DNA of 64,000 nucleotides from contig CM069442.1 of the NCBI GenBank assembly GCA_035610835.1, forward strand, positions 56,709,950 to 56,773,949. Reading direction: 5' to 3'. The DNA comes from Ophiura sarsii (lineage: Eukaryota > Echinodermata > Ophiuroidea > Amphilepidida > Ophiuridae). The notes beneath the pieces are model-generated. The model was not told the DNA's origin. It did not search any database and saw only the letters and a program-made list of their open reading frames with translations. Made by a program: the position numbers and the translations under genes. Below, piece after piece: positions 1-64,000 of the stretch; positions within the stretch are counted from its first letter, which is position 1; every line of letters begins with the position of its first letter.

Positions 1-922
1 AAAAAAAATCGACAAAATGCTGGATGATTTGACCCTTCACCAGCAGGGTGAAATTTCGTTTTGAGGTACTTTAATACCACAATATCTATCTGCTCACTCT
101 GCAGCCATTGGGTATTTGTCGAGAGCTTTTTTAGTGCTTTAGGATGTCAATGTAGGGCCTACATGTACAATTTTGAGATTTCCAAAAAACAAAAAAAGTA
201 GTTAGAATGGTCATTTGTCGGCCATCTTGGATTTTAGTGAGACAATCAATAAAACCTTCAAATAAAATCATAACTTAAACCAACAAAATAGTATATTAGA
301 TGTTCAGGTTTTATAGTGGGATGAGTGCATTGTAGGCCGACGGCGGTGGGCATGGAATAAGCGGTTGTTCCAAAAAGCCGTCACCATGGTCACGATTCAT
401 GCCTGTCCAAAGAGACTTTAGAAATTCAACTAGCTCAGCAATTATTACCGATTAAAACCGGTACCGCGCGATGCAACCGAATTGATGTAATTAACGCAAA
501 TTCAATGACCACATTTCAAGTAATGCTTTATATTCTATATTTTACCTTAACTCGGTCAAGGTTAAGGGCGCATTTGATTCGTATAAGAGATGAATAGTCA
601 CGACAATGCATCCTTTACGACAGGACTTCAAAATGTTGGTGTAATCATATCGTTCCAGTTGTAAAACCATTCAAATGATTTCAGTCACTTTAAAGTAATT
701 GGGTCAATTAAAAACATCTCTTACGTTTTTGTTGTGTGTAAAAATTTCTAAAACTGATGATTCATTGAATATCCGCACTATGATGTTAACACTCTGTATT
801 ATTAACAATTGTATAAGTATGTCCGCGCTTCTCCAAACATGCGTACATTTTAATCCGTTGTCACCATAGGATAGGAAAAAGTTCAAAATTGTATAATATA
901 TATATATAATATATTATATATA
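1..922. other. Non-coding stretch, nothing recognised
   Basis: Only short, unconvincing open frames occur on either strand. A run of alternating A and T sits at the right edge (about 893-922), immediately before the SINE, and could be its AT-rich insertion target. No gene, RNA or repeat is recognised. Confidence 0.6.
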
Positions 923-1322
923 GGGGGAGCGTGTTGGCGCAGCGGTTGTTCCCTCGCCTTGCACCAATGAAACCCGGGTCAATTCTGTGCACGACCGCGG
1001 GCTTTATGTGCATTTGGTTTATCACGATCAATGCACGCTCTCGCAGGTTTTCTCCGGGTTCTCCGGTTTCCTCCTGCTTTCAAAATCAGTGATCAGTTGT
1101 TTCGGTTATCAAAAACTTCCTTGACCCAATGGTATTTGGGGAGCTGCATTGAAAAATGGTGGATGTTACAATCTAACAGCAGATAGGTTTGCGCTAGAAA
1201 TTGGCAGCACCCTAGTTGATGCGACCTGATTCTGATGATTCACCAGCAGCAAAATCACAGCGCTTTGAGCCATTTGGAAAAGTCGCTATTTAAATACTGA
1301 TTATTATTATTATTATTATTAT
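923..1322 (+). mobile_element. tRNA-derived SINE with (ATT)n tail
   Basis: The head carries RNA polymerase III promoter-like boxes: an A-box-like TGGCGCAGCGG near 934 and a B-box-like GGGTCAATTC at 976-985. A central body of about 300 bp follows, then a 3' part ending in CGCTATTTAAAT and an (ATT)n tail at about 1303-1322. Tail type and length fit a tRNA-head SINE mobilised by a LINE. A second element at 52.1 kb ends in a closely similar tail (CGCTCTATAAAT then ATT repeats). Such tails are widespread in invertebrate SINEs. The exact family and target duplication were not resolved. Confidence 0.7.
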
Positions 1323-1341
1323 ATGATATGGGCGATTCCAC

Positions 1342-1691
1342 GGTAACACGCGTTACATTTTCGCGCATCATTTTGTATTAATGTTTAATTTATAATAAAA
1401 TCTAAAAAGTACAAAAAACCTTGAATAAGTCAATTTAACTAATACAGTGAAAAATATAAAGTGATAAATAACCCAACACGATACATGTTTTACCAGCGTA
1501 TATGATAACACGTGTTACAATTGTTGATATGGTAGTTGTGGAATTTTCAGATTGTTTACTATTTTAACAAAGGTACTCACTAGTACATGTTGGAGGAAAA
1601 TTACAAGTGGTATCAATTGAAACCAAATTATTTAGGAAAATGATTTCACTGAGAAGTGTTGTTCTGTATTGTCTGTGTAACGCCTGTTACC
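1342..1691. repeat. Segment bounded by inverted 16-mers
   Basis: GGTAACACGCGTTACA at 1342-1357 is matched in inverse by TGTAACGCCTGTTACC at 1676-1691 (one mismatch). A third related word, ATAACACGTGTTACAA, lies near 1503. This could be a short terminal-inverted-repeat element or three copies of a palindromic binding motif. No protein is encoded. Confidence 0.35.
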
Positions 1692-1752
1692 GCTCTGAAA
1701 ATAGAGAAAGTAGATTTTCCCCCATGATTTTAAAACCAAAATGTCAATATAT

Positions 1753-2070
<318 letters not shown>

Positions 2071-4260
2071 TTACGCTCTTCTTAGGAATTGAGCACTTTT
2101 GATACGGGCAGTGCATCATTTTGATAATTTTATTAAATAAATAAATTTAAAAAAAAGTAAATAAATAAATTAAAAAGAAAAATAATAACAACCAAAGAAA
2201 AAGAGAGAGAAAAAGGTAATCCTGGTTAAATGGTTGGAGCAAAAGCCCACATTACATGTTTATCGTACTAAATATGATTAGTTGCCAGCCCAGGTCAATT
2301 CGCCAACAAGGCTGGCATGATTATACAATTGACATAGTTGACACAAATTAAGCTGACCCAATTTTGAATTAGTTCTAGTCAACTTAGTTTGAGAGAGCAT
2401 CAGGATAATTATGAATGCTTTATGGGCTGTACTGTATCTGATAACAGTTCAGGTTTTGAATGAAAGCATGGGTCAAGGTCTGGAAGTAGGAATTCAGATA
2501 TTTAGCAGGTGAATATAAGTAGCGGGTGTATTAGACTCGAGGAATGGAATGTCACAACTTTCATAGAACCTAGGCTACGCTACCATACTTTTATTTTATA
2601 TTAACAGTTCAGGCAAATATATTTGCGTACATTTCAAGTATTGGATTATTAGATTGATTTCTTATCTGCATTTAATGTTTTAAGTTTAACTGAGACTCTA
2701 GTCTGACTGATTCCCATTCAAGATTCTTATACACACTCTTTGCGATTAATTCTTGTTGGATCCAACGGCTTTTATGTGACTGCTAAACTAAGCACCGCGC
2801 ATGCCTATATCCCATCTGCACGTCTTGGAAGGATAGGATGCATGCAGCGGAATTTTATTACACATTTTTTGTTTGTTACGAAAACACCTTTTAAGCCTGT
2901 AAAAAACATAAACATAGAGATGGTCCACAAAATAGTTTATCGATATTTTGTTCCTATATGTTGAGACAATAAAGGGATTGCCCATCCGCTCAGATTGTAT
3001 AGCTGAAAATGAATCGATTATATGCAAACATACTTTTGTTCAGATGTTGACTATTATGACGTTGTTTAATTCCTCTCTAGTTTGTGTATCAGCCGATTGG
3101 AAAACGATATCGATATAAATGGTCGATTTTTACATTACATCGCCGATCAGCAAATGAAGTTCCGAATAAATGAAGCTAATTACGATTGTTATTGTAAGGA
3201 TTAGAATGCACAAAGCATGGATACACCTGATGTTTAATGTTCGCGCAGTCATTTAATTGTTCATTAAGGTAAATGACGACGGGCAAGAGTTTGTGCCAGT
3301 TTGACATAGTGCATTGTTTGTCAACTATGATTTCTCCTCTTAATACACACTATAGTACATAATTGATCACGAAAATTCAATATTTGTTTGACCTTCGCAA
3401 TGACACCAATTAGCACCCACTATTCTTAGTACTAGAGTTCAAGGTTACCCTTCTTAATAACTCTATATTTGAACATCAGCATCACTTAATAATTTGGTAA
3501 TTTAGATCCGAACTCTAACATCCGGACACTGAATTCAATTATGCTTATATTATATTATAGGTCAGCAGAGTTATTGATATGCTCTACAAATCGTAACTCT
3601 TTTGTTAGCTATATATGTGGTTTACAAAACCATGTGTTCTAAATAAAATATATCAACTACTTTCTACACCAGTGATGAGCACTAAAGAAAACATTCGCCT
3701 ATATTTAGATCGCCACTTTTGTTAGTTTGCATGAATTTACTGAATACATACTAACGCACCTGTACGTGGATATTGCAACGGCTTTTCGTCGGATGACAAG
3801 GGCCGCTCAAATAAATGTATATCCGATCTGGATTATTACACAAAATAACACGATTGACTAATTGTTAAATTTCTTTTTTCAAATATTTTTTTTCTGGTCC
3901 TTATCTTTAAACTTGCAGAGCCGCAAAATAAATAATATAAGCAAAAAGTAAAGTTTCTTTAAATTAATTACAATTTGAAAGCAAACCTTTCGGCGTTCAT
4001 TTTCACAATGTGAACAATGGGCTTTTTAACATTTTTTTAAAAGTCCAAAACCTTAGATGGACCTTAGATGACTCGTATTTGACCCTTAATAACCCACATA
4101 ATACCCCTTGATCCACACAATTAGGGAGAGTTACTCCTTACCTAAGATCTTATACTAAATTATTTAATTCATTCTTATCAAAAGAATGATTTTTTAAACT
4201 CTGTTTTCTGTGTAAAAATACAATTTATTTCAAAAGCAACATCTTATTTCAACGTCCTCA
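2071..4260. other. Non-coding, A-rich then unique sequence
   Basis: About 2107-2215 is A-rich low-complexity sequence with AAAT/GAGA runs. The remainder is AT-rich unique-looking DNA. Overlapping small open frames on both strands at 2740-3027 are not protein-like. Nothing else recognised. Confidence 0.55.
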
Positions 4261-4345
4261 GTGGGCATGCAGGGAGTGGAAAGTGTACATTACATACCAT
4301 TTGTCCTTAGGTGTGCACGCAGGGAGTGGAAAGTGTACATTACTC
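4261..4345 (+). repeat. Short direct duplication
   Basis: A ~33-bp segment containing GCAGGGAGTGGAAAGTGTAC occurs at about 4261-4293 and again at 4312-4345. Local tandem duplication, function unknown. Confidence 0.8.
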
Positions 4346-4537
4346 AAAAAAATAAATATATATATTTGTCTTGGGTGGGGGAGGGGCGGGTCCCGGGTAC
4401 TCGCCCGAAAAATAGGTTACCCGAGAGTATGGTATGAGCAACATATGGACCAAATTTGGTACTTTTAGAAGAATGTGAACCAAATATCCCTTAGCTCCCC
4501 AACTTATTATGATTCAGATCGGCCAATGAAGCGCATA

Positions 4538-4538
<1 letters not shown>

Positions 4539-4574
<36 letters not shown>
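4539..4574 (+). repeat. Poly(G) run of 36
   Basis: An uninterrupted G homopolymer abuts the left terminus of the foldback element that follows, whose own end is GGGGTATCAAAAAG. The run may have grown from the G-rich terminus. Length may be unreliable in any assembly. Confidence 0.9.
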
Positions 4575-4575
<1 letters not shown>

Positions 4576-5165
4576 ATCAAAAAGTTTTCGAAATCACCCA
4601 GAAGTAAAGGAGCCAGGAACTTCATTTTGATATGTGATTCTTCAGACATCTTTACAAAGTCACTGTGCAAAAGCACACACTTCTCCCACTATTTATTACC
4701 TGCCTACAGACCGCCATTGTAGAGATCCTCAGATTGACCGCCATTGATTGATCCTCAGATTGCCTCAGATTGCGTTATTCCAAAACAGCAATAAATAGTT
4801 TAAAGAGTTGACAAAAAGGGGTCTAAGGTCATTACAAACAAGCTTGGTGACAATAATCTTATGGGTAACGTGGGGTGTACACAGATTGACCTCTAGCTAA
4901 TGACCCCTATATGACTTTTGACCCCTTGCTGTCAAAACTATTTATTGCGGTTTTTGAAATAAAGCAATCTGAGGCAATCTGAGGATCAATCAATGGCGGT
5001 CAATCTGGATCTCTACAATGGCAGTCTGTGGACAGGTAATAAATAGTGGGAGATATGTGTAACTTTGCACAGTGACTTTGTAAAGATGTATGAAGGATCA
5101 CATATCAAAATTAAGTTTCTGGCTCCTTCACTTCTGGGTGATTTCAAAAACTTTTTGATACCCCC
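4570..5165. mobile_element. ~590-bp foldback TIR element
   Basis: The left half (from GGGGTATCAAAAAG near 4570 to about 4830) and right half (about 4898 to 5165) are reverse complements over roughly 260 bp, with scattered mismatches and small indels. The two ends read GGGGTATCAAAAAG and CTTTTTGATACCCC. The short open frames inside are mirror translations of the same arm and are not genes. This is a non-autonomous long-TIR element. Superfamily and target duplication are not clear. Confidence 0.8.
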
Positions 5166-8100
5166 TCGTATAAGCCTATACATTGAGGGAGTCTACTGTG
5201 ATTCATGCGTCCCCGTAACAAAAGGTTTCGTTTCCGTATCGTTGTTCAGATCAATTTAATGCACGACCATCAATTCAAGTCTTACTGTATGTAGAAATCT
5301 TTCTCGGCAATGTAGAAATATGTAGAATTTAAATTGATGTTCAGAGGTTTGTTATCTATTAGGCCTATCTTAAACGAAAATTGACAAGCCATGTGATTCT
5401 AAAAGTACATAGGCGTTTAAAAGACCTTATCAATGATTGTTACATTCTTCGCCTTGCTTTTGTTATGAAGTCGTCGATTGCAAGGTCTATTTAATACTGT
5501 ATCTGCGAATCTGCGCTACGCTTGATCCCTTGTTATACCTTTATTTCCTTTAGGTCCATATTACCACGCAGCCAGATCCTTAGGGATTATCTCAAGGTTA
5601 AGATTTCTCCAACCTTATTAACTCTATTTCATCTGTCACTAAATGAACAGGTGTATAAGCTTGAACTAGTCAAAGTGGACATGCCTTCAATGATAAGTCA
5701 CTAGTCAGACTGCGTCATGTTTTAATTCATAAGTACGTCAGAAGTATGAGTTATTGTTATTGTAAATGAAACAGCTTTTCTGGAACAAGCGTCGATATTA
5801 GATCTCTTCCTCTCGGGCTACTGATTCACCTAGTTGTTATAATAGTCTAGAATCAAAAAGAATTGATGGACTTTTAGATAGTGAAGATGAACTACTTAGG
5901 CCCAATTTGCGGAGAGTGCACTGACATTATAAAGTGCCTCGGTGGTCACCATTGAGAGATAAAACTCCATTTCACCCAGTTTGACTGTTTTTAATTCCCA
6001 CAACATTTAAGCAAGATTGAATTGGTATGTTACTTGTGATTAAGATTCCCCAGTGTTTATTTTGGCTTCGTTCGTATGTATATTTTACCATTTTGGATTT
6101 ATTCTGATAAACAATCTTTAAATATGGCATACACTTGTCAAGATCTTACGTGGTTCGCAGCGCAAATAGCACCATCAATATAAATATAACATGCAGCAGG
6201 ATTTTGTATATTATAAGTCTTTCACTGCAGGTATAATGTGAGCGAGAATCATCATCACAGACATGGCAGACACATTTTTGTTTTCATATTTACATCATGG
6301 TAGCTGTATGTCTGGAATTGATATGTTTTCAATACAACTACATTTAATTTGTTGTTCTAACATTTGTTGTCCATCCGCGCGAAACAAGGATATGGTATAG
6401 CCTTCAGACTTCTCGGGCAAAACTATCTGCACTTGCTTCTTAGAAAATATACTTATGGTTTGTCCATCGATTATCTTTTCGAAAGAAATCCTCCATGGAA
6501 GGTCATCAAGCATGAATATAATCAAGACGTGTGTTTTTCAAAAATGTCATGCTTATAGACCCATCTTAGTCATAATTTTCAATGATTACATATCGCAGAC
6601 TATTTCTATATAGATACCTACATCATTTTTACTGGAGATAACACCGTAGTGTCCAACAATGTCAAGGAACTATAGAAGTTATGCTGCAATCTCTCTATGC
6701 GATGGCCTTAAAGAGACCCCGCTGGAACATCCTTCTTTAGTGTTCTTGCAGACGACAATCGGACTTTTTCTCTATTTAGCTTCCTGTGGCCCAAGACTAA
6801 TTATAAGTAACTAGGAACGGTATTTATTGCCCGCAAATGATTACAGTTGGAATCTAATCCTGATTTAGGATTACTACCTATCACTGCCTATTACCACAGG
6901 GCAATAAGAGATCTTTTCAGTCCATTTTGTAGGTTTTGGGGGATATAAATGAGAGCGACACCAGCTGTCCAATTTTGGAGGCTTTTCACGGAATTGTCAG
7001 GGTTATCCTACACTCTGTACGTTAATGCTCACCGATCTCATGAACATGAAGAAAAATGTAAAGTTGAAAAATCCAGTCGCTTTATAAAGAAGCAAATCAA
7101 CATTTTGTGATACCCCTTTAACATGACTGTAGGGAACCTATTTACCGGTCTGAAATATAAAAGTGTACAACTGCGCCACCATACGACTCTTTATACAATC
7201 TTCTGCTTCAAAGTCTGTTTCTTCAATGGGATTTGTCTAGTTCAGATTGTACTTGATCAAATCGTGACGGATAAGTTGAAATTTAAATTGAATTACATTT
7301 GCTTCTACCCGTGTTTTATTCAGGATGCGGCAATACTATAATTGGTTTAATCTCATCCGTGAACTTATTCCATGTTAACACTCACGCTCCTGAGACATCA
7401 ACAACGTACTCTGGTATGCATAATGCTTTCAAATATAGGTATTGTAGTATTAGGAATGTCTTATACACCATGGCTTGTCAAATCCTATAGAGAAATTCCC
7501 AGATGTATGATTTAAATCAATCTATTTACATATATATGAGCTAACTACGATACAAAAGTCGTGATAAAAGTCATGTTATCATTCTATTCCTATTGGAATT
7601 GGCGGGAGTCCTTCAAACTGTGAAAGACCTGAACCATTTTAACATCTGTCGGAGAACGTCCTTTCACTACAATTTATCCAACTATAACATTTTGATACAT
7701 TTAATCGTTACTATCAGGATTTTGAAGGAAATGGCAGTATGTAAACATTTCCGTTAAAGAGACTCCTACTTTTTGTTATTGATGGTGATATACAATGAAT
7801 CAAAGAAAAAAGAACAATTTGTTTATTAATAAACCTTTATACTATGAAATGTTATCAAATTGACTTGGATATTGGATATTAATTTGGGTGAACATTTGTT
7901 CAAAACTATGTGTCTTATCACAGGGATTTCGTCAAAGACATTCATTACCAAAATGAAATAAAAACACATTGATTTGATAAGAAATTAAAATAGAAATCAA
8001 TTCAAAACCGATGAACTATTGTCAGCATTTGAATTAAAAAAATTGAAATAGGTCCTTCCATTGAGAGCGAAATTTATTTTTTCAATCATCAGCAAGATGG

Positions 8101-8381
8101 TTCTAATAGAGCGTAACTTGAAGGTTGCGCTGTATTTGTTTATTTACTTAGTAATTCATTTATTCCTATTTATTTTACCCGAAGGAGTACCATTTAGTGC
8201 AAGACACTTTAATACACAGCGTCCCAGACAAACTGATGTTTTATTTCCGTTGAGATGGGATAAAGTACTTTATCTGTATGGTGGGGAATTATGTTTTCTG
8301 TTATAATGACAGACATCGTGCAAACTTGCATGCATTTTGAAATAAACATAGATTTTACATAACATGTTCATATTTTTATAA
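5166..8381. other. Non-coding stretch, nothing recognised
   Basis: AT-rich sequence with only short open frames. The most protein-like, a 76-residue minus-strand frame at 6295-6525, has no ATG at its start, an in-frame stop close upstream and no recognised domain, so it is not called. No RNA gene or repeat was identified. Confidence 0.5.
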
Positions 8382-9343
8382 CAAGTAAATTCATCATATG
8401 GGTAAATTGATATGAGTAAATTATTTAGAGAGGGACCGGGTTCGGAGACAGTGGATTTTTAAGGTCTTTGTTAATGTTATTCATGCCAGTTTGTCAAAGT
8501 CTATATATTATTTATTCATTTCGCTTACTCAGCTGGTATCATTTGCTCGATCCTCGCGTGTGTTTGATTGAGTTTCACTTTTTTCTACATTCTGATAGAA
8601 TCATGCTTATAGGCCACTATAAATTGTTAATATTTACTACATGTATTTCGAAATTTCGGCCGCTAGAGACTCTCAACAAAGGCTTTGGATACATAAGTGC
8701 TAGTTCATCTATTGCCCACGTAAACACATTCCATTGTGGTCTAGTGGGTAATCCGATCGTCGCGATTTAATTAAACACAATGCACTTGCGCAAATTTGAG
8801 CACCAATAACCATGACGTCATCGTCGACACCGGGACTTTCGATCGCCGCGAATTTAAAAAAAATGCATGTTAAGAGAGATGGCAGTTTTATTCGTTTTTG
8901 TCATAAGTATGATGTTTTCTTCTATATAATTACGAAATTTGGGCTCGATAATTTTTTTTGTAACATATAATGCACAATGTTGAGCTTGCTGGAGACCTCC
9001 TTTAATATAATTCAATTCACGGCAGTTTGTCCGAGTCTATATATTACTTATTAAATTATTTTTCTTAACGCCACACATTATATAAATGATAGTCAGTGAA
9101 ACCCTTTCAATGAGCATCCAGGATCTGAACCTGGGACCTCTGGATCGCTAGACCAGGGCTCTACCAACTGAGCTATTGAGCTAATGAACTGAAGGCCTAT
9201 AGACAATGTATAATCGCCATTATTCCCCAACCTGGATGGTCAGTGAACATCTTTTACTGACTATCATCTATATAATGTGCGGAGTTAAGAAGAAATAATA
9301 TACTCATATCAATTTACCCACATGATAAATTTACTTGCTTGCG
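8382..9343. mobile_element. Nested inverted-repeat element
   Basis: The outer arms 8382-8430 and 9288-9343 are reverse complements (shared word GGGTAAATTGATATGAGTA). An inner pair, about 9059-9096 and 9256-9294, forms a second 38-bp inverted repeat sharing TGATAGTCAGT and ACATTATATA. A direct repeat around TCTATATATTA occurs at about 8481-8520 and 9020-9060. The picture fits one TIR element inserted into or grown within another. No transposase is encoded. Confidence 0.6.
9111..9183 (-). repeat. tRNA-like sequence, probable tRNA pseudogene or SINE head
   Basis: On the minus strand an A box TAGCTCAGTTGG, a plausible D arm (GCTC/GAGC), an anticodon-loop-like segment with AGC after T, and a perfect T-arm stem (CCAGG/CCTGG) with B box GGTTCAGATCC appear in tRNA order. 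The acceptor strands do not pair (AGCTCAA against ATGCTCA), so it is unlikely to be a working tRNA. It sits between the inner arms of an inverted repeat, suggesting a tRNA-derived element captured in a TIR element. Confidence 0.55.
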
Positions 9344-9599
9344 TTTATATTATGACTATGGAATCATTTCCGAAAAACCTCTTCCTAAGCTTCTCGGATT
9401 ACAAGATGTTAGAGGATAGGATTGAACCACAGGAACCACCGTACAACTTGTAACATTGTCCACTCAATTCTCACAGCCCCCCAGTGCACGCAATAACTGG
9501 AGCGATTAGAGATTGAACAGCACCCACAAGAATCTGGTGTCCTAATGAACAATTCCCATTGTTTAAAATGCTAATCGCTTCATTATTTTAATTTTGAAA

Positions 9600-10080
9600 G
9601 ATTAAACAAAAGTTGGTTGGATTTTCTTTTCTACGATTCATGTAACGAAAAAGGTCCAACGTAAATCGATTGTTAGGGTCTATAATTATACAAAACCAAA
9701 GTTGAACCACTTAACATTTGAATTCGAGACGCCCTGTAACGTCGGGCGATGCGGTGCAACTATTATGGACACTTCATATGCATGGAGTATGTATACGTAG
9801 GATGGTATCCTGAGTGGAATGTAACGTGTTTAAACATCAAAGATTGAACAAAAGTTGGTTGGATTTATTTTTATTGTTACGATTCATGTAACGAAAAAGG
9901 TCCAACATAAATAGATTGTTTGGGTCTATAAACAAAAACAAAAGTTGAACCACTTTTATTTTAATTCGAGACGCCCTGTAACGTCGGGGCGATACGGTGC
10001 AACAATTATGGACACGTAATATGCATGTATTTACATTATGTATACGTAGGATGGCAGCTTGAGTGGAATGTAACGTTTTA
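9600..10080 (+). repeat. Tandem duplication, ~240-bp unit
   Basis: Unit 1 (about 9600-9832) and unit 2 (about 9843-10080) share long identical blocks such as GATTCATGTAACGAAAAAGG, GAGACGCCCTGTAACGTCGG and GTATACGTAGGATGG. Both units end in GAGTGGAATGTAACGT. They diverge by small indels. No coding content. Confidence 0.85.
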
Positions 10081-10557
10081 GAATTATCGACAGCACCGAT
10101 AGAATTATTTAATGAATTTCAAAAACAAACATTTGTTGATTTTGATGATATTGATGTCATTTCGAAAACAAGCAACGTTTTTAGATCGTTGAGCGCGATA
10201 TTGGATGAAAATAACATATTAAAACGTAGAGCTTATTTCAGACCATGTTTACTTAATCTGCCTAGGGTAGAATACCTTAAGCTAAATTTTAATCTATTCC
10301 CGTTGTACAAGTTTTTTTTTTTTTTCCATACAAGGGGAATTAATTGTTATCATTTTTTACTTTTCAAAATTACACAGAATCTTTGGAATTCATCGGATAA
10401 CTTTCCCCATTAAAAGCATGGGTAAATTGACCGCGTCTCTTGACATAGAGCTCTAGAACTGATGCAAAGATGTCCCGATATATATGTTCATATGTTTCAT
10501 TCATTTTGTTCATAGTTTTTCATACTTGGTGTTGAATCACTCTATGAATCTGAACAT

Positions 10558-11367
10558 TGATATTACGAGCTGGTTCGAATTGTTAACCTTACCAACATAA
10601 TCCCCATGATATTCCAAGTACAGCTGCAAATGTCAAGTGCTTTCTTATCACACATGCTGCTCGATGAATACCCAAGTAATACCCAGACTCAGAGGTGACA
10701 CCTACGTAATTTGATTTACATTAATGTTACCAAAACTTTTCTTAATGATCATTTAATGGAATTACAGTACGTACGTACTGTGCGACAATACATTTCTCAG
10801 CATGATCGTAATGTGAAATTTTGCCATAAATATATCGTTTAATTCTAGGGGGAAAATCGCGGATGCTTTTCCACTACGAGTTCCAATATACTTGTTGGAA
10901 CAGTAGGCATGGTGGGTTTAGCACGTTTCAATTTTAACTTTGATTCAATTCTGTCTGGAATGCAAATTGAAATAATCGGACTCGTGTTGGTGACCTTTTT
11001 TGAAAACATTGGTCGAACTTGAAAAGTGAACATGACCTGCTTGATGTCGTGGAAAACGTTCCGATTAACACCAACCTGACCATCATATAACTGTATAAAA
11101 CTGTTTAGTACCTGCAAGTGTGTAGCTACAAACATAAATGTATCTTCCGTTGTCATGGTTGTGTTTGGGGGGGGGGGGGGGGAAATCTGGGAAATAAATG
11201 GATAAATTGTCCTCCTAAACAATTACCAGGCCGACATTTTTATAATTTGCATTTGATATTTAAAATTGCCTGTAGTAGAGCACCCCTGCACAAATTTTGT
11301 ATTTCATCTGAACAGTCATATTGAACGGGAACAATCGTTATTAACACAAACTATAAATCTAAATATT
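10558..11367 (+). repeat. Unit A of a ~0.8-kb repeat array
   Basis: Begins with ATTACGAGCTGGTTCG and runs through CATGCTGCTCGATGAATACC, TTGGAACAGTAGGCATGG and a G17 run near 11166 to AAATATTGAT just before unit B. It contains the intact site equivalent to the MITE insertion in unit B. A 125-residue minus-strand open frame here is interrupted by stops in sister copies, so it is treated as chance. Confidence 0.8.
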
Positions 11368-12475
11368 GATTATCACGAGCTGGTCCGAAATGTTGTTAAC
11401 CTTACCAACATAATCCTCAGGATATTCCAAGTACAGCTGCAAATGTCAAGTGCTTCCTTATCACACATGCTGCTTGATGAATACCCAAGTAATACACAGA
11501 CTCTCAGAGGTAACACCTACGTAATTTGATTTACTTTAATGTTGCCAACATTTTCCTTAATGATTATACGAACCCCTTACGTACTGTGGGATAATGCACG
11601 TTGTTTTTTCACTACGAGTTAAACTAAACTGCTCACAAAAAGTATCGTAACACTTAGAAATGATCCAATATATAACAGCTCGAAAGGGTATGCATTAATC
11701 GAAGCAAATAACCAAGTGCATAATTTTGTTCTGCGTATTTTGACACCTCGATCGATGAGATACGATGTTGCGGAGCGGAGTTATTGTCATTTCAATGGTC
11801 GTGGGTCCAGTTTCAAAAGTGACAATCACCCTATAGAAAGAGGTTTGCATTACTGTTTAGAATGATCAGATTCGTGATTTTCAATAGGGATGAGTGTCAC
11901 CTTGGAAACTGCACCCACGATCATTGAAATGACAATAACTCCGCTCCGCGACATCGTATCTCATCGATCGAGGTGTCAAAATACGCAGAACAAAATTATG
12001 CACTTGGTTATTTGCTTCGATTAATGCATACCCTTTCGAGCCGTTATATATTGGATCATTTCTAAGTGTTACGATACTTTTTGTGAGCAGTTTATACTTG
12101 TTAGAACAGTGGGCATGGTTGGTTAGCGCGTTTGAATTTTTATCTAGTTGGAATGTTTTGACTCGTGTTGGTGACCTCTTTTGAAAACATTGGTTTTAAA
12201 CTTGATATCATGTAACTGTATAAAACTGTTTAATACCTACAAGTTTGTAGCTTCAAGCATACATGTATCTTCCGGGTTTTTTTTGGGAGAAATCTGGGAA
12301 ATAAATGGATGAATTGTCCTCCTAAACAATTACCTGGCCGACATTGAATAACTTGCCATTTAACAAATTGACCATATTTCCTGAAGAAGAGCAGTGTTGC
12401 ACACATTTTGTATTTCCTCTGAACATGTTGAGGATGGGAATAATCATTATTAACACAAGCTTTCTAAATATTGAT
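11368..12475 (+). repeat. Unit B of the repeat array, split by a MITE
   Basis: Starts TATCACGAGCTGGTCCG and matches unit A along its length, apart from a 466-bp insertion at 11627-12092 and deletions after it. Without the insert the unit is about 640 bp. A third unit begins at about 12473 (GATTATCACGAGC) but diverges within ~20 bp. Confidence 0.8.
11627..12092. mobile_element. TA-flanked foldback MITE (Tc1/mariner-like target)
   Basis: A 466-bp element with long inverted arms (about 11627-11823 and 11898-12092) starting AACTGCTCACAAAAAGTATC, flanked by TA at 11625-11626 and 12093-12094. The paralogous repeat unit A at about 10880-10895 provides the empty site: its sequence continues across the insertion point with a single TA. 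TA duplication is the signature of the IS630-Tc1-mariner group. No transposase is present, so it must have been mobilised in trans. Confidence 0.85.
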
Positions 12476-13150
12476 TATCACGAGCAACAGCAGCTCGGAA
12501 AAAAATCCCATAATGCATTGCAATCATAGTATATTAGTGATCGAGTCAATGCCCGTGATATAATGTTCATGTTGGCCACCGTCGTGATCACATCGATCAA
12601 ACACCATACCATAGACCTTCAAAATGTACTTCATTCATATACAGGGCCTCTGACAGAGGCCCTGTATTTGAATGAAAGTTTACCGGAATCATGGCAGACT
12701 ACTGAACTTTGTTCACCTACTACAAGAAGCTAAATATCTCCTTTCATTCATGCCAGTGTACATCACTTTCAAAAAACCCACTTCAATTCAAAGAATAAAA
12801 TGAATGGACTGTATGCCATAATTCTGGTGATTTACGCATGGTTGATTCCTTTTTGTAAAGCCGATCAATGAATAGAATGCTTGCAAGACCTCTAGCGCGG
12901 GATAATCATGTCTATTGAAATCCCATTGAAATGTTGTGAAGAACTGTATACTGTGTGCGTCTCGGTAACACCTGTATGACTGGTATGTTTGAAAAGTGCG
13001 ACAATTAATATGGGTATAGCAAGATGTTTATAAAAGTCTTGAAACCGCAAGCTGAATCCAATACAGAATAGTATCGTGCCTACATATCACAAACGGACAT
13101 TGTATACAATTGCGTATCTTAAATGCGTCGATCGTAATTGCATACACATA
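12476..13150. other. Non-coding with a perfect short hairpin
   Basis: Unique AT-rich DNA. At 12631-12676 a near-perfect palindrome with the core TACAGGGCCTCTG / CAGAGGCCCTGTA and flanking TTCATTCA/TGAATGAA can form a stem of about 20 bp with almost no loop. Nothing else recognised. Confidence 0.7.
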
Positions 13151-13376
13151 TGAAGAGCTTTGTTGCAAAAGGGCCACCAGACCACCCCGACATGTTACTC
13201 ATTTTGCATTAGTGAATTTGTATTGACAAGTCCATGGAATTAATCAAATTATTGTAAGGCTGTGTTCAGTAACAATACAAGCCACATTCCACATAATGAA
13301 TAGCCATCCATTTAATAATGCAAAATGAGTAAAAAGGCTGAAGTGGATGTAGGCCCTTTTGCAAACCAGCTCTTCA
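13151..13376. mobile_element. Short TA-flanked MITE
   Basis: The termini TGAAGAGCTTTGTTGCAAAA and TTTTGCAAACCAGCTCTTCA are inverted repeats. A second inner inverted pair is ACTCATTTTGCATTA / TAATGCAAAATGAGT. TA occurs on both sides (13149-13150, 13377-13378). 226 bp, non-coding. Confidence 0.7.
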
Positions 13377-13646
13377 TATACTTATTTTAGCTGACTTCCA
13401 AAATATCGTTGTACAGTAAAATAAGTAAGCGCATTGATAACTGAAAACAATTTTTGACAAAGCAGTATCAGCAAATCAGCAAATCAATATCAGCAAAGAA
13501 AAGTGAATGCGCTTATCACTGCGGTACGATGTCGATCAGTTTCTGATGGCGTCCAATTCACGTACTGTTTCAATGGTAAGGTTCCCGGTTATCCTAAAAT
13601 GTGCCTTTGCGAATAATTGCTGTATGGGATGGCCCTCCGAACTGCT

Positions 13647-14260
13647 GTTATCACGAGCTGGTCCGAAATGTTGTTAACCTTACCGACATAATCCTCATGC
13701 GAGATACCAAGTACAGCTGCATGTCAAGTGCTTTCTTATCACACATGCTGCTTGATGAATACCCAAGTAATACACAGACTCAGAGGTAACACACCTACGT
13801 AATTCGATTTACATTAATGTTGCCAACATTTTCCTTAATGATCATTTAATGGAACTGCAGTAAGTACGTACTGTGCAACAATACATTTCTTAGTATGATC
13901 GTAAGGTGACAATTTGCCATAAATATTGTTTTATTCCTGGCAAAAATTCGCGTTTGGTTTATCAACTATACGAGTTAAAAATATATGTGTTGAAACAACT
14001 ACATTTTTATTTGTATATTTTTAAGTTATAATGTTCTGATTCATGTTAGTTGGTGATGCTTTAGTTCTTTTAAGGATTCATTCTTAGCTCACTTTTTATT
14101 CCCAACATTAGTATTGTAAATTTATTAATACCGACTCGTCTCACTGTTCTAAACCTGGAAATATTTTGGTAACATTCTTGGGCCGAATTTGTCCGAAATA
14201 GTGAGTTTTCCATTACTCAACATGCTTAATGTTACAAACAGATAATAGATTTGGGTAACA
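13647..14260 (+). repeat. Unit D of the ~0.8-kb repeat array
   Basis: Begins TTATCACGAGCTGGTCCG and matches units A and B closely for about 300 bp (CATGCTGCTTGATGAATACC, GTACGTACTGTGC), then diverges gradually. It is separated from unit B by about 1.1 kb of other sequence including a MITE. Confidence 0.75.
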
Positions 14261-14269
14261 CTTGCACTT

Positions 14270-14790
14270 TTTTAATGTTTTATTCCTGAGATACATTTGA
14301 GATTGGTTTTTCCACCTTGAGTTGAAATTACATTTGTTGAAACACTAAGCAATTGCATTTTAGATTCAATTCTGACTGGAATGTATGTTGGAATGTTCTG
14401 ACTCATATTGGTGACTTCTTTTGAACACATTGGCTGCACTTGATAAATGAACATGACCCCGGTCTGATGTCGAGGACAACGTTCTGTTGCCATTATCTGC
14501 ATGATCCTTGAATCGAATTGCCATGGGTACCTACATACATACATAATACATGTGTTTATTCTTGGGATAAATGTACGGTTCTCTTTCCCCCTCGAGTTGA
14601 AAATACATTTGTGTTGAAACAGTAGAATAGCACGAAGCAATTTTATTTTTGATTCAATTCTGATTGGAATGTAATTTGGAATGTATAGGGACTCATGCTA
14701 GTGACCTTTTAGAACGCGTTGATTGAATGATAAACATGACCCCGGTTTGATGTGCAGGTCATAGTTCGGTCAGCACAATCACGATACTCG
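14270..14790 (+). repeat. Two ~280-bp sub-repeats related to the array
   Basis: Copies at about 14272-14490 and 14555-14770 share GATTCAATTCTGA, GAGTTGAAA and AACATGACCCCGGT, and resemble the middle of units A and B (GTCTGGAATG, GGTGACC). They represent the older, more diverged end of the array. Confidence 0.65.
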
Positions 14791-14792
14791 TA

Positions 14793-15186
14793 CAGGGCGT
14801 TTCAAAAACGTGTCCCATCAGAGGGGAAAGTAATTATAAATACATCCCATGTTTTTGTTATTAAAAAAATAGACTGTTGGTAAGTCGTAAATTATTCAAA
14901 TATTATGTGGATTGTCATGGATAATATGGATGAAAATATGTTTTTCTGCTCAAATTGGACTTTCAATATTTACCAGATATATGTATTTTTAATTTGATTG
15001 ATTATGTTCAATTACACACTGAATGACGATTGTAGTAAAAGAGTTATCTGCGCATGAAATGTGGCAATAGCTGAATTTGACATGCCTGGTTATTATTACG
15101 CATTAAAGATTGCTGATCATGATTTATATATTTTTCATCGCCAAAAAGAAAATCTCATGTTTCACATGGGACACTTTTTCGACACG
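14793..15186. mobile_element. Possible TIR element (CAGGGCG end)
   Basis: The left end CAGGGCGTTTCAAAAACGTG then TCCCATC is matched imperfectly in inverse by CATGGGACACTTTTTCGACACG at the right, with TA on both outer edges. About 390 bp, no coding content. Moderate support because the ends differ by a small indel. Confidence 0.45.
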
Positions 15187-15189
15187 TAC

Positions 15190-17455
15190 AGTATACAGTT
15201 TGATGCTATCCAATCTCAAAGCATATCAGCCATGCCTTCATAATGTCAGCTATGAATACAACATAAATATGGCCATAATGACGAACAAATAGGGTAACGA
15301 AGTGGTATTTTTTAACTTTTTATTTATCGTATATTTTTCTATATGAGAGAACTGAAACAATCAAAGATAATGACGATAACCATCAGACTTTCACCGTCTT
15401 AAATGAATTTTCTGTCAATGAATTAGCAATAACTTCTGTTGTTGTGTAGAGTAGTAAAATCGGGAACTTGGTAAGTTTTCGGTGCGATTGAAGTAGCATG
15501 TAGCAAATGAGTAATGAAGTGTCACTACACTTTTAGTCAGAATTAGCTGTTTACAATAATCCGCATTAACAACACATCATCCATTTGGTGTCGCCTTCAA
15601 GAGATTGTAAAGGACTTCATGGTGTGAATGATTTGGTTAATATGGGTATTGCCATGATTAGCAATCTTCTCATTAAGCAGTTGAGATAATACTTTAAGCG
15701 CTTTAGAACGCCAGAATACGTCAAAATCGTATCGCTTTGCATTGTACATTCCCATATCTTTAAATTTCACCGATATCCTCTATTTCCTTGAATATACGTA
15801 AAAACCAAACGGATTTTCTACACTGTTCAGATTTGCATTCATCTTTGTTCAACTTAATCGTTTTAGAACACAATTTAGGCTAATAGAAATTGTTGTTACT
15901 TGCAATTTTAAATGAAATCTACAGGTTTCAATCTAACGTAATAGAAAGTTACTGAACTTTCCTGATTATCATAACACTTTTTCGTTATTTACGCGGATTT
16001 TAAATTACATTTGTCTGATTTTCTCTTAAACTTGTTGATTTATACAAACTCCAGGATATTTCTTTGCGACATAGGATTTGTGAGGATTTCCTTTGATATA
16101 CCGTTGGCATTATGATTTGTTTATGTATCGATTTTATATTTAAGATTAATTCATCAGGAGGCTACGAAGACTAAGACCAACATTGTTATATCTGTACGTT
16201 TTCAAGAAATATGACATTGAATATGATTCCATGCCATGACTCTAATTAGGGCGTGTGCATTGATTTGTCTAGTGATTGCTCCCCACACAATACATAGTCT
16301 ACGCAAATGAATAGATCTGTATCGAGAGTTCTGTGGATCATCTGATGGAAAGTTTCAAAGTTTGTATTGGCTCATGCATTCGCTTGTTCTGTTTCAACAA
16401 CATTATTACTCATTTGGGAGACAGACGGTTTTCCATGTGACTCACCCAATACAACGTCAATATCGAGAACAGTATTAAAGATAAACACATTCGTCTCTCT
16501 CAGGGGCATTAATATATCAATTATCAGATGTTTATCTCACTGCGCAATGCGCGGAGGCCTGTTTACATTAATGAAAAATAGTGCGAGTTAATTGTTCCCC
16601 GGACACGAGCCCGTAACGAACAGCCATCGGGTAGGGATATTACGTTTGGTTATTCGCTTCCTATAAATAGAATGTATGTCAAATATTGATAAACGTGTTA
16701 GAGAAAATGTGTGTAATACTGGTAATACATACGGTGTAGACGCCGAGTACTCATAGTGTTTTATTAAATTGAAATACGCTAGACATGTGTAGGAGTTGAA
16801 TTTCTGATTTTAGCTATGAGAAGAGTTATAATAACCACCATTGAAATTATTTAACGACAGAAATGACGTGAACTACACAGAGTATCTGTCAACATGGTCA
16901 ATTACGCAGACGGTTAATTAAAGATCTACAAAGTAGGTCAAATAACAACAGAACCTTTTAAACGTGGGACGTATTCATTTTGACAGTTAATATGCCAGTT
17001 GTCAATTGAACCATGATTGTATTCTTTATTTGGTATTGATCTGTAAAGTGGTGCTAAATAATGGTCAATGAAGTGGTCGAAACGTAAAATGATGACCATT
17101 AATTTAACGGATGAGTCCGTCAAATATTAAATGTTGATGATTCTTTTTGATATCGCCAATAATGAGCAGATAAGGTTGAACGACATTCGGTACTGGTCTC
17201 GAACAATCAAAACTTAATTTTCTCCGCGCATTCTTCATACAATTACGGTGTACGAAATTAAAGTCTGAGGATAACATATCGATCGGCTATATACAGCGTG
17301 AGCGACAGACAACGAAAATCATCTAGTGACATATTACATGGCGATACCTCCGTATTTTACACGAACATAAATTCAAGGTTTTACGATGCTATCTACTATA
17401 ATTGTAAAAATACATTGCAGTTTTGTGTCATATTTCCAAATTGTATGAGTTGTAT
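15190..17455. other. Non-coding stretch, nothing recognised
   Basis: AT-rich sequence with no open frame of protein-like character on either strand and no repeat structure visible by eye. Confidence 0.55.
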
Positions 17456-17460
17456 GTAAT

Positions 17461-18006
17461 CAGTCTACTCCGGAACAGGAGTGCATTCAGCTTGAGGGCG
17501 TGTTATTTAGTGACGCACTGCCGTCACTTTTTTACACGGCGATTCATCAAGTGACGGGAGACCGTCTCTCGCTGGGTGACGAATACGTTTGATATTTCAA
17601 TAGTGGGAACGGGAATGCGTTTCCAAGGGAACGGCTTCCCGTCACAGATTGAAACAAATCCTATTTTGCTGATTATCTCTGAGATAATGTTTAAAAATCA
17701 TCACTGATACTACTACAAGTCTTATATTTAATGTAAAATTTATCACACATACCATAAAAATTCATTAAAATGGTGTAAACGCGCCTAGAAAATAGTAGTC
17801 GACTTGCATTGCGAGATTTTTGGGTTCAAAGGTGAGACAAAATCATCTGACTAATTGCCGCGAGGAATTGTGGTATCTAGGCTGCCCCAGTGTTAATTTG
17901 TATGCTAATATTTATGGTTGAAAAGCCATGATTGCATAAATTGACGGGTTCACGTTACCACGGAGACTCACACCCGTCAATTTGTAGCGCGTTCAGGAAA
18001 TGACTG
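17461..18006 (+). mobile_element. MITE family with 5-bp TSD, copy 1
   Basis: A 546-bp element starting CAGTCTACTCCGGAACAGGA and ending with AAATGACTG, flanked by direct GTAAT (17456-17460 and 18007-18011). It aligns in reverse complement over its whole length with the element at 25868-26450. Shared words include AAGTGACGGGAGACCGTCT, TTTGATATTTCAATAG, TTTCCAAGGGAACG and CGCCTAGAAAAT. Interior segments differ by indels. Non-coding. A 5-bp duplication with CAGTC termini fits no superfamily I can name with confidence. Confidence 0.85.
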
Positions 18007-18011
18007 GTAAT

Positions 18012-18642
18012 CAAAGGGTTGTGCTGTACAAAGTATCTCTGTACCTATAGCTGACAATTTATATTTTGAACTTTATTATCACATAAATCAAGCTTTTAAT
18101 ACTGATATACAACCACCAAAATTCTTGCAAATGTTGAAGAATCGTGCCTGTCCATACTGCACTCATTTAAATTCGAGTATTACTAATCACTTCAAGTAGG
18201 AAACATGTTTTTACATTATATTGCAACTCATCAATATCATGAAATTATAATATATTCAAGAGCGTAAAGCATCTCGTAAACATACGTTTTCTACCACTAG
18301 CTGTCCAATATTGCTATCAGGCATAAAGGGTCGATGTCTATATTGACAACTTGCTTGCTGTAAGCCTCCATCGTCTTGAGCATGTTAACATCAGCTACCT
18401 ACCAAATCTGTGAAACCTTCATGAAAGACAGTACTTACGGCCTTGACTCTGTAGAAACACACTGAAACTCTACTGCATATATCCAAACCTTCGATATATT
18501 TTTTCAGTGATTTCTGTGTTTTACAGTGATAGAGTGGTTTACAGTGATAGAGTTACAGTGTTTTTTAGTGATAGATTTTGAACTTGACATCTTGGTTGTG
18601 TACATTTCACTCTTACATTTATAATGCTACATGACAACCCCC
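18012..18642. other. Non-coding; short tandem motif
   Basis: Mostly unique AT-rich DNA. At about 18508-18575 the motif TTACAGTGATAGAGT is repeated imperfectly about four times, just outside the foldback element to the right. Confidence 0.6.
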
Positions 18643-18711
18643 ATCTGGGTGTAAAGCAGAGAACGGTCTGTAAAGCAGAGAACGGTCTGTAAAGCAGAGA
18701 ACGGTCTGTAA

Positions 18712-19211
18712 GGGATCACGTCAAAACTCGACCGCCCGTTGACCGCCGGTTACGGCCGGTTCCGCGCGGTTCTCACAAAACGTGTCGTCTGTTATAATAT
18801 ATACACATAATGAGGTCAAATAGTTACACTCTGGTGAACACGACCGGTTGAAAGTGCCTCGTCACACGCGTGAGCAATAAAAGTCTCAGTTGACAACCAG
18901 TACAATGCAGCTATTGATTTTCGCTGGGGTTGGCTTTTTCAATCTGTTATAGCTCAATTAACTTTTTAAAATCAATACCGAAAGTCTATGAATGGTTATT
19001 TTTATAGAACGATTATAGAGAGAGCTATTATGACCGCAAAGTAACAGATTGATAGTGTAAATTGGTCCGGTTACAGCATTAAGTCAACCGGCAGTTGTTC
19101 AGTGTTGCATGCGTGAATATTCATATACCAGTAAAACATTTGACCTGAAAGAACCGGGCGGAACCGTACGTAACTGGCGGTCAACGGGCGGTCGAGTTTT
19201 GACGTCTCCCC
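18712..19211. mobile_element. Harbinger-like MITE nested in the foldback arm
   Basis: About 60-bp terminal inverted repeats: left GGGATCACGTCAAAACTCGA, right ends TCGAGTTTTGACGTCTCCCC. They continue with CCGCCCGTTGACCGCC and its complement. TAA flanks both ends (18709-18711, 19212-19214), and the interrupted 20-mer array reads through if the insert is removed. A 3-bp TWA target with G-rich ends is typical of PIF/Harbinger. A 150-bp relative lies at 46282-46431. Confidence 0.8.
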
Positions 19212-19329
19212 TAAAGCAGAGAACGGTCTGTAAGTGTAATGTACAGAAAGGTGTGTATCTTCTATTTCTCTCTCACTCTCTCTTTCTCTCCCCGGTAGTC
19301 GGTCAACGCTACGGGAGACGGTGGGGGAG

Positions 19330-19690
19330 TTAAGATGGGAGGAGTTAAGGTGGTGTTAATGTGGGATGGGGTTAATGTGGGGGTTAAGGAGGGGGTTAAG
19401 GTGGGGGATTAATGAAGGTGGGGGTTAAGGGGGTTGGTTAAGGAGGGGGTTAAGGTGGGGGATTAATGTCAGGGTTGTGGGTTAAGGTGGTGGTAAGTTG
19501 GGGGTGTTAAGGTTGGGGGTTAAGGTGGGGGAGTTAAGATAGGAGCAGTTAAGGTGGTGTTAAGGTGGGTTGGGGGTTAAGGTGGGGTTAAGTGGGTTGG
19601 TTAAGGAGTTGGTTGTGGGTTAAGGTGGTGGTAAGTTGGGGGTGTTAAGGTGGGGGTAAGGTGGGGAGTTAAGATGGGAGGACGGTGAGA
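19330..19690 (+). repeat. G-rich minisatellite (GGTTAAGGTGGGG)n
   Basis: About 360 bp of imperfect tandem repeats of GGGGGTTAAGGTGGGGG-type words, strongly strand-asymmetric (G on +, almost no C). It lies in the loop of the foldback element. Multiple G-tracts of 4-5 could form G-quadruplexes. Confidence 0.85.
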
Positions 19691-20159
19691 TAGTGCGTGC
19701 CAGGGGTTCTTAATGTGAGCGGTCACGGTAGCGATTGCGGCCATGTTGCTGGAGAACTATCAGGGAGGGACTATATTAATTTTGGGACAGGAAACTCCTA
19801 TACTGCTATACTGCGCACAGGTGGTCGCGTTTTGAATGCACCACAGCGCCACCAACTGTATCGGTCCATTCCCCGTAAGCACGTAAGCTATGCGTACACA
19901 GCACCATCAACAGTGTCGGTCCAGCTTAGTTAATGTGCACCGTTCGGCAAGCGAAGTGCCAACCCCTGGCACTATCTCACTGATTTACATAAAGCCCGTC
20001 TCCCGTAGCGTTGACCGACTACCGGGGAGAGAAAGAGAGAGTGAGAGAGAAATAGAAGATACACACCTTTCTGTACATTACACTTACAGACCGTTCTCTG
20101 CTTTACAGACCGTTCTCTGCTTTACAGACCGTTCTCTGCTTTACAGACCGTTCTCTGCT

Positions 20160-20395
20160 TTACACCCAGATCGTTCTCAACATTTGACCTTTCCAAGACT
20201 ATTACACAGATCTTTCTACATTCTAGACACCTTTCTCTAAATTACTGAGACCTTTCTCCATTCTAGACACCGTTCTCTAAATTACAGAGACCTTTCTCCA
20301 TTTTCTAGTCACCTTTCTCTAAATTACTGAGACCTTTCTCCATTTTCTAGTCACCTTTCTCTAAATTACTGAGACCTTTCTCCATTTTAGACCAT
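20160..20395 (+). repeat. ~42-bp tandem repeat
   Basis: At least four imperfect copies of a unit containing CACCTTTCTCTAAATTACTG and GAGACCTTTCTCCATT run immediately outside the right arm of the foldback element. The words resemble the foldback 20-mer (CCGTTCTCT), suggesting a common origin. Confidence 0.8.
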
Positions 20396-20813
20396 TTTGA
20401 CCCCTTTGGCCGCCCATAGACTAGGTGATACTTGTACCTGTCACCTAGAATGAGTGACAACATTTTTGTTCTCAACCAGTCAACCGTTGTTCTTTATAAC
20501 TGAATCTTTGAGTGTCATGTCAGTATTTAAAGTTTCATACAGTGTGTGCAAGTCCATGCATAAGGGTATTTGCCCGTCGAATCAGTACAACATTTCTATT
20601 CTTATCAATTGTCTCTCTGCGTCTGCACTCATATCAGGTCAAAGTCCCAATTGAACATCAATACAAAGTATGTATTTGATAATGAAGATATTAACATCTA
20701 GACCTGTCTTTTCTTGAATTAAAATAAATATTTCTTGCACGTGATATTAGCCAAAAAGGCTCTATTTTAGCTATTACTTCAGTAGTCGTATATACTTCAT
20801 CGGTTTGCATCTA
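20396..20813. other. Non-coding stretch, nothing recognised
   Basis: Unique AT-rich sequence with no supported gene or repeat. Confidence 0.5.
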
Positions 20814-21413
20814 TGGTGTCCCAGAAGGATTTATACCGTGATTGATAAAATATAAAACAACAGTGTATCCCTGTGGATTACCTGCAATGTGTACATGTCC
20901 CCTATCCCTTGTTCTGGTAATTTCATTCAAATATCTCTGATTGTTCAGGTGTGGCAAAACATTGTTGAAAATTGATGAAAACCTGTTTTTCAATTTCAGT
21001 GCATTTCAAATAAATAACCTCAAACCAACGGCCAAAGAAGGTATTGTATGAAGTCATCAATCAAGCTGAACAATTCAAACGCTAGAAATAGTTGGCATCA
21101 ATCCGTGGGCATTAAAACAGGATATGTCAGCATTTTACCTTCAAAGCATTTCAAAACACATTTCGCTGAACATGGTCAATGATTTAGATTTATAAAACAG
21201 AGATAAAACTCAGAATATACTACATTTACTTTACGAAAAGTAGTTAATATCTATTTCAAAAACATTTGATTTTTAAAATTCGAAATTGCTAAGACATATA
21301 AAAATAATATGCAGATTTGGAATCATAAGCACTCTGATCTAATTCTACTGCAATGGTATTAATAGCCAAAATAGATGCAAATTTCACGGTATAAATGATT
21401 CTGGGACACCCTG
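20814..21413. mobile_element. ~600-bp TIR element (GGTGTCCCAGAA end)
   Basis: The left end GGTGTCCCAGAAGGATTTAT then ACCGTGA is matched in inverse by TCACGGTATAAATGATTCTG then GGACACCCTG at the right: an imperfect 28-bp inverted repeat. The interior has minus-strand open frames of 60-100 residues without recognisable domains. Probably a non-autonomous DNA transposon. Confidence 0.65.
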
Positions 21414-23292
21414 TTATTATAAAGATATATAATTGATCTGACGGCACGATAACAACGTATTTTGATTTACCCTTATTTTGGTCCTCCTTAATGAATACAA
21501 AGCTTTGAAGCCATGGCTCACAACGTCTTGTGTAATTAACTATATGATAGATGGGTGGTACAGTTTGTAGAACGTTTGACGTTAATCCTGTATTCAAAAC
21601 AAAACTGATAGCCTACTTAAATTACATATCGTACCAATCATACTGGTATGAACCATTATTATCTTATGTAAACTTGCAACGACATGTTTCTTTGGACATG
21701 TTGGGAACGCCTAGAGCTTGTTCGAATCAACATTCGTCAACGTATTTATTGCAACGGGTAAAGGTATAATTGTCGTCGGCATATTTTTATATACGATATT
21801 GTAGAAATGACTTCCCATACCATATGTTATAGTAAATATTATTAATGAAGAGAAGATTACTTTACTATACACCATTTCGAGTAAATAAGAATTAAAAGAC
21901 ATTAAATGTAAATCTGACAGAGCCAAGTTTTGAGGAAATTGGGTTTTCCTACATCTGAAGGCGCAAGTGTATAATCTCCAATTTTCAAATCCCTTTTTTC
22001 GGTATGAGCTGAATTCATGTAAACCTTTATTTACTACTTTCAATAAAAAAGGGGACACCATATCGATTTAAAAATGAAACACCACAAAGGCAGCAAAACT
22101 ATAATCCAAGTTGTTTCATAGTTAAGTTGTCATGAAATCTTGATCATTTTGAATATTAAACCCGGCGGCATTCCTTCGACCCATGCATAAAATAACCGTA
22201 GAATTGAAATATCCACTTTCTGTCACAGGGACAGAGAAGGTCAAGAGTCACAGAATTATATTCAAAAAGAGCTATACAAGCAACGTACTGATACCTTGAC
22301 GGTATTATGGTATAGCTTGGAGCAAACCAAATCTATCTCCTCTGTCTCCTTCCCCTTGATAGCATTTACAAAGAAAATTTGGTCCCGAGCCCCTTCCGGC
22401 TCTTTTTTTTAATCTATGCGCGTAGCGTTTCTTAAAATTAATAAAAAATATAAGCCGATAAAAAGCCGTGTGTGTGTGAACTCGTTGAGCTGATAAAGTG
22501 GTTCATTAATTGGTATGGAAGCATGAATATTCACTATGTTATTTTATAGATTAAAGGACTTAATCCTACCAAGGCCAAAAAGTACTACGCTATGGAATAT
22601 ATATTCATTTTCTGTCATCAAAAACAAATTACTCAGCTTATTTTCCCCGCCATTTTCAAAACATCGGAATCATCAAATTGTTAAACGCTGGGTACCTATA
22701 ATTGTTGTAGTCTATCTGCTTGTGAAAACGCCCACGCCAGTCAAGTTGCTTACATAGCCAAGTTAAATTGGTCTGCTAGTAACATACACACACAAACCCC
22801 AACCTCCGGCAATCCAGGTTTAAGCCTCTTAATTAAACTTTCAAATGACTAATGTTTTTTTTTCTGTTGAACAACAATACGTTAGACCATCACGCTTAAT
22901 GTCCCCGGTTGCTTGTGTGAAAGTAAACGTATGTTGTTGCTCTTAATAGTATTGTTACGAGGGCATTGTGGACAGTATCACACGTTGCATTAGTCACGAA
23001 TGGTCATGCTCTTGCTGTGCTTCGTGTACTATATATATTGCTCGTCAGAACATATGTGTGAATATGTGTGAAAGTTACGTCACATAAGTGTCAGTTTTAT
23101 AATGGGCCCGTAATGTGGCCCAAATTCAATATCTAAATGTTTCCAGAAGAAATGTTGAATTCGTCGTATGGTGTGTATTTTTACTCAGTCTATATTTACG
23201 AAAGTAAATTACGCGTACGTAAATTTTGCATATGCAAAATGACGTGTTTGTCTTGGTAAAAGCCAAATATATTGTTACAATTTTTGTCCCAA
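21414..23292. other. Non-coding stretch, nothing recognised
   Basis: AT-rich. Open frames of up to 116 residues at 21551-22061 lie on opposite strands, are not protein-like, and ORFs of this length are expected by chance at this base composition. Confidence 0.5.
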
Positions 23293-23294
23293 TA

Positions 23295-24461
23295 CACAGA
23301 AAAAAATTACTGAGTCAAATGCCTCATTTTGGTAAGTCTTTCATTTGTCCGTGTAGTGAGACACTTTGAAGTTAAACTGAGTCATTTGACTCATCCATAA
23401 TGAGTCAATTGACTCACAAATGCAATTAATGAGTCTTCTGACTCACCAAAAATGAGTCAATTGACTCACTAGTGACTCAACAGACTCGGTAATGGGTCAC
23501 CTGACTCAATACTAATGAGTCAATTGAGCCTCCTGACTCACTTGTAACATGTCAATTGACTCAATAATGAATCAAATTGGGTCATTTGACACATTTAAAT
23601 GAGTCCCTTGATTCACAGATAATATTAACTGAGTCGAATGACTCATTTTGATGAGTCTTTTGTTTGTCCGTGTACTGAGACACTTGGACGTTTTACTGAG
23701 TCAATTGACTCAGGTTGGATGAGTCAACTGACTCAGACTGGAATTTTCAGTTGAGCCTCAGAATAGCCTTGTTTTGTGACAATTAAAGACTATCACAAAC
23801 ATGGGCGGTGATCTCCGAAAACTGTTAGTTTCTGTAGACACTGTATGTTGCCCATTATTAAGCAGGCACTAAGTCCAACAAATAATGATGTTAAATACAT
23901 CCATAAGCTTACTGAGGTGTAACGACGAAGGTCCAACACTGTAAGCTTACTGAAGGTAAAAACACCGCCAAATGCAAAAAGTTACTGTTCTATCAGCTCC
24001 AGAAATTCCACATATTACTTATGAGTCTATGCAGTGTTTAATAACAAAGAAGTCCAAAAGAAATGACACAACTTGTGTCTTCAATCACTAACATCATGAA
24101 CATACGCTATATAGTCACCAGTCCATGTGCAAAACAAAATGGCCGAGCTAATAAATAAAAACAGCCTCGCTTTCATTTCGTATTTGACTCATTATTTTTG
24201 TGAATGAGTCAAAAGTCGATCTTGACTCATCTTACCCTGACAAGTGAGTCAATCTGGCAATACTCTACTGAGTCACCTGAAATTTGACTCATTAACAGAT
24301 TATGCGTGAGTCAATTATGATACACTTAGTGCAATAAGTGAGTCAATGTGTATGTGACTCACTTAAAATGAGTCAATTGACTCAGCAAATGAGTCAACTT
24401 AATGATGACTCATTTCAAAATTGTCGAAGTGAGTCAAATGACTCGGTATTTTTTTTCTGTG
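23295..24461. mobile_element. TIR element built of AP-1-type palindromes
   Basis: The ends CACAGAAAAAAATTACTGAG (left) and the inverse of CACAGAAAAAAAATACCGAG (right) are inverted repeats flanked by TA (23293-23294, 24462-24463). By hand count about 18 exact TGAGTCA/TGACTCA heptamers lie in the left ~470 bp and about 14 in the right ~285 bp. Many are paired as TGAGTCAATTGACTCA. The ~400-bp centre has none and is unrelated. About 0.14 would be expected by chance in the element. Dense subterminal repeats with CAC-type ends resemble CMC (CACTA/Mirage) transposons, where such repeats bind transposase. The heptamer is also the AP-1/bZIP consensus. No transposase is encoded. Confidence 0.8.
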
Positions 24462-24463
24462 TA

Positions 24464-24970
24464 GTTACGTTTTTAAAGTAAACAGCGAAGCTACGGATTT
24501 ACGAGAACAAATTCATAGCAATATCAATCTACTCATTTTGACTTATGTACAACGTGAAAACGGGCTTCAGGCGAAAGATTTCCCCATTTCGAAATTTCAA
24601 TTGCTCTTTTATTCAAAAGAACATCAGATGACACAATAGGTTGACCGTATATTACGATGGCCATCGCGAATAAAGCTAGCAACCAATCACAAATGACGTT
24701 TTTCTGATACGACCGCCGGATATACACCATTGATGTACGGTTCTGGATGTCATCATTTTCCCAGGTGATTTTCTGTCTCAAAAGAGTGAACCTCGACGTG
24801 TTGTACTGAAAGAAGATCATTGTTGTTATGCATGAATGTAGAAACTTACATAGGGCAACCAATTCCCTTAAGACCATATACCTGTATTGCTATCAGTTTG
24901 TGACGAGAACGGTCTTTGAAGGCCAGATGCTGTAAAAATAATCGCCAAGGGCATCCAAACTAATGCTCAT
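24464..24970. other. Unassigned; minus-strand secretory-like open frame
   Basis: A 114-codon minus-strand frame (24533-24877) lies here. From an internal ATG it would begin with a basic stretch, then a hydrophobic run (CDWLLALFAMAIVIYG), then a KR pair. This superficially resembles a small secreted precursor. ORFs of this size are expected by chance here, so it is not called as a gene. Confidence 0.25.
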
Positions 24971-25322
24971 AACAGAAACTTTAGGATTTTCCTTAAACCG
25001 AAACACGAACGAAGCATTCCAGCACAAGCTCGATGAGGTTACATGTATCTTCAACTTAGTTCTGAACATTAAGTATCTTAAGACATTTAAGCAATATTTG
25101 TTTCCTCGAACTGTAGGCAGTCAGTCCATTGTTTACGATAACAGAAACTTTGATAACAGAAACTTTAGGATTTTCTTTCAACCGACACACGAACGAAGCA
25201 TTTCAGCACAAGCTCTTTGAGGTTACATGTAACTTAAAATTGGTTCTGAACATTAAGTATCTTAAGACATTTAAGAAATATTTGTTTCCTCGAACTGTAG
25301 GCAGTCAGTCCATTGTTTACGA
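24971..25322 (+). repeat. Tandem duplication, ~184-bp period
   Basis: Two copies (24971-25154 and 25155-25322) share AACAGAAACTTTAGGATTTT, CTGAACATTAAGTATCTTAA and CTCGAACTGTAGGCAGTCAG. Open frames seen in both copies translate the same repeat and are not supported as coding. Confidence 0.85.
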
Positions 25323-25862
25323 TTTTGAATCAGCGAGTACAACCAGGTTACCGTAAGTTAGTAGTGCCGTAAAGTTCGCCGCTATTATTTTCGTGGGGGT
25401 ATAGTTCGCCTGTTACATAAGTAGAGTGTTATATTTTCTGACACTGCTTTAGAGATTTATAATGGGAGTCAGGCAAATTGATAAGGATGAAAGAATATTA
25501 AATAACAAGGAGTTATTTTAGTAAACTATAATAACTCGAGCTCCATGATACCCAACCCAAACCAGTCACGGATAATAATATTTATATAATTAGTCCGAGT
25601 TTTATTTCTCATTTGTCGTTCATAGCCTACTCTTTCAAAGGTTTTGTAGTTGACAATGACATGAAACACGATCATATTCAAATAAAACGAATTAAAAAAC
25701 CTCCAGACACATTTTTCTAAAGGTCCGATTACGTATCAAATCATGCCGACGAATGTATTGATTAATTGTACTGCTTTCTTATTAAAACAACGTTCAACCC
25801 CTACTTCCCATCATCCCACGGCCACATCCCACATTAACCACCTCGTGCGCTCAACCATCCTG
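25323..25862. other. Non-coding stretch, nothing recognised
   Basis: AT-rich unique sequence. No gene or structured repeat supported. Confidence 0.5.
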
Positions 25863-25867
25863 TATAC

Positions 25868-26450
25868 CAGTCAGTTCCGGAACGAGAGCCCGTTTCACTT
25901 GAGGGCGCTACAGATTTGTGCAATCATTGCATTTTCGCTTTTCAACCCTTAATATCTGCATACAAATTAACATCTTAACAGATTTAGTGCAGCCTAGCAA
26001 CTAGAACTCCTCGCGGCAGCTAGTCCGATGATTGTTTCTCACCTTTGACCCCAATATCTCGCAATACAGGTCAAAATTCACCTTTTTACCGCTACCATTT
26101 TCTAGGCGAGTTTATACCATTTTAATGATTTTTTAGGTTAAGTGTGATAATTTTTACATCAAATATAATCCTTTTAGTACTATATATAGTGATGAATTTC
26201 TTAACATTATCCAAGAGATAAAAGACTTATTTTATGGTTGAAAATCGGCAAAATGGGATTTATTTTCAATCTGTGTATGACGGGAGGTCGTTCCCTTGGA
26301 AACTCAGTACCGATCCCAAGCCCGCCCTCTATTGAAATATCAAACTTATTCGTCAATTAGCTGAAGACGGTCTCCCGTCACTTAATGCATCGCATGTGTA
26401 AAAATTGACGGCCCCTCAAGCCGAACGCGATCCCGTTCTGGAGCAGACTG
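25868..26450 (-). mobile_element. MITE family with 5-bp TSD, copy 2
   Basis: A 583-bp element, reverse-oriented relative to the copy at 17461-18006, flanked by direct TATAC (25863-25867 and 26451-26455). Its terminal inverted repeats are about 45 bp: CAGTCAGTTCCGGAACGAGA at the left and, in inverse, CAGTCTGCTCCAGAACGGGA at the right, both followed by CTTGAGGG. It is better preserved at its ends than copy 1. Non-coding. Confidence 0.85.
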
Positions 26451-26615
26451 TATACTGAGTAAATGCTCATGCATCGCTTGAGCTTTTTTCAACACACCTA
26501 AGCGAAAATCGCCATTTTTAAAAGTCTGTTTTGAAATTCCTTGATGATCGAACAGTTGCATTGAAATGAAAAAACTGCACGGCATTGGACCCTTTAAAAA
26601 AACATTTTAATTACA

Positions 26616-26663
26616 TGCATTATCAAGGTAACGCTATTAAAATAGCGTTACCTTGATAATGCA
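26616..26663. repeat. Perfect 48-bp palindrome
   Basis: TGCATTATCAAGGTAACGCT plus ATT is followed by its exact reverse complement with essentially no loop. It can extrude as a cruciform. Possibly the remnant of a short hairpin element. Confidence 0.9.
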
Positions 26664-27217
26664 TATAGCAAAATTTCAATTATCAAACAATTCCCATCTT
26701 TTTATGTATCGTTAAGGTGTCACGGAAGACAAACGGGGAACACATCTACCGCCGGGGGTTCTTTAATTACCAATATGACCAATACTATTTTGGTTTTTCT
26801 GGCTGATTTTTTCAATAAAAAATGTAAGCACTATCGCATTAATATTCTCAGGTAATATTTGATAAAGAAAGCAATACTAAAATGTGACTCGATCAAGCAG
26901 AATGAATCAGATGTTGGGAATATTGATTTTGAGTTATAGGTCAAAAGAAGTGAAGAGTACTTTGTTTTCTCATTGTTTGTAACTTAAAAAAACTAGAAGT
27001 TCGTTTTTGAACCATACTGTAGCATTTTTCACCTGGTTTCAAATGATGGACAAATATCAAAATTGAAAACTGCCGACATGTTACTCATTCGCTTGATCAC
27101 GTGACATATATGCACATTTAACAATGAGGTCGACTCTCTTTTCAATAGAGCTATCGCTTAGCCGGAAAATCACCTCTAACACATAGCAACTGTCATTGAC
27201 CCCATCCGACATCTTAA
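26664..27217. other. Non-coding stretch, nothing recognised
   Basis: AT-rich unique sequence between the palindrome and the poly(G) run. No gene supported. Confidence 0.5.

Positions 27218-27254
<37 letters not shown>
27218..27254 (+). repeat. Poly(G) run of 37
   Basis: An uninterrupted G homopolymer, followed by TATGGGTATCAATGAG, which recalls the GGGGTATCAA terminus next to the poly(G) at 4539. Confidence 0.9.
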
Positions 27255-27255
<1 letters not shown>

Positions 27256-27382
27256 ATGGGTATCAATGAGCAAATTTTTGATCTTGAATTTCACCACTTT
27301 CCCGGACTTCAACTAAGACATGTAATATACCAAAATGTCAAGCATGACCCCTAGTTTTAAAAAACATGTTTTGTTTTGGTCG

Positions 27383-27563
27383 GGTTGCCATGGTAACCAT
27401 GCAGGGCCTCTGATTGGCTAAACAGCGTAACGAACAGAACTCAATAACAAAATGTCGCATAACTACCATATTTAGGGAATGGGTGCGTATGGACAATACG
27501 CACAAAACCATGAAGCCGGATTTTTTTCGCGGTTGCCATGGTAACCGGGAAGCGTCCAATCAG
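27383..27563. promoter_or_regulatory. Two X-box palindromes, each next to a CCAAT box
   Basis: GGTTGCCATGGTAACC occurs at 27383-27398 and 27531-27546. It fits the RFX-factor X-box consensus (GTNRCC-N-GYAAC type) as a perfect palindrome. CCAATCAG lies 9-12 bp downstream of each: in inverse (CTGATTGGC, 27410-27418) after the first and direct (27556-27563) after the second. RFX plus NF-Y pairs are known promoter architecture. Whether this is a promoter, a repeat or both cannot be told from sequence. Confidence 0.45.
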
Positions 27564-28454
27564 GGTATTTCGCAGCGCCATTTAAAAACGCAAGGTCGTT
27601 TTAAAAAAAACTCTTCATAGTTTTGTAGGCCTCTGTATGCTTAACATTTGTGCCAATTTCCACGGTCACACGACTTTTCGTTTTTGAGTTACGTTTGTTA
27701 CGGTTTCGCACGTTTGCGCGTTTCCTTGTTTTGAGATATCAAGCGAAACGTATACAAAAATATTAAAATTGCTTATAAAATTATAAATTGACATATGAGA
27801 TGAAAATAATTGTTTATATATTGTAAAGCTTGAATTTAGACAAATTTTGAGTCAATTTTGATGAAAATCGCATGTAAATTAGGATTTTTATCGCGATTTT
27901 AAAGATAAGGAGCTTAAATATAGCCGGGTGAGAAAAAATAAAGAAATACATAAGAAATGGCGTTAACTTAAAATTTTGATAAATAATTATGCGCAATGGA
28001 TTAATTTAATATTATTACCAAAAAAATTATAGAAAATTACAATTGTTTAATTTATATATAATTTTAACTGAATTTGCTAAAAAGCACAGGGTGAGCGTTT
28101 TCTACACACAAACGAATACAAAACGCCTCCGATTTTCGAAATTCCGTCAATTAAAGTGACCATAACATCAGAACTGAATATCCGATTTGACTCAATTAAA
28201 AAGCATTTTAAAGCTAAGACTTTGCAGAATCTTTTAAAAATGTTTGCACATTTTTGTGGGAAAAAATGAAAATTTTGAATTAAAAAACACCAATATTTTC
28301 ACGACAAATCTGAACATCTACCCAAAATAAAACAACCACCCGACCGACTAACCCTACCTACGATGTTGAGATGTCCGTTTGCCCGTAGGACAGGGGTTTT
28401 GTAGTCGCCTAATGTTCCTACAGTTTTCGATGTGAAACAACAATAGTGCAAACT
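27564..28454. other. AT-rich non-coding stretch
   Basis: Very AT-rich between 27720 and 28080. At about 28340-28420, GACCGACTAACCC... and ...GCCCGTAGGACAGGGGTTT resemble the hairpin MITE at 58532-58656, suggesting a diverged copy. No gene seen. Confidence 0.5.
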
Positions 28455-28960
28455 ACAGATTGAGGATGATTAGCACTTATATTTCTGGTATGAACTTCTT
28501 GATTGAGGTACATAAGGGAGAACATTCATTGTCTTATGAAAGTAAATGAAAGACGACCACATTTACCCTACGTCATTACGTATAACCGGGGGCGCGTACA
28601 CACCTGGATGAGATATTTTTATGAATCATCTATTCAACACAAAACCAATACGAACCAATTGTGTGGTACGTAAGCTGCTGTCATTGGCAAATTAGAAAAA
28701 TAAAAAAAAGGTTACTTGTTAACATTTGCGACGATTTTGTCAGTGTGGTGCAGTGTTGAAGGTATTATATTTGAAAGTACAATATCAAGAATATTATAGA
28801 ATGGTGTAAGGATACAATGAATATAACCTGTTTGGATAGATACAATCTGAACCATATCGCATTTAATTGAAATGGAGTAGATACTGTCAACATCATACTG
28901 TATCAACCATAAGATTTGATGTTGAAATAAGGGCAAACTATACATAGTTACTGGATACTC
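28455..28960 (+). repeat. ~500-bp dispersed duplicate, copy 1
   Basis: Aligns with 30225-30690 in the same orientation. The best-conserved core reads TACGTCATTACGTATAACCG then GGGGCGCGTACACACCTGGA, identical over about 40 bp in both. Outside the core the copies differ by substitutions and small indels. The CRE-like TACGTCAT and the GC-rich core in an AT-rich background are notable. No coding content. Confidence 0.85.
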
Positions 28961-28997
28961 TGGTTCATAAATTGTTTATTATTATCAGATTTACTTA

Positions 28998-29180
28998 GAG
29001 AATAATGACTGCGTAACAACTGTTTTCGTGAATTTGTTTTAAAATCAGAGGTTTTTGTTCTGGTCTGAGGAATTGTCCCGAGGGGCGCAGCCCCCGAGGG
29101 ACAATTCCGAATGACCAGAACAAAACCCGAGGATTTCAAAACAAATTCACGAAAACAGTTGTTAAGCAGTCATTATTCTC
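28998..29180. mobile_element. 183-bp hairpin element
   Basis: The left arm starts GAGAATAATGACTGC and includes GAAAACAGTTGTTA in inverse at the right. The right arm ends GCAGTCATTATTCTC. About 85 bp pair with few mismatches around the core CCCGAGGGGCGCAGCCCCCG. It lies between the two ~500-bp duplicates. Confidence 0.85.
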
Positions 29181-30224
29181 ATTCATTACTGAAAAAGATA
29201 CATATTTTATCCAAATCGTTGATTTGTACCGATATAATCTTGCTAATAATTAATTAGTTTTCTGTTTATTATCCACCCCTTCTTAGTTATTGAAACAGTC
29301 CAAGTCGGGTCATCCCCTCATTAATTTTTTTATCATTCAACCAATCAGAAAAAAGCTTTAATCGTGTTTCCTCATAACTCATTGAATATTCAGTTTAGGG
29401 GCGTAAGGCGTTAATTTGATTGGTCGGTCAGTGAGCAAAACAATGGAACACTTTGGCGCAGTACTTTCGGGCAATTATTAGTAACCCGCGCTCGGCGTGC
29501 TCGTTCTTATCTAACGATTATTTTGATTGGAACGCACTTGGTACGCAGCTATCGCGATTATTCATGAAGTAATGAATAGGTAACATTGACATGTGATAAA
29601 ATAAAATTGTTGTTTCAAAACATTGTAGACTATTCCTCTGTAGAACAATTACCAGAGTTCTGGTAATATGCCGTAAGAAATGCAGCAACTCTCATCGAAC
29701 CTTATCCAACATCTATATATTATAAGGAACGGCATCCAGATTCATACGGATTGAAAAACGTTCGACGCTTTGACAAAACGCACTGGCTGTCCGTACTAAG
29801 GAGTTGTTCTTGTTCATTGCGTTCGATGATCATGGCTAAACATATTTCCCGAAACACCGAATTGACACACGGGGAAGTAAACAAACAAACGGTGAGAAGT
29901 GGCCTATTGTTAATATCCGATAATTGGTTTGCTTTACTATTGACCAATTACACGCAGACAATATACTATATCGATCGATCAATACCTTTAAGTGGGCAAT
30001 TACGACGGAGCAAACATTATTTTTCGTATTGGCGGGTCATTATTTAACTGCACCCTGTTCATCTACACAAAACTGTCCGTTTATCCCATTGCGTTTACCC
30101 TCTCCGTTCGACGGTTTTCAATCCATACCAATCTGGATGCAATCCCTTAAATTTTAATAGCTCTTTTAAAGTTTAAGATTTGTGAAGAAGTACAAACGCA
30201 GGTAAAATTACTAGCGCAGACCAT
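29181..30224. other. Non-coding stretch, nothing recognised
   Basis: Overlapping open frames on both strands at 29720-30157 are short and not protein-like. No gene or repeat supported. Confidence 0.5.
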
Positions 30225-30690
30225 AAATGGAGGATGATTTGCATTATCCTCCTGGTATCATATTCTTGATTGAGGTACTGCAAGGGAGAACGTACATTGT
30301 CTTATCACAGCTAATAGAAGACGACCACATTTACTCTACGTCATTACGTATAACCGGGGGCGCGTACACACCTGGATGAGGTATTTTCTTAAATCATCTA
30401 TTCAACACAAAACTGATAAGGACCAATTGTCTGGTTCGAGAGCTGTCATTTCCAGATTAGAAAAAAAATCCACAATTTTAGTATGTTGAATTGTTGAAGG
30501 CAGCCTATTATAATTGAAAGAACAATATCAAGAATGGGACGGTGTAAGGATACAATGTAATTTGTTTTGATAGAGACCATCTGGACCATGTCACATTTAA
30601 TTGAAATGGATTAGACAGTTTAAACGTCATCCTGTATCGGCAATAAGATCCCCGGTTGAAATGAGGGGCAACTATTCATAGTTGCAGGGT
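30225..30690 (+). repeat. ~500-bp dispersed duplicate, copy 2
   Basis: Second copy of the repeat at 28455-28960, about 1.77 kb downstream and in the same orientation. It includes the invariant core around TACGTCATTACGTATAACCG and the shared words GGTGTAAGGATACAATG and TTTAATTGAAATGGA. Confidence 0.85.
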
Positions 30691-32419
30691 ATTTTTGTTA
30701 TTCATTAAACAAAAACATATGGGATGTAAATTGTAATGCATGTTATAGGTTCTTCATTACATGGTCCATCGTTCGCAGTTATACCATAACAATTCGTATT
30801 GAAGCATATGCATCTAAACAAAGCCGTTTCTCAACTCGCAAGATTTTAGGGATAGTTCAACAAACATTGCCCGATAAAAGATAGTGGTTGCATCACGAAA
30901 GAACAATCATGTTCAGACCGATCATATCACTTAGATCAGAATTTATTCTTCACATGTTTCAATTAGTGGTTAAGCGTAGAACTTTCATGCGGAAAATTGA
31001 CATGATATACTTTTCAAAACGATTTTTGTGTGTCAATGAGTCAAACTAAATAGTGCATGTATAATGTTCGAATCTATAAAATGTCAATTGTCTAATGATT
31101 TCAGCTAGATATTTAGTGCTATATTGGACAGTTGGCGCTAACAGGACGCTTTTATTCTTTGTAGTGTGGTGTATTACGCGAGAGAAGACTTAGCTAATAT
31201 TTGGCATCGTGTACCAGCCGGGGGTCTAAAACACCACTGGGCATACTTGATCTCCCTTGTGGATATTTAAATTTTAGTTTGGAAGAAATCATTAAATTGA
31301 ACATTACATTTCTGATGTAATGCCTCTTTTATTTATTCACAGTTGTAATTGATAATTTGTCAGAGTCTTGCTTGGCCGATACCTGGTACCATGTACTTCG
31401 TCACATTCATTCAGGCTAAATATGGTGTCCTGAGGCAATTTAGTATGTAAACACGTGTACACACCCCTGCAGACAAGACGCATTGTCATTTGGAATTATC
31501 GATCGATTTCATATTAAAACGTAGACCAATTTTCCCGCCATATTCAAGACAGCTTATGATATTATGCTCTAACCGTCATATTATGAATTTGTTCTTATTC
31601 AGTTTGATGCTCGACTGTCCAAGGCGAGATTAAAAAACGAACTCTCTTTCACAAACAGCCAGCTGTTAACAGAGTCGTACAACGCCAAGACATGACACAT
31701 TTGAATGTACCTCTTAGTCGGCCCCTCGGGGGAATCTCAGCTTACCAAATCTCGATCTTAATATTTATCTATTTTTATTGATAAGAATAAAAACAAACCA
31801 GTGACGTCGATATTGGAAGATAAATGTACCAAAGGACTATGCACCATAGGAAGCTTATATCATAGGAAGCTTCTTAATGCTGAATAAACTTAGTTTGGTT
31901 AAAGTGTGTGTGTTTCTGGTAAAGTTATAAACCTGTCCCTGTGATAGTTCTGAAGCCTCTGATAACATATTTGTCGTAAGATTTGCCAAGTGTAATGACC
32001 TCTACTCGCATGATAACTTCGTCCGATATTAAGTGAGTAGCAAACAGAAGTAAAGTTCAAATCTCCGCATTGCCTTAACATGTATAACGGGATACTATCT
32101 TGAAAATGTTACACTTTTGACAGTATTTATAGCCCTTGCACTTATCGGTTCTTCAAAACGTAAACAATTATCCAGTCATCAAAATTACTAGTAGCTAAAT
32201 TGTCGGTCGGGTATAAATAATGAACTCATTTACGGGATGAACACAAATGTCATATGATTTAATTTCAAATTTTGCAAGTCAATGACATACACTTGTAAAC
32301 TGTTCCTGGAACCGTATCAGTTTAAACATATTTCATATGGTCACCCTGACACAGAAGAGAAAAAATGCGCTTTGAAATACGAGATACTCTCTATTCAGAT
32401 AGTGACCAAACAATTTGTT
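30691..32419. other. Non-coding stretch, nothing recognised
   Basis: AT-rich unique sequence flanking the LTR element. It ends in ATTTG (32420-32424), the left target-site duplicate. No gene supported. Confidence 0.5.
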
Positions 32420-32424
32420 ATTTG

Positions 32425-32885
32425 TGTTGTGACGCTAAATTTATATTGATATTATTAATAGTATTATTAATTCTAGATATTTCCATATCTAGAATTCAGG
32501 CCATGATTGACTTGAAATGGCAACACCGTACTTCCGTATTCTGAATCCCATTCAGTCTACGCGCCAATATCTCTGACCAATTCAAGTCTTCGTGCCACGC
32601 TGACAACACCTCATAAGTTTAGGCCATATAGTTTTCTATTCACACAACAGGACTGGTGAGCTCTGAATTACAGAAGCTCACGATTGATGCGTGTCATGTC
32701 ATTTCTTTAGGATAGTCTAGATGCTGGGTGCTGTGTTCGTTTATAATATGAGTAAGTGAACTATTTATGATGAATTAATAAAATGTATATATAAATAACT
32801 TGGAAGCTATATCCGTTATATTCATTCTGTGTGTTTTGATCCCCTCTCCGCCATGCGAGTATTTTCCCTAAAACCACGTCACAAT
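32425..32885 (+). repeat. 5' LTR
   Basis: 461 bp beginning TGTTGTGACG and ending CGTCACAAT, so the ends are short inverted repeats. It contains a palindrome ATTCTAGATATTTCCATATC near 32465-32500 and an AATAAA-like word (TTAATAAAATG) near 32777 that could serve polyadenylation. It should hold the element's promoter. Confidence 0.95.
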
Positions 32886-33969
32886 ATCTGGTGGAGAATT
32901 CCGTCTTTTTTGATATTCCTATATCAATGTTTATATTATTCCGGTCAATTTACCAGCCCCCTTCATTTTGAATAATTAGGACTGTAGCTACAAAGTTGTA
33001 TATGTATTTTGTTGTTCATCGCATCCAGTGTCGACGACTGTAACTCAGCGTGGTGAGAGGGTTTGAATTCAGGTAGCATTTTGTTGGTATGCACTGCTGA
33101 AATTTAATTATATGTCTATTGAAATTTGTTTTATAGACCCAGAAAGGTCTATTAAAATTGTGTTTAAAATAGTATACACGAAATACATGTAGTATGGCCT
33201 ATCAATAATTAGGTCTTATTTACGCTGGCAATAATGGGCGCATTCTACATGTCCAACGTGGCAAGTCGATAAAGTCTTTTATATACATGTAATTGTTCCG
33301 ATATACAAGTCTCTGATAATCTGGTTCAAAAGTGCATGACCACGGTCTGATATCCATTGATAAAATTTTTTAATCCGAGATTGAAATTCTCGAGCGCGGT
33401 AAAATTCTATTGTGAAGATTTTATAAGCTCTTCTACTGGGCAGGTGCGTTTCAGACAGACAATTTCTTCGGATGAAATAAATCTTGTTTATTTTTGGATG
33501 AGACTGATGACAGTCAGAATTTTATATAAATTTTGAATGGACTGATTTCTAAATCAAGATACATAATATTGATACACTGCACTGCAATTGAATAAATATT
33601 TTATATATTCAGCTGTAACTTGGGACTTTATTCATTTAATTTGATGTCAACTTTAAATTGTTGACTTGGATTTCATTGAGCTTTTAATTTTTTCTCATTG
33701 GTGAATTTAAACTTCATCAATTAAGTTCATTGTTAGTCTATTAATTAAATTTAATCATCAATCATAATCAATACATTTTAATTGATAATCGTAATCAAGT
33801 TTAATAATTAATAAACTTGGTTCATGTTCAGATTTTTCAAATTTTGATTGAATTTGAACTTGAATTTTGATCTTGAACTTGAGATTGACTAAAAATTTTT
33901 TTTGTTGATTAAATTCCGAATTCTCTTTGGAATTAGCTTGTGATTTTGACATAGATTGTTAAAAAGGCA
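32886..33969 (+). other. 5' untranslated leader of the LTR element
   Basis: Roughly 1.08 kb between the LTR and gag, AT-rich and low-complexity towards the end (TTGAA/TTGAT runs near 33830-33900). It contains the candidate primer-binding site at 32889. Minus-strand open frames here are artefacts of the biased composition. Confidence 0.7.
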
Positions 33970-34911
33970 ATGAGCGATAGCGATAGTGATAGTGATAGTA
34001 AGTCTGTTATATCACTTAATAGTATAGAGGAGGTTGAACTTGACGTAGCAAATATGGCTAAATATGATATGCATAATTGCGATATTAAATATTCTGGTAA
34101 TCCAGATGATGACGTAGATAACTTCATTAGTAGATTTGAGACGTATGCTGAGCTGAGAGATTATACCGCGCCAAAATCTATACTTGCCTTACAAACAAAA
34201 GTTTATGGAAATGCTCGCGTCTATTTGGATTCAATTCCTGATACAGATAAGGATACCATAACCAAGATTAAAGATTTACTTAAAAGTAATTTCGAAGGTT
34301 CATCTTGGAAATGGAGCGTCGAATCTAAGCTGTTGTCGCGTAAGCAATTGACATCAGAAACACTTGACGACTATGCTTGTGAAATAATAAGATGGTGCAA
34401 GCAGGTTGGTAAATCTGAAGCAGAAAAGTTATCTATTTTTGTTCGCGGTCTTTTGCCTTATGTCAGAGCGTTTGTGTTTTCAAAAGAACCTGAATCATTT
34501 AAACAAGCACTAGACGCCGCGAGATTGGGAATTTCAGTACAGCAAACGGCAAATGACTCGCTATTCGCACCCGCACAATCACAAAATACTGAGCCCCAGG
34601 TAAATAGCATTCATTCTGTTCTGGACACACTGACGGGAGTCGTGTCTAATATAGCCACCAGAATGGAGAAATTAGAACACGACAAACATGTCTCTTTTTC
34701 TTCCCCGTTAGATCGTACTTACAATTCAGATAGAATAAGTAGTTTCTCTCAACCTAGGCATCAACCTAATCAAACTTGGAATCAACCAAGGCAGTCACAG
34801 GCCCCCTATAGATCGTACAGAAAATTAGTATGCAATAGGTGTGGTCGTGTGGGACATGGGTGGAGAAAATGCTATGCCAAATTTGACGTAAATAGGAATC
34901 CTTTAAACTAA
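33970..34911 (+). CDS. gag: Gag polyprotein of the Ty3-type element
   Basis: A 313-codon capsid/nucleocapsid protein of the retrotransposon. The N-terminus is an Asp-Ser repeat (from about residue 2 to 11). Residues ~35-190 have the helical, Trp-containing character of the retrotransposon Gag capsid family (conserved words such as FISRFETYAELR and SWKWSVESKL). Near the C-terminus, at about residues 289-302, a single zinc knuckle CNRCGRVGHGWRKC fits C-X2-C-X4-H-X4-C and should bind RNA. The frame stops at TAA 34909-34911, immediately after the slippery heptamer TTTAAAC. The start is the first in-frame ATG after the leader. The particle it builds would package the element RNA in the cytoplasm. 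No disruption is seen. Confidence 0.93.
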   Translation: MSDSDSDSDSKSVISLNSIEEVELDVANMAKYDMHNCDIKYSGNPDDDVDNFISRFETYAELRDYTAPKSILALQTKVYGNARVYLDSIPDTDKDTITKIKDLLKSNFEGSSWKWSVESKLLSRKQLTSETLDDYACEIIRWCKQVGKSEAEKLSIFVRGLLPYVRAFVFSKEPESFKQALDAARLGISVQQTANDSLFAPAQSQNTEPQVNSIHSVLDTLTGVVSNIATRMEKLEHDKHVSFSSPLDRTYNSDRISSFSQPRHQPNQTWNQPRQSQAPYRSYRKLVCNRCGRVGHGWRKCYAKFDVNRNPLN

Positions 34912-34966
34912 TAAACCCATCTGCTAGACAGAAAAAGAAACATGTTCCACGACATGTAGATGGGTT
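34902..34966 (+). promoter_or_regulatory. -1 ribosomal frameshift signal at gag-pol junction
   Basis: The heptamer TTTAAAC (34902-34908) is in the T-TTA-AAC register of gag and is followed at once by the gag stop TAA. After a 5-nt spacer, AACCCATCT (34914-34922) pairs perfectly with AGATGGGTT (34958-34966). On the 3' side an inner stem ACATGT/ACATGT (34940-34945 with 34952-34957) closes a 6-nt loop and could stack coaxially, leaving a 17-nt A-rich bulge. The pol frame is open from 34896, exactly the -1 frame. Heptamer, spacer and stem all match the known requirements for programmed -1 frameshifting. Efficiency is unknown. Confidence 0.85.
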
Positions 34967-37900
34967 AAGGTTTCAAAGATTTGAACATGTAAGAGGTGTA
35001 TACCGAAATGGCAATGCAAACCGTGTACCTCTTGATTTGAACAGACAGACATTTGGACAAAAATCGAATTCCAGTTTTTCACAAGCGCATATTGAGATTA
35101 ATTTGTCTACGTTGAATACCATAGCAGCATTTGTTAATGGTAACCCTGTTCAATGTTTGATTGATACAGGTGCTTCTGTCAACATTATTGATCACGATTG
35201 GTTTCATGCTAATCTTTCCAATTTGCGTTTTTCTATAGAAAAATCACGTGTAGCTGAAGCACGCGCAGCAAATGGTAGTAGTTTGGAAATTACTGGATTC
35301 ATAGTTTTGTCCATATCTGTCAATGGCACACAATTTCCTGTACCTATGAATATTGCTCGTAACTTAAGTACACGTATCATACTTGGGTCTCAGTTTTTAA
35401 ACAGGCACTGCGCAAGAATAGATTGTGAATCTCGTACACTAAGACTTGCTAAGGAGAGTAAAATACTTGTCATTGAGAAACAGGAAATTCCTGCTCACAC
35501 TCAGTCTGTTGTGTGCGCAAGACTGTCAAATAAATTGCCATTCAATACAATTGGTCTCTCTCATGGAGGCAGGCGTGTCTCTGCATTAGGTGTATTGATC
35601 GCGAATACTGCTTCTAGTGTACAGAATAACTGTATTCATTTATTAGTTATGAATACTACTGATGAACCAATAACTTTGTACCCTCGTACTAAATTGGGCA
35701 TTTTTTCTCTCGTTGACCCGCATAGGATTCACTCCTTCCCCGATCTTGAGAAAAATAATGTTAACAATGTTAATATAAGGCAAGCATCCGCGGTAGCTAG
35801 CGATGTAAACAGTAAACAAGATTCAGTAAAGGAAGTCCTTTCAAAAGTGAATTTAAATACTGATCACATGTCAGGTACTGAAGCATCTGAAATCAATGGT
35901 TTACTCACTGAATATATTGATATATTTCAAGTAAAAGGGGGTCCTACTGGTAATTACTCCCGTGTTAAACATGCTATTAACACTGGTGATCACCCTCCTA
36001 TTAGATCTAGACCGTATAGGCAAGCTCCTCACATTCAAGCCGAAGTACGTAGACAAGTCCACGAAATGTTAGAACAAGACATTATAAAGGAGTCGGCAAG
36101 TCCTTGGTCCTTTCCAGTATGCATGACACCTAAAGCTGGTGACCCAAATACTTATAGATTTGCAATTGATTTTAGAGCCTTGAATAAGATTTGTGCACGC
36201 GATAACTTTCCGTTACCTAACATAAACGATGCTTTAGATAGTTTAGGTGCAGCCAAACCAAATTTCATTACAACTCTTGATCTTGCGGCTGGATATTGGC
36301 AAATAGGCTTGGAAGAAAGTTCCAAATCTAAAACTGCATTCATCACTCAAGATGGTCTATATGAATTCCAAAGAATGCCATTTGGTTTACATAACGCCCC
36401 AGCCACTTTCCAACGAGCTATGCAAGAAGTTTTGAGAGGTTTGAATTGGAAATTCGTTCTCTGTTACTTAGATGACATAATTATATTCAGTAGTTCTTTC
36501 TCCGAACACATGGACCATTTAAGGCAAGTTTTCGATAGGTTGCGCGCAGCTGGTCTAAAATTACAACCTAAGAAATGTACTTTTGGTCAAACTGAGGTCA
36601 AATATTTAGGTCACGTAGTGAACAAAGATGGTGTAGCAACAGATCCAGCAAAATTGAAAATTGTCCAAGATTATCCAACTCCTGCCAAAGTAACCGAAGT
36701 CAAATCTTTTCTTGGATTTGTGGGATATTATCGAAAGTTCATAAAGGACTTTTGCAAAATTGCTGAACCACTAACCAATTTAACTAGAAAAGATGTATCT
36801 TTTGTTTGGGATCAAAGTTGTCAAGAAGCATTCAAAACGCTCAAACGAAAATTGTTAGAGCCACCAATTCTAGCATATCCAAATTTCGATGGCACAGAAT
36901 TCATATTGCAAACCGATGCTAGTCGTACTGGTTTAGGTTTTATTTTGGCCCAAAAGCAGGATGGCAAAGAACGTGTGATATCCTATGGTGGAAGAGCATT
37001 ACATGATGCGGAAAGAAATTACACGGTTACAGAAATTGAAGCTTTGGCAGTTGTCGAGGGAATCAAGAAATATGCTCCATATTTGCAACATAGTATCAAA
37101 TTCACTGTTGTAACTGATCATTGCGCTTTGAAATGGCTCTTTGGTATAAACAAAAATACCGGAAGTCGATTAGCGCGATGGGCACTTAAACTGCAGTCAT
37201 ATAAGTTTGATGTAATTCACATTCGTGGACGCCATAATGGTAACGCTGATGCATTAAGTAGAATAGATTATGACAGAATGGATATTTGTACTGATTGCAA
37301 TCATTCTCATTCCAAAGTCACTGATGCTGTAGAAGTTAATAAGGTAGCCTGGGTAAAGTCGGGATTAGACGAGATGGTGAGCGACATCATACAAAATCCT
37401 AGTAATGATGTGAACTCTCGTCCTACAGTAAACGTGGTTAGAAATCTTCGATTTCAAAAAGGGAAACGTGTTGAGAATGACAAAGATTCAGTCAAGCCAA
37501 ATATTCCAAACTTTCCAAATGAGCTCAACTTAGACAAATTCAAACAAGTTTTGTTGACGGATATATTTGCGGGATCAATGTTGCAATATCTGGAAAACGA
37601 TGAATTGCCAGATAATGCTGTTAAGGCTAGGAATGTAGTTTTACAGGCTGATCAGTACTATGCACACGAAGGGTTGTTGTATCACATTTGGCATACTCCT
37701 GCTAAAGGGCACATGCCTGAAAGAAATGTCCATCGTTTGTATATACCCGTGCAATTAATTGATACAGTTCTAAATAACTGTCATGATCACGTGTTAGCCG
37801 CACATTTTGGATTTCAGCGAACCTACAATAGAATCCGTCAACGTTACTTTTGGAAATGCATGTATCGTGACGTAGACAACTGGGTCCGTTCATGTATTTC

Positions 37901-39179
37901 TTGCTCTCAACGAAAAACTCATAGACATAAAGTACTAGCCCCAATGGTAACTATGAAAGTGCCAGGCGCTTTCGAACGAGTAAGTGTTGACATTTTAGGT
38001 CCTTTACCTATTACCACTTCAGGTAATCGCTATGTACTCTGTTTTTCAGATCATTGTACTAGATGGCCAATTTTGGTACCATTGAAAGTTACTGATGCGT
38101 CAACCATTGCTCGCGCATTCTTTGATTATGTAATTTGTGAACATGGTTGTCCTCAAACCTTGTTGAGCGACAGAGGTCAAAATTTCCTCTCCAAGATTGT
38201 ATTGGAAGTTTGTCGTATTATGCGCACTCACAAACTGAATACAAGTTCATATCATCCACAATGCAATGCAATTCAGGAACGTTTTAATGCAGTAATTCTG
38301 GATACCATTTCACATTATGTCAATGAATACCAAAGCGATTGGGATAAGTACATAACAGCTATACAATTTGCCTATAGAACAACTCCCGCTGAAAATTCAG
38401 TTGGATTTAGTCCCTTCTTCTTGTTGTATGGTAGAGAGGCAAGACTTCCGATAGATGTTACACTCCTAGCACAATGCAAATATCCAGATAAGACACTTCG
38501 TGAGCACATTCACAATCTGGTATCACAACTCGAAGTATTTAGGGACATTTCAAAACGTCATGCTGAACGTAATCAAGCCAAAATGAAAGAGCGTTTTGAT
38601 GATCGTGCGCAAGATGTTCCATATCAAGTTGGTGATTCAGTTTGGATTTATATACCTGCATTGCAACAAGGATTGTCACGTAAACTCTCAAAGTTCTGGG
38701 CGGGACCCTTTCTACTAGTCGAACAGACTGGTCCTGTAAATTTCAAGGTGCGAAATCTTGAAAACAACAAATTGGTAACATCTACTGTACATGTTAACCG
38801 TATGAAATTTGCATATAATAGATTTGTCCGTCCAAGCAATGATACTCCCCCTGTGGATCCTGAAAATAGAGATCCAATTCCAGGATTAGTTCTAGACGAT
38901 TGTCCTGATGATATATTTGAACAACTTTTGGCTACCCACGAGTCTGACAAGAATCAGATTCCAATTATTCCAGGTTTGCCTCCTATTCAAGATGAAACTC
39001 CAGAATATGTGATAGAGCGTATTCTCAGGGGACGTTTTAAAAATAAACGTCTTGAGTATTTGATAAAATGGCGGGGCTTCCCAAATTCAAGAAATACATG
39101 GGAACCAGAGACTAACCTAAATGCGGCCGCTTTAGAATCTCTGAAAGCTAACCCAGTCAAAATTACTGGCAAGATGTAA
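34902..39179 (+). CDS. pol: Pol polyprotein (PR-RT-RH-IN-chromodomain) of the Ty3-type element
   Basis: Read by -1 frameshift from gag; the frame is open from 34896. No ATG opens it near the junction. Domains: aspartic protease with DTGAS at about 35163; reverse transcriptase with the YLDD catalytic motif at 36465-36476; RNase H beginning around QTDASRTGLG (~36909) with the DHCALKWL block (~37117); integrase with an H-X4-H...C-X2-C zinc site (~37780-37910), catalytic D in VDILGPLP (~37987), D in LLSDRGQNF and E in the NAIQERF block (~38160-38285); a GPF-type module (~38700); and a C-terminal chromodomain (~38995-39115, with EYVIERIL, EYLIKWRGF and NTWEPE). The chromodomain is expected to steer integration towards methylated-histone chromatin. 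No stop or frameshift interrupts it. Confidence 0.95.
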   Translation, partial: FKLINPSARQKKKHVPRHVDGLRFQRFEHVRGVYRNGNANRVPLDLNRQTFGQKSNSSFSQAHIEINLSTLNTIAAFVNGNPVQCLIDTGASVNIIDHDWFHANLSNLRFSIEKSRVAEARAANGSSLEITGFIVLSISVNGTQFPVPMNIARNLSTRIILGSQFLNRHCARIDCESRTLRLAKESKILVIEKQEIPAHTQSVVCARLSNKLPFNTIGLSHGGRRVSALGVLIANTASSVQNNCIHLLVMNTTDEPITLYPRTKLGIFSLVDPHRIHSFPDLEKNNVNNVNIRQASAVASDVNSKQDSVKEVLSKVNLNTDHMSGTEASEINGLLTEYIDIFQVKGGPTGNYSRVKHAINTGDHPPIRSRPYRQAPHIQAEVRRQVHEMLEQDIIKESASPWSFPVCMTPKAGDPNTYRFAIDFRALNKICARDNFPLPNINDALDSLGAAKPNFITTLDLAAGYWQIGLEESSKSKTAFITQDGLYEFQRMPFGLHNAPATFQRAMQEVLRGLNWKFVLCYLDDIIIFSSSFSEHMDHLRQVFDRLRAAGLKLQPKKCTFGQTEVKYLGHVVNKDGVATDPAKLKIVQDYPTPAKVTEVKSFLGFVGYYRKFIKDFCKIAEPLTNLTRKDVSFVWDQSCQEAFKTLKRKLLEPPILAYPNFDGTEFILQTDASRTGLGFILAQKQDGKERVISYGGRALHDAERNYTVTEIEALAVVEGIKKYAPYLQHSIKFTVVTDHCALKWLFGINKNTGSRLARWALKLQSYKFDVIHIRGRHNGNADALSRIDYDRMDICTDCNHSHSKVTDAVEVNKVAWVKSGLDEMVSDIIQNPSNDVNSRPTVNVVRNLRFQKGKRVENDKDSVKPNIPNFPNELNLDKFKQVLLTDIFAGSMLQYLENDELPDNAVKARNVVLQADQYYAHEGLLYHIWHTPAKGHMPERNVHRLYIPVQLIDTVLNNCHDHVLAAHFGFQRTYNRIRQRYFWKCMYRDVDNWVRSCISCSQRKTHRHKVLAPMVTMKVPGAFERVSVDILGPLPITTSGNRYVLCFSDHCTRWPILVPLKVTDASTIARAFFDYVICEHGCPQTLLSDRGQNFLSKIVLEVCRIMRTHKLNTSSYHPQCNAIQERFNAVILDTISHYVNEYQSDWDKYITAIQFAYRTTPAENSVGFSPFFLLYGREARLPIDVTLLAQCKYPDKTLREHIHNLVSQLEVFRDISKRHAERNQAKMKERFDDRAQDVPYQVGDSVWIYIPALQQGLSRKLSKFWAGPFLLVEQTGPVNFKVRNLENNKLVTSTVHVNRMKFAYNRFVRPSNDTPPVDPENRDPIPGLVLDDCPDDIFEQLLATHESDKNQIPIIPGLPPIQDETPEYVIERILRGRFKNKRLEYLIKWRGFPNSRNTWEPETNLNAAALESLKANPVKITGKM

Positions 39180-40326
39180 AGCCAGCGGGCAAGAATCATT
39201 GCAGGAACAGAGTCTGAAACAGCAAATAAATAAGTAGTATTGAGAAAAGTGTACAAGTATAGAGAACACAGAGGAAGTATATGAATAAAATTTATAGTCC
39301 GTAGGCTGAGATATGTCATGATATGAGTATTACAATTCTTATGACACAAAATGTGTTATTTTGATAAAATTGTTGAATGAGAGCAATTTGTAATTTGGGC
39401 AACATTGCCTGAAAGTGTGTGTTCACTTTCGTTAATTTGTATATAGAAATGATTGTTGCAAAGAATTGCACACAATGATATTCTTCATGTAGAAAGTTTG
39501 AATTTATATAGTTGAGCAAAAATGCGGAAATGCAGTATGATCAAATAAGTGTTATATTTATTTGTATCTTTTCGGAAGAGGCATATGTTGTGAGGTTTTC
39601 TGGCAACATTAGTCTCACATGAATAGACGCAAACAAAAGAAAGTTTAATGTAAATTACTAAATATTTCAGTAGTGCTACCTTTGTCTTGTTTTGTCTGTC
39701 TTGTATTGTCTTGTTGTGTACACATAATATATAGTCACCATTGATGACTATTTAATTTTAAAGGGTCACAAAAACGTGATTTCTTTGAAATAAGAAAAAT
39801 ATGTTTCCGTATGAAACATCGAAATTGGAAGGAAATTTTCCAATTCTTATGCGCTTCAACTTTTGATGAAACCTTTAGACCGCACACGTTAATCAGAGGA
39901 TTATGTATGAGAGTGTGTGTGTTTGTGTTAGGCCATTTAAGGGATATCCCGTATGCGTGTTTGTTCAACAAAAAATCCCTCTTTACCGTGTGAGCGTAAT
40001 CACTTGGAATTTTTCACGTGAATTCCGGGTTAATACGGTCGCAGGTTTCCACAGGTTTGGCGTCGCAGAAGATTAATAATAAATTTATATTTAAGGCCAC
40101 TCGTTTAAAAATAAAATAACGTTCGCAGAGAGTTAAAATTATACAACCTGATATTAGATGCCGTCAATTTGGCAGACGGAAACATGGATAAAGCACATGT
40201 TAAATTTGTGACGAAATAAATAATTCGTTTCTATATATGATAAAGATATCAGTTTCTTTTATAAATATTTCACCCAGCATTCTTTAAGTTAAATTGTCAG
40301 GTGTCAATTTTGTTAGGAAGGGCGTA
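39180..40326 (+). other. 3' non-coding region of the LTR element
   Basis: About 1.15 kb between the pol stop and the right LTR with no env-like or other convincing frame. It ends in the candidate polypurine tract. Short minus-strand open frames lack any recognisable domain. Confidence 0.65.
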
Positions 40327-40787
40327 TGTTGTGACGCTAAATTTATATTGATATTATTAATAGTATTATTAATTCTAGATATTTCCATATCTAGAATTCA
40401 GGCCATGATTGACTTGAAATGGCAACACCGTACTTCCGTATTCTGAATCCCATTCAGTCTACGCGCCAATATCTCTGACCAATTCAAGTCTTCGTGCCAC
40501 GCTGACAACACCTCATAAGTTTAGGCCATATAGTTTTCTATTCACACAACAGGACTGGTGAGCTCTGAATTACAGAAGCTCACGATTGATGCGTGTCATG
40601 TCATTTCTTTAGGATAGTCTAGATGCTGGGTGCTGTGTTCGTTTATAATATGAGTAAGTGAACTATTTATGATGAATTAATAAAATGTATATATAAATAA
40701 CTTGGAAGCTATATCCGTTATATTCATTCTGTGTGTTTTGATCCCCTCTCCGCCATGCGAGTATTTTCCCTAAAACCACGTCACAAT
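40327..40787 (+). repeat. 3' LTR
   Basis: 461 bp, no difference from the 5' LTR found by eye, followed by the target-site duplicate ATTTG at 40788-40792. Confidence 0.95.
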
Positions 40788-40792
40788 ATTTG

Positions 40793-43700
40793 TACAAGAT
40801 GTTCCGATAGGTCATAGATTTGACTGCATCGTCGTTTATCATGTTTCTTCGATTTAAGTCTGTTCGTCAACCTGAAACTATGAAGTTTCTCGGTGTGTCA
40901 TTTGTTTGACTTGTGTACATCATGCGGCGTTGCATTCAAAATAATTGAACACGAAAAAAGGTGCTTCATAACCCTAAACCCGTTGGCGTGGTTTGGGGAA
41001 TAAAGGGGAGAAAACGCTTCAAAATAGGGAGAGTTGCTCCGCCGGCTCAGAGAATCGATCCCGGGTCGCTATCTAATTGAGCCAAGGAGTCCGCTTGAAA
41101 ATGATCTTTCTACGCGCATGATAGCTCGTTTGCCCGTCGTGTTAAGAGATTGTGCACGCGCTGCAAACATATATAGTAGAGTGCTAGTTGTAGTACTCCG
41201 TCCTGATAAGGTTACAACCGAATGATATGCTAACACTGAAGCACGATAAACTACCGAAGCCATTCCGCAATTTTGGAAATTGTGACATTTGCCAATGTTT
41301 AATTTAACCTACCCCGCCCACATCGCAGTGTCATCTATTTAGGTAAATAGAATTGATCAACCTTACAGACTGACATCTTGGGCAATTATACTCTAAAACG
41401 TTTGATCTTGAAACATTGTCCGTAATATAATTATGGCGCGCCTTAACTTTTCTTGAAAATAGAAATAACGCCTTTTCAGTATACAAAGGAACCTTATTCT
41501 TTGATTAAGTAACTCGTGATGTATACTATTATTGTGGGAGGTTTCAAAGTAAAATAAATGTTTTTCCGAAGATAGTTTAGCAATAAAGACGATGCGTCCA
41601 TTTTAAAAATGCACCCTTGTGGAAATTGATTGAAAAAAGGTTGACTGTTCAGAGTTTTCCAAGTAATGTTAACTGATACATAGTTATTCATATCTAAATG
41701 GTCAGGGATTGAGTTACAATGGGACCGACCTCGTCATTGTATCAACCAATGATGGACCAATGCATGTTCCCGATTCTTTTACAGCCCTTTAATAACTGAC
41801 ATAACTCTATATAAAAGCACCGAGCCCTGGGATATCGCGGCAAATTAAGATGATTTCCGAGTGATAAACTAAATATTAATTTGTCGCTCCAATAATATAT
41901 CCAAGATGACCGTGACGCGCAATAATAAAATAGCTCCGCTTAAGTATCTTAATACGCCCACACAGTTAGACTTTAGGGCTTGGATACCTTCCCAGGGCAA
42001 TTAAACTATTCCTTCTAACTGAACGGGCGACCTCAATATTGTTTGTAATAATAGTTTTACAACCATCTGGACTAAATAAGCTCACGTTGAGCACGGAACC
42101 AGAGTATAGTTGGAGCTAATTCTGCATCCGAAGGGAGGGATTCATAGACTGGTATATTTTGACGTCATAGTATGTGGATAAGCGACAACATACGGTGGAT
42201 ATGCTCAAAACCAAATATCATACGATGAAAGATGGCAAAAGATCCCGCCTAGCTGAATACCAACTTGGCCATAATTCTAGACACATTGTTCACATGATCT
42301 GAGATGGCCTTTATACATATGACTTTCAGTATGCATTACCGTGCGGCTGTTTGATGTAGCAATGTGATCATCTTGGATATCAGTTAGTGCTGCGCATTAG
42401 GTCATATGTGTATTCAATACTTGTATATGTGCAATAACCCGTCAAAATGAACTGGATGTGAATAACCTATAGTACATTTGCAACCAAAACATTGAATTCA
42501 AGCTAAGAAAGCTTAATACAAAGAAGAGGAATAAAATTACGTCCTTAAAACCCTTTGAACCCTGGCTGTGCCGGTCGGGGGTGTACCGCTCACCCTAGCC
42601 ATTCCGGGGGTAACACACAAAATATTGACTTTTGCAGGAATTGGATAAAACAATACTAAACTTGTTCAGAATCTTCTGTAAATCATATACAAACAATAAC
42701 AGTTTACTTGGATAGTGCTTTTAGGGCAAAAATAAATAGAAATGGCGACATTTTGGACCCCAAAACCCACCTGTACATTACCGCAAATACATGAAAAGCT
42801 TATGACTTCCATCAATGCCCATTCTGTCGTCAATATTCATATCGTCACCATCAGATTCAGTCTCAAAATCATCTGAAATTCCAGAACTATCATCTAAACA
42901 AATTCTCAGCAGTATCACTATAATTGTCCAGCATGTCCAAAACGCGCCATATTTCAATGTAATTTTGATGCGAAAAGACACGAAAAAAAGCAAGCAAAAT
43001 GAGCTGATAAAAACACTCGTCAATTGAAATCAACAAGGCACTGAACTTTGACCTGGCAGTTTCTAGATGCCCAGTAGTCTTATCTATGTAAACAAACCCA
43101 TTTAGGCATCCTACACTGAGCCTTTGGACCGTCTCATCGGGTTGATGGTACACATACATCAAAGCCGCTACAGCGTCTTCCCGGGAATACGGTACACCCC
43201 CACGTATGCCGCTGCAGCGACTCGTCGGGTCCAAAGATTTTAATGGAAAATATAATGTACTGTCTATAATTATGTGCATAACATTTTCTCAAAGTTTCTT
43301 TCATGAATAAGCCTAACCCTAAATTCTAAACAGTAACTTTTTGGCACCCTGTAAGATTGCAATGATTCTATCCATAGGGTTCCCTATCCGCTGAAATCGT
43401 CCTTGCTGTTATGCTTAAACATTATATATTCAAATCACCATACATATACATCTGGACGAGGCATGACACAAACCTTGGAATCATGTGCTCCAAATGTTAT
43501 TATACTATACTAAAGAGTGCATGCCATGAATGCTGATTATGATTTCTTATTATTCACAATATATACAATTAGAAGTCCCAAAACGTTTGTTACTGGTTCT
43601 CAAGGCATCTTCATTCAGGAATATCGTTTAATATACAACACCCTTTTCTTAATTTAATAAGCAGGGAAATCTATAATTCGGTCATCATTGAAACGCTAAA

Positions 43701-44435
43701 ACAATGTGTTTGTCTATATCGACTTATCAGTATGTTGGAAGTAACATACCATGATTATATATAACAAACATAGTACACACAGGCACAGCCTTGTGTGCCG
43801 AAGTACTACTAATGAAAGCGCACACTATAGATGACACTCACCCTGGGACTCGAATGAGTTAATTCATTGAAAACGATGTATTAACGAATGAAAGATACAA
43901 CGGCATTATTGTTCGATTCCAAGTAAAGCACTTTAATAAGCACAATCAGATCTCTACAGACGTTGTGCTCAAATCGTGCTCTGCAACTGGACTGGAGACA
44001 TAGATTACAAAATTCACCATAATATTGCTTTTTGTATTACAGTGGTTGAATAACAATAAACAAAGATGACAAAGAAGAAGCATTCATTGGTAGATTACCA
44101 GTGTTGTCATTCTTCGGAGCCTTAATTTCACCCTTTTTAAGATGAGCACTCCCGAGTATATCTTTTCTTTTTCATATTCATCTGTGTACGAGTATATATA
44201 GTCTATGCTCTGAGGTAGCTAGGCTTCGGACCAGACATTGGCGGGTTAAATCGTTTTTTGATAATTGAGCGCTCAACCGTCTCACTTCCCTATGGCATAT
44301 CGTTATTCGTTGGAGGTGGTATCATCTCAGACTGTCAGAACGCCTTGGTGCTTTAGCAAAGCCAGATGAAGTAGCTTGCTTGCATGGCTGTTTTGTGTTT
44401 TGGATGCTGTGTCTAAGAGAGGTTTTCTTTTCCCA
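40793..44435. other. Non-coding stretch, little recognised
   Basis: Probably upstream or intronic DNA of the potassium channel gene. At 41035-41100 a minus-strand segment has A-box-like TGGCTCAATTAG and B-box-like GGATCGATTCT words and may be a decayed SINE head. Minus-strand open frames at 42778-43279 show no recognisable domain. A search by eye on the + strand for an exon ending in the expected ACN-ACN-ATH-G pore sequence before a GT donor found none. Confidence 0.45.
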
Positions 44436-45012
44436 TTATGGATTCCTTAGGGAGGCCAGACATTTGCTGAACGTGGTATTGTATATCCACCTACTCCGAA
44501 TTTCTACGGGAAAGTAGTGTACAGACCATCCATTATTTACGCAGTCTGTTACAAGGTCTTGGTATTTACATTTCTTCCTGGCGAATGCATTGGCAAGGTT
44601 CGCCTCTGATGGGACTGTCAATTCAATAATGATGACATTTTTGGTGCGAGTTGGAGGAAAGACTATCTGTGAGTGCTCTTTATCCACAGGAGACCTGTCA
44701 CTAGCATTTCCTAGGATGTCTGGTTCTGTGTATGGCAAGACTGGGTTAAGGTATTTTGTGCCGTCTGTTTTTTCGGAAAGCTATGGTAGGTTTGAATCTT
44801 TGAGATTGGGATGTAGATGGTCGGTTTTTGTTTGCTTCATCAATATAAGGTATCAGCCCTGATACAATTGCTCTCGATGTTTGGTCGTGACGCCAATTAT
44901 ACCTTCCATTTTCTAGCGAAAAGCTGCAACAGTTTAGGATGTGGAGCAGGGTGCGGTTTCGGTGGTGGCATAGCTGGTTGTCACAGCCACTGTCCTTGTC
45001 TTGCGCATCCAC
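44436..45012 (-). pseudogene. Decayed 3' fragment of a non-LTR retrotransposon ORF
   Basis: Two adjoining minus-strand frames in different registers read as consecutive parts of one protein. The upstream part (44746-45012) has a cysteine/histidine block CDNQLCHHRNRTLLHILNCC followed by GRYNWRHDQ. The downstream part (44436-44738) has NVIIIELTVPSEANLANAFA, then KKCKYQDLV, then GWSVHYFPVEI. From memory of the families, this order (Cys/His motif, GRY-WRHD, IELTVP, KY-L, GW, PVE) matches the C-terminal region downstream of reverse transcriptase in several invertebrate non-LTR elements, where an endonuclease-like fold is proposed. The frame break near 44740 and the absence of the RT itself make it a 5'-truncated, dead copy. 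It lies upstream of the potassium channel exon on the opposite strand. Confidence 0.7.
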
Positions 45013-45555
45013 GAAGGTAGATCAGCCTTTCATCCTCGTCTACTTTTTAACCAAACTGATCAGGCACTTCCTATGTTCTCTCAGGGTAATGTGCATCATC
45101 AGCTTTAATCAGTTTCTGATTCTTATTGAACACCAGGCTTGCTTTGTCAGTCTGACCGCTGCCCATTTTATTAATGATGAGATGCCGTTCTTTTTGTTCT
45201 AACAACACTTGATTAACGTCCAAAACAAGCCACAGAACAGACAATGGCAACAAATACGTATGCATACATTTTAGCGCCACAAATAGATGTTTCTGTTTTG
45301 CCTTACGTCAGTTGTGGTTACATATCTCATCCAAAGCGCCTTCTCAAATCATCTAAACGTGTAGCGGATGAGCACGTCACTTCAAAAGTATCTGAAGTGA
45401 TTCTTTAAGTACTTAACAGAAGGTTTGATAAGGGTATTTACAAGCAATAAGATTAGACATGATATGGTAGTTTCAAACTTTATCTTCATACCACATAACC
45501 TGACAATGTCGACTAAAATGTATTTTTCCTTTCTATTGTTCTTTCTAACTTACAG
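45013..45555 (+). other. Intron sequence before K2P exon
   Basis: AT-rich sequence ending in a pyrimidine-rich acceptor (TTCTTTCTAACTTACAG, 45539-45555). No exon recognised within it. Confidence 0.6.
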
Positions 45556-45801
45556 GTTACGGACATATAGCTCCAGTCACACCTGTTGGCCAGGTGTTTT
45601 GTATAGTTTATGCACTCGTTGGTCTACCTCTTATGCTACTAGTACTCACAAATGTAGGCCGCGTTATGGCAAACGTAGCGCGGATCCTTTACATTGTATA
45701 CACAAGTCGATTATGCAGAAGATTACGCAAGCAATGTAAAAAGAAAAAGAAACCGAAGAAAAGGCGGAAAAAGAAATTAAAGAAAAGAAGTAAAAGGAAG
45801 G
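45556..45801 (+). CDS. K2P potassium channel, exon with pore-1 filter and TM2
   Basis: Internal exon between acceptor CAG (45553-45555) and donor GTATGT (45802). It starts in phase 1, so the preceding exon must supply the G of the filter glycine. It reads (G)YGHIAPVTPVGQVF, the end of the first pore loop, then TM2 (CIVYALVGLPLMLLVLTNVG and RVMANVARILYIVY), then a strongly basic run (KKKKKPKKRRKKKLKK). An intron inside the first GYG at phase 1 is a conserved feature of two-pore-domain potassium channels. The basic run lies at the membrane-cytoplasm boundary and may contact anionic lipids (inference). The exon ends in phase 1, compatible with the exon at 47076. Product role: background K+ conductance in the plasma membrane. 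Confidence 0.85.
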
Positions 45802-46281
45802 GTATGTATAGCCTAGTTCTTATATAAGCAGTCAGTATGCAAATATAGAAATGACTTGTTTCTTCTACCACTGCACTACTAAGAATGGTGACAATAGCGT
45901 CATTGTAAACTCATTGATTTGATGTCAAAGCCTATGCGCATCGCACTGCAATAACTGGCTTGGTATTTTGAATTATATATGGACGCCTCTCTTCTGCCAA
46001 TATATCTCACAACAGCCAAATTCGAATCAAAATGTATCACTTATCCGCCAGTAACATTTTATTCCTTTGGCCAAATATTTCGAAATGTATTTCGCATGTA
46101 ACGCAGATTATTAATTAATTATTGAATGTTTAGCATGCGAGTGAAAAGAAGAATATTTAGTTGAGTAGATAATTACTGTTTATGCTTGCATTTGGTTTTA
46201 CCAATCTAAAGTAATATCAACCAAGTGCACTTAAAATGTGTCATGAAACCGCATTTGCTAACTAATGTGTATTATAAGTTA
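45802..46281 (+). other. K2P intron, first part
   Basis: Begins with a good donor (G|GTATGTATAG). AT-rich, nothing recognised before the MITE at 46282. Confidence 0.65.
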
Positions 46282-46431
46282 GTGAGCACATCAAAACTCG
46301 ACCGCCCGGCAACCGCCGGTTCCGTGCAGTTCCGTGAGGTTGCAGCCGGTTTCTATTGTTCTAAACAATGATATGCGGTCCAACTGGGCGGAATCGCCGG
46401 TTGCCGCGCGGTCGAGTTTTGATTTGCTCCC
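46282..46431. mobile_element. 150-bp Harbinger-like MITE
   Basis: Terminal inverted repeats of about 40 bp containing ATCAAAACTCGACCGC, flanked by TTA (46279-46281, 46432-46434). It is related to the 500-bp element at 18712-19211, with the same TIR core TCAAAACTCGACCGCCCG but a much shorter body. Lies in the channel intron. Confidence 0.8.
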
Positions 46432-46434
46432 TTA

Positions 46435-46893
46435 CAGGGTGTCAAAAAACAAATTACAACGTACCTTTAAGTGATCGTAACATCCTAAATATGTGTCGGA
46501 ATAGAGTAATTCAAACTACAAAATAAAGTCGAATTAGTTGGCTGTTATTTCTAAAAAACGTTTAATTTGGTTCAGTAATTACGGAGAAATGAGCGATTAC
46601 ATAAAAGCAGTCAAATGTTATGAAGAAAGGCATTAATCTAGGTATTTAACAGTGCTGGGTGATTGTAAAGAGAATGAGAATGTAACCGCCCGCGTAAATT
46701 AAAATGAGAGTGTGTGTAAATACAACTTGGATGGAAAGGTTCTTTGACTACTGTTACGTAATCGCTAATTTCTTCGTAATTACTCAACCGAATCAAATGC
46801 GGTTTTATTTGCCGTTTGAATTGTTTTTTGCCGACACTTATTTAGGAAGTTACGATCACCTAAAGGTGCGTTGTAATTTTTTTTGACACCCTG
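46435..46893. mobile_element. TA-flanked MITE (CAGGGTGTC ends)
   Basis: A 459-bp element with ~50-bp inverted repeats, CAGGGTGTCAAAAAACAAAT then TACAACG and its inverse, flanked by TA (46433-46434, 46894-46895). Its left TA lies inside the TTA duplicate of the neighbouring MITE, so this insertion is probably the younger of the two. TA target suggests a Tc1/mariner-type transposase. A 60-codon frame inside is not supported. Confidence 0.85.
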
Positions 46894-47075
46894 TAAGTAT
46901 GCTTTAAGTCAACTAAATGAATTTGTAAATGTTGTTTGTTTTGCTACACTTGCTCGAGCCTATCCGTGAATATGCTTCTTAGAACGTGAGCACTTATTGA
47001 AGTTTTGCCAATAAGCAATTTTACACATGCAATGTAACGTTTTCATACTATTTTCTGTCTTTCTCTTTCATACAG

Positions 47076-49252
47076 CGAGATTAAAAGAAAACGAAAGAAT
47101 GAAACGACCAAGGGGGAATCCCCCGAAGAAAGAAAGAAAGAATTCCAAGATTAAGAAAACACCAAGCCAAGCTACCATTCGTGTAGACGCCGGGCCATAT
47201 AGAGAAGGACGACCAATGTCTGTCAATATGGAACTTATGAAACAAGAGCCTCCATTCCCACCATCCTATAGCGAATCCAAAGATCTGGGAACCAAATTGA
47301 ACGACTCTCTATCTGACAAGGTCTCCAATAAAGACAGGCTGTCGGATAGAGTACCTTCTGATAAATTTTCATCTGACAAAGCTTCATCGGAAAAGATATC
47401 CTCTGAGAAAATATCATCAGAGGTTTCGTTTGAGAAAGAACCTGAGAAATCGCCTTCCGAAAAGGATATGACATCCGTAAAAGAGGTTGAAGGTGTTATA
47501 CAGGATGATCCTAAAAATGAGAAAGCGAACGATTCCAACCCTGTTCCTACAACACCTGATATGTATAGAGCACCTCGGGCGGTTGATGATGAAGATTATG
47601 ATATAGGCGAATATATTTCCGACGATGATGACGACGACGATGATGACGAAGAAGAATTCCTAATGGCCAATGATGATATTCCGCCAGATTATGCGCCACC
47701 CCCACCTCCACCAGGAGAAGCTCCTTTTGAACAATCTGATGTAGAATTACTAGATATTAGTAGAGATCAAGACGCCAATGACACCACTGATAGAGAGGAA
47801 CCTGAAACTGCACAGGTTACCGCAACAAGCGAATCTGATCGCGATACCGACGCCGACGTAACCACTCCTCTTGTCAGACACGCTAGCTTGAAAGAAACTA
47901 GCTCCTCTAGACGCCCTAGAAAACCAATATTACGCACGGGTTCATCGTTAGAATTTGGAGAATATCACCGACAGAGACTCCAAAAACGACAAAAGTCATG
48001 TATAGATTTTAGACAATTTGATGAACAGAGTATGGCCGCAAGTGAACTGAAAGAGGTTGTTATCAACGAAGAACCTGATGTGTATCGCATTACTATTCCA
48101 GAAGAAGATACAACGACAATGCGAAGTGAAATGGACTATAGTTTTTCAGAGAGTGCAAACGAAAGTGGAGGTCGACGACGGATATACAGAAAAGGAAAAG
48201 GACCAAAACCTAGAAAAAGAAGGGTTACGAAAGAGGAGAGGAGAGCTGCTGCAGATGCTATCAAAGAGAGAAAACAGAATGCAAAAGAGAATGCTAAAAT
48301 GGCGGCAAAAGAAAGGGCGTATATGCTAAGGCAAAGAAAAATAGACGAAAGACATCGTAAATCCACATCGAAAAGAAAAGGAGCAACATTGTGTGTACGG
48401 AGACCCATAATGGCTCCACCCACTCTACGGGCATTACATAATGGTAGACAATTACAACATAGGGAGTCTGCAACTGCTGTACGCTTATCCACGTACAATA
48501 AAAATTTAGGAAACAGCAGGGAAGATATAACCTCAAGTGTAAAAGGTTTAAGAACTGAAAAACTGAACTTAGTGTGCGAATACGACAATGGTAAAGTGCG
48601 CGTCAGTCCCACATTACGTAGAGGACTTAGTACCAGAAGCAGATATAGTACTAAAAGCAAATATAGTGAACGTAGTAAGTTTAGTGAATACAGTAATAGA
48701 AGCGGATATAGTGTTAGTGATCGGAGTAAAAGCGGGTACAGTGTTAGCGATAGGAGCAAAACAAGCAGCATTTCCTCCAGCAGAAGTGGCAGCAGACGAG
48801 GACGACGAAAAAAGCGAAAGGGCAAAGGCTCCATATCGGATTCAAGTGCGCCCTCTTGTAGCGAAGGTGGTCGCGATTCCGATATGGAGAGTTCGGATGA
48901 GGAGGAGCAACAACGTGAACTGACAACGGCTGACATTCCAATTGGTCCCGTGCTAGCTTTCTTCTTTGGCTACATAGGCGCGGGTGCTATCCTCTTTAAA
49001 ATATTGGAGGGAGACGAATGGTCCCTTTTCGAGTCTTTCTACTTTTGTTTTATAACCTTGACAACTATAGGATTCGGTGATTTCGTTCCAGATAATTCCA
49101 TGGAAAGTTTGATCGCGTGCTGTCTGTACACAATGATCGGTATGGCGGTAACCTCCATGTGTATCGCACTGATGATGAAAAAGTTTGTGGCTACAATACA
49201 AAACATAGGGAAGAAAGTAGGGATCATTGAAGACACTGATGGCCCATCGTAA
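47076..49252 (+). CDS. K2P potassium channel, last exon: giant loop, TM3, pore 2, TM4
   Basis: Acceptor CTTTCATACAG ends at 47075. The exon joins in phase 1 and runs 724 further codons to the stop. About 615 residues form a hydrophilic, low-complexity cytoplasmic loop: basic KRPRGNPPKKERKNSKIKK; Ser/Asp/Lys repeats (~47300-47450); an acidic run of nine Asp plus Glu (~47621-47655); a proline run (~47695); a Lys/Arg/Ala helix-like region (~48180-48360); and Arg-Ser-Tyr repeats (~48620-48800). The last ~110 residues hold TM3 (GPVLAFFFGYIGAGAILFKI), the pore-2 helix and filter TLTTIGFGD (~49056-49082), TM4 and a short tail. A long TM2-TM3 loop with a short C-tail recalls TRESK (KCNK18), whose loop is much shorter. 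Orthology is not established. TM1 and the start of pore 1 lie in exons not found here. Confidence 0.88.
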
Positions 49253-50650
49253 CACTAGTGTTTCTATTAACTCTAAAGTACAACCTTTAATCACAGTTAT
49301 TGACATACATTTACAGGTTGAGTTAAGGCTAATTTAGCTACCAGAAAACAGCGTTAATTTCCTTTAGAAAAAGCGTTCATCTAAAGCAGAGTACATCAAG
49401 CGTTTCAGGGGCTTATCATACCCCCTCCCGGTTCATAAGTTATCGCTATTGTCTTTTTAACGATTTTTACAATCTGCTTTGTATATAACGTTTATGAACG
49501 TTTTACAAGCGGTTACGAGGGTCATTCAATAGGTATTATATCTCTTTTTTCATAATTTGCCATTTATGTTTACCCAAAGTATTCCATTTTCAATATTGTA
49601 GCTCTATACCGGTATCTCATTATACATCCTTAGTAAATTGAATTTGATGTCAGCTTTGCCCGTGCTATCAAAATGTTAGTGTGACGGATATGAGAAAATG
49701 CCTCACTTTCATGCACATGCATTTTGCCTTGTTCTTCGTGTTGCAAGTTGATATTTGAATTAAACAATTACACATGATGTCTAAACATAATGATGGTACC
49801 GGTATATTCATATATCTATGATAATTATTTCAAACAGTATCAACTCTCGTAAGCTTGTAAATTATATGAGATCGCCACTTACACATGAAGTTAGAATTTT
49901 CCAAAGTGATTAGCTCTTGTGAGTTTTTTTGCACTCTTTTGAACGTTACTTACACTAAGTTTTGACTGCCCAAGCTAAAAGTCAAGATAGGTACCGAAGC
50001 ATTATTATGTAGCTGAATGTTACAGCTACAATATTAAGAATGTCAAATAATCAGGATTAAATAATGAAGAAGGAGACCCAATTGAATGAACTTCGTTTTT
50101 GTTTATTTGTTTTGTTACGTTTCGTTTTGTTTTGTTTTGTTTTGATTGTTTGTTCGTTCATATTTCCTATTTCTTATGGGTATTGTCAGCAAACTATAAC
50201 CAATGATTATGCTAATTCAGGTATTCGTTTTATGGTAATAGGTTTTTTTTAAAGATCACGCATTTTCATAACTCTCTCTTAATTCACTGCTCATAGAACC
50301 CAATATAAAGGAGCCTCACTCCCTTTTATTAAGTAAAGGTCATTTTTGTCCAACACATTATATCACAACTCAATCCTTTTTCATTAACCCTTGATAATAA
50401 TAATGGTTCAAGTACTTTGAGTATTGCTAATATTTTAAGTATGATTATTTTAATTGATAAGATAATTATTAATTGATTTAACTCTATTGCTTTAAAAAGT
50501 TGGACTATTTATTACGCCAATGAATCTGTACCAAAAAGTAACAGTTGAACTCATATAAGTTTTGGTACCATATAGATCTGACGAAATCCCATGGAGAATG
50601 CGAGCACAATACAGGAAATTTGAATAGCGTAACTATAGGGTCTTCAATTT

Positions 50651-50652
<2 letters not shown>
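49253..50652 (+). other. K2P 3' untranslated/intergenic sequence
   Basis: Begins with the presumed 3' UTR. No clear AATAAA signal was identified. A TTTTG pentanucleotide-rich stretch lies at about 50100-50150. Nothing else recognised. Confidence 0.5.

Positions 50653-50688
<36 letters not shown>
50653..50688 (+). repeat. Poly(G) run of 36
   Basis: An uninterrupted G homopolymer. A second, shorter run (about 10 G) follows at about 50720-50729. Confidence 0.9.
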
Positions 50689-50690
<2 letters not shown>

Positions 50691-50729
50691 TTAGGGGTGA
50701 CAGACTTGTGATCGAGGAGGGGGGGGGGG

Positions 50730-51411
50730 CATACAGAGTATTTCAATTATTTAGGGCGGGATAATTGGATCAAAATCAACAATAACATCCCTCTTTTTCG
50801 TTGGTACTTCTACTCAAATTATTGCCCTCTTCCATTATTGCATAGAGAGACACCTTATCTGATCTGTGCATTATGATAAATATATAAAGTTCTTTTTAGA
50901 GAACTGTTATAATAGCTCTACACAAAATTGTCGTATATTTTATTTGAATCGATTTGATGGATTGCTCTCACATTGTCAGGATAACTAGAAAATAATGTGA
51001 AACAGACGTTTTATAAAAACCAGTTTCTATGTCATTGCATATGTTTATGTAACGCATTAGGCCTATTCTTTTTTTTATCAATGATGATTACTAGAGCACA
51101 ACTAGCTCGATCCATTTATCTCCCGACATACGGCAGTCTTAACGGAACATCACCCCTGACTTACTTTAGGTATTAGTCCGTTCATGCCTAAAGAACATTT
51201 AATTAAAATATTACAAATATGGAATTAACAATGGATACGCCATGTGCGTATACAGGGTTTAAAATAAAAAAAAAGGACTCTCTTTCATGATAGTATACAT
51301 CCTTGTTAAATCACTGAACCATGACCGTTTTGATTTCATTGTAAAATGCAGCGGATAAAGATAAAATCCTGAATCATCAATTAAGGAAATGATGCCCAAT
51401 TAGGCATTAAA
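50730..51411. other. Non-coding stretch, nothing recognised
   Basis: AT-rich unique sequence without supported genes or repeats. Confidence 0.5.
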
Positions 51412-51733
51412 AGAGGTTTTTCGCACAGCGCAGTGAGCTGAAGTGGAGCCCTCTATAAGTCAGAGGGTGTTGTACGATAGAATGCCAGGGATATATGCCA
51501 GGGATATAAAACAAGGTGTACGAAGTACGAAGTCACTACACCTTACTCTGCATTCATCACAGAGGCGCAATAGATTTTCAAAATGTCCTAGTATATAAAT
51601 GCACGCGTGCCATCTCACAGTTACAATTTCATTATAACCTCACTAAAGTAATACCCGTATGCTACTGAATTGCGAAATTTAAAAAGAGCAGGGACTCTAT
51701 TACTTTTGGGATAGGAAAGTCCTATACTGATGT
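51412..51733 (+). repeat. ~320-bp repeat, copy A
   Basis: Starts AGAGGTTTTTCGCACAGCGC and ends GGGATAGGAAAGTCCTATAC then TGATGT. Copy B is at 53513-53836, and the terminal ~37 bp recurs at about 19769-19805. It contains two TATA-like words (ATATAAAACAAGG, GTATATAAATGC) and a terminal hairpin (TAGGA-AAG-TCCTA). A tandem GGGATATATGCCA duplication distinguishes this copy. Non-coding; superfamily uncertain. Confidence 0.85.
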
Positions 51734-52119
51734 GTAATTTCACTGTCACACTATCGAACAACACCCTCTGATACTTCGCCATGCCAAAAACCTCTCCCAT
51801 CCGGGTACCAATGTCAAAGGTTACTCCTAAAGCTACAATTTTGGAACGAATAACGCCTATCCAGTGCTAGAAAATTGCTATTTTGAATGATCTCAAATTT
51901 CGAGGAAGGTGTTATATAAATATTCATATTCTTTGTATTGATCGTGTCTGCCATTGGTCAATTTTGATCCCCCACAAAATACCAAACGAACAATTTCCTC
52001 ATTACGCATTCATCCCGGATTTGGGATGAATCCTTAATGAGCGCTAGTGTAACAGTATACGGAGGTCAAAAGGTCAAATCTAAAGTAAGTTAAAAAAAAT
52101 TACCGGGTGAGATCAGATC
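51734..52119. other. Non-coding stretch, nothing recognised
   Basis: Unique sequence between a dispersed repeat and a SINE. Confidence 0.5.
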
Positions 52120-52250
52120 AGAGGATGTGGAGCGGTCACGGGGAGTGAGCCCTCTATCGGTACATACACCACAGCGTCGTAGGCCAGAGAGTTCGAGGCC
52201 TCTGCTATTAGGCGCTCTATAAATCCCAGTTATTATTATTATTGTTAGAG
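52120..52250 (+). mobile_element. Short tRNA-derived SINE
   Basis: The head has an A-box-like region near 52128-52150 (TGGAGCGGTCACGG) and a B-box-like GTTCGAGGCC at 52191-52200. The tail GGCGCTCTATAAATCCCAGT plus (TTA)n closely resembles the tail of the SINE at 923-1322 although the heads differ, so both probably use the same partner LINE. Confidence 0.65.
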
Positions 52251-52710
52251 TGTTGTTCATAGAGTGACAAGGAAAAGGAAAAGGGTATACAGAGAAGACT
52301 ATCCATTATGTGGTATGTACAATGGTCACTCGCTCAGACAATAAAAGTAGAGTAACGTGAAAGTGCACACTTTTTGGAAACTCTTTATCTGACACATTAA
52401 TGTCGCGGCTGTTTTGTCTACAAAAGAAAGACTTCTCTACTATTTTATGTTGTCAAAGACATGAATTATGTATGCAAGAGCGCAATCAAACTATTATATG
52501 AGATTATATATGAGATTATTTGACATGTGCAATATGGATCATTTGATCTTAACAAAGTTTTCATATTGGCACGAAATATTCATGAATTTAATTTGTGAAT
52601 TATTTAACCAGTATTGATTTAAACCAGATTTAAATGGAATACTAAACTAATCTTTGCTATTGATTGATAGAGGATTGACAATGTTTATGAATATTGCAAG
52701 GTATTGAAAC
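52251..52710. other. Non-coding stretch, nothing recognised
   Basis: AT-rich unique sequence, no gene or repeat supported. Confidence 0.5.
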
Positions 52711-52780
52711 GTAAACCATGTTATTTACTGGTTTGTACATGTAGATCCCATTGTACAAACCAGTAAATGACTTGGTTTAC
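52711..52780. repeat. Hairpin, 29-bp arms
   Basis: The arm 52711-52739 (GTAAACCATGTTATTTACTG...) pairs with 52752-52780 with about two mismatches around a 12-bp loop. Could be a hairpin element remnant. Confidence 0.8.
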
Positions 52781-52926
52781 ACAAATTGCGCTAGCGTTCT
52801 TTATGTCCAGGATACCATAATTATTAAGTGAACTTTCCATTGAAACTGAATTGGTCATGCTCCAGTGATTTTAACAAGTATGTAAACGTTATGAAACAGA
52901 GTTCTTTCTTCTTCTTCTTTTTTTAT

Positions 52927-52948
52927 GGGGGGGGGGGGGGGGGGGGGG
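52927..52948 (+). repeat. Poly(G) run of 22
   Basis: G homopolymer continuing into a further G-rich stretch (AGGGGGGAGG). Confidence 0.9.
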
Positions 52949-52959
52949 AGGGGGGAGGA

Positions 52960-53512
52960 ACACCCTGTTTTCTTCCGCGGTTATAATCGCCTTCGATATC
53001 CATGACACTCATTAAGCGTGTCTTATCACACTGGTGCATAACAGCTGTATGTACGTCAAATGTCAATGGTTCTTCATGGCCATCATCACAATCACCATCG
53101 GGATTTCACAACATATGTATGAGGCTTAATTCAACATATTTCACGCTTTATACAACACGGTGCGGTAAATGCACAACCAATTTGCAAAGTTGCGAGTGAC
53201 CTGGTGCACTAGATCTTTTTCTTTCTTTTTAGCAGCTTAAAATATCCAACAGCAAAACATACAAACTAATAAATGTATTGAAGGCGCCTTTTCAGAGACC
53301 ACTCGCGCTTTCAACCCTGTGATCAATAACATCATAGTGACAGCTCGAAATAAATGTCTACTGACTTTTGATTTGACCTTTGACCACCAATACTCTAATA
53401 TTAGAGCTCCATCTCAAAATTAAGATGAATTCGCGCGTAATGAGCAAATACTTCTGTGGTCGATTAGAAGTCAGAAAACCTATTTTGGAATTCTCATCCG
53501 GGAGAGGTTTTT
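52960..53512. other. Non-coding stretch, nothing recognised
   Basis: No supported gene or repeat between the poly(G) run and repeat copy B. Confidence 0.5.
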
Positions 53513-53836
53513 CGCACAGCGCAGTGAGCTGAAGTGGAGCCCTCTATACGTCAGAGGGTGTTGTACGATAGAATGCCAGGAATATAAAACAAGGTGTACG
53601 AAGTACGAAGTACACTACACGTGACCATGCATTCATCATTGAGGCGCAATAGTATTTCAAAATGTCCGTGTTCTTTAATGCACGCGTGCAATCCACAGTT
53701 ACAAGTTCATTATAACCTCACTAATATAACTGAATTTCGCACTTTAAAACGTCGTTGTAATCCGTTCATCAACTGTATTATGACATCAGAGCAGGGATTC
53801 TATTAATTTTGGGATAGGAAAGTCCTATACTGATGT
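53513..53836 (+). repeat. ~320-bp repeat, copy B
   Basis: Second copy of the 51412-51733 repeat, same orientation, about 2.1 kb downstream. It shares AGCGCAGTGAGCTGAAGTGG, AGAGGGTGTTGTACGATAGA, TTCATTATAACCTCACTAA and the terminal hairpin. It has about 40 bp of extra sequence (TTAAAACGTCGTTGTAATCC region) before the end. Confidence 0.85.
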
Positions 53837-53913
53837 ACGTAGCGAAAACGGTCCCTTTTGCATATTTACACAAATTAGGGTCCAAATCGTCCATGACCAT
53901 CATTTGACGCGTT

Positions 53914-53921
53914 TGACGTCA
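53914..53921. promoter_or_regulatory. Perfect CRE (TGACGTCA) upstream of THAP-like frame
   Basis: An exact full cAMP-response element palindrome lies about 80 bp before the first ATG of the THAP-like frame. A single 8-mer is weak evidence; it is noted because of its position. Confidence 0.3.
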
Positions 53922-53993
53922 TTTGAGAACAGCGCCGCCAAGGCTATGCTGACCAATTTGCTGTAAATCATGTGGTCGTAACATACATTATTC

Positions 53994-54221
53994 ATGACGG
54001 GCAGAGAGCAGACGACGAAAATAATGGCGACTGCGCCGACTGAAAATCCAGCAGCGAAGTTCTACCGAAAAAGAAAGTATGCCAAGTGCTGTGTTCCCAA
54101 CTGTTTTAGTAAAAAAGAATCATTTCCAGATTTTCCTTTTTATAGCATTCCTAAAAACGAGCCATGGTCAATTATATTCGCTGATTTTGTTGTTTTATCG
54201 CGGTTACCTTTAATACTATAA
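53994..54221 (+). CDS. THAP-type zinc-finger fragment (possible first exon)
   Basis: The frame has ATGs at 53994 and 54024, the second in a good context. Following basic residues it reads KYAKCCVPNCFSKKESFP then FPFYSIPK. This resembles the N-terminal half of a THAP domain (C-X2-4-C followed by an F-x-IPK turn), a C2CH DNA-binding module found in transcription factors and P-element-like or domesticated transposases. The second Cys-His pair, about 35-50 residues later in the family, is absent. The real exon may therefore end near 54160 and continue elsewhere, or the frame may be a relic. A 29-bp direct repeat (GCGCC..A..CTATGCTGACC) brackets it at 53932-53960 and 54262-54290, as might flank an inserted or duplicated segment. 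Confidence 0.4.
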   Translation: MTGREQTTKIMATAPTENPAAKFYRKRKYAKCCVPNCFSKKESFPDFPFYSIPKNEPWSIIFADFVVLSRLPLIL

Positions 54222-54290
54222 ATGTAAACAACTCCACCCTACAATCACGCCTTATCAGTATAGCGCCACAAAGACTATGCTGACCAAATT

Positions 54291-54978
54291 TATAAGTGGG
54301 TTCCGATCGGCAAGTTGCGCAGGCGTATCTCAACACTCTTCCGAGTGTGTTACGTCGACCACGTAAATGCTCTCACTTGATTGCACAATATATAAATCAA
54401 TTTCTTATGATCACCTCCACACACTATCATCATTGGAATTATCCGGGGGGTGGGGGGGGGGGGGGGGGGGAGTGAACTATTACACTGTAAGCATGCGCAC
54501 CAACAAAAAAACGCGTAATTATTTCTTGAGATGTATCCGTTTTTCCTTCTTCAAAATCCTGCTAATATTTTACTCGTTTAGGTGGTCGAATTGTGGAGGC
54601 AAACACGCGAAATCTTTATCTTATGGGCTTCCAGAGGCAATACGCGTTTAGGGGTGTCTGGTCAATCTTTGGTCACGATTTGGGCATAATATTCCCCCCC
54701 CCCCCCCCCGAGAAATGGGAACTGTTGTATGACGCAATACACATTTGATTGAGCCTATGTTGCATTGCGGTACTTGCCATCCCACAATTCCTAGCGTCGG
54801 GCTAAAAGTAATATATCATAGAGGGCTCGGCATGTGCTAAACTTGTAGACATTTTCATTTCACTTTATTTATTTGGCTGTTTAAGCTAAATCAGTGGTCT
54901 TTTTCTAGCGTGCGCTAAATTTGCTTACATTTTCAGATAATAATTTCATAAAGAAGTTTTTACTTTAATCAGGCAAAA
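54291..54978. other. Non-coding with poly(G) and poly(C) runs
   Basis: Contains a G-rich run at 54445-54470 (one T) and a run of 16 C at 54694-54709, about 225 bp apart, which could pair with each other. No gene recognised. Confidence 0.6.
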
Positions 54979-54980
54979 TA

Positions 54981-55815
54981 CACTCGTCCAAAGAAGTTCC
55001 TTGCCACATAGTAAAGTCCAATTTCAAATTAATATTTGATAGAATATATATAATTGTATATCAAAATAAGCAGAAAGTAATACTCTAACAGCTTAACATG
55101 GAATTTAGACATGATCACTCATGCATGGCAGATCCCATTCACTTGACAATGGCAAGGTCTGTGGAAGAAGATTGCAAAAAATTGGATAATCCCTCCATTC
55201 AAATGTTAATGTGAATGATTGAACACAATATGAACCTTACCATTGCTTAAAGGGACATTAAGTGGTGTTGAAAAGTTTAAATGTTTAAAAATTTACTTCA
55301 GAATTCAAGATGAACATTAAAAATCGCCATTATTGTTGTTTCTACTAACAAAAAACACATCAAAACTAGATTAAAACAATATCATCGCTATTTATTGAAA
55401 AACGCCCTCTATGCAAATATGGTTCGCGTTATGTATCACGCGTACTGCAGGGGGATACTGTCGGACGCTCAGCATTTTTTGAATCCACGTTTTCTTGTAC
55501 AAAGAGAGCTGATTTTTCTTAATCCTTATAGGTGTAAGTTCATACATGTAATACAATTATAAAAATAAACTAATCTCAGTTTTTATCATAATTGAGGGCG
55601 CTGCCTCCAACACATCTCTTAGTGTCCCTTTAATGAATGTGCTCAGCCATGCATGAATGCGTACATCTTAATTTCATACAGACATGATAGAGAATTATTG
55701 TCTGCTTATTTTGACATGCAATTGTTTAATTTATATTGAATATTTATGTGAAATATTTGAACTTCAATATTTGAACTTCAATGAGTGGCAAGGAACTTCT
55801 TTGGACGGACGAGTG
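54981..55815. mobile_element. TA-flanked TIR element hosting a nested MITE
   Basis: The left end CACTCGTCCAAAGAAGTTCC then TTGCCAC is matched in inverse by GTGGCAAGGAACTTCTTTGG then ACGGACGAGTG at the right. TA lies on both outer edges (54979-54980, 55816-55817). Inner segments also pair (GCATGGC.. / GCCATGC; AAGCAGA..). Removing the nested 379-bp insert leaves about 450 bp. Confidence 0.8.
55251..55629. mobile_element. TTAA-flanked nested MITE
   Basis: The ends AGGGACATTAAG and CTTAGTGTCCCT are inverted repeats, flanked by TTAA (55247-55250, 55630-55633). TTAA targets are used by piggyBac and Kolobok superfamilies. 379 bp, non-coding. Confidence 0.8.
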
Positions 55816-55817
55816 TA

Positions 55818-57019
55818 TATTAATGAATTATAAAATGGTTAATTTGCACATACCTTTGTTTTGATTAGTGTTATGTTTCTCAAAACACATGCAGAGCTGG
55901 TATTAATTTGAGCAATTTTTAAGATGGCATTGTTTTTCAAGGGCTTTGTCTAATTGTAATGTTGATAAATGACTGCGCATCAGTGGTTTAAGAGTTAATC
56001 TTGAACTTTGTTACATTTCTCTTTCGTAACGAGGGTCGTAGTCCCTCCCGCCCGAAGAAAAAATCCAGGGTATAATATTAAATATTAGGAATTTTCAAAT
56101 TTTCAACTAAAAGATCAAAGTCAAATGCATAATAAAACGTTATTAATTGAATAGGTTTCGGTAAAGAATATACTGTTACCAGTTACAACACTTGTGGAGT
56201 GTTTTTCATCATTTGTTCTACACCTTGGCATACGCGCTGACTTTCACTAAATAACAGCCCTTAACATTACGCACTTGCCAATCAATCGCCAATGTTTGAA
56301 CGAGTGACGTTAAAAATGTTCGGTAACTGTGTTTTTTCAATATACTGTGCTCACCTACGCGTATTCATAAAATGGTGGCATATGATTGAAACGCACCTAG
56401 GGTGAATATGCATATGCTTATGAATATTAATTAATATTATGAATAGTTTATACAGGCCGTATTACTAAAATAAAACCCTATTTTGCATAGCCATACTATA
56501 TACTATTTCTCCCAATTAGAAAAAATACAGGACATGTCAAACGGTAGTGAATGTAAATGGGATTTTTGCAATAGAAATAAAAATGGTTCCGAACATAGTA
56601 ATACACATTTTAGCAATATTTAATATGCCAACTAGATTTACACATTTCGAGCTTTCGTTAACATAATTATAGCAATTGTTTTCAATGTTTATTAAATCAT
56701 GCCAAATTATATTGTAATTATTGGGAAAAGCTATCATTTTATTCAATGAGCATATTCACTGTTGAATTATCTGTCAAATACGTCAATTACTGGAACATTT
56801 GGAAGCTAAAAACGCAATTTACATAATTGCGAAACATGGCATATTGACGCTAAACAACAAGAAACTTATTGGTAATCAGTGAACGGTAATATAAGCTTAC
56901 CCTTTTACACATTTCAGCAGTGTCTATTGAACATGTTGCACATGTTAAATGGGAAATATGCCAGGTCTATACAATGCGAATTAGTATATAATCAATAATG
57001 TAAATGATAATCATGTTGT
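55818..57019. other. Non-coding stretch, nothing recognised
   Basis: AT-rich unique sequence, only short open frames. Confidence 0.5.
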
Positions 57020-57443
57020 TGGACCTCTCTGGATTTGAAAGGGAATCAGCCCATGATGAATGATTGTAACTTCTCTAAAATAAATTGACACGCCGATTCT
57101 GCCAGGAGCATATCAATTAAGATTGGTATGGTAACTGTATTTATATTCAGCGGCATTCAGAGTGTATGAAACATCTTTAAAGGGTCTAAAACTCATATTA
57201 ATAACATTTTTGGAGGGAGGAGGTTCATAAGGCTACTTGATTACAGACATATTAGGCCTAAACCAGAGAACCATACCAAGTTATGTTTAATAGCTCCCAT
57301 TTTGCTTAGTATTCAATGACAACATTATCCATGTTGTCTTTTTATTACCGCATTACTTTTTTGTAGTTAATTTATGAATTTAAAACCATGTGTCTTTTTT
57401 GGGAGCCCTTGGGTTGATTCTCATTCAAATCTAGAGAGGTCCA
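57020..57443. mobile_element. 424-bp TIR element
   Basis: The left TGGACCTCTCTGGATTTGAA then AGGGAATCAGCCC is matched in inverse by GGGTTGATTCTCATTCAAAT then CTAGAGAGGTCCA at the right, an imperfect ~35-bp inverted repeat. Non-coding. Target duplication not clear. Confidence 0.7.
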
Positions 57444-58531
57444 TCAGCCTCACCGCTATGAGAACTGGTGCAATAATACATGTTAACATAAGTTAATCAT
57501 TTTAACGACATGCAGTTTAGTTCAATTTTATAAAAATATATTCCTTGGGTAGCATTTAGCATACTTTAAAAGCAATAGTATAATTAGCTTTTTATACATG
57601 ATGTAGTATATACGATTCTAGAGTATCTAGCAAATCGATGTATGTTCTTGTAATCTGCCTCATACTGAAGCTAATTGCAAATACCGTTTATATCATTCTA
57701 CTTACAATTTTTCTAAAATCATTGCAAACCTGCATTGTTTGAGAATAGGAAATGGTTATTTGTTTTGAGAAAATCTACGATGGTTTCACCTTTTAATGCT
57801 CTATATCATGCCTATAATACTAGCTCTATCTATGTTTAGGACTGTAGTTGTTCATTTTTCAAAACCAGTAGTTAACGACCACTAAACAGTCAAACATTCA
57901 CCGTCAAAGAGTTCAAGTAAATTATATAATAACACCTCTGTCCTGATGCAATTGGACCTGTAGAGGGCGTAGTACTTGCCGTGGTGATAGGAGTGGTGTT
58001 TTGATGAAAAGATGAACATCTACAATCTGAAATGCCAACTTGAATGTATACTGTCAATCGATTAACCCTTTTCTCTGTTTGCTATAACCTTTCGATTTGT
58101 TTGAATTCATTCTACACCATCTGTGTCATCATGAAGCGGAATTGATTATTCCTGACAACTATAAATCCAACCATTGATTAAAATAATATGTCAATTTCTG
58201 CACAGCAACCATATTTTAGATCTGCCATCAAAAATATAAGTCCGAGACAAAATGTTCAGCTAATCTAGCTACAAACTACGAAGTGGATAGCGTTGTATTC
58301 AAAATGATCATTGCTTTAACTGATTTTTAAATCAAAGGGCCATTGCTACGAATTTCCAATTGGCAATTCATGAAAACAATTGGCACACATTAAATTTGTA
58401 GAAGACATGCAATCTTCAACAAATAGGCATTTTTAGAGAAATTTTAGTTTTGGGAATTTCTGATATTTTGTGTAGTAGTCTATTACAATTATTTCGAATG
58501 ACTGCATTTCTGTATCCTTAAGGCGACGAAG
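57444..58531. other. Non-coding stretch, nothing recognised
   Basis: AT-rich unique sequence. A minor palindromic CCAATTG/CAATTGG pair lies near 58355-58385. Confidence 0.5.
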
Positions 58532-58656
58532 AACACCCTGTTGTGCGGGCCCGACCGACCCTCTCTTTTTAAAGAAAATGTTTGGGGAATTTGTTTAAAA
58601 ATTGAAAAAAAATCCTGACACGTCTGAGAGGTCTGTATGCCCGTACAACAGGAGTT
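58532..58656. mobile_element. 125-bp hairpin MITE
   Basis: The outer ends AACACCCTGTTGTGCGGGCC and, in inverse, AACTCCTGTTGTACGGGCAT pair over ~30 bp. A diverged relative lies near 28340-28420 (ACCGAC / GCCCGTAGGACAGG). Confidence 0.6.
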
Positions 58657-59107
58657 CATTCCGCTGCCTAAACGTCATGCCTTGCCCACTATTTAGTTGA
58701 CTTATAACACTTATGTACAAAAGAAAGTCATGAAAGTGAGACACAGCAAGAGAGTTTTTGGCAAGACTATATACAGAATAATGAATCAGTGTGCACAATT
58801 ATGCCGAGAGAAAACTTGACGGACTCAGCAGTGAATGTACAGTATACGCTAATCCTAGTTATGCCACCTTATGTCTTCCGTCTATAATGAATGCAAGTCT
58901 GTGAACATGAACTAGGTGAATAAGTTACTCGTGGTTTACAATTATTTATATACATTATTTAATTAGGATGACGCCCAGTCATATTTCGTATCACCCGCGT
59001 ACTAATACACGTGAATCTTCCAGGACAGTGCTCTAACTTCATATTACATGCGTATTTATATGATGTACGATGCAACATATTACTCCGTCGTCATCCTGAA
59101 AGTTCTA
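58657..59107. other. Non-coding stretch, nothing recognised
   Basis: Unique sequence before the tandem 20-mer. Confidence 0.5.
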
Positions 59108-59195
59108 GCGTAAAAGTCCCTTTGCAGCGTAAAAGTCCCTTTGCAGCGTAAAAGTCACTTTGCAGCGTAAAAGTCACTTTGCAGCGTAAAAAGTC
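59108..59195 (+). repeat. Tandem 20-mer, ~4.4 copies
   Basis: Unit GCGTAAAAGTCMCTTTGCAG repeated head to tail with one C/A variable site that splits the copies into two pairs (CCC then CAC). Confidence 0.95.
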
Positions 59196-61324
59196 GGTTT
59201 TACTCTCGAACCTAGTGTAAGGATTTTGCAGCTTTGCCTAGGTTTCCCCCGTAAAACTTCTGTGAAATTTATGAAAGTCATATGCGATGATTGAACAGCG
59301 TGTTGTGAGTCCCATCAAGTCTTCAGTGTGCGGCGGGTAGTGAAGAATGAGGTTTTTTATACTTACGTATACGGGCAACAATGTATGTCAATCTTGTTAA
59401 AAGAAAGTTTAGTCTATTATATATATATTATGAATATATATATAGTATGTTTAAAAATGCAAATTCACTGTACAAAATTTAATATTGTATTGAGTTTAAT
59501 GCAGAACGAGTATATATGAATCATTAAATTTGCATCTCAAATAAAACGCGATTTACTATGTCTTTATTTATTGTGTCATTGGCTACAATCCTTGCAGGAT
59601 ACGATATTGGGCTATCCTTCCTGATGTAAAAAAATAGGCTGACCGAGGTAAGCAGAAAATCAAGCACACAACCTCATTTTGTATTTAGAAAATTAAGGGC
59701 TCCAAGTCTCCACATAGGAAAGTTTGGCGAGTGTGCTTTGGATCCATTTTAGATTTTAATAGGTCCACTCTTAACATTGTCAATCTGTTAATGTTATGTT
59801 CATATTCACTAGCAACCAAAAGTATTAAGACCCTTGGTTATGGTGTCAAAATCATCCCAGATCTAAATGTGGAGTGCAATATGTATAGCTGAACAATTTT
59901 GACAAAAAAACGTCTCAATTGTTTGTTAATGGAATCACTCAAGTTGAATTAATCCTAGTATTGTCGCTAGTCTTTAATCTCTCAAAGATATTGACACTTG
60001 AACTCTTTATTCATCTTAAAAATGAAATTGTTGGGATGGAAATTTAGTTTCATTTTGACACATTTACTTTCATATTTTAAACGGAAACCATCCGAATTCT
60101 CTGTACTTTCTCATAGCACCCACATGACCTGGGCACACTCTCCACAGTCCTATCATTTTATGATAACTTTGTTGTCAAGCAAATTTTACTCTAAATAAAA
60201 TGAATATATCAATGCAACAAAATTAATCACTGAAATGTTGATATAACACGAGCGCTGAGCTGTATTGACCGCAATACATTAATTTGGAGCCCGCCACCAA
60301 GTGGCGAAATCATGCATACAGCTGATTTTCCCGGTCGCGTGGTCACGTGACCATATTGTTTACAAGTTTGGAGAGGTTTTGGATGGGGATTCCCTACGTC
60401 ATACGGTTGGGTTAGATTCAGGGGTGTTTCGAAACTACTAGAGGGGCTTTCCCCGCGATGCTTCTAGAAATCCGCAACCAAATCCAATAAAAAATAACGG
60501 ATTTATGAGTAAAACAAGTTGACCCTTTAGAATTTCACATTATGTCAAGGATTTTACCGAAAAATACATTGATTTGCCCAAATTTGCTGTAAATCGATCA
60601 AGCTTCAATGTTTTTACATTTGATTTGGGAAATATATCATGTTTAGGTTTCACGTGCGAAACATGGACTCGATAGCAAATCAACATCATATTGAATTCAG
60701 TTTGACAAATACCTCGCTCAAAATGCTCTTATAAATTCGGTGAATTATTGTCGTTTGAAATGAAACCACCCTAAATTAAGCTTTTGACATGGAAAACCCA
60801 TGTTTTGGGGTCTAAAACCTGTCTAAAAATGTACTGACCGATGTATTCAACGTATTTGGCAGTTTATAGATATCCTTTACTGGTAATTTATGTGTGGCAG
60901 AGAGATCAAAGGTCATCTCATTAAATATTAATCAAGTATTGATCATATATAAGTATAAATGTTTTCTTTGAAATAATAATCTCAATAATACCCCAAATGC
61001 ATTTAAACAAACTTTTAAGAACTGTCCAACTATTTGGTTTTTTTTTAAACTTGCAGCTTGCGAAGTGTCCCCACGACTTTTGGTTGCTAATGTATAAGGT
61101 TGATTTTGCAAATTTATATGCGACGAAAATGTCATGTGACAAATGAGAATGTTTGGTAATTCGCGCATCAGTTGACGACAATATCATATATAGGAATTGA
61201 TATTGTACTGACCTGGTAATTCTGCTTCAGTGTTACAGAATCAATCCATATAACACTAAGAGACATGTCCGTAACTCGATAGCTCCTCTATAAATGCACA
61301 GTTTGTATTGAGAGTGGTTGCAAA
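59196..61324. other. Non-coding stretch; one strong E-box palindrome
   Basis: No supported gene. GGTCACGTGACC at 60341-60352 is a 12-bp perfect palindrome matching the CLEAR/USF-type E-box and lies in a locally GC-richer segment (about 60240-60420). Nothing else recognised. Confidence 0.5.
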
Positions 61325-62400
61325 CCTCTTCGGATATGCAATGTAGGTTCTATGGTGGTGGTTATTAGTCAATATACTTGAGTCCATACCTGTGGTCATG
61401 TCCATTACCAAACAAGGAAATACAACAATCAATATTAGGGTTTTTCGGCGTAAATTATGGGTATAGTACCGGTGCTATTAGTTACAAGCATGGCACCAGC
61501 ATCCAATTCCAATAACGCTACACACGTCGAGCATTTATATTGGCATCATACTATCTCGTCAAAAGAGGGCGCGTTCACATCTGGTTTCCCATCCAGACGA
61601 TGGCGTCCATATTTTTTCAATCTGGAACCGGGCGGCGACTGATATCTGATGCACAGAAAAAAGTATATATTTGTTAAGATAGAGGAATTTTATTCTTCAA
61701 AAGTGTGCTAACTCAATAATAGGACCTAGAATAATTAGATTGTCATCATCAAGTACGTTTGTGCTTAATGACATCGACCCTTATGTTTGTCATAGCCATC
61801 TGGGACATCCATCCTTTCGTAAGTGTTGCTGTGTTTGCTAAACTCCCCGTTGCAATCCTCTGTTCCTCTGTAGATATGCAATGTAGTGTGGTAATTAATC
61901 AGTTACTCAGAGGCCACACACATGTCTATTATATAAAAGGTAAAACAATAATCAATAATTATAAGTTCGTCGACAAACTGTAATTCTGGGCATTTACCGG
62001 TGCCATGGCAAGCATATTGTACCAGCATTCAATTCCAATAACGCTATACCCATAGAGCATTACATATTGGCATTATGCTATCTTGTCAAAAGAGGGCGCG
62101 CTCACCTCTGATTTCCTATCCAGACGATGGCGGCTATATTTTTTTCAATCTGGTGCCGGGCGGCGTCTGATATCTGCTGCACAGAGAATCTACTTTTTAA
62201 ATGGAGAAATTTATTTGTTCACAAGTGTTCTAACTATAAGGGATAGGACCCACAAAAAAAGTATATCCTAAAATTAAAAAATAAATGAATATATATATAT
62301 TATAAGAAATTAGGACAGACAAATAAGATCCAATTATAATCATGAAGTACATTTTTGCTTGATGACATTGACCCTTATATGTGGGACGTAATAGCCTCCG
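61325..62400 (+). repeat. Tandem duplication, ~536-bp unit
   Basis: Unit 1 (about 61325-61860) and unit 2 (about 61861-62400) share ATATGCAATGTAG, CAATTCCAATAACGCTA, CAAAAGAGGGCGCG, CCAGACGATGGCG and TGACATTGACCCTTAT-type blocks with ~80-85% similarity by eye. Open frames in both units are translations of the repeat and lack domain support. Confidence 0.8.
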
Positions 62401-62473
62401 TCATTCGTAAGTTTTGCAATATACTAAATTGTTTATTATTTGGCAACAAGAAACACACACGTTCAAAATCTCC

Positions 62474-62659
62474 CCTAACTCTAACCCTAACCCTAACCCT
62501 TACCCTAATCCTAACCCTTAACCTTACCCATAACCTTACCCTAACCATAACCCTATCCCTAAAAATAAATCCTATCTCTAACCCTAACCCTAAACCTTAC
62601 CCAAACCCTAACCCTAACCCTAACCCTAACCCTAACCCTAACCCTACCCCTAAACCTAC
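62474..62659 (-). repeat. Interstitial telomeric repeat (CCCTAA)n
   Basis: About 185 bp of CCCTAA hexamers. The right half (about 62610-62645) is nearly perfect; the left and middle are degenerate (CCTTAC, CCATAA, CCTATC). On the minus strand it reads TTAGGG, the usual animal telomere unit outside most arthropods and nematodes. A 103-codon frame here is an artefact. Confidence 0.95.
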
Positions 62660-64000
62660 CTTATGACAATGATATGTACCCTGATTAGCTTCACGGTTGC
62701 ACATAGCTTCACGGTTGCACCTTTACAGTACCTTACATCTAAGCAGAGTTATATCATATCATTGTGCTATATAAGTGTGCAAACCTCAATGAGGTTTTCA
62801 TGCATACATAAAGTAAAATCTGTAAACATTCTAAAATTCGTCGATGAGCCCAAAGTAGACTCTGCATGTCATATATTTTAATAAATCAAGATGAACATTT
62901 CATTCATTTTAAAGTTAAAGGTAGCTTCATACATGAGGTGCATTTACTAATAGGTCTGTTGTATTACGGGGCTATCTTTTGTGACTTATATGACATATGA
63001 CGACGCCATTGACACGCGATCCTTTAACTGATTATTGAAATATACATGTATATTTAGCATATACCTATAACAAAATCAGAATAATACAAGTTGTGGAGTG
63101 CTCTCTCTTTTTTCCTTTTCTCTTCTGGGACCGGGGGTGGGGGTGGGGGGCTTGAGCCCCCAAAGCCTCCCACCAACCCGGACATGCGCCTGACAATGGA
63201 TAGAAAACGGTCTGTGGCTAAATTATTTATATTCGAGATGGCCGGTAAACTGTTTGACTCAGAACTACATCATATTAGACATATTTTAAAATAACATGCC
63301 CTTATGGTGCGTACGTATACTGCCGGGCAACCATATTTAGCACCTGGTCTCTCATTGTGCTAGGGATGCAGACCATGATTACTGCACTATTCTACAACGT
63401 AAGTAATGATCAATTAAGTCTGAATTCAATTTACAAAGCACATTCCCTGTAGGTGCGCACGCATGCCGTCGGTCATTACGTCACAGGTCACATCATCTGT
63501 ACCTGACTGTCATATGCGAAAAAAACCAGCATAAAATATATACCTTAGCTACATAGAGACATCCACCTTACTAGAAATGTAAATACAGCCACATATAGTT
63601 ATGGTTTGTGTGTGGCGTTTGCATTCAACGCGAACGTAGAGGACATCATTTTAAAAAAAAACCGCCTGATTTTGTTCATGCCGACACAAGATGGCGTCAG
63701 CGTTGTAACTCTCGATAGTACACGAGTTTCTTTTAAGGGAGAGAGAGCGAGAGAGTATTGCAAAGCGTCAGAACGAGATATTTGTTTGGGGAAAACACAC
63801 TCCTGTACGCACTAGATTCGGGTTGTCACGATGAAATAGTGACAGACATGACTTCATTCATAAATGTGTCCTCCGAATCGATTAATTAATATTCTTTGAC
63901 CTACCTGGTCATTAATGGATGACTTTTGATTTCCGACAAACCCTATTTTGCCGACAGAACGTAGTAGAATCAAGTCGAGACACCACCCTCCACACTGTCT
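62660..64000. other. Non-coding stretch, nothing recognised
   Basis: A short direct repeat (AGCTTCACGGTTGCAC) lies at about 62688-62720 and a G-rich patch at about 63130-63150. Open frames are short and not protein-like. Confidence 0.5.

Follow-up and report, generated by a model that had tools for sequence, protein, structure and literature searches.

A transposon family of Ophiura sarsii whose subterminal motif coincides with the AP-1 consensus

The window analyzed here, a 64,000-nucleotide stretch of the Ophiura sarsii genome (contig CM069442.1, forward strand), holds several features besides the element that is our subject. An LTR retroelement at 32425-40792 has gag and pol frames (33955-34911 and 34896-39179) with reverse transcriptase, RNase H, integrase, and chromodomain, and since its direct repeats (32425-32890 and 40327-40792) are 99.8% identical, it is probably a recent insertion. 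A long frame at 47015-49252 carries an Ion_trans_2 domain of the potassium-channel type; it has five matches, and the two with names are starfish proteins. At 9118-9175 lies a tRNA-like match of 38.1 bits, above the Rfam cut-off and without a call from ARAGORN, which is perhaps a SINE. Self-comparison also finds long self-complementary stretches (11625-12094, 4570-5165, 1884-2070, and 28998-29180; 82-91%), possibly foldback elements, and an interstitial tandem array of CCCTAA-like units occupies 62473-62658. The element itself, on the + strand at 23295-24461, is a 1167-bp copy of a non-autonomous transposon with terminal inverted repeats (TIRs), for which the family consensus is 1168 bp. Self-comparison finds no second copy of it in the window, and the only match is one of 21 bases at 9887 (E 0.06).

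The termini of the element, CACAGAAAAAAA...TTTTTTTTCTGTG, belong to 35-bp inverted repeats of 83% identity (23295-23329 on the + strand, 24427-24461 on the - strand), and a TA target site duplication flanks each side (23293-23294 and 24462-24463), much as a preliminary description of this DNA had proposed. That description had also put the number of TGASTCA heptamers (TGAGTCA or TGACTCA) in these 1.17 kb at about 32, and the exact count is 32, against a chance expectation per 1,167 bases of 0.11 from the density in the rest of the window or 0.16 from shuffles. Outside the element, the window has 6 heptamers in 62,833 bases, and none of 100 whole-window shuffles reaches the 38 of the real sequence (mean 8.55 per 64 kb, maximum 14). 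The heptamers do form two subterminal clusters around a motif-free core, as had been claimed: 18 lie at 23311-23735 and 14 at 24185-24436, the right cluster running on to 24445 with a terminal TGACTCG, and the core at 23736-24184 contains no exact heptamer. By eye, the six-frame translation of the window copy has no long open frame, in the core or elsewhere. Counted from the left end, the first heptamer begins at base 17 (23311); counted from the right end, the near-heptamer CGAGTCA stands at base 17.

Two features absent from the preliminary description can be added: a duplication, in which 122 bp of the left end (23295-23416) recur on the same strand at 23614-23735 with 81% identity, and a second repeated motif, TTTGTCCGTGTA, found on the + strand at 23344-23355 and 23663-23674. 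The left cluster has a 23-bp period, and the spacings in the right cluster are irregular, from 9 to 32. Exact copies of the 16-mer palindrome TGAGTCAATTGACTCA number four (23401-23416, with further starts at 23453, 23697, and 24369), and exact pairs of the form TGAGTCANNTGACTCA number six, so that the "many" palindromes reported earlier were a generous reading of this copy; genome-wide, TGAGTCAATTGACTCA is found at 556 places in 1.57 Gb and its reversed control at 0. Inside the right cluster, at 24321-24345, TACACTTAGTGCAATAAGTGAGTCA mirrors the layout of an end (TA, CAC, heptamer at base 17) and is perhaps a fossil nested end.

Genome-wide, the end pattern CACAGAAAAAAAWTACYGAGTCA with at most 2 mismatches detects 370 ends, and its reversed control detects 1. 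Among the 100 ends listed, all of them exact, there are 30 inward pairs, 27 of which are 1057-1173 bp apart; the remaining three measure 206, 725, and 8297 bp, and 40 ends are unpaired in that partial list. Each of 22 copies longer than 1 kb carries 26-35 exact heptamers, and the window copy retains 32 of the 35 in the family consensus. Terminal inverted repeats with a target site duplication, present in 31 of 31 complete copies, are those of a non-autonomous TIR transposon. The uniform length of the many copies without coding capacity (27 of 30 pairs at 1057-1173 bp; the window copy frame-free by eye) resembles that of MITEs, but we say "MITE-like" only, because 1167 bp exceeds the 800-bp limit of PMC6004678. 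Two longer loci were considered as autonomous copies and rejected: L147, with 7.2 kb between its ends, is an interrupted copy with reverse-transcriptase-like frames, as read from translations, and L174 (8.3 kb, the 8297-bp pair) is a family copy with a 7.1-kb insert and a longest frame of 143 aa. At three further loci, L132, L138, and L139, heptamer clusters and one end (CAATCACAGAAAATATT) lie inside a larger common repeat of several kb. Searches elsewhere returned 0 matches for the TIR pattern in a viral contig collection and 0 for the double-palindrome pattern in a collection of genome contigs. Four viral-contig stretches with a triple-heptamer pattern were set aside, their clustered heptamers being spaced by multiples of three and read as coding repeats, a reading that rests on the spacing, with the letters inspected for L003 only; TACACAGAAAAAAA is too short a pattern to be informative in viral contigs.

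The target site duplications bear most directly on the class of the family. All 31 complete copies have identical 2-bp flanks, and none of the 31 has a 3-bp match, a count in which the ends of L174 and of the 206-bp L186 were placed by hand. The duplicated dinucleotide is TA in 27 copies, TG in 2, AA in 1, and CG in 1. Because the duplication is 2 bp and not tied to TA, a CMC/CACTA-type mechanism is favored and strict TA insertion disfavored. Tc1/mariner elements are known to insert at TA only, which the 4 non-TA duplications do not fit. The termini are of the CAC...GTG form; the literal CACTA end is not found, the ends reading CACAG here and CACAC in a second family described below. The duplication falls in the 2-4 bp range given for CACTA/CMC elements (PMC4482050), and subterminal direct and inverted repeats are present, in units shorter than the 10-20 bp of PMC8978399. 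ISL2EU (PHIS) was rejected, since its published usual GG ends and AT duplication do not fit (PMC4482050). The combination of CAC/GTG ends and 2-bp duplications is known from CACTA-type MITEs of wasp and virus genomes (PMC6004678). From ends, duplications, and arrays, then, we infer that the family probably belongs to the CMC/CACTA class. The preliminary description had proposed a CMC-like element with transposase-binding subterminal repeats, and the non-autonomous TIR structure, the 2-bp duplications, and the CAC...GTG ends agree with it. Its suggestion that the genome be searched for paralogues and an autonomous partner yielded the 370 matching ends; the partner was not found at 7 transposase places.

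These 7 distinct places in the genome hold CACTA-type transposase genes, PF02992 at 5 and DUF1258 at 4, with two shared. Within about 1.5 kb on each side there is at most 1 heptamer per locus, and around four of the places no heptamer cluster is seen when the flanks are widened to about 6 kb either way, the locus L156 having three TGASTCA at 637-675. With no linked heptamer cluster at the places checked, the PF02992 and DUF1258 genes were rejected as the mobilizing partner. Other repeated palindromes do occur near such genes. In L156 a tandem-like array of 12 palindromes TGGAATTCCA occupies 1415-1866, near a Transposase_21 gene and some 4 kb away from the transposase frame in L149. Across L164-L161-L165 an 855-aa DUF1258-type transposase frame is surrounded by 17-18 occurrences of a TTGATCAAAA-type palindrome, which could be the subterminal motif of the DUF1258-type element there.

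At least three of this genome's element families carry the heptamer array. The second family is represented by an element of 1117 bp in L148, with ends CACACATAAACTTTG and a core that differs from that of the window family; its six two-ended copies, in five loci, span 1117-1770 bp, and each has 20 heptamers and TA flanks. The third is a 139-bp element (L131, 2029-2167) with 5 heptamers, its ends reading CACAGAAAGAAAAAAG. At the left end, the first TGAGTCA begins at base 17 in each of the three families, and on the right a heptamer stands at 17 in the second family and at 18 in the third, in the place of the CGAGTCA at 17 in the window family. A listing that admitted only heptamers starting at bases 15-21 after TACAC puts 29 of 33 rows at 17, but many of these rows duplicate one another, some belong to an internal CACTTAGTG stretch rather than to an end, and the two at 15 come from the 12-mer TACACGGACAAA, likewise not an end. 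The motif TTTGTCCGTGTA is also common to the three families, and in 20 loci chosen by palindrome (L129-L148) 23 of its 23 occurrences lie no more than 150 bases from at least three heptamers. Moreover, the window family shares the stretch AAAAGTCGATCTTGACTCA with the second family and a 16-mer beyond the heptamer, TCACTACACGGACAAA, with the third; hence the three families are not independent, and their arrays are likely of common descent. It is more likely that the heptamers persisted while ends and cores diverged than that they arose three times.

Conservation of the heptamers between copies above the background, which the preliminary description had named as a check, is borne out. In 37 copies, all re-oriented, with 23 bp at each end (the TIRs) and the 206-bp L186 excluded, 47 of 8211 heptamer cells are changed from the consensus against 460 of 30518 other cells, a rate ratio of 0.38; 27 of the 37 were selected by one or two exact ends, so that recently mobile copies are favored. 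When copies are binned by how far their other cells diverge, the ratio stands at 0.20 in 15 copies, 0.33 in 14, 0.40 in 5 (including the window copy), and 0.77 in the 3 most diverged. Within this last bin L147 (8/131 vs 38/673) and L177 (7/209 vs 26/791) have no deficit, whereas L133 (1/164 vs 26/731) retains a strong one. A set of 17 copies gives 12 changes in 4150 heptamer cells against 161 in 15578 elsewhere, where trinucleotide context predicts 53.8 heptamer changes; none of 5000 base-matched resamples is as low, and removal of CpG alters next to nothing. This set was chosen by hand, being the 22 copies minus L190, L177, L193, L145, and L192, with TIR columns included, and of those excluded L145, L192, and L193 are no more diverged than some that were kept. 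The rates in it are 0.019 just before the heptamer, 0.000-0.007 inside, and 0.007 and 0.010 after. Flanking positions -2, -4, -6, +10, and +12 are also low, and thus constraint may extend slightly beyond the 7 bases. A first set, the window copy and six copies picked by palindrome, shows a weaker deficit, with ratios of 0.33-0.57 and Fisher p of 0.009-0.08 according to the reference copy; private changes there number 17 in 245 heptamer columns against 108 in 924 others, and shared changes 0 against 11 (L137 was dropped from the ratio and the private-change counts). Taken together, these comparisons say that the heptamers are under constraint. The deficit weakens steadily from the least to the most diverged copies, the last a group of only three, and this pattern suggests that constraint acts while copies are mobile, so that transposition, not the host, would maintain the heptamers.

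What reads the site can be approached from its orientation. Read on the strand whose middle base is G, the site TGAGTCAA is directional: A follows TGAGTCA in 22 of the 32 sites of the window element, the mirror base being found in 3 of 32, and in 14 of 20 in the second family, with the mirror base in 1 of 20. Eight sites of the window element are strictly isolated, and A comes next in 6 of these and the mirror base in 1; the third family is without directional bias (0/5). AP-1 reads the heptamer symmetrically. Direction, end register, and the second motif TTTGTCCGTGTA therefore point to a reader other than AP-1. The reading we favor, with reasonable confidence and from features of the sequence, is that the family consists of non-autonomous cut-and-paste transposons which depend on a CMC/CACTA-type transposase acting in trans, and that the heptamers are subterminal sites for a transposition protein. 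Such a transposase would be supplied from elsewhere to move the copies. The TGAGTCAA heptamers, as single sites and inverted pairs with the first 17 bases from the end, would be bound by the transposase or a TNPA-like accessory protein, which would gather on both ends and so pair them before excision. The match to the AP-1 consensus would be a coincidence of recognition.

Other accounts can be set against this one. One of them keeps the role of the heptamers and changes the class: the family would belong to another superfamily with 2-bp duplications, either Tc1/mariner or an undescribed group. The TA target of 27 of 31 copies speaks for this, as does the outcome at the transposase places checked, where a linked CACTA transposase was not found. 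We nevertheless think it unlikely in view of the 4 non-TA duplications in 31 copies, the CAC...GTG ends, and subterminal arrays typical of CACTA (PMC6004678, PMC2613891, PMC8978399), and ISL2EU in particular is a poor candidate, its usual ends being GG and its duplications AT (PMC4482050). Far more improbable is that the arrays are a functionless mutational artefact of local tandem duplication. The 23-bp period and the 122-bp duplication of the left cluster are what such a process would leave, but the right cluster is irregular, the deficit of heptamer changes is family-wide, and families whose cores differ have the motif as well. Within the 122-bp duplication itself, heptamer columns differ at 2 of 42 against 21 of 80 elsewhere, a comparison somewhat favored by the choice of columns (an exact heptamer in either copy). 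On spacing, duplication comparison, and family-wide deficit, a satellite or tandem artefact was rejected as the full explanation.

A function for the host is the remaining account, in which host selection keeps the heptamers as AP-1 enhancers or AP-1 sinks. It would explain why the heptamer is the exact AP-1/TRE consensus and is conserved between copies, and it can also draw on the deficit among changes private to a single copy, which are mostly post-insertion if copies moved once (one of the two sets had L190 reversed). We hold it to be very unlikely. The deficit shrinks with divergence, from 0.20 to 0.77, although the oldest bin is those three copies and L133 keeps its deficit; in two of the three families the site has a direction, for which AP-1 has no need; the heptamers keep a constant register relative to the ends and occur together with a second motif that is not an AP-1 site; and, judged from densities, the family raises the background of heptamers by a few percent. 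An intermediate idea, a long shot that we would rate only a little above host selection, is that the transposition machinery and host AP-1 have the site in common by design: host AP-1, or a bZIP-like protein borne by the autonomous partner, would bind the arrays, so that stress or proliferation signals would trigger both transposition and nearby genes, and bursts would plant clusters of about 35 sites.

Against known systems, the window family most resembles CACTA/En-Spm elements such as soybean Tgmt* and maize En/Spm with their TNPA-type repeats, having the same CAC...GTG ends and many short motifs, direct and inverted, within a few hundred bases of each end and unequal between the sides (PMC2613891). 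Tgmt*, for instance, has 4 and 24 subterminal repeats (PMC2613891). In the cases studied, such arrays are bound by a protein that the element encodes (PMC2613891), and the motifs vary widely between families (PMC2613891, PMC8978399). The present family differs in its motif, which is 7-8 bp, near-palindromic, and equal to the AP-1 consensus, as well as in its CACAG ends, its duplication of 2 rather than 3 bp, and its lack of a coding part. With the CMC/CACTA-type MITEs CMC-NA_1 and CMC-NA_2 and with ENS1_Cis it shares CAC/GTG termini and 2-bp duplications, but unlike them it exceeds the 800-bp MITE limit, and the available sections of their description make no mention of heptamer arrays (PMC6004678). 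The human piggyBac system of MER85 and CSB-PGBD3 is likewise a transposon system tied to TGANTCA sites genome-wide (PMC3459987). There, however, it is AP-1 proteins that can recruit the transposase fusion to AP-1 sites, which the fusion does not bind on its own. CSB-PGBD3 failed to shift TRE oligonucleotides, and MER85 is a site distinct from these (PMC3459987), whereas in the window family the TRE-like motif lies within the transposon ends. Keyword searches for TGAGTCA or AP-1 sites together with MITEs or DNA transposons returned no publication, a result that extends no further than the openly accessible literature and the words used. The kind of element is already known, and the striking motif is what sets the family apart.

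For AP-1 itself the arithmetic is simple. The 370 ends, halved, give 185 elements, which at about 33 heptamers each make about 6,000, and crude arithmetic from the 6 other sites in the window puts the background of TGASTCA in the 1.57-Gb genome at the order of 150,000. A genome-wide AP-1 sink is therefore unlikely, and the earlier suggestion of one is weakened by these numbers and by the ratio of 0.77 in diverged copies. Locally the matter is otherwise, in that clusters of at least 30 sites are unusual and could act as accidental enhancers. A transposon's own conserved terminal motif that equals the consensus of a major host transcription factor makes a clear and testable case, and the coincidence recurs in three or more of this genome's element families. 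Irrespective of the use that the element makes of them, each fresh copy of the main family brings some 35 sites matching the AP-1 consensus within 1.2 kb, and the family offers a natural test of whether arrays of transposase sites become accidental enhancers.
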